A DNA stretch of 33,898 bases, taken from positions 1-33,898 of the forward strand of contig JAPMTX010000161.1 of assembly GCA_026552855.1 (NCBI GenBank), written 5' to 3'. Shown one piece after another: positions 1-33,898 of this stretch. The DNA is from Candidatus Methanoperedens sp. GTDB lineage: Archaea > Halobacteriota > Methanosarcinia > Methanosarcinales > Methanoperedenaceae. The notes under the pieces are model-generated. The model ran no database searches. It had not been told where the DNA came from and saw nothing but the letters and a program-made list of their open reading frames with translations. Every line of letters starts with the position of its first letter. Positions within the stretch are counted from its first letter, which is position 1. A program made the position numbers and the translations under genes.

Positions 1-120
1 AATATGTACAGACTTTATTATGACCTATTATGTGTAATTGTCAAAGTCTGTTCGAAAAATATGTCGGCCAGTAATCAACGATCTTATAGATTATGTGCCT
101 AAATCAATGGGAAGTCAGGT

Positions 121-441
121 TTGAAAAGCAGAGAACCTCAGTTGTTAACAATTTGTTTACAACTGAAATTACCCTCTTCTGATGGCAAATATTACAATAC
201 GGACTGCGTTAATACAGAAAACGCATTCAGACTTGTTCAATCAATCCCCTCAAAAAAAGCCGAACCCTTCAAAAGATGGCTTGCAAAAGTCGGCTATGAA
301 CGGGTGCAGGAAATAGAAGATCCGGAGCTTGCACAAAAACGGATGAAAGATATCTATATAAATAGATTGACGCAAAGGTTGACGCAAAATTACATTGGGA
401 CAGGAAGATTGCTCAAACATCAAAAACAGACCTCAGCATGA
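121..441 (+). pseudogene. Remnant of a BRO-N / DinD-type gene
   Basis: The frame encodes 106 residues from a TTG. Residues 4 to about 75 match the middle of BRO-N/DinD-family proteins (prophage antirepressors and damage-inducible protein D): the segments TICLQLKLPSSDGKYYNTDC, AFRLVQSIPSKKAEPFKRWL and VGYERVQEIEDPELAQKRMK are family hallmarks. The usual N-terminal start of the BRO domain is missing: an in-frame stop lies at 100-102, and no other frame upstream encodes the missing part. The C-terminus breaks off where the family continues with a conserved Gly-Tyr-Ser-x-x-Trp segment. Instead it runs into a low-complexity tail with a duplicated Leu-Thr-Gln coding unit and overlaps the 3' end of the convergent proline dehydrogenase gene by 29 bases. 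I read it as a decayed gene left by a mobile element. A short expressed protein cannot be excluded. Confidence 0.65.
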
Positions 442-1252
442 GCAATATATTCCTCTTTCTCTCCCTTAACCGCCGCGTGGTATATGGGAACCAGTTCCTG
501 CCGTAAGGAATATAATCGACAACTGTAAGCCCCTCTTTTACAAGCCCGCGCTTTAGCTCCTCCCTCACTCCCATGAGCATCTGGAATTCAAGCCTCTTCT
601 TGTGCGCTTTATTTGCCTCGATAGCCTCGTTTATCAACAGGTCGTCATGGGTGGCGACTGCAAAAGAAGGGCTTTTATAGAAGAGGTAAGCCATGAGCCT
701 TGAGAAGTTTTTCGTTATATCGCTGCGGCTTGTATAAGCTATCTCCTCATTCTCCCTGTACGCTCCTTTGACGAGGCGGATCACGCCCAAAGATGCTGCT
801 ATACTTTTCACATCGCTCTCGCTCCTTCTCAGGTTAGCCTGTATCGCAATGCCCACGTTGCTGTATTTTTTAAGCACGTCCAGGTAGACATCCACGGTAT
901 CCTGAGTGTAGGGGGAATTCTCCATATCTATCCAGACAAAGACGTTCTTCCCTGCCGCGCTGCCCGCTATCTTCTCGACGTTCGACAGACAGAGGTTCTT
1001 ATTGATTTCGAGTCCGAGCTGCGTGAGTTTTATGGACAGAGCAGCGTTTATTTTCGCCTCCTCTATCGCCCGGAGTATCCTCAGGTTCTCCTCGATGTTC
1101 TTGTCTGCCTCTGCCTCGTCTTTTACATGCTCACCCAGGAAGTTGATTACGACGCCAATGCCATCTCTATTCTCTTTCCTTGCCCGTGCTACGGCATCGT
1201 CCAGAGTCTCGCCCGCGATCCATTGCCGTGCAAACCTTGTTAACAAGCTCAT
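413..1252 (-). CDS. Proline dehydrogenase (PRODH/PutA family)
   Basis: FAD enzyme oxidising L-proline to delta-1-pyrroline-5-carboxylate, the first step of proline catabolism. The 279 residues are slightly shorter than typical monofunctional bacterial PRODH (about 300). Visible family motifs, in order: SIKLTQLGL (73-81), the strand IDMENSPYTQDTVD (108-121), VIRLVKGAYRE (157-167), FQMLMGVR (223-230), and the substrate-binding signature YGRNWFPYTTRRLRER (250-265), with the paired arginines that bind the proline carboxylate. No pyrroline-5-carboxylate dehydrogenase is fused or adjacent, so the next step must be encoded elsewhere. The ribosome-binding site is weak (GTGGAA). The 3' end overlaps the BRO-N remnant. 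The family assignment is firm. Confidence 0.93.
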   Translation of the reverse strand: MSLLTRFARQWIAGETLDDAVARARKENRDGIGVVINFLGEHVKDEAEADKNIEENLRILRAIEEAKINAALSIKLTQLGLEINKNLCLSNVEKIAGSAAGKNVFVWIDMENSPYTQDTVDVYLDVLKKYSNVGIAIQANLRRSESDVKSIAASLGVIRLVKGAYRENEEIAYTSRSDITKNFSRLMAYLFYKSPSFAVATHDDLLINEAIEANKAHKKRLEFQMLMGVREELKRGLVKEGLTVVDYIPYGRNWFPYTTRRLRERKRNILLMLRSVFDV

Positions 1253-1358
1253 GTTCCACAGTAAAAATAGGCGTAGTAATACTTAAGTGTTAAGCTGGAT
1301 ATTGAGAGACAGGAACTGCAGATGAACGCAGATTTATTGCATCGGCACCTGCATTCAT

Positions 1359-1766
1359 ATGCGGCTTATAATCTCTAAAGATATGATCACGGCAGAACTA
1401 TTAAAGAATAGGGCAGGATTCGAGGAGAAGATAAGGAAACTGATAGGCAGACCCATACTTTTGATCGAGCTTGATATGTTCGCCCTGCCCTGCGGATGCG
1501 CGGGGATAACAGCGAACATGAGAGGGCTTGAGGTGGACGATCTGGAAGTATTTGAGCCGCAGATGCTTCCGCTCCTGAAGGAGATGGCAGGGAACCTTGA
1601 AGTCAAGCCAACGGTGACTTTCGCTCGGCTTGTGCCCGGAAGCTCTATCGTGGCGTCGCTTAACTGGCGCGTGCTGTGCAGCCGGTGTTATCCTGAGTTC
1701 GCAAGAGGGGAGGGAAAGACGCCGAGACCGGATTTGTATTTGCTGCAGTTTGAGAAGAGGAAATAG
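1359..1766 (+). CDS. Conserved Cys-motif protein, function unknown
   Basis: A soluble protein of 135 residues that I cannot place in a named family. It has four cysteines in two close pairs, Cys45-x-Cys47 (in PCGC) and Cys107-x-x-Cys110 (in CSRC). This suggests a metal site, probably zinc, or redox cysteines. There is no signal peptide or membrane segment. The start is uncertain: ATG at 1359 gives the full length, but Met9 (ATG at 1383) gives a more natural N-terminus, and neither has a clear ribosome-binding site. The stop lies two bases before the TTG start of the downstream UPF0016 transporter gene, so the two are probably co-translated. A link to metal handling follows only from that coupling and the cysteines. 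Confidence 0.6.
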   Translation: MRLIISKDMITAELLKNRAGFEEKIRKLIGRPILLIELDMFALPCGCAGITANMRGLEVDDLEVFEPQMLPLLKEMAGNLEVKPTVTFARLVPGSSIVASLNWRVLCSRCYPEFARGEGKTPRPDLYLLQFEKRK

Positions 1767-1768
1767 TC

Positions 1769-2329
1769 TTGGACCTGGCACCTCTTCTAACGACCTTCAG
1801 CCTTATAGCAATCGCCGAGCTTGGCGATAAGACGCAGCTTACTGTGATCGCATTGTCAGCAGGATACGACAGGGTTAAAATTTTTGCAGGTGTTATCCTT
1901 GCTTTCATGCTTGTGACGGGTCTTGGGATACTGGTAGGCGAAACGCTGTTCCAGTATGTCCCTGCAAATTTGATCAAGATTATAGCGGGGCTGCTGTTTG
2001 TGATATTTGGCATCTGGATACTCTCCTCCAGGGAGAGCTGTGATACAGAAGAGAGATCATCGCTGAGCAATCCATTGTTCTCCACCTTCAGTATGATAGC
2101 CATCGCAGAGATGGGGGATAAAACCCAGCTCTCTGCCATAACGCTGGCGGCAAAATACGACTCGCCCTACCTGGTGTTCGCAGGAGCCATCCTTGCCCTC
2201 GCATCGATAAGCCTGATGGGCATAATTCTCGGTAAAAAGCTGTGCGAAGTAGTGCCGCTACCCAAGATAAAGCTGGGCGCAGGTATATTGTTTATACTTT
2301 TTGGATTTTTGTTCCTGGCTGGATTTTAA
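1769..2329 (+). CDS. GDT1/UPF0016 (TMEM165-like) cation transporter
   Basis: A small membrane protein of 186 residues with about six transmembrane helices. It has the two inverted repeats and the diagnostic signature of this family twice: ELGDKTQL (17-24) and EMGDKTQL (114-121). Members export Mn2+ or Ca2+ from the cytoplasm (MneA in bacteria, Gdt1 in yeast), with the acidic and Lys-Thr residues of the signature forming the ion path. The loop between halves (about 86-103) is charged. Translation appears to begin at TTG 1769, two bases after the stop of the preceding Cys-motif gene, whose last codons (GAAGAGGAAA) supply the purine-rich ribosome-binding site. Which ion is carried is not visible. 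Confidence 0.88.
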   Translation: MDLAPLLTTFSLIAIAELGDKTQLTVIALSAGYDRVKIFAGVILAFMLVTGLGILVGETLFQYVPANLIKIIAGLLFVIFGIWILSSRESCDTEERSSLSNPLFSTFSMIAIAEMGDKTQLSAITLAAKYDSPYLVFAGAILALASISLMGIILGKKLCEVVPLPKIKLGAGILFILFGFLFLAGF

Positions 2330-2339
2330 TATTTCATAT

Positions 2340-2363
2340 AGCTAGAATATAAGCTAGAATATA
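2340..2363. repeat. 12-bp perfect tandem repeat (2 copies)
   Basis: The unit AGCTAGAATATA occurs twice head to tail just after the transporter stop codon, in the 76-base gap between convergent genes. It contains the near-palindrome TAGCTA. Its role is unknown; replication slippage is a sufficient explanation. Confidence 0.7.
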
Positions 2364-2405
2364 CTGCTACCTGCTTCTCAGTGCCTTTCAGCCTGATATC
2401 TCCTC

Positions 2406-2966
2406 TCATTCCCTTTTTAATCGGTGTGTCCAGGCAACCAGAGCCTCCAGCAATTCTTTTATTTTTTCTCTTGTTTTCTCGTCTGTTACTCTGCCTTTAT
2501 CATCGATCTTCTCACTTGCAAATGTTACAAAGGCTTCTGGTCTATTGATCGGATACATACCGAGGAAAACGAACATCTGCCGCAGATGGTACTGTGCCCT
2601 GGAACCTCCAAGCATCCCCGGAGATGCGCTCATTATGGCGACTGGTTTACCCTCAAAAGAATTATCCCCATAAGGTCTTGAAGCCCAATCTATTGCATTT
2701 TTTAGAACACCCGGTACAGAGTAGTTATGCTCAGGCGTAGCGATCAATATCGCATCGGCAGCCCTGATTTTATCCTTAAACTCCACAACCCTTGCAGGCA
2801 TTCGATCTTCTAAGTCCATGTTGTATGGAGGAATTCCCTCAAGGTCAAAGATCTCAAGTTTTGCACCTTCCGGTGATAATTCTAAAGCCGCACGTAGTAT
2901 TGCTCTATTGTAAGAACCCTTTCGCAAACTGCCGGCAAAACCCAGGATTGTTATCTGTTTATTCAT
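2406..2966 (-). CDS. NAD(P)H-dependent FMN reductase-type flavoprotein
   Basis: A flavodoxin-fold reductase of the NADPH-dependent FMN/quinone/chromate reductase family; 186 residues is the normal size. The FMN phosphate-binding loop GSLRKGSYNR lies at 12-21 after the first beta strand. The second flavin loop is TPEHNYSVPGVLKNAIDW (77-94), with the PEHNYS signature. The third, around 113-123 (SASPGMLGGSR), is also typical. The likely role is two-electron reduction of quinones, flavins or metal ions; the physiological substrate cannot be read from sequence. It begins a minus-strand series but has its own spacing (26 bases) from the LUD gene upstream, so the two may be co-transcribed. Confidence 0.9.
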   Translation of the reverse strand: MNKQITILGFAGSLRKGSYNRAILRAALELSPEGAKLEIFDLEGIPPYNMDLEDRMPARVVEFKDKIRAADAILIATPEHNYSVPGVLKNAIDWASRPYGDNSFEGKPVAIMSASPGMLGGSRAQYHLRQMFVFLGMYPINRPEAFVTFASEKIDDKGRVTDEKTREKIKELLEALVAWTHRLKRE

Positions 2967-2992
2967 AATTGCCCCATTATGTAAGATGCTTC

Positions 2993-3607
2993 TTAAAACC
3001 CGAGCTTCTCATTTACAAAAATGAGAGTCACTTTTCTGTTAGGATTTATTTCTCTTTCAAAGAGTAAATATTTTCCAAGGGCGCTCCCTGCATATCCTAT
3101 GCTCTTCATTCTTTTATCTTCCAAAGGGAAACAGTATTCACGAAGGCGCTTGAACCCCTCATCCACTGTAGGTACGATCTTTTGGGTTCCCACGACCCAT
3201 ATCACATTATCCGAGGAGAAACTGTATCCAGGGATCGAACTCCCTGTGGCATTAACTACCAATACTTCCCCTGTCTCAACAACGGCATGTACACTGCCTG
3301 CCATGTATTCTGCGGTTACACTTTTTTTGCGAAGCTCCATCTGTTTGACCGGGTCCTTTTCAGCCAGGATCTCACCTTTTAGGTTTCTCCATTTCTGCTT
3401 ACCTGATATCAAAAGATCGGTAAAACCTATCTGGTCAAGTGTTGTTGAACCGGCGGTCATGACTTCCGCACCTGTAGGAATAAGTTCTTTTAACCTGTTA
3501 AGCGCATCTTCTTTCTTATTTACAAACTCAGGATTAATACCACGGGGCTTCAATGCCCTCATTGTTTTTTCAATGATCTCTTTTGATGCTAATATGTCGT
3601 ATCTCAT
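2993..3607 (-). CDS. LUD domain protein (LutC/YkgG-like)
   Basis: A 204-residue protein made up almost entirely of the LUD domain seen in lactate-utilisation proteins LutB/LutC. Family features are the N-terminal helix, the stretch TGAEVMTAGSTTLDQIGF (45-62), the central VHAVVETGEVLVVNATGS (106-123) and the GTQKIVP segment. No iron-sulfur cysteine motifs are present, so this is the LutC-like form and not the iron-sulfur LutB. No LutA or LutB partner is in the window, so a role in lactate oxidation is not supported by context. The start has a good ribosome-binding site (GGGAG, about 6 bases before the ATG). Function is unknown beyond the domain. Confidence 0.85.
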   Translation of the reverse strand: MRYDILASKEIIEKTMRALKPRGINPEFVNKKEDALNRLKELIPTGAEVMTAGSTTLDQIGFTDLLISGKQKWRNLKGEILAEKDPVKQMELRKKSVTAEYMAGSVHAVVETGEVLVVNATGSSIPGYSFSSDNVIWVVGTQKIVPTVDEGFKRLREYCFPLEDKRMKSIGYAGSALGKYLLFEREINPNRKVTLIFVNEKLGF

Positions 3608-3668
3608 AGCGATCTCCCATTTAAGTTAGGGGTTTGACCGTATATAAGCATTATTACAGTCTACCTGG

Positions 3669-4070
3669 CTAACCCCGAAGCCTCAAGTACTCCGTCCTTA
3701 TGCACCTGTCCATTACTACCTCTAACCCCGCGGCGCGTGCTTTTGCCGCAGCCTCCTCGTTCACTATACCCTGCTGCATCCATACAGCCTTGGCTTTTAT
3801 CGCAATAGCCTCATCCACTATTGGGGGAACAGCCTCAGGGCGCCTGAAGATATCCACCACGTCCACTTTTACGGGTACTGATTTCAGGTCGGGATAGCTT
3901 TTTTTCCCGTTCCACTCAGCCAGGTTCGGATTGACGGGTATAACATTGTATCCGTGCTCCTCCAGGAAGCTTGCAATATCGTAGCTCGGACGCCCGGGAT
4001 CATCCGAGATGCCCACAACTGCGATGTTCTTGTAACTCAAAATCTTCTCAATAGTACTCTCTGTAGCCAT
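3669..4070 (-). CDS. CoA-binding domain protein (YccU-like)
   Basis: A stand-alone Rossmann-fold CoA-binding protein of 133 residues, the size of the YccU/CoA_binding_2 group. The nucleotide-binding strand and loop are IAVVGISDDPGRPSYDIA (16-33). Further hallmarks are YNVIPVNP (41-48), the VDVVDIFRRP region and VWMQQGI. The C-terminal VMDRCIR is also family-typical. These proteins bind CoA, but their cellular role is not established. It is monocistronic-looking, with a strong ribosome-binding site (GGAGGGGAG before the ATG). The CcmD-like ORF ends 21 bases upstream on the same strand. Confidence 0.9.
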   Translation of the reverse strand: MATESTIEKILSYKNIAVVGISDDPGRPSYDIASFLEEHGYNVIPVNPNLAEWNGKKSYPDLKSVPVKVDVVDIFRRPEAVPPIVDEAIAIKAKAVWMQQGIVNEEAAAKARAAGLEVVMDRCIRTEYLRLRG

Positions 4071-4091
4071 AACTCCCCTCCAGTCTGTTAT

Positions 4092-4211
4092 TTATATGCT
4101 TTTTAAGACCCTGATCTCGTCGTTCAATGTTTTTCGCAATCGGATCAAGTTTAAGATGTACGCTATCAGTACTATCCACACAATGCCGAATGCTGTATAT
4201 AAGTAACTCAT
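4092..4211 (-). CDS. CcmD-like small heme-exporter protein
   Basis: A 39-residue ORF found by reading the minus strand in the gap between the CoA-binding and Sm-like genes. It begins MSYLYTAFGIVWIVLIAYIL: one transmembrane helix at about residues 5-22, with the aromatic-rich start and conserved Tyr/Trp spacing of CcmD. It is followed by a basic, amphipathic cytoplasmic tail (RLRKTLNDEIRVLKSI). CcmD is a single-helix protein of the CcmABCD complex, which delivers heme to CcmE during c-type cytochrome maturation. No ccmA, ccmB, ccmC or ccmE is beside it. Support comes from the context of heme synthesis genes and a CcmH-like gene within 7 kb. The assignment rests on a short sequence and is moderate. 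Another single-TM microprotein is the alternative. Confidence 0.6.
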   Translation of the reverse strand: MSYLYTAFGIVWIVLIAYILNLIRLRKTLNDEIRVLKSI

Positions 4212-4267
4212 ATGGGTTATTTATCTCACTATTACATAAGGTTATTCATGGTGTTATTACGATAATC

Positions 4268-4480
4268 TTACCCGGCTAGTTCAATGTAATCGATTGCGTG
4301 CTTTAATACCACCACAGGTTTATGGGATACAGTAATAACCAATTCGTAAGTTGATACAGATTCCAACCTACCTGTAAGCTTAGTTCCGCCCCTAATGAAA
4401 ATATATACCTCTTTACCCAGAAAAGCACTCAGCATCGTACCCTTAAATTCGGGATTTTGTTCCATTTTAGTTGACCTCAT
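4268..4480 (-). CDS. Sm-like protein, Hfq-like
   Basis: A 70-residue protein consisting of one Sm fold. The Sm1 region runs from FLGKEVYIFIRGGTKLTGRL (20-39) to about residue 52. The Sm2 region is VVVLKHAIDYIEL (56-68), in which the Lys-His-Ala-Ile tetrad matches the Hfq signature and not the Arg-Gly-x of archaeal SmAP1/2. Such proteins form rings that bind U-rich RNA and act as RNA chaperones. The ATG at 4480 is chosen because AAAAGGAGG (4486-4494) sits five bases upstream; Met6 and Met16 lack this. It has its own promoter in the divergent region shared with ahbD. An RNA-binding role is inferred from the family. Confidence 0.72.
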   Translation of the reverse strand: MRSTKMEQNPEFKGTMLSAFLGKEVYIFIRGGTKLTGRLESVSTYELVITVSHKPVVVLKHAIDYIELAG

Positions 4481-4643
4481 ACGCGCCTCCTTTTAACTAA
4501 TAACGGAAGCCAATGAGATTAACTTATCTATAAATGGTGATACCATGCCAATTCCACTAAAATTAAGTTAGCTTAGAATGCGCTCTAACAAACTCAAAAC
4601 ATTTCCATATATACATAAAGATTATTAACCTCCAAGATAATGC
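4481..4643. promoter_or_regulatory. Divergent promoter region, Sm-like gene / ahbD
   Basis: Two archaeal box A candidates face outward. On the minus strand CCATTTATAG (4528-4537) would start transcription near 4506, giving a roughly 25-base leader with the AAAAGGAGG site of the Sm-like gene. On the plus strand CATATATAC (4606-4614) would start near 4636, only about 8 bases before the GTG of ahbD. The heme gene is therefore probably read from a leaderless or nearly leaderless mRNA, which fits the absence of a ribosome-binding site there. Positions are by eye. Confidence 0.5.
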
Positions 4644-5708
4644 GTGATTCTGTTGAAAGAAAATAAACTAAGACCCCCAAGGCTTGTCGCATGGGAGCTT
4701 ACGAACGCCTGCAATCTTGCATGTATCCACTGCAGAGCCTCCGCTATAAAAGACCCGGCTCCCGACGAGCTGTCCACGGCGCAAGCCAAACATTTTGTGG
4801 ACGAACTGGTAGAATACAAACCCATTATAATCCTCACAGGCGGTGAGCCCCTTCTGCGCTCCGACGTGTACGATATCGCAAGATATGCCTCAGGGCACGG
4901 TCTGCGCGTTGTACTTGCGACCAACGGGACGCTTCTCACCCCTGAGATAGCCCGAAGGCTGAAGGAAGTGGGCATACAGCGGGTGAGCATAAGCATCGAC
5001 GGTGCGACCAAAGGGACACACGATACCTTCAGGGGAGAGCCGGGTGCGTTCGACGCCGCTCTGCGAGGGATCGATATCTTGAAAAAAGAGGGGATAAGCT
5101 TCCAGATAAACACCACGATCACGAAAAGGAACCTTTCTGAAATCCCCATGATTTACGACCTTGCTCTTGATCTGGGAGCCTCTGCGCTCCATATATTCCT
5201 TTTAGTCCCGACAGGCAGGGGCGAGGAGATAGAATCTGAAGAGATACCGCCCGAGGAGTACGAGCGCGTGCTCAACTGGTTCTACGATAAGAGCAGGGGC
5301 TCAAAGATCCAACTTAAAGCCACCTGTGCACCCCACTATTTCAGGATAATGCGCCAGCGCGCCAAGGCTGAAGGAATAAAAATCACAAGGGAGACACACG
5401 GGCTTGAGGCGATGACGAAAGGATGTCTTGGCGGTTCAGGGTTCTGCTTCGTTTCAAGCAAAGGCGATGTTTATCCATGCGGGTATTTGCCTGCACTTGC
5501 TGGCAATATCAGGCAGAAGCCGTTCAAAGAGATATGGGAAAAATCAAAGGTGTTCAATGACCTGCGCGACCCGAAGAAACTCAAAGGTAAATGCGGCATC
5601 TGCGAGTACCGTATGGTATGCGGGGGATGCAGGGCGCGCGCGTACGCTGCAACAGGGGATTACCTGGATGAGGAACCCTACTGCGTCTATGCGCCGGTGA
5701 GAGCATGA
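4644..5708 (+). CDS. ahbD: AhbD, radical SAM heme b synthase
   Basis: The final enzyme of the siroheme-dependent heme pathway. It oxidatively decarboxylates two propionates of Fe-coproporphyrin III to vinyl groups, giving heme b. The radical SAM cluster motif is Cys23-x3-Cys27-x2-Cys30 (CNLACIHC), preceded by WELT; the SAM-binding GGEP is at 66-69. A SPASM-type C-terminal domain holds Cys261, Cys268, Cys279, Cys317, Cys320, Cys326, Cys329 and Cys347 for auxiliary clusters. [16 protein letters not shown] and FQINTTIT are strongly AhbD-like. AhbC, the sister enzyme, begins differently. The 354 residues are normal. The start is GTG 4644; an ATG at 4640 is out of frame. The stop overlaps the ahbA start (ATGA). 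Assignment over generic PqqE-like proteins is supported by the ahbA partner. Confidence 0.9.
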
Positions 5709-6160
5709 TCCATCTGGATGAGGTTGATAAGAGGATACTGAACGCTCTTCAGCTTGATTTTCCGCTGGTGCACAAGCCGTTCAAGCAGATAGGCGAGAGC
5801 CTGGGCTTAGAGGAAGAGGAGATACTGAGGCGTATCACAAGGCTACAGAAAGAGGGGGCTATCAGGCGCATCGGTCCTATAATAAGCACCAAGAAGACCG
5901 GTGGTACGAGCACGCTTGTGGCGATGAAAGTGCCGCAGGAACGGATAGACGAGGTGGCTGGAATTATAAATCAGTACGATGAGGTATCGCACAACTACCT
6001 GCGCCCGGCAGAGTACAATATCTGGTTCACGCTCTCGGCTGAGAGCGAGGAGAGGATGCAGGAGATACTGAGGGAGATTGAGGAGAAGACGGGGTGCGAG
6101 GTCAGGAATCTGCCGACGAAGAGGCTGTTCAAGATAGGGGTGAAGTTCAATATCAGGTAA
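5705..6160 (+). CDS. ahbA: AhbA, siroheme decarboxylase subunit (Lrp/AsnC-like)
   Basis: A subunit of the AhbA/AhbB siroheme decarboxylase, which removes two acetate carboxyls from siroheme to give 12,18-didecarboxysiroheme. The 151 residues comprise an N-terminal winged helix-turn-helix (about 5-58, ending RRIGPI) and a C-terminal Lrp/AsnC-type ligand domain (65-151). The motif His96-Asn-Tyr-Leu-Arg followed by YNIWFTL, and the C-terminal [10 protein letters not shown], are features of AhbA and not of AhbB. The ATG overlaps the ahbD stop by four bases, so the pair is translationally coupled. AhbB and AhbC are not in the window and must lie elsewhere. Despite the DNA-binding fold, an enzymatic role is expected, although a heme-sensing regulator of this family would look similar. 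Confidence 0.85.
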
Positions 6161-6309
6161 CTGGAACTTTTGGATTCTACCCAGCTAACATTTCAGATTT
6201 TCTTTCATTCAATCTTACATTCGCTTAGCGTATTATTCATTTAGTGAATAATATTCCTGACAAGAGAAAACATCGCAACCTTTTATACATACAAAACCTA
6301 CAGGAGCAT

Positions 6310-7464
6310 ATGATCGAGCGAAAGGAAATAACCGGGGTATTATCCGACTACGACCTGAGCAAAGCCACAATAGGCGTATTAGCCTCGCATTCTGCATTAG
6401 ACGTATGCGACGGCGCAGTAGAGGAAGGGTTCAGGACCTACGCTGTATGCGAGAGAGGGCGCGAGAAGACATATACCCAATATTTCAAGGCACAGAGGAA
6501 GAACGGGAAACTCATTCGCGGCATTGTGGATAATGCAGATGTTTATAACAAGTTCAATGAGATTCTAAAACCTGAGAACCAGCAGAAGCTCAGGGATAAC
6601 AACGCGATTTTCATCCCGAACCGCTCATTCACTTCCTATTGCTCGATAGATGATATTGAGAACGATTTCAGGGTACCGATGTTCGGAAGCCGAAACCTGC
6701 TCCGGAGCGAAGAGCGGGGCATCGAGCGCGATTATTACTGGCTGCTTGAGAAAGCAGGTCTTCCGTACCCGGAAAAGATAAAAAAACCCGAGGATATCGA
6801 CAGCCTCGTAATGGTAAAACTCCCCCATGCCGTAAAAAAGCTTGAGCGTGGATTCTTCACAGCAGCCTCGTACGAAGAGTTCAAGAAAAAATCAGAAGCT
6901 CTCCTGAAGCAGGGAGTTATCACCCGCGAAGCCCTGGCTGAGGCGAGAATAGAGAGATACATCATAGGACCTGTTTTCAACCTGGATATGTTCTACTCAC
7001 CCATAGAAGAGGAGATGAGCAGGATCGAACTGCTGGGTATCGACTGGCGGTTCGAGACAAGTCTTGACGGCCATGTGCGCCTGCCTGCGCCGCAGCAGAT
7101 GACCCTGAATGAGCGGCAGATCACGCCCGAATACACCGTGTGCGGGCACAACTCAGCTACGCTGCGCGAGTCCCTGCTTGAGGACGTGTTCGAGCTCGCC
7201 GAGAAGTATGTCAGGGCAACGCAGAAATACTACGAACCCGGCATCATAGGACCCTTCTGTCTTCAGACATGCGTGGACAAGGACCTCAACTTCTATATAT
7301 ACGATGTGGCGCCGCGCGTGGGCGGAGGCACTAACGTGCATGTCTCGGTAGGGCACCCGTACGGCAATACCCTGTGGCGCAAGCCAATGAGCACTGGCAG
7401 GCGCGCGGCAATGGAGATCAGGCGGGCGATAGAGCAGGACAGGCTTGATGAAATCGTGACTTAA
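6310..7464 (+). CDS. purP: PurP-like ATP-grasp ligase (FAICAR synthetase family)
   Basis: An archaeal ATP-grasp enzyme of the PurP family (DUF1246 plus DUF1297 halves). PurP makes FAICAR from AICAR, formate and ATP in purine synthesis. Numbered from the ATG at 6310 (384 residues), visible hallmarks are GVLASHSALDVCDGAVEEGF in the N-terminal domain, NNAIFIPNRSFTSYCS, VPMFGSRNLLRSE, ELLGIDWRFET, the ATP-grasp core GIIGPFCLQ, and VGGGTNVHVSVGHPYGN near the C-terminus. An upstream in-frame GTG at 6244 would add 22 residues. I prefer 6310 because GGAG lies just before it and the family starts there. Archaea often carry PurP paralogues, so the substrate may differ from AICAR; no other purine gene is adjacent. 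Confidence 0.82.
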   Translation: MIERKEITGVLSDYDLSKATIGVLASHSALDVCDGAVEEGFRTYAVCERGREKTYTQYFKAQRKNGKLIRGIVDNADVYNKFNEILKPENQQKLRDNNAIFIPNRSFTSYCSIDDIENDFRVPMFGSRNLLRSEERGIERDYYWLLEKAGLPYPEKIKKPEDIDSLVMVKLPHAVKKLERGFFTAASYEEFKKKSEALLKQGVITREALAEARIERYIIGPVFNLDMFYSPIEEEMSRIELLGIDWRFETSLDGHVRLPAPQQMTLNERQITPEYTVCGHNSATLRESLLEDVFELAEKYVRATQKYYEPGIIGPFCLQTCVDKDLNFYIYDVAPRVGGGTNVHVSVGHPYGNTLWRKPMSTGRRAAMEIRRAIEQDRLDEIVT

Positions 7465-7479
7465 GGTCACAACCTGAGG

Positions 7480-7953
7480 TCACACTCTGCACATGAGGTA
7501 TATCTCCTCAGAATCGCTATCATACCCGATCAATCCTGCGTGCCTTGTCCAGTTGATTATTATTTTAAAATAGTCCTCGACATCAGCAGCGGCTATCCTT
7601 TTCTGGATGAATTTCAGGACATCCTCCTTGCTCATCCTGCATTCCCCGGATTCCAGGAGTTTTTCTGTGAGCTCTTTTATTATCGGTACTCTTGCGACTT
7701 TATCCCTTATGATTTTCTTTCTCTCCTGTATGCCTGCATCGAGAAGCCTTTTAGCTTCCCCTGTCAGCTCGATATTGCCATCTGAAACAATAACGAACCC
7801 GAGCAGTTCGGCGCCGTCGATAGAGGGGAGTATCTCATCAAGCTCAAGATCAAAATCCGCTGCAAGGCGGGCAGCGTCTTCCACACCTCCTGCGTCATTG
7901 ACAGCTTCAAGCAATCCTATAATCTCGCTAATTGTCGCTTTCGGAAGAACCAT
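7480..7953 (-). CDS. AAA-associated domain protein of NitT/TauT ABC system
   Basis: A 157-residue, all-helical, acidic protein matching the AAA-associated C-terminal domain usually fused behind the ATPase of nitrate/taurine-type importers. Here it is a separate gene 7 bases after the ATPase stop, so it probably binds the ATPase in trans. The N-terminal part (about 8-70) looks winged-helix-like, with a short DGNIELTGEA hairpin typical of the domain. The second half (85-157) ends in a DYFKIIINWTRHAGLIGYD segment that also resembles this domain. It may regulate transport activity in response to a cytoplasmic ligand; that is inference. The gene ends 15 bases from the convergent PurP-like gene. 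Confidence 0.75.
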   Translation of the reverse strand: MVLPKATISEIIGLLEAVNDAGGVEDAARLAADFDLELDEILPSIDGAELLGFVIVSDGNIELTGEAKRLLDAGIQERKKIIRDKVARVPIIKELTEKLLESGECRMSKEDVLKFIQKRIAAADVEDYFKIIINWTRHAGLIGYDSDSEEIYLMCRV

Positions 7954-7960
7954 GTCTTTA

Positions 7961-8707
7961 CTATACTATTAGTGAATATACCTTATCAACCCATCGATAG
8001 AACTCAGGGTCTTTCCTGTTGCGCGGTCTCTCCAGTTCGATACTTAGATCAGCTATCACTTTTCCGGGGCGGGGCGAGAGTATGATTATGCGGTTAGCCA
8101 TGTACACAGCCTCCTCCACGTTATGGGTTACCATGATCACCGCATCGGGCGGCATGCTTTTATCAGCCCACAGCATAAGCAGTTCGTCTTTTAAGTTCTG
8201 GGCTGTCAGTGCATCAAGGGATGAGAACGGCTCATCCATGCATAACAGCACAGGTTCTACAGCAAGGGCGCGCGCGAACCCGACCCTCTGCTTCATACCG
8301 CCTGAAAGTTCTCGAGGGTATACATTCTCAAACCCGTCAAGCCCCACAGCCTTGATATATTTACAGGCTATATTTTCTCTCTCTTTCTCACGCACACTCT
8401 TAGATTCAAGTACGAGTTCTATATTTTCCTTTACCGTAAGCCATGGGAAAAGCGCGAAATTCTGGAAGACCATGGCTACTTTCGGGTTATCGGGCGCTAT
8501 TACTTCTCCTTTAAAGAGGACTTCTCCTGAAGTAGGTTTCTCAAGTCCGATGATTATCCGCAGGAGTGTGCTCTTTCCGCACCCGGACGGTCCCACGATG
8601 CAAATAAAATCGTTATCTTCTACAGTGAAATTAATATTATCGAGAACAGGTATACTGGTACCATCCGATTCATAGGTTTTAGATACATTTCTTATCTCTA
8701 CGAGCAT
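7961..8707 (-). CDS. ABC transporter ATPase, NitT/TauT (SsuB/TauB) type
   Basis: The nucleotide-binding subunit of an importer of the nitrate/sulfonate/taurine class; 248 residues is the normal length. It has Walker A GPSGCGKST (39-47), Q-loop Gln82 in VFQNFALFPW, signature LSGGMKQR (134-141), Walker B VLLCMDEP (153-160), D-loop SSLD and H-loop His195 in VTHNVEEA. The YxxxDG insertion and PFSSLDALT after Walker B are typical of SsuB/TauB. The fused double permease lies directly upstream (9-base gap) and the AAA-associated domain protein directly downstream, forming one operon. The substrate is unknown because no periplasmic binding protein is encoded nearby. Confidence 0.93.
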   Translation of the reverse strand: MLVEIRNVSKTYESDGTSIPVLDNINFTVEDNDFICIVGPSGCGKSTLLRIIIGLEKPTSGEVLFKGEVIAPDNPKVAMVFQNFALFPWLTVKENIELVLESKSVREKERENIACKYIKAVGLDGFENVYPRELSGGMKQRVGFARALAVEPVLLCMDEPFSSLDALTAQNLKDELLMLWADKSMPPDAVIMVTHNVEEAVYMANRIIILSPRPGKVIADLSIELERPRNRKDPEFYRWVDKVYSLIV

Positions 8708-8716
8708 TCACGCCTC

Positions 8717-10354
8717 TCAATCGAATTTATATTTAGCCAGCGCTCTCCTGTATAACGGCTGCCATATAAGTCTATTCAGGAATATAATGGTCAATGCCAT
8801 ACTGAGCACGGATAACAATACCATGCTTGAATTTGGCGACTCAAATGTAGCTTTATCAAGTAAATATCCTATCCCGAAGAGATAGAATTCCTGCCCTTTA
8901 AAGACAATATATTCAGCAACTATCAGCGTGTTCCAGCCTCCACCCCATGCGGTTATGCTCCCTGTAACAAATGAAGGAAACATTGCAGGTAAAAGAACCT
9001 TTTTCCAGTAGAGTTTCCCTTTGATCCTGAAAGATGTGGCTGCGTTCTCTATATCTTTCGGTATTGACCTTACACCTGACATCAGGTTAAAAAGCAGGTA
9101 CCACTGCATTCCAAGCAGTATGAGGATGATAGCCGCAATATCCAGGCTTCCGTATTTTATGAAAATGACGACCATCGCAGGGAAGAGCGCGATTGCTGGT
9201 ATGGAAGCTGCAACTTCGATCAAAGGCATGAGGTAGGATGAGGCTTTTTTGTTCTTCACTATATAAACGGCGGCAGGAATCGTCCATAGGGTGCAGATTA
9301 CGTAGGCAACGCTTAACCGCAAAAACGAGTACGCTATTGCCAGCGGAATGGAATAAGCATCCTCCGGCAGGTTCAGCATCATTTTGACTACAGAGATAAC
9401 GAGATCATACATGATATAGGCAAGACCCAGGAATAAGATAAGCAGACCAGAAAGCTTCAGAGTGCTTTTAATGATTTTATGCCCGTGGAACAGGATGTAC
9501 AGTGATACGGTTATCCTTGAAAAAACATCGAAGATAAACCGGAATACGTGCTTGACAGCCTTTGTGTTAAAGATGAATTCTCCCGGTCTTTTCTCACCTG
9601 CGTACTCATAATTATATTTGTCAGCCCACGACTGCATCGGTCTCCAGATAAACAGCTCAAGTAAAAGTATGATTATTATCAATGCGGATAATCCGACAAG
9701 CATGAGTGCTATTTTACCTGAATATGTCGTGTCTATCAGAAAGCTTCCAAGCCCAGGCAGTTTATACGTCCCCGAGCCCGCTGAGATAATTTCGGACGCC
9801 ACTAAAAAAAACCATCCTGCTGACCAGGAGACGATGCTGTTGTAAACCAGTTTCGGGACACATGCAGGAAGCGTGAGGTTCTCAAGGCGCTGCCACCTCC
9901 GGACCCCGAAACTATCCGCAGCTTCTATAAGTTCTTTTGGGATGGTGGTAAGGGATTCGTAAACCCCGAAAGCCATGTTCCATGCCATGCTTGTGAAAAT
10001 CAGGAATACTGCTGCAACTTCAACCCCTGGCCTGCCCGGGATAATCCCGATAAAAAACAGAACAGCGGCAGGGAAAAATCCCAGTATGGGAATGGACTGG
10101 AGAATATCCAGGATAGGGAGCATGAACTTTCTTGCCCTTGTATTTGTTGCGGCGACATAGCCGTATGAAAGAGCGAAGCAGAGCGCAAAGAAATAAGCAG
10201 CGCTCATCCGCAGCAAAGAGAATGCGGCATAGTATGGAAGTGATCCAAGCTCGAAGAAATCTATAAAATCAAAAAAATAGAAGGCTAATGTGACTGTGAT
10301 CAAAAAGAGTATAATTGCAAGGATAAAGTGTCCTCTTTTCATTATTAGCTGCAT
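8717..10354 (-). CDS. Fused two-domain ABC permease, NitT/TauT type
   Basis: A 545-residue membrane protein in which two BPD_transp_1 permease domains are joined. The first half spans about residues 10-240 and the second about 300-535, separated by a charged cytoplasmic linker (around 240-270). Each half has an EAA-like coupling segment for the ATPase, ELIEAADSFGVRRWQRLENL in the first and DIENAATSFRIKGKLYWKKV in the second, followed by PAC/PAM and the usual glycine. Fusion gives a pseudo-dimer from one gene. It heads the operon with the ATPase and the AAA-associated protein. No extracellular binding-protein domain is fused and none is encoded next to it. Substrate unknown. Confidence 0.9.
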   Translation of the reverse strand: MQLIMKRGHFILAIILFLITVTLAFYFFDFIDFFELGSLPYYAAFSLLRMSAAYFFALCFALSYGYVAATNTRARKFMLPILDILQSIPILGFFPAAVLFFIGIIPGRPGVEVAAVFLIFTSMAWNMAFGVYESLTTIPKELIEAADSFGVRRWQRLENLTLPACVPKLVYNSIVSWSAGWFFLVASEIISAGSGTYKLPGLGSFLIDTTYSGKIALMLVGLSALIIIILLLELFIWRPMQSWADKYNYEYAGEKRPGEFIFNTKAVKHVFRFIFDVFSRITVSLYILFHGHKIIKSTLKLSGLLILFLGLAYIMYDLVISVVKMMLNLPEDAYSIPLAIAYSFLRLSVAYVICTLWTIPAAVYIVKNKKASSYLMPLIEVAASIPAIALFPAMVVIFIKYGSLDIAAIILILLGMQWYLLFNLMSGVRSIPKDIENAATSFRIKGKLYWKKVLLPAMFPSFVTGSITAWGGGWNTLIVAEYIVFKGQEFYLFGIGYLLDKATFESPNSSMVLLSVLSMALTIIFLNRLIWQPLYRRALAKYKFD

Positions 10355-10407
10355 TCACAGCATGAATAATAACTCTTTTTAAATACATGCTGCTTATATG
10401 AGAATTC

Positions 10408-10647
10408 TTACTGTGCGTTCCGCTTTCCGAGCTTTCCACCAGCTAACTGTCCTGCAATATCGGAGAGCACAAGCAGCGGTATAACTGTCCAGTTAAGACC
10501 TGAGAATATTCGCAGCAAGAACACGAACGGCACGGGGATGTGGATAGCCATCATCCACTGCCTTGAGAATCTGGCGGCTTTGCTCCTCATGTACCCGAAA
10601 GGCAGATTGACCAGAAACACTATCAGCATCAGTTCATTTATCGACAT
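10408..10647 (-). CDS. Small membrane protein, unknown
   Basis: A 79-residue protein with two or three predicted transmembrane segments (about 5-20, 31-47, 52-68) separated by a basic loop (SKAARFSRQW). It ends in a short basic tail. It does not match a family I recognise. It is upstream of the ABC operon on the same strand with a 53-base gap, so it may be transcribed with it, and divergent from the CcmH-like gene. The coding call rests on the clean alternation of hydrophobic and charged segments and on filling the space between neighbours. Confidence 0.55.
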   Translation of the reverse strand: MSINELMLIVFLVNLPFGYMRSKAARFSRQWMMAIHIPVPFVFLLRIFSGLNWTVIPLLVLSDIAGQLAGGKLGKRNAQ

Positions 10648-10736
10648 TGTCCTATCCTGTCCAACTTCTTTTTTGCATCTCCTTATTTATCTAGTTTGTG
10701 TTCTGGCACAGCTTGGATTCTACTTTACATTTGTCG

Positions 10737-10750
10737 TAAACTATAAATAG
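10737..10750 (+). promoter_or_regulatory. Box A promoter element of ccmH-like gene
   Basis: AACTATAAATAG is a good archaeal TATA element. The expected transcription start near 10772 would leave a leader of about 38 bases before the ATG at 10810. Confidence 0.5.
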
Positions 10751-10809
10751 GCTTCACATCAATTTTAAAGATGAGGTTTACAGGGTATGAGCCGGAATAG
10801 AACAGGTAT

Positions 10810-12207
10810 ATGAGGGACAATAAATCAGTGCTTAAAGCAATTCTACTGTTTGCCCCGTTATTAACCGCAGTATCCATCCATACGGCGATGGCGGAAGAGG
10901 ATATGACCCCGGTATGCCCGTGCGAATGCGCCATGGTTATATCAGCATGTGACTGCACGACTGCGATACAGGTCAAAAAAGAGATATCGCAGATGGAAGG
11001 TACAGGTTTTTCGGAAAAACAGATCATAAGCGCACTTCAGGCTGAGTACGGAGGCGGAATCCTTGTGCGTCCCGAAAAAAAAGACCCGTCGCCGCTCTGG
11101 ATTGCGGGGATACTGTTAGTCCCCGTACTTATGTTCCTCGGATATATCTTAGCCAGAAAGCCAGACAACGGGATTATACCTGCTGGTGAGGAATACGAGA
11201 GACAATTTGAAGAGGAATACCAAAGCTTTGTTTCTAAGCAGGAGGAGAATGTGAAAACAGGAGCAGGTATGAAACTCGCCTGGGGCATTCCCGTATTTGC
11301 GATATTGCTCTCGCTGTATCTCCTGAGCACAGCCTCAGCTGGCATTACGGGCGGGAGAGACGGGAGTCCGGCACAAGAAGAGAGCAGAGCCGGGGTGAAT
11401 TATTCGATCGACGGGCATGTCCTGAGCAACCAGAGCTACAGTATACGCGTCGTTCTTGATCACATATTCATCTCAAAGAGGAACGGCTCACTTGAGGTTG
11501 CTGAGATGGTCGTTTTCAGGAACGAGGGTCCGCAGATACATTACAGCAGGGATAACCACACGTTCTTTGCCATATCCACGCCTCCTGGGATTAAGGACCT
11601 GAAAACCCAGGCAATGGAGTGCTGCCTTGTGGAAGAAGAGGGTACAGTGCTCATGGACCCGATGCAGCCCATCAAGCCAGAGGAGAACTTCGAGATGAAG
11701 ATATCGTATACTCTTGCTCCCCGGGGCTTGGCGTACGTGTTTAATAAAAGCACAGTATACAATACGACTGACCTGTCAATATTCGTTGATAAAGAGGCGG
11801 GGACAGGTATCCAGGGGTCGTACGAGACCGTAACTCTTAACGGGAACAGGTACGATGTTACGTCTTTTAATGATCTCGGTGCAGGGAGAACTGTCCGTAT
11901 CCCGATTAAAATTGAGCAGGAGCCAGGCTACCTGTATGCAGGAATCGGACTTGTCTTACTGTTTTCTGCCGGGCTGGGATATCATTTCAAGGGGAAATTG
12001 ACAGGAAAAAGAGAAAAAGGATATACTCTTCCGGAGCTTGAGCTTGAGAAAAGAAGGATTTTCCAGGCTATCTACGGGTTTGAGAAACATGAGGGGACAG
12101 AAAGGACAGAAGAGTACAGGAGATTGATGGAAGAGTACAGGCAGAAAGCAATCCAGATATTTATTAGAATAGATAAAATAAAAACCAAACAGAAATATTG
12201 GAGATAG
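10810..12207 (+). CDS. CcmH-like cytochrome c maturation protein with CcmI-like tail
   Basis: A 465-residue membrane protein. A signal peptide (about 1-28, cleavage near AMA) is followed by a CcmH-like outer domain (32-89). That domain has a dense cysteine cluster, Cys36, 38, 40, 47 and 49, then FSEKQIISALQAEYGGGILVRP, the typical CcmH helix and end. CcmH reduces or presents apocytochrome CXXCH thiols for heme ligation. Transmembrane helices lie at 97-115, 157-178 and 374-393. An outer beta-rich domain spans about 195-370, and a cytoplasmic helical tail spans 407-455. The tail's ELEKRRIFQAIYGFE...EEYRRLMEEYRQKA pattern recalls the region after the helix in CcmI/CycH. The five-Cys cluster differs from the usual two-cysteine LRCxxC site. 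It has its own promoter. Confidence 0.7.
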   Translation: MRDNKSVLKAILLFAPLLTAVSIHTAMAEEDMTPVCPCECAMVISACDCTTAIQVKKEISQMEGTGFSEKQIISALQAEYGGGILVRPEKKDPSPLWIAGILLVPVLMFLGYILARKPDNGIIPAGEEYERQFEEEYQSFVSKQEENVKTGAGMKLAWGIPVFAILLSLYLLSTASAGITGGRDGSPAQEESRAGVNYSIDGHVLSNQSYSIRVVLDHIFISKRNGSLEVAEMVVFRNEGPQIHYSRDNHTFFAISTPPGIKDLKTQAMECCLVEEEGTVLMDPMQPIKPEENFEMKISYTLAPRGLAYVFNKSTVYNTTDLSIFVDKEAGTGIQGSYETVTLNGNRYDVTSFNDLGAGRTVRIPIKIEQEPGYLYAGIGLVLLFSAGLGYHFKGKLTGKREKGYTLPELELEKRRIFQAIYGFEKHEGTERTEEYRRLMEEYRQKAIQIFIRIDKIKTKQKYWR

Positions 12208-12323
12208 CCTGAGGAGTACTGGAGTAGATACGCAGCAGCAGAAGGAGAACTTTACACTCACCGTAAAATACATATATTCATATATCCATTAAAAATCAAA
12301 GTAAAATAAAGGAGAAAATAAAT

Positions 12324-12515
12324 ATGCAGATAGACCCGGTTTGTGGAATGCAGGTTGATGAGACCACGGCGCAGTACAAGATGGAGTATAAGGGAAAGAC
12401 CTATTATTTCTGCGCCCCAGGATGCAAAAAAGCGTTTGAATCAGAGCCGGAAAGATTCCTGAAGGGCGGACCTGAAGGAATGCCGGGTAAGAAGCCCTGG
12501 TGGAAGTTCTGGTAG
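12324..12515 (+). CDS. YHS domain protein, metal-binding
   Basis: A 63-residue protein that is essentially one YHS domain: DPVCGM (4-9), the central TYYFCAPGCKKAFESEPERF (26-45), with Cys7, Cys30 and Cys34 as likely metal ligands (Cu, Zn or similar heavy metal). The tail is Pro/Trp-rich (KKPWWKFW). Such stand-alone domains act as metal sensors or chaperones and also occur in P-type ATPases. The start is fixed by AAAGGAG 10-14 bases upstream. It is 116 bases after the CcmH-like gene, and a TATA-like run (CATATATTCATATATCC, about 12270-12287) suggests its own promoter. Confidence 0.88.
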   Translation: MQIDPVCGMQVDETTAQYKMEYKGKTYYFCAPGCKKAFESEPERFLKGGPEGMPGKKPWWKFW

Positions 12516-12555
12516 TTCGCATTGATACTTTTCCAGAGAAGAGAACGAAGGGAAC

Positions 12556-12957
12556 ATGAGGGTATCAGGAATTATAATAGTTATATCCATTATATCCGTA
12601 CTGGCTGCAGTTGTAATCAGCGGATGTTTATCCGGCGGCAACCCTCCTGATGATTTACTTAAGCCGAGGGAGAACTCGGAGGCAGGAATAAAAATAACTG
12701 CCATCTACCTGCCGGATATCACGAATGCCACTGCCTTTGAGATCAAGGTCACAGCTCATAAGGACTATAACGACAAGTTCGATAAGATCTCATACCTTCG
12801 GGATTCAAGCGGGAGAACATACCAGCCGATCTCCTATGAGGGTGAAGGAGGGCATCATGCAAGCGGAATCCTACGTTTCCCCAGGATCGAAAGCAAAAGA
12901 TTTGAGCTTGTGATAAAGGACATAGCAGGTGTGGAGGAGAGGATCTTTAAGTGGTAG
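12556..12957 (+). CDS. Lipoprotein, unknown
   Basis: A 133-residue exported lipoprotein. The N-terminus has a hydrophobic signal (5-20) and a lipobox VISGC with the modified cysteine at Cys24, followed by a short linker and one beta-rich domain (about 45-133) that resembles an Ig-like fold. No enzymatic motif was seen. The last two codons overlap the GTG of the 41-residue ORF by seven bases. It therefore heads a tightly packed run: lipoprotein, 41-aa ORF, ubiquitin-like protein, DUF63 protein. The family is unknown to me. Confidence 0.7.
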   Translation: MRVSGIIIVISIISVLAAVVISGCLSGGNPPDDLLKPRENSEAGIKITAIYLPDITNATAFEIKVTAHKDYNDKFDKISYLRDSSGRTYQPISYEGEGGHHASGILRFPRIESKRFELVIKDIAGVEERIFKW

Positions 12958-13076
12958 GCTCGGCGGCTCTGCTGCTGATATCAGTTCTCAGTATGCTGCC
13001 TGAGGTCGCAGATACGATAGACGGTACATTCAAGATGATGAGAATAGAATTTAAGAGGATGCTGAGGTACGATTGA
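12951..13076 (+). CDS. 41-residue membrane-anchored ORF
   Basis: A short ORF from GTG 12951 (inside the lipoprotein 3' end) to TGA 13074-13076. It has a hydrophobic N-terminal helix (VVGSAALLLISVLSMLP) and a basic, amphipathic C-terminal half (about 22-41). It fills the whole gap between the lipoprotein and the ubiquitin-like gene and overlaps both: seven bases with the former and four (TTGA) with the latter. That chain of overlaps is the main argument that it is translated. It resembles no family that I know and could merely be a translational link. Confidence 0.5.
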   Translation: MVGSAALLLISVLSMLPEVADTIDGTFKMMRIEFKRMLRYD

Positions 13077-13366
13077 GAATAAAGGTACATTACGATTTCA
13101 CGCACAAGGTACTGATGGGCGACGCTGAGGTTTTTGAGCTTGCCGAAGGGGCAAGGCTCGGGGAACTGCTGCATGCCATTGATGCAAAAATAATCAGGGC
13201 AGGGAAAGAAAAGGGTATCGACACAGCTTATAAGACTACTCTTGCTGGCGACCAGTTGAATGGATGTACGGTCTTTATAAACGGCGCTGCGCCTGAAAAG
13301 ATGCTTGAACATGAGCTTCACGACGGGGACAGGGTGGAATTCGTTTACGGGTTCTGCGGCGGGTGA
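13073..13366 (+). CDS. MoaD/ThiS-like ubiquitin-fold protein (SAMP-like)
   Basis: A 97-residue beta-grasp protein ending in Gly-Gly (YGFCGG), the feature needed for C-terminal adenylation or thiocarboxylation in MoaD, ThiS and archaeal SAMPs. It has the typical order: strand (RIKVHY), helix with a Leu-rich ARLGELLHAI, GCTVFINGAAPEK and the final strand DGDRVEFVYGF. A 16-residue charged segment before DQLNGCTVFING is longer than in compact MoaD. It starts at TTG 13073, overlapping the previous stop by four bases, and its stop overlaps the next GTG by four (GTGA). A sulfur-carrier or protein-modifier role is plausible. No E1-like enzyme is in the window. Confidence 0.8.
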   Translation: MRIKVHYDFTHKVLMGDAEVFELAEGARLGELLHAIDAKIIRAGKEKGIDTAYKTTLAGDQLNGCTVFINGAAPEKMLEHELHDGDRVEFVYGFCGG

Positions 13367-14205
13367 CGATGAACGGATTAATCGATTTCATAAACAGGAA
13401 TTATATCGACGGCATCATCAATGATACAAGCTATAATCATATCGACATGGTCACGTATGCCCTCGTTTTATTTGCCGGCGTCTACGCAGTATTAAAACTG
13501 TTGAATAAGCTGAGCGTGAGTATCAATGAAGAATTCGTGCTCGCCACGGTCCCTTATGTCTTCATGGGCTCGGTGTTCAGGGTAATAGAGGATGCAGATC
13601 TTTTTAAACCTCCGGTTAAATATCTTTTTATTACACCTCTCATTTACTTTGTGATATTTGCAGTATGTTTTACCGTACTTCTTCTGGCAAGGTACCTTGA
13701 AAGAACAGGAAGAATAAAAAATTATATCCCCGTTTACAGAGGCGCAGGGATAATATTATCCATAGCAGGCATCATCGTACTTGTTTATAACTCTTATAGC
13801 TGGAATTTTGATATATTAGTATATAGCCTAGTGCCTGCGGTAGGATTGACTGGCATTATCAGTAAGATGTCGCCGGTCATTAAAATGGTGTATCTCCGCA
13901 GCAGGGTATATTCTTTTGTGATCTTCTCGTTTTTGCTCGATTCGTTCACTACCTATATCGGCGTCGATCTCCTGGGATATACGAACAAGCATCCTTTCAG
14001 CATTCTCCTTGCATCCATCTTCGGGACGGGATTTATACTGGTTCCTCTATCCCTTATCCTCGTGATGTTGATCATCCTGCTACTTGAGAAGGATTCAAAA
14101 GGTGACAGGAACGAGGATGAGAAGTACATGACGATACTGACGCTGATAGTTCTCGGTCTCTCCATGGGAGCAAGGAATTTGCTTGCAATAGCCCTGGGGG
14201 TCTAA
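13363..14205 (+). CDS. DUF63 family integral membrane protein
   Basis: An archaeal polytopic membrane protein of 280 residues with about seven to eight transmembrane segments. The DUF63 hallmark MGSVFRVIEDADLF lies around residues 68-81, followed by a PLIYF helix; the later segment DSFTTYIGVDLLGY (about 194-207) is also typical. The molecular function of DUF63 is unknown. It is translationally coupled to the ubiquitin-like gene through GTGA; an ATG two codons in (13369) is the alternative start. The gene closes the four-gene overlapping run. Confidence 0.85.
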   Translation: MTMNGLIDFINRNYIDGIINDTSYNHIDMVTYALVLFAGVYAVLKLLNKLSVSINEEFVLATVPYVFMGSVFRVIEDADLFKPPVKYLFITPLIYFVIFAVCFTVLLLARYLERTGRIKNYIPVYRGAGIILSIAGIIVLVYNSYSWNFDILVYSLVPAVGLTGIISKMSPVIKMVYLRSRVYSFVIFSFLLDSFTTYIGVDLLGYTNKHPFSILLASIFGTGFILVPLSLILVMLIILLLEKDSKGDRNEDEKYMTILTLIVLGLSMGARNLLAIALGV

Positions 14206-14243
14206 GGCGCTTTTAATGATAGTGCACCTATCTGGAATCAGGG

Positions 14244-15965
14244 CTAATCTATTACAGGCTCGATCACCCTGAGTGCATCCACGTCCACGAGACCCATGTC
14301 AGTTATCTTGAGAGAAGGTATGACCGGCAGCGCCAGGAACGATGCCTGTATGAACGGCACATCAAGCCTGCATCCCATCTTTTTGATAATGCTGTACAGT
14401 TCTTTTAATTTCCTGTCAACCGCGTATGCGTTCTCAGTGCTGAGTATCCCGGCAAAGGGGAGATGCAGGTAATCTAATACCCTGTCTTTTGCGAGCACTA
14501 TCCCGCCCTGGAGTTCCCTGAGCCTGTTCGCACAGAGAGCCATATCCCCAAAATTCGTCCCCACAACGATCACATTGTGCGCATCGTGCGCAATGCTCTG
14601 TCCCATCGCTCCCTCTTTCAGGTTGAAGCCCCGGACAAAGCCCCTTCCGATGTTGCCAGATTTCCCGTGGCGCTCGATCACAGCGACTGAAAGTATATCG
14701 CGCTCTACATCCGGCAGCACTGTCTGCTCATCAGTTTTTAATTCCTCGATACTTCTTTTAGTTATGAGTTTGCCGGGTACGATCTCTATCAGGCGGGCGG
14801 ATACCGTCTTTTTCCCCGAACGGATTCTCAGGTCGTCAGGAGTTATTTCTCTGTATTTCAAAGTCTTGAAAATATACCTGGGATACTTTGCCGCAGTTAT
14901 TTTCGGGTCAGTCTCGCCTCGTACCAGCACTCTTTTTATGCTGAATGCCTCAAGGTCATCGAGTATAACAAGGTTCGCTCTTCTGCCGATGCTTATCGAG
15001 CCAACAAGCTGATCTATCCTGTAATGCCGGGCTGCGTTGATTGAGGCTAAGGATACCGCCTCGACCGGGTCCATCCCAAGCTTAACTGCAGACCTTACAA
15101 GCGCATCCATATGTCCTTTTATGAGGTCGGCAGGATGCTTGTCGTCAGTGGCAAAAAAGAAGTTCTCAAGTGATATTCCCGAGTGCAGCAGTCTGGGTAC
15201 GAAATCATCAAGGCACTTTGCAGCCGAGCCCTCGCGCAGTATGACCTTCATACCGAGGCGCGCCTTTTCCAGCGCTTCCTCGTACGTTACGGATTCATGG
15301 TCACTTGAGATACCGGCGCTCATGTAACCGAACAGCTCCCTCCCCCGCAAGCCAGGACAGTGTCCGTCCACCACAAGCTTTCTTTCAAGGGCTGCCGAGG
15401 TCATGCCCAGCTTCTCTGCGTCGCCGCGAAGGACTGCAGGATAATCCATCACCTCTCCAAGCCCTACGACATATTTTTTATCGAGGAATTTTCTTATCTC
15501 CGCTGTCCCTATCCTTGCACCGGGAGTCTCAAGGGAGCTTGAGGGCACGCAGGATGAAATAGTGACAAAGACATCGATAGGAAGCTGTTTTGCCTCGCGC
15601 AGCACAAGCCGGAATCCTTTTGTACCGAGGATATTGATTATCTCATGAGGGTCGATGATTATACCCGTAGTCCCGTGCAGCATTGACTGGCGTGCAAACT
15701 GGGTCAGGGTTACCATGCTTGACTCAAAATGCACATGACCGTCTATGAGCCCGGGAGAGACATGGGCGTTTTTTACATCAAGGATCTGTGTCTTTGCGCC
15801 GCACAGTTCGTCCACATCGCCTATACCGGCTATGAATCCCGATGATATCGCTATATCGCCTTTCGTGATTTCTTTAGTATTGACGTTTATAATCCTGCAA
15901 TTTTTTAATACCAGATCGGATTTTATCTCGCCTTTCCCTGCCAGGACCTTCTCCTTCAAAAACAT
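14244..15965 (-). CDS. ade: Adenine deaminase
   Basis: A metal-dependent amidohydrolase converting adenine to hypoxanthine and ammonia in purine salvage; 573 residues is the normal length. Metal-site motifs are GLIDGHVHFESS (72-83), DPHEI (105-109), GHCPGL (201-206), SSDHES (220-225) and ATDDKHPADL (272-281). The C-terminal adenine-deaminase domain follows with NIGRGFVRGFNLKEGAMGQS, DAHNVIVVGTN and the final beta domain. A box A candidate (CTTTTTACA, minus strand, 15987-15995) is centred about 26 bases before the ATG, so the mRNA is probably leaderless. No purine transporter is adjacent; the PurP-like gene 7 kb away is not linked by operon. Confidence 0.93.
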   Translation of the reverse strand: MFLKEKVLAGKGEIKSDLVLKNCRIINVNTKEITKGDIAISSGFIAGIGDVDELCGAKTQILDVKNAHVSPGLIDGHVHFESSMVTLTQFARQSMLHGTTGIIIDPHEIINILGTKGFRLVLREAKQLPIDVFVTISSCVPSSSLETPGARIGTAEIRKFLDKKYVVGLGEVMDYPAVLRGDAEKLGMTSAALERKLVVDGHCPGLRGRELFGYMSAGISSDHESVTYEEALEKARLGMKVILREGSAAKCLDDFVPRLLHSGISLENFFFATDDKHPADLIKGHMDALVRSAVKLGMDPVEAVSLASINAARHYRIDQLVGSISIGRRANLVILDDLEAFSIKRVLVRGETDPKITAAKYPRYIFKTLKYREITPDDLRIRSGKKTVSARLIEIVPGKLITKRSIEELKTDEQTVLPDVERDILSVAVIERHGKSGNIGRGFVRGFNLKEGAMGQSIAHDAHNVIVVGTNFGDMALCANRLRELQGGIVLAKDRVLDYLHLPFAGILSTENAYAVDRKLKELYSIIKKMGCRLDVPFIQASFLALPVIPSLKITDMGLVDVDALRVIEPVID

Positions 15966-16294
15966 GATATAAAGTTGTCCTGCATCTGTAAAAAGTTTTT
16001 GTGTTTAACTGGCGAAAGAATAAAACAGGATGATCCTAAACTCTCAGCCTTTTAGGCACTATGATATGCCAGTGGGTCTCACAAATTTAGTTCATGGTAC
16101 GTCACAAACCCCGGACTTAAGATACGAGGCCTGTACATAGCGATTTTACATGATATCCTCTATATTCTGTGATAACACCATGTTGTCAGTCAACAGCGGA
16201 ACTGTATGTCTCTCATAGTGGAGTTTCATCTTTTCAGGGTTCATTTGAGAAAATGCGTTTATAGTTTCCTATACGTTAAAAAAAGGAATACAGC
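15966..16294. other. Intergenic region with promoter and possible IS remnant
   Basis: This 329-base gap contains the leaderless promoter of the adenine deaminase gene at its left end and an inverted repeat CCTAAA-(10)-TTTAGG at 16033-16054. It also holds a 27-codon minus-strand ORF described separately. Nothing else is recognisable, and no tRNA or structured RNA was found by eye. Confidence 0.5.
16146..16229 (-). pseudogene. Possible IS200/IS605 TnpA N-terminal remnant
   Basis: A 27-residue ORF starting MKLHYERHTVPLLTDNMV resembles the start of IS200/IS605 TnpA transposases (Arg-His-x-Val then a Leu-Thr-x-x-x-Val strand), but the catalytic His-x-His and Tyr parts are absent. The following 110 bases contain stops in this frame and a hairpin (16033-16054) like those at IS605 ends. 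The resemblance is weak and short, so this is a suggestion only. Confidence 0.25.
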
Positions 16295-18355
16295 CTACCC
16301 CAGCAGGCTGTATTTCAGGATGAGCGCGGCGAACAGTATCGCCACGATGTTCATCACTTTTATCAGCGGGTTAATCGCCGGACCTGCGGTATCCTTTGTG
16401 GGGTCGCCAACGGTATCGCCCACGACCGCAGCAGCATGCGTGGGGTTCTTGCTTCCGTCTGGCAGTCTCTTCCCGCCCAGGTTTCCTGCTTCGATGTATT
16501 TCTTGGCATTATCCCACGCCGCTCCTCCCGTCGTCATCATGAGAGCAAGCATGAGCCCTGAGATTATCACGCCGATAAGCAAACCACCCAGTGCAGCGGG
16601 ACCGAGGATGAAACCGACTACAAGAGGGGAGAGCACTGCAAGAAGCCCGGGTACGACCATTTCTTTTTGCGCTGCTATTGTTACGATATCCACGCAGCGC
16701 CCGTAATCCGGTTTTGCTTTCCCTTCCATGATGCCTGGTATCTCTTTGAACTGCCGCCTGATCTCGGTCACTATGGTAGAGGCGGCTCTGCCCACAGCCT
16801 TCATCAGGAAGCTTGCGAACAGGAAGGGTATCATGCCGCCGATGAGCAGCCCTACTAGCACCGTAGGGTCTGAGAGTCTAAGCTCCAGTGTATTGCCCGG
16901 TCCGAGCAATTTATTTATTTCACTGTTGTAGGCTGCATAGAGCGCAAGGGCACCCAGAGCAGCCGAGCCTATGGCATAACCTTTTGTAACCGCTTTTGTG
17001 GTATTCCCGACCGCATCCAGCGGGTCGGTGACATCCCTCACTTCCTTGGGCAGCTCTGCCATTTCGGCGATGCCGCCCGCGTTATCGGTTATCGGACCGT
17101 ACGAATCTATGGAGATTATGATGCCTGTGACCGACAGCATGGCGGCTGCGGCTATGGCGATGCCGTAAAGTCCCAGTACGGGGTTTGACATGCCGCCCAC
17201 AGCCAGGAACGAGATAAGTATCCCGGCACAGATAACCAGTACAGGTAAAGCCGTGCTCTGAAGCCCTACGGCAAGTCCTGTGATTATATTTGTCCCTGGA
17301 CCCGTCACCGAGGCATTGGCTATATCTTTTACAGGAGCGTGGGTTGTAGCGGTGTAATACTCCGTGATGATTATTATCGCTGCCATGACGCCAAGACCTG
17401 CAAGTGCGCTTATGAAAAGACCGGTATTCCCTCCCATCATCTGCTGTGTGATTATGTAGAACAGGATTATTGAGATAACTCCTGCTGCAATTGCGCCTTT
17501 GTACATTGCGCCCATTATGTCGCCGGATTTTCCGAGCTTAACAAAGAAAGTCCCGATTATAGAGGCGATGATCGCCGCAGCGCCAAGTACAAGTGGATAA
17601 GTGACCGCGTTGGGAAAGATTTTCAGGACCGTTACGCCGATAAGCATCGCGCCAAGGGCTGTTACGGCATACGTCTCGAAAAGGTCAGCCGCCATGCCTG
17701 CGCAGTCGCCCACGTTGTCGCCCACGTTATCCGCTATTACGCCGGGGTTGCGCGGGTCGTCCTCAGGTATGCCTGCTTCGACTTTCCCTACAAGGTCAGT
17801 GCCCACGTCAGCTGCTTTTGTGTATATGCCGCCGCCAATCCTTGCGAACAGGCTGATGAGAGAAGCTCCGAACCCGAACCCCACGATTTTATCGACTGCA
17901 TCTGCTTCCCCGCCGAACGCGATGTATAATCCGCTCACACCGAGCAGAGCCAGGCTTGCCACGGATATGCCTGTGACAGCCCCTCCCCGGAACGCCACTT
18001 TGAGCGCTTTCTGCAAACCCTCCTTCGCGGCATTGGCACAGCGGACATTGCTGCGCACCGAGATGTTCATGCCGAGATAACCGGCTGCGGCTGACATGAG
18101 CGCCCCAAGAACGAAACCGATGGCAGTTTCCTTGTTGATCGCAACTGCGATCACGATAGTAAGTATTACTGCAATGATTGCAATGGTCTTATACTGCCTG
18201 TTCAAATAAGCCATGGCACCTTCCTGGATGGCAGATGCGATCTCTTTCATCCTGTCGCTTCCGGCATCCAGTTTAAGTATATACAGAACAAGATACCATG
18301 CGAATACCAATCCGATAATGCCCGCAAGCGGGGCAGAGTACAATAGCGAATCCAT
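16295..18355 (-). CDS. hppA: Membrane-bound proton pyrophosphatase, K+-independent type
   Basis: A pyrophosphate-energised ion pump with about 16 transmembrane helices. The substrate-site motif [11 protein letters not shown] lies at 183-193, followed by the acidic [21 protein letters not shown] region; a second acidic motif, [13 protein letters not shown], is near 434-446. The segment [10 protein letters not shown] has Lys (about 454) and Thr (about 457) where K+-dependent enzymes have Ala and Gly/Ala, so this is the K+-independent class, usually H+-pumping. I start at ATG 18355 because AAAAGGAGG lies six bases upstream. An upstream in-frame start at 18385 would add ten polar residues before a normal N-terminus. 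It would conserve biosynthetic PPi energy as an ion gradient. Confidence 0.95.
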
Positions 18356-18390
18356 ATATTTCCTCCTTTTATTGCTTCCGCTCACTTGGT

Positions 18391-18410
18391 TTTAAGTATA
18401 TATATTATTT
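18391..18410 (-). promoter_or_regulatory. Box A promoter element of hppA
   Basis: The minus strand reads AATATATATACTT, a strong archaeal TATA box. Transcription would begin near 18375, giving a leader of about 20 bases that carries the AAAAGGAGG site. Confidence 0.55.
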
Positions 18411-18581
18411 ACCTCTGAAATTGATTTGGTAACCGCCGAAATAGCAGGCGCGTAGATGCCAGACAGCAGATGCGAAAGTTTTAAAAAGATGCAGACTCAT
18501 GTTGAATGAAAAATTATAAGAAGACCAAATACCTGAGACTGGGCTACACTCAGAACCCAAGAAAGGTAGAGATGGCAAAGT

Positions 18582-18788
18582 GTGGTGCAGCCAACGTGTT
18601 CTCACGAACTTATCAACTTTGAGTTCGATGATCCAAGAGGGGCATTTGGCAAAGCAGCACTCAGAAAATGGGACCACTGCGCCGGTGAGAGAATATTCAT
18701 GTTCATCCCGGCGAATGAAGGGGAGCAATCTGGAACAATTACCGAAACTCTTATAGAATTGATTGATATTCAAAAGATGCATTTGTAA
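18582..18788 (+). CDS. Doubtful small ORF, perhaps a frameshifted gene
   Basis: A 68-codon frame from GTG 18582 that, from residue 12 on, looks protein-like (INFEFDDPRGAFGKAALRKW, then FMFIPANEG). A second frame upstream, ATG 18506 to TGA 18622, encodes a basic 38-residue peptide (MKNYKKTKYLRLGYTQNPRK...) and overlaps it. Joined by a frameshift near 18600-18620, they would make one protein of about 94 residues, which suggests a broken small gene. I recognise no family. The intergenic stretch 18411-18505 before it holds nothing else that I can see. Confidence 0.3.
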   Translation: MVQPTCSHELINFEFDDPRGAFGKAALRKWDHCAGERIFMFIPANEGEQSGTITETLIELIDIQKMHL

Positions 18789-18823
18789 ATAAGTATTGAA
18801 ACAACCAGAAAAGGAGGTAATGT

Positions 18824-19027
18824 ATGGACAGGAATGCAGCAAAGGAGTTGGCATTAAAGAACGCCATTCAAAACGAAATAGTTACAGACGAGTTCGACCC
18901 GCTCCGTGGATACTGGGTTCGCTCTGAGGAAGGGGATATAATCCGGGCGAACGGAGAAAGAGGATATTGGAGCAGCGAGCCTCCAAGACTTGAGTTTAGG
19001 GCAGAAAGGAGGCGAAAATTAAAATAA
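18824..19027 (+). CDS. Small charged hypothetical protein
   Basis: A 67-residue soluble protein with high charge and an acidic first half (AIQNEIVTDEFDPLRGYWV). It has an internal echo RGYWVRSEEG / RGYWSSEPPR and a basic end (FRAERRRKLK). No family is recognised. Its start is well supported by AAAAGGAGGT six bases before the ATG, a stronger site than most genes here have. It lies between hppA and the phosphoesterase and may be co-expressed with the doubtful ORF 36 bases upstream. Confidence 0.5.
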   Translation: MDRNAAKELALKNAIQNEIVTDEFDPLRGYWVRSEEGDIIRANGERGYWSSEPPRLEFRAERRRKLK

Positions 19028-19171
19028 AAAGGAACGAAAATGGGTGAAGCAGGGATCTCATCAGAATTTGAGTACTCTGCATCTTTTTTAAGAATCCTGA
19101 TATTTCGTTCAATGGAAAAGTATCCCGATAGTTATTTATACCGGCAACATAATGACTTGGCAAGGTGAGGT

Positions 19172-20227
19172 ATGTCTTATATAGTCGTATCAGATGTACA
19201 TTTAGGTGGAAAGTGCAACCATAAGGAATTCTGCGAGTTCCTTGATTGGGTGCACGGTCTGGAAAAACAGTCAAAAACAATAAAATGTAAGGATAAAGAA
19301 GTTTTAATAAAAAAGCCTGATAAAATAATTCTCCTGGGGGACATCCTCGAACTCTGGGATCCGAGAGAAGGTGACAGGGATTGTGTTATCAAGGATTGTA
19401 TGAGAACATTCACTATGCTCTCCGGCATCGCATGTGATAAGATATACGTAATAGGCAACCATGACGATTCCCTGGGCGAGCTTGATACAAAGATTGATTA
19501 CGAGACCCTGCCTAATGGGACGAAATTCGACATTTATAACAGGCATTATCCTGAAAAAGACCAAAAAACCGGCATTGCAAGCGGTCTTAAAGTTGGAAAT
19601 AGGTCATATTTCTTTCTCCATGGGCATCAGTTCGATAAAGAGCAAGCTGTTCTCGCATATGTATCAGATCTCATCGGTCAAAGCTGGAATCCCCTTGGAT
19701 GGTTCCAGGACCTTCTCAGCATCACTTTTACTAAAAAAAATTGGAAGATTAATTTTGTGATATTTTTAGTTCTGCTGCTGGGAGGATGGTACTCCTTATG
19801 GGTACTATTTCCACCGCCCGGTTTTCTGAGCACTCTGGTATGGGCTGCGGTTACAGGCTTCTTTGCAATTAGCTCAATCCCGGGCGTTGTTGCCCAGGCA
19901 CAGGGCAAAATCTACGGTTTAACAAAACCCATAGATAAGACAGCAGAGCAGGTTATAGAGGATGAATATTATAAGAAAAGTAAGGACAAAATAGAAGCAG
20001 ATATTGTTGTTTTCGGCCACACTCATTTTGCAAGTTCCTATGAGCTTGAATCGAACAGAGGGAAAAAATTATTCATCAACAGCGGGTGCTGGACCGGGAA
20101 AGATACTGAAATCGATGGAAAAATGCGGTATGCCAATACCTTCATATATATTGATGAAGGCGGGGCGTATATCCTGAAATGGCTTGGTCCCGGTAATATC
20201 AACTGTATTGAAGCTTTCGTTTTTTAG
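19172..20227 (+). CDS. Calcineurin-like phosphoesterase with membrane segments (LpxH-like)
   Basis: A metallophosphoesterase of 351 residues with the full two-metal motif set: DVHLG (Asp8, His10), GDILELWD (Asp57), GNHDD (Asn96, His97), LHGHQFD (His150, His152) and GHTH (283-285). The GDILELWD and HGHQFD forms resemble UDP-diacylglucosamine pyrophosphatase LpxH. Unlike LpxH, two transmembrane helices (about 193-213 and 219-240) are inserted between the fourth and fifth motifs, so the active site is anchored at the membrane. Archaea lack lipid A, so a phospholipid or nucleotide-linked lipid substrate is an inference. A GGTGAGG site precedes the ATG. Its 3' end overlaps the convergent 159-aa gene by four bases. 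Confidence 0.85.
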   Translation: MSYIVVSDVHLGGKCNHKEFCEFLDWVHGLEKQSKTIKCKDKEVLIKKPDKIILLGDILELWDPREGDRDCVIKDCMRTFTMLSGIACDKIYVIGNHDDSLGELDTKIDYETLPNGTKFDIYNRHYPEKDQKTGIASGLKVGNRSYFFLHGHQFDKEQAVLAYVSDLIGQSWNPLGWFQDLLSITFTKKNWKINFVIFLVLLLGGWYSLWVLFPPPGFLSTLVWAAVTGFFAISSIPGVVAQAQGKIYGLTKPIDKTAEQVIEDEYYKKSKDKIEADIVVFGHTHFASSYELESNRGKKLFINSGCWTGKDTEIDGKMRYANTFIYIDEGGAYILKWLGPGNINCIEAFVF

Positions 20228-20703
20228 ATGTACGCTCTTCTAATCCTGTCCTTGTGCTCAGTGTACTTCTTCCTGAAAGCCGGGTCGTCCATCATCTTCT
20301 CGACCTGGCATTTAAGCCTCTGCTCAAGTGCAGCCTGCTTATTTGAGAGATAATCCCTGCACAGCAGGCTGGATGAGTCCGAGGAATACGCCTGTACCCC
20401 TGCCATTACAACCGAGAGCTTTTTACCCACAGGCGTTATGCTCCCGAAAGGCACGGGTGAGCCGTCCCTCATTATCTTCTCCAGCACCTCGTCGTAGCGC
20501 GATACCTTTCCGCCCACAGCCACGTATTCACCGTTCGTGACCTCTTCGGATTTGATCTGCCACAGGTTATTGTCGCCTCCTATGAACGTATTGTAGTACC
20601 TGCCGTTCATGCCCTGGAGAGCCCTCCATCCAGGTTTATCTTTACTTTTGTCGTACTTTTTTTTCAGGTCTCCCATAAGGGTGCTGATGCTTTGTACTGT
20701 CAT
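20224..20703 (-). CDS. Unknown protein coupled to AMA-like ATPase
   Basis: A 159-residue soluble protein with no recognised domain. The N-terminal helix (MTVQSISTLMGDLKKKYDKS) is followed by a region with beta-like character (about 34-105, NTFIGGDNNLWQIKSEEV...) and a helical, charged C-terminus (116-159) with two cysteines (Cys115, Cys132). Its ATG shares one base with the stop of the AAA ATPase gene (TAATG), so the two are translated together. That suggests an adaptor, substrate or regulator of the ATPase. It begins at 20703 on the minus strand. Confidence 0.65.
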   Translation of the reverse strand: MTVQSISTLMGDLKKKYDKSKDKPGWRALQGMNGRYYNTFIGGDNNLWQIKSEEVTNGEYVAVGGKVSRYDEVLEKIMRDGSPVPFGSITPVGKKLSVVMAGVQAYSSDSSSLLCRDYLSNKQAALEQRLKCQVEKMMDDPAFRKKYTEHKDRIRRAYI

Positions 20704-21812
20704 TATACGAACATCCTTCCGGGCGGCTCAGATCTCTTTCCCTTTGCTTCCTCAAGCGCTTTCTCGATATGGGCGCAGGTAACTTTACTCCCTGCCAGTA
20801 TGGCTTTATGCAGCGCGTTCTTGAGCAGTTTTTCAACAAGATCGCGCCCCGAGAAGCCTGCGGTCTGTTTGGCGATCGCCCCAAGATCAACATCCTTTTC
20901 AAGCTTGACTGGGAACGTGCGCGTATAAGATTTCAGGATCCTGTGCCTCTCTTCCACGGTCGGGAGGGTGAACTCGATCTCTTCCTCGAACCTGCTGCGC
21001 ACCGCGCTGTCAAGGGCTGGCAACATGTTGGTCGCTGCAATGGTGCAGATACCGTCCCGCTCGTCTATGCCGTCCATCTCCGTCAGGAGCGCATTGACTA
21101 TCTCAGCCACATCTCCTCTTATCTCCTGGTAACTGCGGTTGAGAGCAACGGCATCGAACTCATCGATGAAAATTATGCACGGGGAGAGTTCCTCTGCTTT
21201 CTCGTAGAGCTGGTGTATCTGTCGCGCCCCGTCGCCCACGAACTCCCCGATGAGCTTTGTGGCTTTCACAGCAAGCAGCGGAACGTCGACAGCGTTTGCG
21301 AGCGCTTTTGCAGTCATGGTCTTTCCTGTGCCCGCGGGTCCGTAGAACAGGACGTTCCTGGGCGCCCATTTCCCGAATTTCACCGGGTCGGAGAGGAAGC
21401 GTTCGATAAGTTTGCATTTCTGTTTGGCTTTCTCCTGCCCGATTATGTCCTTGAATGAGACCGTACTTTTCATCTCAGGGACAAAGAAATCAGGCTCATA
21501 ATCCTCGATAACGAACTTGGTGTTTTTACCGATCTCCGAGTTGTCGGGTTCGACATCCACGACCTTGAAAGCAAAATCAGGGAACATCCTGCGGTCAAAA
21601 AGATAGTCGCCTTTCTTAACTATGAACCCGTTCCACTGCTCTCTTGCGTAGAACTCGAAAACGTCCAGCTCCGAAGCCTCAGGGTATTCGTGGAACATAC
21701 CTTTCAGCGGGTAGCCGGCAGGTCTCACCACTACTGTTTTTGCCCCGTTTTCCTTCGCTCCGGGGCTGTATTTGCTGTTCTTTTTGGTATTTACCCTTTG
21801 TTTCGCTCTCAT
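20703..21812 (-). CDS. AMA-like AAA ATPase (proteasome-network unfoldase)
   Basis: A 369-residue protein with one AAA module. Residues 30-115 form an N-domain of beta character (GDYLFDRRMFPDFAFKVVDVEP), as in the VAT-Nc-like domain of the AMA group (AAA proteins of Methanosarcinales and Archaeoglobus). The AAA core has Walker A GPAGTGKT (158-165), pore loop FVG (191-193), Walker B IIFIDEFD (213-220), sensor 1 Asn262, arginine-finger region VRSRF (271-275) and sensor 2 GFSGRDL (319-325). There is no PAN-like N-terminal coiled coil. The C-terminus is Met-Phe-Val, a variant of the HbYX proteasome-docking tail, so it may feed the 20S proteasome. A 159-aa partner follows in 1-base overlap. Confidence 0.82.
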   Translation of the reverse strand: MRAKQRVNTKKNSKYSPGAKENGAKTVVVRPAGYPLKGMFHEYPEASELDVFEFYAREQWNGFIVKKGDYLFDRRMFPDFAFKVVDVEPDNSEIGKNTKFVIEDYEPDFFVPEMKSTVSFKDIIGQEKAKQKCKLIERFLSDPVKFGKWAPRNVLFYGPAGTGKTMTAKALANAVDVPLLAVKATKLIGEFVGDGARQIHQLYEKAEELSPCIIFIDEFDAVALNRSYQEIRGDVAEIVNALLTEMDGIDERDGICTIAATNMLPALDSAVRSRFEEEIEFTLPTVEERHRILKSYTRTFPVKLEKDVDLGAIAKQTAGFSGRDLVEKLLKNALHKAILAGSKVTCAHIEKALEEAKGKRSEPPGRMFV

Positions 21813-21845
21813 TAAACCAATAAATGTTAATCAACTATTAAATGA

Positions 21846-22877
21846 TTATCCTGTTTTCCGTCTCTTTAAAAATTCTTTTATACCCGCGCCTGTGTTCCGA
21901 AGGAGCCGGAACGCCAGCTCCTGCGTGGGCCAGGAGCCGAGCCCGCAGTCGGGACCTGCGTATTTAATCCTTTCGCCAAAGATACCGTACGTTGTCTCAA
22001 GCCTCTTTTCTATGACCTGCTGGGTTTCCATCCCCGTGACTATCTTCTCAAGCCTTGCCGGCTCCTTCCATACGTTCGTGCCGTATTTCTCGTTGAGCAC
22101 GGCAGCCATGTTGTAGATGTCCGTCCGGGCGACTCCCACCCTCAGGAATTTATCGTACTCATCCAGGTCTTTTTTGTCGATGAGGTCAAGATACGACGGG
22201 TTCGCGGCAGATTCCACGCCTATGATGCCTATCGACGGCACCCTGCACACGGGCTTGTAATGAAGGGGGGAATGCAGGTGTATCTCTGTATCGATATTAT
22301 GGGAGGCTGCTGTTTTTGCAGCCTTATCCAGCGCCTCCACCAGGTCGGTCTCGCTGAACATGATCTGCGGATTTATCCCGATGCTGGGTTCGTCGATTGA
22401 GACCGTGGCTATCCTGAACTGCTTTGCGTTATCTATTGAGTTGCCGATGAAGCGGTCGACGCTTTCTGCGAGCGCATTGAGAACGTCCTTGTAAGCAGTC
22501 CCTCCGAACTGTTTCATGTAAAGCTCGACAGGACCTGTGACGCATACCCGCACATTCAATTTTTTCCCATTCTTCCTGTAGTACTCTGCTCCTACTTCCT
22601 CAAGCGCCTCAAGCTCCACTATCCTCGCTTTGTCCTTTCGGACGAGCAGGGGCTCTTCTGTCTTTGATTCGTCGTTGATTATGTCCAGGAACTGCTGGTT
22701 CATGTCCTGGAACTGGGGGTACGTGGGCACATCCACGCCCGCCTCGATCTTCTGCCGCATGGCATCCCTGAGGATGTTCAGGAATTTCGGGTCATTCCTT
22801 TTTACAGCCTCGACTATCCAGGGTCTGGTCACGTCTTTCGGCAGGGGGTAGCTGCCGATGTCGTCGAATAAGATCAT
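21846..22877 (-). CDS. Core MetE-type methionine synthase (cobalamin-dependent donor likely)
   Basis: A 343-residue protein equivalent to the C-terminal catalytic half of MetE, the short form used in archaea, thought to take the methyl group from a corrinoid and give methionine. Motifs are IGSYPLP (7-13), TYPQFQDM (52-59), VTGPVELY (113-120), SIDEPSIG (160-167) and GPDCGLGSWP (308-317). Zinc ligands by family alignment would be His202, Glu222 and Cys311. The second ligand, normally Cys two residues after the His (HxC), appears as Pro204 here (HLHSPLHY), with Cys211 nearby. It may be a divergent paralogue. A TATA-like element lies near 22898-22910 on the minus strand, and the AAA gene follows after 33 bases. 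Confidence 0.85.
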   Translation of the reverse strand: MILFDDIGSYPLPKDVTRPWIVEAVKRNDPKFLNILRDAMRQKIEAGVDVPTYPQFQDMNQQFLDIINDESKTEEPLLVRKDKARIVELEALEEVGAEYYRKNGKKLNVRVCVTGPVELYMKQFGGTAYKDVLNALAESVDRFIGNSIDNAKQFRIATVSIDEPSIGINPQIMFSETDLVEALDKAAKTAASHNIDTEIHLHSPLHYKPVCRVPSIGIIGVESAANPSYLDLIDKKDLDEYDKFLRVGVARTDIYNMAAVLNEKYGTNVWKEPARLEKIVTGMETQQVIEKRLETTYGIFGERIKYAGPDCGLGSWPTQELAFRLLRNTGAGIKEFLKRRKTG

Positions 22878-22968
22878 AGTTGGTGATTGTTCTGGGCGGG
22901 CTTATACTTATTGAGATTTGTTCCATGCGGCAGCAGCCACTTACAGTGATATGGTAAACCTGAACTGC

Positions 22969-24975
22969 TCATGGTTTTCTCACTCTAAATGGATGAAATT
23001 GCAGACTGTCCTCAGAGTTTCCCACCTGAATGCTGATATTTCCCATGAGATGTATTCTCTTTTCCGGAGCAAGATAAACCGGCTCCCTGTTCCTGAGCTC
23101 GATTTTACCGTTATCAATAGAGGTAACCTCCATGATGCCGAAGGTATCGCCTTCTTTAATCTCAGTTATGTTCTGGGATCTGAGCCAGGTGTACCTGAAA
23201 TCTGCCGCATTCGTATGAGGCAGTTTATGTATATTAGATATGTAAGTAAGAAAGACTGGAGGACTAGCGTTTGCACCCCAAATATAGCTGTATAGATAAT
23301 TATTTGGCAAAACTTTATCATCAAGATTATCGTTGCCCTTGAAAAATGTCATCCATGCCTGCTCCTCCCTTGGGAGTGGTATCTCTATTGAATGCGCAAA
23401 GAGTCTGTATCCTTCCCCAAATCCCCAGGATTCCTCTATCTGCATGGTTTTAATATCTGTGGTGTTCTGCTCAAAGATGATTCTCGTTAACCTGTCTCCT
23501 TGTAGGAGTACGTATTTTTCTCCCTGCCACCCAATTGCCGAATAAAGGCCATCCGTGCCAGGTGGAGTTTTGTTAACATGTACATAAACCTGATATTTTA
23601 ATGGTATTGATTTTGTCGTATATATCAGGTTATATTTTTCTATTACTCTATAGGTATTGTTTAACGTACTTTGATTTATAACCAGAGTTTCTGAGGAAAC
23701 ATTTGCCTCTGGATCGCGCCAGAAGCCTGCAAAATTTTCAGCATCCCATTTTTTGGTTAAAATACCTGATATTTCATCAAAAGCCTGACCCAAGATATAT
23801 CCTGAAGGAGAGGGCTTTAGAGGGGTTCCACCCGGTTCCCCTTCTTCAGGAATGATAAGCTTTCCTCTCCCATCCCATACCGTGGTCGCAAAAAATATGG
23901 CTCTCCCTGCGTATCTATTTATGATTATTGTTCCTCCGAAGTCTGTAGCAGGATAGGAATAAAGATAGTTTCCACCATGAAATGTTATCTTTTCTCTTTC
24001 AACAGGTCTATTTCCGTAAGGGTTTCCATAAGGGTCTTTTTTAATCTCCTCTTCCATAATGCCAATACTTTCTTCTAAAGAGAACTCTTTTTTCACAGGA
24101 TAGCTAAATTTATAGGATTTCTTTAATTCAAAAGTCTGATAATCAAGCCTGAATATCGCTATTTTTGTTTCTTCTGTCTTTTCAGGGATTGAGGACATTA
24201 CAACTACCCACTCTGCTGTAGTAGGATCGAAAACTCCAACTCTATAGGGATGCATAAAAACTACTACTGAATAGGATTTTCCTGAGGTAACAAATTTCGC
24301 CTCATCAGAACCGTTTATTTCATTCAAGGCAGTTAAAGCCTGTTCCTTATCGAACCTGCTTGCTCCAGTATAATAATAAATTATTTCCTCAGGAGGTTTA
24401 GCCGGTTTAACCTCAAAATTAAAAATACCCAACTCCCTTTCAGTTTCAATTACTTTTTTCCCTTCAAATGTATTCAACACCCTCGTCACTCTCAATCTGG
24501 CTTTATAATCCCCTGCTGCCAGCTTCCCTATTGGTACTATTGCAGCTGGCTGGGTAAACGCTTCCGTCACCCCTACTCCCTCTCCAGGGTCGATATAAGT
24601 AGTATAAACAGTGAATATGTTCCCTTGCTTTTCTACTCTGTCGATATTTATTCCGTATCCCCCTGTATTGAAGACCCCTCTAAATACTACGAGATTCAGG
24701 TCGTCATTAACAGAAAAAGTAGATGTTTGAGCAGCTTTTTTAATAATGATATCTTTCAAGCTCTCCTTAACCTCCGGGATACTGCCTCTGATCACCGTGA
24801 ATATGCCCTCAGATTTACCTGCGTACCCTTCGAGAGGAGCATAATCTATCACAGGATTGACTTTCAGCATCTCAGGCTGTTGAGATACGCATCCTGATAA
24901 TATCGTGAGTGCAATGATTGAAATAAACAATAGTAATGGCTGGAAAATTCTGCTCTTTTTATTTCCACGATTCAT
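22969..24975 (-). CDS. Large lipoprotein with PrcB-like domain
   Basis: An exported lipoprotein. From the ATG at 24975 (668 residues) there is a textbook signal (NRGNKKSR, then FQPLLLFISIIALT) and a lipobox ILSGC with Cys29. Upstream in-frame starts (ATG 25029, TTG 25035) would add an unlikely 18-20 residues to the signal. A region at about 88-165 (VFNTGGYGINIDRVEKQGN, then a valine-rich strand pair) matches the PrcB C-terminal-like domain of secreted proteins. The remaining roughly 500 residues are beta-rich without a recognised domain, with two tandem segments that seem to alternate strands and Tyr-rich loops. The upstream membrane protein ends at 25032, so they may be coupled. Function unknown. 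Confidence 0.7.
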   Translation of the reverse strand: MNRGNKKSRIFQPLLLFISIIALTILSGCVSQQPEMLKVNPVIDYAPLEGYAGKSEGIFTVIRGSIPEVKESLKDIIIKKAAQTSTFSVNDDLNLVVFRGVFNTGGYGINIDRVEKQGNIFTVYTTYIDPGEGVGVTEAFTQPAAIVPIGKLAAGDYKARLRVTRVLNTFEGKKVIETERELGIFNFEVKPAKPPEEIIYYYTGASRFDKEQALTALNEINGSDEAKFVTSGKSYSVVVFMHPYRVGVFDPTTAEWVVVMSSIPEKTEETKIAIFRLDYQTFELKKSYKFSYPVKKEFSLEESIGIMEEEIKKDPYGNPYGNRPVEREKITFHGGNYLYSYPATDFGGTIIINRYAGRAIFFATTVWDGRGKLIIPEEGEPGGTPLKPSPSGYILGQAFDEISGILTKKWDAENFAGFWRDPEANVSSETLVINQSTLNNTYRVIEKYNLIYTTKSIPLKYQVYVHVNKTPPGTDGLYSAIGWQGEKYVLLQGDRLTRIIFEQNTTDIKTMQIEESWGFGEGYRLFAHSIEIPLPREEQAWMTFFKGNDNLDDKVLPNNYLYSYIWGANASPPVFLTYISNIHKLPHTNAADFRYTWLRSQNITEIKEGDTFGIMEVTSIDNGKIELRNREPVYLAPEKRIHLMGNISIQVGNSEDSLQFHPFRVRKP

Positions 24976-25031
24976 ACCGGTCACTCTTTTTATACGCGTA
25001 CTCCTGCCTAAATTGTGAATCAATTTCATAA

Positions 25032-25613
25032 TCAATCACGACCAGTTAGATAAGCAAAAAGCGTGAATGGCCAAATAGCAACTTGAAGCCAAAAATCAGA
25101 CCTGATTGACAGATTCCTGATCAAACCGGCAACACCAGTGCATTTAAATGGCGCCAACTCTGGTGGACAAGGTTGTAAATATCCTGGATTGGATAGAAGA
25201 TATATCACAAAAACAACAATGTACCCTATGGTAAGATAGCTTAACGCATAGATTGCAATTATCTTCTTAGATATGGAAATATCTTTCAATTCATTTCTTT
25301 TTATTTCTGCAGGTATCAGATTATTATTTATCCAATGTATCAATACCCCTATGCCTGCGCCTATAACCAGAGGCACAAATATACTAAGCAGGCCGCTCAA
25401 AGGTTCGAAACTCAGCAGATAATATGGTATCTGGTGCGAGATAAACCCTGGAAGAGTAATCAATTTCACAAGCCAGTTTGGCTGGAAATGATCCCATACG
25501 TTAATGAAGAATTGATCTAGCGTAGCCAAGCCCCACAGTCCACCCATTAATGCCGGACTTCCATATTCCCGATAAGTTTCTTTTAGCCTACTCGTGTTGC
25601 TCACACCTATCAT
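25032..25613 (-). CDS. Membrane protein, unknown
   Basis: A 193-residue protein with three or four transmembrane helices: about 75-95 (LLSIFVPLVIGAGIGVLIHW), 116-139 (IIAIYALSYLTIGYIVVFVI) and 173-190, with a weaker one near 22-40. An outer loop (about 142-160) holds two cysteines in PCPPELAPFKCTG, which may form a disulfide. I recognise no family. It sits between the TIG-domain protein (48-base gap) and the lipoprotein in the minus-strand surface cluster. Confidence 0.6.
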   Translation of the reverse strand: MIGVSNTSRLKETYREYGSPALMGGLWGLATLDQFFINVWDHFQPNWLVKLITLPGFISHQIPYYLLSFEPLSGLLSIFVPLVIGAGIGVLIHWINNNLIPAEIKRNELKDISISKKIIAIYALSYLTIGYIVVFVIYLLSNPGYLQPCPPELAPFKCTGVAGLIRNLSIRSDFWLQVAIWPFTLFAYLTGRD

Positions 25614-25661
25614 TTTATTTGTTTTATCCGCTACTTTTACACTTATTCCATGTTGCGGTCA

Positions 25662-26576
25662 CTACCGTGACACTATAAAATTAACGCTATTGCTCGTGCC
25701 GTTTTGATTAACGATAAAAACTGGATATGTATGAGTCCCGGGTTTAAAATTAAGACCTATATCAGGGCACGCCACATTTTCGGGCAATGGAAATGCGCAT
25801 GCACCTAACAATTCGGGGACGACAAATTCAATAATCCTGCCGTTACGGGATACAAGGTTATTAATGTAACCAATTTTAAAGGGATTAGAGCTATTCTCAG
25901 GTTCCAACCTAAAGGCGACGTTATTATCTTTGGCAGTAAAACCTGTACCAGTGATAACTACTTTTGTTCCGATAGCTCCAAAATCGGGTTGAACTGATAT
26001 GATAGTAGGTCTCGTGTCATTTGATGGAAGTGTTTGATTAACTGGAGATCCAGGTGTTGTATGAGCCATGCCATTAGCCAGCACTTTCACCAGGAAACCA
26101 TAGCTTACTGAACCTTCCTCTTTCCACCAGGCATAAATACTCAGGACATAAAGCCCGGGTTTAAGCGATAGTTCTATATCCGGCTCAGGCTTAAGAGGCA
26201 GAGTGAAGCGCCCTCCTTCACTGGTTCTCCACCAGCGCCAGTCGCGCGCACCAAAATTAATCTCATCTTGTTCTGTAACCTGAGCGATGTTGAACTGCAA
26301 CTCATAAGGGGACTCTTGAAGAGGCAAACGTAAATGCGCTGTAAAAGGCGAACTTGCAATCAGCGGTTCATATGCTGTCGGCATGCCTATCATATCTACA
26401 CAGAGAGCTCTCCAGGTATCTCTCCAGCAATAGCTGCCTATTCCCGAAATCTGCTCTTTCCCGTCTATATTAAGGGTCGCAGGTGGCGGCTCTATTTCTT
26501 TTTGAGATACCAAATATACGCTTATTACAATTAAAATTACAATTGTTAGAGTTGTAAATTTGACTTTCCAGTTCAT
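25662..26576 (-). CDS. Membrane-anchored TIG/IPT-domain protein
   Basis: A 304-residue surface protein with an N-terminal transmembrane anchor (about 6-23) and short internal side. A first beta-rich domain (about 34-170) carries Trp-rich strands (GARDWRWWRTSEGG). After a Pro/Asn/Thr-rich linker there is an IPT/TIG domain (190-303) with the hallmark PDFGAIGTKVVITGTGF (about 197-213) and the final strands YPVFIVNQNG, NSVNFIV. TIG domains act in cell-surface and extracellular binding proteins. Its ATG overlaps the stop of the upstream PGF-CTERM protein by four bases (ATGA), so these two are co-translated. No ligand is predictable. Confidence 0.75.
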   Translation of the reverse strand: MNWKVKFTTLTIVILIVISVYLVSQKEIEPPPATLNIDGKEQISGIGSYCWRDTWRALCVDMIGMPTAYEPLIASSPFTAHLRLPLQESPYELQFNIAQVTEQDEINFGARDWRWWRTSEGGRFTLPLKPEPDIELSLKPGLYVLSIYAWWKEEGSVSYGFLVKVLANGMAHTTPGSPVNQTLPSNDTRPTIISVQPDFGAIGTKVVITGTGFTAKDNNVAFRLEPENSSNPFKIGYINNLVSRNGRIIEFVVPELLGACAFPLPENVACPDIGLNFKPGTHTYPVFIVNQNGTSNSVNFIVSR

Positions 26577-27313
26577 ATTTTTCTTCTATACATAGTTACA
26601 ACCAGTAAACTGACTACAGATAGGATAACACCGAATCCAGGCGTCTCTGGACTTTCCTGCGCCGCTGGCGTAAGAAGAGGCTCATCAGCTTCAACCGCCA
26701 TCTGCTCAACTTCAACAGTAATCACCTTAACTGTATCAGGTAATCGTATCTCTCCTCTTTGCAGAGCATCATCGAACCGGCTCCTATCAGCTTTAGTAAT
26801 ATACAACTCAACATTGTTATTGTATACATTGATGTCTGACTGTACGCGTATACCTAAAGCATTGATAGAAGATGATGCGTCTGCTTGATCCCTTTGGAGG
26901 TTAGCCAACGATACATTTGCAGTGCGCACCTCAACAATATTGGCTAACTCTGTGTGCTGCTTCAGGTATGGTTTAATTATCTCTTCACCATTGCGAGTAA
27001 ACTGCGCAACAACGCGGAACTCCGGGGTGTGCTCAACCCAGAGTCCAGCAAAGGTTCCAGTCTCGTTCTTACTCAGTTCTGCATCCAGTTTCCCTGCAAT
27101 ATCTTGAAGTTGGAATCGGTGGAGAGCTTCCTCAGTACTAACATTATTATTTGACGCATATATTTGTGCATCATACAACAGTGGATCCTTATTATCCAAT
27201 GCAGGTTTTCCACTGCTGTTCTGCCCCTGGGCATTCACAACTGTAAATGCCCCCAGCAATACCAAAACTGATACAAGGACAACTTGGGAAATATATCTAT
27301 ACATTTGTTTCAT
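26573..27313 (-). CDS. Secreted protein with PGF-CTERM tail
   Basis: A 246-residue protein with a signal peptide (about 1-28) and a Thr/Pro/Glu linker before the sorting tail. The tail starts at Pro225 (PGFGVILSVV...) with a hydrophobic segment and basic end MYRRKI. This matches the PGF-CTERM signal recognised by archaeosortase A, so the mature protein is probably lipidated at its C-terminus and held on the cell surface. The middle (about 45-205) is a mixed alpha/beta domain (STEEALHRFQLQDIAGKL, FAGLWVEHTPEFRVVAQFT). It resembles propeptide-like modules of secreted peptidases, but no catalytic domain is present. Followed in ATGA overlap by the TIG protein. Confidence 0.72.
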   Translation of the reverse strand: MKQMYRYISQVVLVSVLVLLGAFTVVNAQGQNSSGKPALDNKDPLLYDAQIYASNNNVSTEEALHRFQLQDIAGKLDAELSKNETGTFAGLWVEHTPEFRVVAQFTRNGEEIIKPYLKQHTELANIVEVRTANVSLANLQRDQADASSSINALGIRVQSDINVYNNNVELYITKADRSRFDDALQRGEIRLPDTVKVITVEVEQMAVEADEPLLTPAAQESPETPGFGVILSVVSLLVVTMYRRKI

Positions 27314-27335
27314 TTTTATCGTATTTTTTAATCCC

Positions 27336-27881
27336 TTACTTCTTCAGTCCCCACCACACAGCAAGAACTCCTATTATCCCAAAAACCATCTCAAACCCAG
27401 GCGCCTCCGGGCTTGCCTGTGTTGCTGGAGTGGGAGCAGGCGTCGTAGTTCCTGTTTGACCAGATTCTTCAGGTATTTCAAGTATCTGAACATTACTTCC
27501 GGGTACAGACCAGTTGATTTCCAGCAGGACAGCATCTGCACTCGCACCAACAAATATGTTACCCTCTTTAATTGTTAAAAGCGGTACTTCGGAGCTATCC
27601 GGATTCTTGCCACTGTATGTATAAGATTTACCTGTTTCAATCCTGGCATCTCCAAGCTGTTTATCCTGATAGGAGAGTGAAATCAAAATGAACCCCGGTG
27701 ATCCCTTTTTATCTACGGATTTAACAGAGATATTCCAGCCGTCTTTTCCCCAGGTATCGCCAACGACAAGCATCTTTTTCTCAAAACCTCCAGTTTCCGC
27801 TGTTGCGAGTGCAGAAGCTGTGTTTGAGAATGTGCCGGGAACAAATAATACAAGTAAAGCATATACCACCATTTTATTCAT
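27336..27881 (-). CDS. PGF-CTERM surface protein with S-layer-like domain
   Basis: A 181-residue exported protein: signal peptide (1-25), one domain (about 33-127), a Thr/Pro linker (about 139-158) and a PGF-CTERM tail starting at Pro161 (PGFEMVFGII...) and ending in GLKK. The domain (LVVGDTWGKDGWNISVKSVD, then LISLSYQDKQLGDARI and LLTIKEGNIFVGASADAVLLEI) resembles half of the Methanosarcina S-layer domain, with its Gly-rich strands and final GNIFxGASAD-like segment. It is probably processed by archaeosortase and displayed on the envelope. It follows a 136-base gap containing a good TATA element, so it likely starts a new transcript. Confidence 0.75.
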   Translation of the reverse strand: MNKMVVYALLVLFVPGTFSNTASALATAETGGFEKKMLVVGDTWGKDGWNISVKSVDKKGSPGFILISLSYQDKQLGDARIETGKSYTYSGKNPDSSEVPLLTIKEGNIFVGASADAVLLEINWSVPGSNVQILEIPEESGQTGTTTPAPTPATQASPEAPGFEMVFGIIGVLAVWWGLKK

Positions 27882-27940
27882 ATTTCCTCCTAAGTCTATT
27901 TTTCAAGATTGTAATATATTTCTGTGACAATTAGCTACGT

Positions 27941-27960
27941 CCTGTGCTTATAAAAAGTTT
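27941..27960 (-). promoter_or_regulatory. Box A promoter upstream of S-layer-like gene
   Basis: The minus strand reads AAACTTTTTATAAGC (27960 to 27946), a good archaeal TATA box. Transcription would begin near 27926, about 45 bases before the ATG at 27881. This splits the surface cluster into at least two transcripts. Confidence 0.5.
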
Positions 27961-28017
27961 TGTTAAACTTCAAATAAATTTGAAGCTATAGTAATTTCAT
28001 TTTTAGCTACTGCAGCC

Positions 28018-28977
28018 TCACATGCATAATACCTCACCACCCCTGCTGATACATGTCGGAGGAAGTGAAGGTATCTCCATTTCAGAAGTTACCACCTGAT
28101 CCACCCACCTTGCAGTTACGACCACTCTGTATTTATCTCCTATCTTGCCTTTTATAACAACAGGAGACATTACATATTTCTCAGTGGATGGTTTATCTTT
28201 AGCAAGTTCAATGACTACGATAGGTGCAAATATTTCAGTATTGGTAGTTATTCGCGCACCTGTCACGGGGTCATAGGTGCTGTTGCGGTATTCCCATGTT
28301 ACAAGGGGCTCGGATGGTCCGTAAAATCCTTCCCATTCATTGTTTAAAGTGTATCCCCTCGTAACTGTTTTAACTGTAGTGTTTGTTAATTCATTTATTA
28401 CCGATACATTGACTGCAATACCTGATGCAAAGCCTTTTCCAGTGAGTTGTAAATAACCATAAACAGAGTATACTTCATTAGTTCCATTGATGCCCTTATA
28501 ATTCTGAAGAAGCACCTCGATCGTTGGCTTGAGAACATTGATTTCCACTGTTCTGGAACCTACAAGTTTTCTCTGCTGATACATCTCCACTTCGACTTTT
28601 TGTGTGCCCGGTACCTGATATCCAAGCTGGGCAGATACCCTGTTACTTCCCGGTTTTAATCGGACTTCTTTCTGGGTTTCCTCTGTTGCATTTAATTGTA
28701 ACCAACTGTAATTTTCCTCCACCCAGAGTATAGATCCTTCTAAGCTCACTCCTTTTTCATCTACGAATGCATTTTTTACATTTATAGTTACATTTACGTC
28801 TTCTGAAGCATTGTTTTGCATATTGATCATCAAACCGCTCAATTGTCCTATTGGGAGCTCTTCCGGCGCCTCGACGCTTACAATGCTGACATCTGAAGGG
28901 CTAAAGTACCAGAATAGCACCGCCGCAGATAGCAAAATGACTGCTATCATCGCCCCTGCTACCATCTTATTTCTCAT
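28018..28977 (-). CDS. Membrane-anchored Ig-like ectodomain protein, copy A
   Basis: A 319-residue protein with an uncleaved N-terminal anchor (MRNKMVAGAMIAVILLSAAV) and a large outer part. Two beta-sandwich domains are visible by internal similarity: about 28-145 (DVSIVSVEAP..., ending in a conserved LKPGSNRVSAQLGYQVPG stretch) and about 146-300 (PTIEVLLQ..., ending GKIGDKYRVVVTARWVDQ). The tail has a Cys pair in TCISRGGEVLC. It resembles CARDB/Ig-like domains. The start is ATG 28977, not the longer frame from 29010, because GAGGTGAG lies five bases upstream inside the 3' end of the wHTH gene, which it overlaps. Paralogue: 29600-30454. Suggested partner of the membrane wHTH protein; ligand unknown. 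Confidence 0.8.
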   Translation of the reverse strand: MRNKMVAGAMIAVILLSAAVLFWYFSPSDVSIVSVEAPEELPIGQLSGLMINMQNNASEDVNVTINVKNAFVDEKGVSLEGSILWVEENYSWLQLNATEETQKEVRLKPGSNRVSAQLGYQVPGTQKVEVEMYQQRKLVGSRTVEINVLKPTIEVLLQNYKGINGTNEVYSVYGYLQLTGKGFASGIAVNVSVINELTNTTVKTVTRGYTLNNEWEGFYGPSEPLVTWEYRNSTYDPVTGARITTNTEIFAPIVVIELAKDKPSTEKYVMSPVVIKGKIGDKYRVVVTARWVDQVVTSEMEIPSLPPTCISRGGEVLCM

Positions 28978-29572
28978 TCTTCTCACCTCGCAATTTGTCA
29001 GCCAGGGCAACCTTATTGGTCAGTCCGTACTGCTTTTTAACTACCAAGCCCCTCTTTTCAAGATCAGTTAACATCCTTGAGACCTTTACTTTTGAAAAAT
29101 TCAATGAAATCACAAGTTCATTCTGAAGCATTTCTCCGCCGTGACTGGCGATTTCCTGCACCAGTTTCTTCTCATCGCCTTCCAGTGCGGTTAGGACAGC
29201 ATCGATTAATTGTGATTCGTTTTCGACAGGTTCCGTGATAATAAATGCATCAGTATCAGATTCCGGTGTCTCTCCTGGTTTTTCTATCATAGTCATGCCT
29301 TTAACCTCGCCTTTTCCTGCTGCAAACAGCATTGTGAGAATATATGAGAGCATCATGCCGCCAACTGCCGAGCCAATGACCAGAATGTATGCATCGTTCT
29401 TTGTGTAGGTGTAAGGAAGCTCGAGGATTTTGAAAGAACCCTCATTTATCTGGATAATCGATGGCCTGGTAGCGAGCAGCATGCTCGTGACGACAACGCC
29501 TGCTACCACAAGCACTGCGCCAGCAAGCAACATTGTCCCTGTTTTTCTTGCTATCATTTTTGTTGTGTTCAC
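28967..29572 (-). CDS. Two-TM membrane protein with cytoplasmic winged HTH, copy A
   Basis: A 201-residue protein with transmembrane helices at about 12-34 and 61-84, joined by a 26-residue outer loop (RPSIIQINEGSFKILELPYT and TYTKND). A divergent cytoplasmic linker (about 86-118) leads to a MarR/HTH_24-like winged helix at 120-195. The recognition region is LQNELVISLNFSKVKVSRML and the wing follows GLVVKKQYGLTNKVAL. The arrangement is that of a membrane-tethered one-component transcription regulator whose outer loop could meet a surface partner. It precedes and overlaps the ectodomain gene by 11 bases. The paralogue 30444-31028 is nearly identical except for the linker. Whether it binds DNA while in the membrane is inferred. 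Confidence 0.8.
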   Translation of the reverse strand: MNTTKMIARKTGTMLLAGAVLVVAGVVVTSMLLATRPSIIQINEGSFKILELPYTYTKNDAYILVIGSAVGGMMLSYILTMLFAAGKGEVKGMTMIEKPGETPESDTDAFIITEPVENESQLIDAVLTALEGDEKKLVQEIASHGGEMLQNELVISLNFSKVKVSRMLTDLEKRGLVVKKQYGLTNKVALADKLRGEKNEK

Positions 29573-29599
29573 TCAAATTCCTCCGTTATTCTCCATGCA

Positions 29600-30454
29600 T
29601 CAGGGCGGTATTGCCATCTCCGCCTTTGCGATTTGATCCTGCCACCTGGCAGTAACAACAACTCTGTATCTATCTCCGATTTTACCTTTGGCTACGGTTG
29701 ATGCCATCAGGTATTTCTCATTAGATGGCACACCGCTTGAGAGTTCAACTAGAGCAATTGGTCCAAATGTTGCCTGGGACTTATCTCTTCCCTCCCAGAT
29801 GCTCATAGGATAGAAGAAATCAAAACCATCAATAGAATATCCTTTTGTGGTCGAAGAAACGGTCGTGTTTGTGGTCTCATTTATTATTGAAATATTCACT
29901 ACTACTCCCGAAGCACGTCCCTTCCCTGTATTTGAAAGGCTGCCGTATACTTTGTATAAATCATAGCCCGGTCGTGATTCATTGTTATATTGTAGAGATA
30001 CGCCAATAACTGGTGGAAGTACCGTGATTTCTGCTGATTTTGCGTCTATAAGTCTTCCTTTCTGGTAGATTTCGACTTCAAATTTTTTTTGTCCGGGCAC
30101 CTGGTATCCGAAGAACACCCGTAGTTGGTTTATGCCTGGCTTCAAACTGACTTCACCAGTCGGTTCATTAATCGTAGGTGGTTCTTTATCTGATCCGTAA
30201 ACTAATACATATGATGGTATACTGTTACCTTTCTCATCTTCCAGCGCGTTTTTCACTTTTAATGTTACGTTAACGTAATCCGAAGCATTGCTCTGCAGCA
30301 TGAAGTATATAAATCCAGATTCCAGCGTCCCAACTTCAGAAGGCGATTCTATGCTTACAATGCTGACGTTCGCCGGGGTAAAATACCAGTATAATGCCGC
30401 AGAAGATAGCAGTATTATTGTTACTATCGCTCCTATTAATAGCTTATTTCTCAT
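29600..30454 (-). CDS. Membrane-anchored Ig-like ectodomain protein, copy B
   Basis: A paralogue of the 28018-28977 protein, 284 residues. It has an N-terminal anchor (MRNKLLIGAIVTIILLSSAA), then the same two beta domains, with conserved pieces FTPANVSIVSIESP, SNASDYVNVTLKVKNALEDE, LKPGINQLRVFFGYQVPG and KGKIGDKYRVVVTARWQDQ. It lacks the C-terminal Cys pair, stopping at AIPP. The start is ATG 30454, preceded by GGGGTGAG five bases away; the frame from 30481 has no such site. It overlaps the wHTH copy B by 11 bases. Overall identity to copy A is only moderate by eye, whereas the neighbouring wHTH copies are almost the same. Confidence 0.8.
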   Translation of the reverse strand: MRNKLLIGAIVTIILLSSAALYWYFTPANVSIVSIESPSEVGTLESGFIYFMLQSNASDYVNVTLKVKNALEDEKGNSIPSYVLVYGSDKEPPTINEPTGEVSLKPGINQLRVFFGYQVPGQKKFEVEIYQKGRLIDAKSAEITVLPPVIGVSLQYNNESRPGYDLYKVYGSLSNTGKGRASGVVVNISIINETTNTTVSSTTKGYSIDGFDFFYPMSIWEGRDKSQATFGPIALVELSSGVPSNEKYLMASTVAKGKIGDRYRVVVTARWQDQIAKAEMAIPP

Positions 30455-31028
30455 TGTTCTCACCCCGCAATTTATCTGCAAGAGCTATTTTATTGGTCAA
30501 ACCATGATGCTTTTTAACCACCAAGCCTCTTTTCTCAAGGTCGCTTAATATTCTAGATACCTTTGCCTTTGAGAAATTCAGTGAAAGCACAAGTTCATTC
30601 TGAAGCATTTCTCCGCCGTGGTCAGCAATCTCTTTAACCAGCTTCTTTTCATCGCCTTCAAGAGCAGTTAAAACCGCATCGATTAATTGTGAATCGTCTT
30701 TAACATACCCTATGGTAGCATCTACATCTGCGCCGGAGATTCCCGCTGGTTTTTCTTCAGATATCATGTCTTTGACCTCACTTTTTCCTGCTGCAAATAA
30801 CATTGTGAAGATATATGAGAGCATCATGCCGCCAACTGCTGAGCCGATGACCAGAACGTATGCATCGTTCTTTGTGTAGGTGTAGGGAAGTTCAAGGATT
30901 TTGAAAGACCCATCGTTTATCTGGATAATCGAGGGTCTTGTGGCAAGCAGCATGCTTGTGACGATAACGCCTGCTATCACAAGCACTGCGCCAGCCAGTA
31001 CCATTGTTCCAGTTTTTCTTGAAATCAT
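30444..31028 (-). CDS. Two-TM membrane protein with cytoplasmic winged HTH, copy B
   Basis: A 194-residue paralogue of the 28967-29572 protein. Transmembrane helices lie at about 5-29 and 54-79 around the same outer loop (RPSIIQINDGSFKILELPYT). The linker (about 82-112) differs from copy A. The winged helix runs from about 113 to 188 (LQNELVLSLNFSKAKVSRIL as recognition region). By eye the membrane half differs at about 9 of 86 positions and the wHTH at about 11 of 82. The gene is 24 bases after the beta-propeller gene, likely one transcript. If both copies bind the same DNA, the different ectodomains may give different inputs to one target set; this is inference. Confidence 0.8.
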   Translation of the reverse strand: MISRKTGTMVLAGAVLVIAGVIVTSMLLATRPSIIQINDGSFKILELPYTYTKNDAYVLVIGSAVGGMMLSYIFTMLFAAGKSEVKDMISEEKPAGISGADVDATIGYVKDDSQLIDAVLTALEGDEKKLVKEIADHGGEMLQNELVLSLNFSKAKVSRILSDLEKRGLVVKKHHGLTNKIALADKLRGENNEK

Positions 31029-31052
31029 TTGTCTTCCACCTCTACCAAGCTC

Positions 31053-32531
31053 TCAATTGTGCCTCCTTTTAAATAAATTGATTGTAGATATAACTCCTAT
31101 TGCAAGTACCATATCAAACCCCTGAGCTTTAGAAATTAAGTTTACTCTTGCAAATTCTGTTATCTGTGGTGTTGCTATCAGGGTTGGTTCGGGTGATAAT
31201 TGTTCAGATGGCGATTCCTGAACCGTGATGGGCTTATTTGCAGTTCTAAAACCCTGTTTGACAGCACTTAATCTGAAATTACCCGCTTCTTTGAAGCTAT
31301 GATTTAAAAATCCTTTCTCATTAGTTGAACCTATCTCTCTGCCGTTAAGAAGAATCGTTGCATTTTCGACGGGTTTTGACATGGACTTAATTTCAATAAA
31401 AGCTACATCCCCCTGTTTAATAGAACCGGGGGAATAGATAGATAAGACTTCATCATATCCGCTTAGCTTTATTATTGAGATATTCCTCGCTCTCATTTCT
31501 ATATCATGAGAGGAAGCCACAATTATTCTGCTGCCGTCCGGGCTCCATCCCCCTGTTATTACATTGTACGGCTCTTTAGAAGTAAGCTGTACACGCTCCG
31601 TACCGTCCGGGTTACTTAAAAAGATATGGGCTGCAGAAGAATTGCTTCTTGCATAAGAATCACTTCTTGCCAATAAAGTCTCGAAATCCATCTGTTTCCC
31701 TGTTGCAGGGTCTATAATAGCTGAAAAAACAATTTTATCGCCTGAAGGATTCAATGCATATACCGGCAGCTGAAAAAATTCTCCCCAACCTGTTAATGCA
31801 AGTAATGTCTTTCCGGTCCCATCGGGGTTCATGGTATATAAGCTATAATTTGAGCTTTCTACAAAAATTATCTTTTCAGCATTTGTCTTCCTCTTCTCCT
31901 TTAAAATATTTTCTAAATTCATCCCATCCGCAGTTACTGTAGTAAACTCATTTATATCTTCTATATACAAACCCTGCCAATGTCCTGCATCAGGTAAATA
32001 TGCTAAAATCGATTCCATATCCGAGAGATTGGTTCCAATAGCTCTCAGCCCCGTTCCATCAGGATTAACGACTACTACAAGAGATGCATTAGGTCGGTTT
32101 AACAGAAAGGCTATTTTTTCTCCACCCTGAATCCATGTAGGAAACGCTATCCTTGCACCTTTTGAATTTATGAATCTGGACAAGACGATTTTTTTTAATC
32201 CAGTTCCGTCAGCATTCATAACATAAACTTCATCTACTTCTTCCGATTGACTCCAACCGACCACAGAGCGAATGAGAATCCTTCCACCATCGGGACTCCA
32301 GCGGACTGGTTCTATAGAATATCGGCCAGGTTTCAGAGAAACTTCTTTAGAGTCATTAATAGCATATGGTTTCACGATATCTGTAATAGAAATTACTTCT
32401 TTGACGCTGTATGCATTGTTTGTAACTGCTCCTGCAGTCAGGTTTGCTGCGTTCACTATGTCGACCTGAGATATAGATATGAGCAGACCAAATGCTGCTA
32501 GCGCGAATGCAGTGCTTATTTTTTTAGCCAT
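31053..32531 (-). CDS. TolB-like beta-propeller surface protein, PGF-CTERM variant
   Basis: A 492-residue exported protein: signal peptide (MAKKISTAFALAAFGLLIS, cleavage near VNAAN) and a beta-propeller of PD40/TolB-like repeats (about 60-355). Blade signatures include RWSPDGGRILIRS, MNADGTGLKKIV, NPDGTGLRAIG, MNPDGTGKTLLAL and SNPDGTERVQLTS. Then comes a PEGA/carboxypeptidase-regulatory-like domain (about 360-445: VENATILLNGREIGSTNEKG), a Pro/Ser/Glu linker and a C-terminal hydrophobic tail with basic end FKRRHN. The tail begins with Gln-Gly-Phe instead of Pro-Gly-Phe, so sorting is uncertain. The ATG overlaps the preceding stop by one base and has GGTGG eight bases upstream. Paralogue of the next gene. 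Confidence 0.8.
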   Translation of the reverse strand: MAKKISTAFALAAFGLLISISQVDIVNAANLTAGAVTNNAYSVKEVISITDIVKPYAINDSKEVSLKPGRYSIEPVRWSPDGGRILIRSVVGWSQSEEVDEVYVMNADGTGLKKIVLSRFINSKGARIAFPTWIQGGEKIAFLLNRPNASLVVVVNPDGTGLRAIGTNLSDMESILAYLPDAGHWQGLYIEDINEFTTVTADGMNLENILKEKRKTNAEKIIFVESSNYSLYTMNPDGTGKTLLALTGWGEFFQLPVYALNPSGDKIVFSAIIDPATGKQMDFETLLARSDSYARSNSSAAHIFLSNPDGTERVQLTSKEPYNVITGGWSPDGSRIIVASSHDIEMRARNISIIKLSGYDEVLSIYSPGSIKQGDVAFIEIKSMSKPVENATILLNGREIGSTNEKGFLNHSFKEAGNFRLSAVKQGFRTANKPITVQESPSEQLSPEPTLIATPQITEFARVNLISKAQGFDMVLAIGVISTINLFKRRHN

Positions 32532-33898
32532 CAAGCATTCCACCTTTTCATAAAAAACACGGAAACTATCAACATAATTCCAGCAAAAATAATGCTAAAA
32601 CCAGGCATTTTAGGCGAACCCGCTATCGCTGCAGGCTCTTGGATCGCATCAACCGTTTGCTGCGGCGTAGCCACTTTTCCCTGGTTGATATTTTCAGGCG
32701 CTCGAATAGGCATTGTCCTGTCGTATCCTGAAAGCTTTGCTATGAAAATCTCGTCTTTTGATGGCATATCATTTCGAGATTCAATCAATAGCCTGCTCCC
32801 ATCGGGGCTCCAGCTTCCGCCCATCCCGCTCAAGATGTAACGCTTATTCCCGCCAGTTGTGATCTGCGCGCGCTCAGTGCCGTCTGGATTGGAGATAAAA
32901 ACATGTTCTCCGTTAGCTGTGCTTGAAGAAAAAGCGATTTTATCGCCAGATGGACTCCATGCATAGGGGCTTGTCCAGCTCCATGATAGATTTGATGTTA
33001 GTAATGTTTTTCCTGTTCCATTCGGATTAATCGTGTAAAGCTTTGCTCCGTTATCTAAAGATATGAAGGCAATTTTACTTCCGTCAGGATTCCAGCTAAC
33101 TGCATCTACAGTAGCCCTTTCCACAGGATTGCCCTCCTCATGAATCAATTTTACATTTCTTCCTGATAGGTCAGCTACATATATCCCATGATTCCTTCTT
33201 TCGGTGATGGATTTAAACAGTATGCTGCTACCATCTATATTCCAGATTGGGGTCTCCACTTCTATGCTTTTAATCAGTTCTGTTTTATCGCCGCTGTCCA
33301 CATCTATCAGGTAGAGGTGATTTAGAAATTGATCATTCACTCCTTCTGATGACTTGCATAATAATTTACTATCATCCGGGCTCCAGACTCCACCCGAACA
33401 AGCGCCAAGTTGTTTCAGACCGGTTCCATCGCTGTTCACAATCCAGAGGTTGTTTCCACCGGATACTATTTGTTTTCCATCGTGGCTCCATGCTATGCTA
33501 CCGAGAGAAGATTCATTTACCTCGCTGGCAAGTTGCTTTATGTTAAATCCATCAGCATCTGCTACATACATCTTTTCTGATTTGTTTACAGGGTCGGTTA
33601 CCACAAAAACTGCTTTTATTCCATCCGGACTCCACGTAAAATCCCTCTGCCATGAAATTTTAGAGCGGTTTGCAGAGATTATATCTGAAAAATTTGTACC
33701 AAGAACATTTATCCCGTCTCCATTTGGGTTTGCAAGCAAATAGATTACTCCCATCCTTGGTACGGATACAACGATGACAATTTTATCTCCCGACGGACTC
33801 CAGGGATTATAACCCGGAGGAGCAGATAATTCTACAGGGGTGCTACGGTTGTTGATCTCATTGGATACTATTTTTGTAAGATTTGTTCCATCAGCATC
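32531..33898 (-). CDS. TolB-like beta-propeller surface protein, PGF-CTERM (5' end off window)
   Basis: Partial: the frame stays open to the window edge at 33898, so the N-terminus and any signal peptide are missing; the ATG at 33754 is internal, not a start. The last visible upstream residues DADGTNLTKIV and SPSGDKIVIVV are further propeller blades. PD40 repeats fill it (WSPDGIKAVFVV, VADADGFNIKQL, IVNSDGTGLKQLG, WNPDGSKIAFIS, INPNGTGKTLLT, SNPDGTERAQIT, SWSPDGSRLLIES). Near the end come a short linker and a PGF-CTERM tail (PGFSIIFAGI...), ending KRWNA. The C-terminal part aligns with the neighbouring paralogue through AKLSGYDRTMPIRAP, but the PEGA-like domain is lacking. The stop is shared with the next ATG. 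Confidence 0.8.
   Translation of the reverse strand, partial: DADGTNLTKIVSNEINNRSTPVELSAPPGYNPWSPSGDKIVIVVSVPRMGVIYLLANPNGDGINVLGTNFSDIISANRSKISWQRDFTWSPDGIKAVFVVTDPVNKSEKMYVADADGFNIKQLASEVNESSLGSIAWSHDGKQIVSGGNNLWIVNSDGTGLKQLGACSGGVWSPDDSKLLCKSSEGVNDQFLNHLYLIDVDSGDKTELIKSIEVETPIWNIDGSSILFKSITERRNHGIYVADLSGRNVKLIHEEGNPVERATVDAVSWNPDGSKIAFISLDNGAKLYTINPNGTGKTLLTSNLSWSWTSPYAWSPSGDKIAFSSSTANGEHVFISNPDGTERAQITTGGNKRYILSGMGGSWSPDGSRLLIESRNDMPSKDEIFIAKLSGYDRTMPIRAPENINQGKVATPQQTVDAIQEPAAIAGSPKMPGFSIIFAGIMLIVSVFFMKRWNA

Follow-up and report, generated by a model that had tools for sequence, protein, structure and literature searches.

Tandem pairs of a membrane-tethered winged HTH regulator and an Ig-like ectodomain protein in Methanoperedens suggest an archaeal counterpart of co-component systems

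Introduction

How archaea sense their own surface and relay that information to their genes is a largely open question. Bacterial co-component systems, such as ToxR/ToxS, VtrA/VtrC, and TcpP/TcpH, are described in PMC9214523 as a membrane-tethered DNA-binding protein with an adjacent, often overlapping, partner gene; the part outside the cell is reported there to evolve fast, and the word "archaea" does not occur in the main text of that paper. Transmembrane transcription regulators (TTRs) are defined by a predicted DNA-binding domain and at least one transmembrane (TM) region, and those described, including ArnR and ArnR1 of Sulfolobus, act from the membrane (PMC10269533). ArnR carries its HTH in the N-terminal region (PMC13286277) and has no associated protein in the TTR table of PMC10269533.

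Here, we describe two adjacent gene pairs in a window of 33,898 nucleotides from Candidatus Methanoperedens sp. (assembly GCA_026552855.1, contig JAPMTX010000161.1, positions 1 to 33,898, forward strand). The two genes stay side by side in the related methane-cycling archaea that we examined, an arrangement that resembles the bacterial ToxR/ToxS design. Our analysis suggests that these archaea have a split surface sensor of their own, which would act on genes from the membrane. With its strict pairing throughout the order and its conserved promoter element, the unit opens archaeal surface sensing to testing.

As in co-component systems, the window regulator is predicted to be membrane tethered, with a DUF7343 winged HTH (wHTH) and two hydrophobic helices, and each pair includes an overlapping gene for a predicted membrane-anchored extracytoplasmic partner. 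However, the bacterial HTH is N-terminal and of the ToxR/CadC type, in a protein that also has a TM helix and an alpha-beta domain in the periplasm, whereas the window wHTH is a C-terminal, MarR-like DUF7343 domain accompanied by two TMs and a loop of ~25 residues. The bacterial partner is lipocalin-like in nearly all cases, whereas that of the window is modeled as tandem Ig-like domains (two beta-sandwiches). The best reading is that the window pairs would work like ToxR/ToxS or VtrA/VtrC yet lie outside that superfamily. By the definition above, the window regulator is a TTR, but its wHTH is C-terminal (residues 125 to 183 of 194 in regulator A) and, unlike ArnR, it has a partner gene. A preliminary description of this DNA had proposed an alternative to two-component systems; the histidine kinase and receiver domains of those systems have no family match in the four window proteins (Pfam and NCBIfam), but the arrangement fits a bacterial kind already described, the co-component systems (PMC9214523). 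Two other frames of the same genome (L088 and L090, 380 and 324 aa) encode a DUF7343 wHTH fused via a TM to a DUF7345 ectodomain. These share with the window regulators the DUF7343 output on the presumed cytoplasmic side, but they hold sensor and output in one chain, whereas the window has two proteins and another ectodomain family (no DUF7345 match at 0.1 in the four window proteins by Pfam).

Results and Discussion

Gene organization of the two pairs

The features of the locus, all on the minus strand, are as follows.

30444..31028 (-), wHTH regulator A, 194 aa: TM1, outer loop, TM2, linker, C-terminal DUF7343 wHTH (ORF, PF24034, model, order-wide orthologues)
30870..30944 (-), outer loop of regulator A, residues 29-53; beta-hairpin in the model
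30480..30656 (-), DUF7343 winged HTH of regulator A (Pfam)
30459..30464 (-), GGTGAG ribosome site of ectodomain A, within wHTH A; encodes part of a conserved RGE tail (alignments)
29600..30454 (-), ectodomain protein A, type A, 284 aa: N-terminal TM helix and two Ig-like beta-sandwiches (ORF, model; type from tree)
28967..29557 (-), wHTH regulator B, 196 aa, or 201 aa with the GTG at 29572 as start (ORF, Pfam)
28982..28987 (-), GGTGAG ribosome site of ectodomain B, within wHTH B
28018..28977 (-), ectodomain protein B, type B, 319 aa (ORF; type from tree)
27336..27881 (-), secreted protein with weak S-layer domain and PGF-CTERM, directly 3' of the pairs (PF07752 2.8e-6, 27 bits, under the cut-off of 30); similar genes lie downstream in relatives
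22969..25035 (-), 688-aa protein with S-layer domain and PrcB_C, farther downstream in the same direction (PF07752 3.4e-38)

Open reading frames, Pfam, and models bear out the duplicated pair of a two-TM wHTH protein and a single-anchor Ig-like ectodomain protein that the preliminary description had drawn, together with its 11-base overlaps and embedded GGTGAG sites. In both copies, the regulator and ectodomain genes overlap by 11 nt (30444-30454 and 28967-28977), and the GGTGAG, inside the regulator gene, has its 3' end 4 nt ahead of the ectodomain ATG. The two regulators are identical at 159/196 positions (81%). The close likeness that had been counted by eye as about 20 differences in 168 positions outside the linker stands, with the count itself revised to 17 of 157 (residues 1-80 and 118-194); 21 of the 37 linker positions differ. 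The ectodomains are, as had been stated, only moderately alike (138/303 identical, 46%).

Both regulators match DUF7343 (PF24034; 5.3e-16 for A, 2.4e-14 for B), a MarR-like, predicted DNA-binding domain. Pfam names no domain in the ectodomains, with zero matches for A and one, under the cut-off at 0.011, for B. We rejected identity of regulator A with the Csa3 CRISPR regulator; its NCBIfam cas_HTH match (1.6e-6, 27.7 bits against a cut-off of 60.2) reflects HTH likeness only. The secreted protein directly 3' of the pairs is a candidate co-regulated gene.

Pairing across Methanosarcinales

The preliminary description had treated regulator and ectodomain as one system, and a survey for wHTH genes without an ectodomain neighbor did not refute this view. 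Among 185 genomes of the order, an ectodomain gene lies directly 3' of 71 of the 73 core wHTH matches, far beyond chance; of the two unpaired matches, one is a fragment at the edge of a contig and the other belongs to a different subfamily. In two overlapping sets of loci, pairing was found at 25/26 (the 26th ends at a contig edge) and 32/33 (the 33rd is cut off). Across 60 genomes, source genome included, 25 have both proteins and 35 have neither, presence being called by a core wHTH at E 2.6e-37 or better with the ectodomain searched too. This pairing holds while other neighbor genes change.

The idea of a conserved output with changing input, put forward in the preliminary description, needs correction here, as the input does not change freely: throughout the order, the ectodomains form a single orthologous family of Ig-like proteins, which in Methanoperedens comprises two old types. 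True partner changes are seen at a deeper level, among hairpin-wHTH subfamilies, the others of which have different single-pass partners.

Structure models and the outer loop

AlphaFold2 gives ectodomain A a TM helix and two beta-sandwiches (pLDDT 89.2, pTM 0.74). Its model of the regulator is weak (pLDDT 69, pTM 0.35) and shows TM1 and TM2 with a beta-hairpin in the outer loop that joins them, then a disordered linker (84-112) and the wHTH; TM helices were called from hydropathy and models alone. Profile searches against solved structures gave the wHTH one MarR sequence (4mnu, 3.7e-4) and the ectodomain no relative worth naming (best, a designed Ig at 0.013). Fold searches gave no match for the wHTH at E 0.001. 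For the ectodomain, query TM-scores were 0.22 to 0.36 among the 50 PDB matches listed, which name a fold class at most; none has lipocalin or VtrC in its title. The best among the matches listed, with a low TM-score, is WxLIP of Enterococcus, which we take to be a cell-surface protein.

In the regulator alignment, loop residues P32, I35, Q36, F42, P48, Y49, and Y51 are invariant. Identity between Methanoperedens and the others is 0.45 in the loop, 0.34 in either TM, 0.09 in the linker, and 0.57 in the wHTH, which places the outer loop above the TMs and linker and below the wHTH.

A putative signal unit

We put at about 0.6 the probability that both pairs form co-component signaling units of an archaeal kind, with the ectodomain sensing and the wHTH as output at the membrane. 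For its topology, contact, dimerization, signal, and DNA target, we infer the following. The regulator would sit in the membrane as a helical hairpin, with only ~25 residues outside and a flexible linker carrying the wHTH in the cytoplasm. The ectodomain protein would be the extracytoplasmic sensor half, its translation coupled to that of the regulator on a shared transcript. The conserved outer hairpin of the regulator would dock on the membrane-proximal Ig domain of the ectodomain to form the putative receptor complex. A state of the cell surface, most likely of the S-layer or envelope, or a ligand there, may then change how the wHTH domains pair or where they lie, and so their grip on their operon's own promoter; in several lineages, this operon neighbors genes for surface proteins. 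One output with two input types would have followed from tandem duplication together with exchange at the wHTH-ectodomain junction.

In favor of this unit stand the near-constant pairing, the conserved loop, the upstream element outside Methanoperedens, the fused frames L088 and L090, and the single-pass partners of other hairpin-wHTH subfamilies, together with S-layer-domain genes, which were found downstream of 23/42 pairs, with none seen upstream. Pfam confirms the S-layer call for the 18 proteins checked, 13 of them above cut-off. Against it weigh the weak regulator model, the lack of the element at the Methanoperedens loci, and the other 19 of the 42 loci, 5/5 of Methanolobus among them, which have no S-layer gene nearby. 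The 19 control loci are weak controls, coming from other archaea with PF07752 in only 1/14 control genomes.

A broader version, to which we give even odds, is that of an independently evolved archaeal co-component class. It would be built on a DUF7343 hairpin-wHTH platform with varied single-pass ectodomains (tandem Ig-like ones encoded downstream, PepSY-like ones on either side) and the outer loop as docking socket; in Methanosarcinales it would watch the S-layer and, outside Methanoperedens, drive its own operon via GTGGTYTC..TGAnACGT. Such a unit would also point to more than one origin of the split receptor-regulator design.

Alternatively, the ectodomain protein might be no sensor but a stabilizer or chaperone that shields the regulator from proteolysis, with the signal entering elsewhere, for example, at the membrane or linker. 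Associated proteins of bacterial TTRs can work by blocking proteolysis, according to PMC10269533, and the ectodomain evolves faster than the regulator, as it might if the docking surface alone need persist. By argument, however, a stabilizer would hardly need two Ig domains and two old types on one regulator pool; we consider this role unlikely.

It is also conceivable, if quite improbable, that the ectodomain is a structural surface protein (an S-layer foot or adhesin) and that the regulator controls only its own operon, the coupling serving dosage and the proteins never touching. Many pairs precede S-layer, HEAT-repeat, or PGF-CTERM genes, and the WxLIP match, at its low TM-score, points the same way. 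A structural role, however, gives no reason for a loop better conserved than the TMs, nor for near-universal pairing amid changing other neighbors.

Two ectodomain types on one regulator pool

Returning to a sensing pair, we compared 4-fold sites between copies, bearing in mind that conserved codons and non-independent pairs underlie these counts. Among 90 A-B pairs, the match was 0.58 in the wHTH and 0.32 in the ectodomain (random, 0.27), compared with 0.62 and 0.59 among 105 B-B pairs and 0.58 and 0.46 among 15 A-A pairs. Between the window's own copies, 47/77 sites match in the wHTH versus 14/56 in the ectodomain (Fisher 4.5e-5). The ectodomain tree rejects grouping window copy A (WA) with L037 and L038, its neighbors on the wHTH tree (p 6e-20). 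These patterns point to two ectodomain types that share one wHTH pool, and part of the regulators' likeness looks like recombination. What had been read as conserved output and changing input would thus be partly junction exchange, because synonymous sites show two ectodomain types and one wHTH pool. That purifying selection alone, after ordinary tandem duplication and without exchange between copies or loci, produced the likeness is unlikely given the gap between wHTH and ectodomain in A-B but not B-B pairs and the rejected WA grouping, although a single type-A clade on the wHTH falls just short of rejection (AU test, p 0.052), the wHTH tree is poorly resolved (18/34 inner branches open, bootstrap not settled), and the 4-fold counts carry the dependence noted above.

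Upstream element and regulon

An element, GTGGTYTC..TGAnACGT, lies upstream of 30/31 tested pairs outside Methanoperedens. The pattern was derived from alignments of 25 of these loci, all of which it matches (25/25); it occurs in 5/6 loci left out of the derivation, and block shuffles of the 25 upstream regions gave a mean of 0.04. Its position suggests autoregulation of the pair operon outside Methanoperedens. In Methanoperedens it was found at 0/20 loci, and therefore it does not explain the window's own cluster.

With up to 3 mismatches, the pattern had 35 matches in 15 genomes, rarer than the reversed control (69), and thus a regulon beyond its own promoter is unsupported. Ten of the 35 sit at pairs; of four weaker matches inspected, three lie within coding frames (L177, L164, and L181), and the fourth is part of a partial local duplicate (L179). 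At zero mismatches, 7/15 genomes have one match each, every one at the pair. Searches for an RNA leader gave no Rfam match in the window, L140, L155, or L152. With one mismatch allowed, a palindrome, GAGACGTCTC, stands ahead of the pair in L140-L147, L151, and L152 only.

Conservation and anatomy of the wHTH/ectodomain pair

The membrane-anchored winged-helix (wHTH) regulator and its neighboring ectodomain form a real and conserved pair, beyond what the preliminary description could see. That description had two adjacent copies (here A and B), each joining a protein with two transmembrane (TM) segments and a cytoplasmic wHTH to a single-anchor, Ig-like ectodomain protein, and it is borne out for all four proteins, with gene calls, overlaps, and pairwise comparisons in agreement. 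The wHTH is a C-terminal DUF7343 domain. In transcription order, the genes are as follows.

32531-33754, minus strand, beta-propeller protein 1 (TolB-like), first in transcription order
31053-32543, minus strand, beta-propeller protein 2 (TolB-like), second, directly upstream of pair A
30444-31028, minus strand, wHTH A
29600-30454, minus strand, ectodomain A
28967-29557 (or from a GTG at 29572), minus strand, wHTH B
28018-28977, minus strand, ectodomain B

Genes for secreted proteins, S-layer and TIG domains among them, follow ectodomain B on the minus strand. Since the intergenic gaps are short (24 nt from propeller gene to wHTH A; 42 or 27 nt from ectodomain A to wHTH B, depending on the wHTH B start), the cluster may be a single operon. 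The window propellers (31053-33754) have relatives among the genes that precede the pair elsewhere in Methanoperedens, and by eye propeller 3′ ends seem to be retained upstream of wHTH where the propeller gene was lost.

Across relatives, the partner overlaps the wHTH gene in 25 of the 26 loci of a first set, by 11 nt (19 loci), 4 nt (5 loci), or, for the start as chosen, 20 nt (1 locus); at the sole unpaired locus, L025, the contig ends. An ectodomain partner was present in 32 of the 33 named loci of a second set, which covers Methanoperedens, ANME-2, ANME-3, Methanolobus, and unnamed relatives and includes many of the 26; the remaining locus, L053, is cut off. When each of the two proteins was used as a query against 185 genomes of the order, the ectodomain was found in 69 genomes, and 71 of 73 wHTH matches accepted (to E 1.3e-27) had an ectodomain, its distance from the match end running from −8 to +121 nt. 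One exception (G026:C101) is half a gene at a contig edge, the remaining half of which does have the partner; the other (L159 in genome G075) belongs to a different wHTH subfamily. Ectodomain matches lacking a wHTH numbered 2/73 as listed, both at contig ends. Among 392 genomes sampled from the phylum, the ectodomain was recovered at E 8.9e-70 or better in 34, all from the order of the window, while 7 other genomes gave partial ectodomain matches at E 8e-5 or weaker.

Two ectodomain matches were unusual in form. That at G149:C10:630079-630923 is in two pieces, a possible frameshift or assembly error, and L019:2081-3448 (G022) is a natural fusion of ectodomain to a DUF4367 domain (PF14285, 2e-8). 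Elsewhere in Methanoperedens, DUF4367 proteins, two of them tested by Pfam, are encoded ahead of the pair.

The model of ectodomain A (pLDDT 89.2) consists of a helix at residues 2 to 25 followed by two beta-sandwiches. That of wHTH A (pTM 0.35) places a TM segment at 4 to 28, strands at 33 to 38 and 41 to 46 between the TMs, and a long helix at 53 to 89, followed by a disordered linker and the wHTH. Mean identity between Methanoperedens and other lineages was 0.57 for the wHTH, 0.47 for the C-terminal tail, 0.45 for the outer loop between the TMs, 0.34 for each TM, and 0.09 for the linker. By anatomy, the pair works like the bacterial co-component systems ToxR/ToxS and VtrA/VtrC, although two tested features place it outside the ToxR/VtrA superfamily; past anatomy, its mechanism is something we infer. 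Searches of open-licence literature, PMC9214523, PMC10269533, PMC11323476, and PMC13286277 among it, turned up no description of an archaeal co-component system. Searches of the same kind of literature returned no match for DUF7343 and only unrelated papers for COG2512.

Probable translational coupling and a shared promoter element

In both the 26-locus and 33-locus sets, a GGTGA(G/A) ahead of the second start sits within the first gene, with GAGGG in its place at L066 and L068; L023 and L052 are the same gene, for which the start was read further upstream. Since GGTGA(G/A) codes for part of the conserved RGE tail of the regulator, conservation of this tail may be partly due to the ribosome site.

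The element GTGGTYTYRnAAnnnTGAnACGTYT (4 mismatches or fewer) was found upstream of the pair in 25/25 chosen loci, comprising Methanosarcina-like loci (our label for L140 to L149), Methanolobus, ANME-2, a genus labelled g15, and one ANME-3-like locus. About 20 nt after it, all 25 have a sequence near AATTATA(A/T)CATTTGTTTC, the two together lying 78 to 120 nt ahead of the start used. Shuffles of 2-base blocks matched in a mean of 0.04 of 25. Five of six further loci left out of pattern derivation carry the element, and the sixth, L064, offers only 114 nt of sequence; among Methanoperedens loci it was found in 0/20. At L179, a second near-exact copy (1 mismatch; G154:C1:1107474-1107498) falls within a partial local duplication of genes that look like pta-ackA. 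Genes resembling pta-ackA and one resembling acetyl-CoA synthetase stand upstream of the pair in several Methanosarcina-like loci.

Probable exchange at the wHTH/ectodomain junction

The ectodomain tree resolves two well-supported types within Methanoperedens, type A comprising window copy A, L045, L047, L049, L050, and L051. In the poorly resolved wHTH tree, window copy A instead groups with L037 and L038 (94/83), which carry type B ectodomains. Approximately unbiased (AU) tests rejected this grouping for the ectodomain (6e-20) and were borderline for a single type-A clade in the wHTH (p 0.052). Matching fractions at four-fold sites for wHTH versus ectodomain were 0.58 versus 0.32 between types, 0.62 versus 0.59 within type B, and 0.58 versus 0.46 within type A, so that a strong split appears only in between-type comparisons. 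The type B pair L039 and L043 runs in the reverse direction (0.70 versus 0.85, p 0.02), the sole such case among the within-type-B pairs listed. Since type-A loci (L047, L049, L051) and type-B loci (L037, L040, L042) have the same two upstream gene families, the sequences would fit a change of ectodomain type in place.

Downstream neighbors and the wider regulator family

Of 42 distinct loci, 23 have an S-layer-domain gene on the same strand no more than 8 kb downstream; each of the 42 has at least 1.8 kb of downstream sequence after four duplicate contigs and shorter loci were dropped. The 23 include 9/10 Methanosarcina-like, 2/2 ANME-3-like, and 12/17 Methanoperedens loci (window included), with 0/13 in the remaining groups (5 Methanolobus, 4 ANME-2, 2 g15, and 2 others). 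No S-layer gene was found in the upstream sequence examined, which is short in some loci. Part of the Methanoperedens S-layer matches are weak; all 18 downstream proteins searched with Pfam match PF07752, 13 above its cut-off, and S-layer domain matches number 10 to 21 per genome in 15 genomes. The third gene encodes a HEAT-repeat protein in all three Pfam-tested loci (L140, L155, L151) and a similar protein in other Methanosarcina-like and Methanolobus loci, with a start that by eye is lipoprotein-like.

DUF7343 also occurs on fused receptors in the genome of the window, with an N-terminal DUF7345 in L088 and L090; L092 and L094 have different N-terminal regions. Two additional hairpin-wHTH subfamilies were found. 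In the first, a single-pass protein is the next gene upstream in 11/12 loci, the 12th (L192) being at a contig edge; in the second (6 loci), a short single-pass protein adjoins in two, is one gene off in two, and was not found within the 1.5 kb examined in the other two. Pfam searches of 10 of these partners gave none above a cut-off; by eye, partners of both subfamilies resemble what we take to be PepSY domains. In f10, another archaeal family (L190 to L196), the partner is matched by no Pfam model; the hairpin-wHTH regulators there have a single-pass upstream partner in 6/7 loci, the seventh lying at a contig edge.
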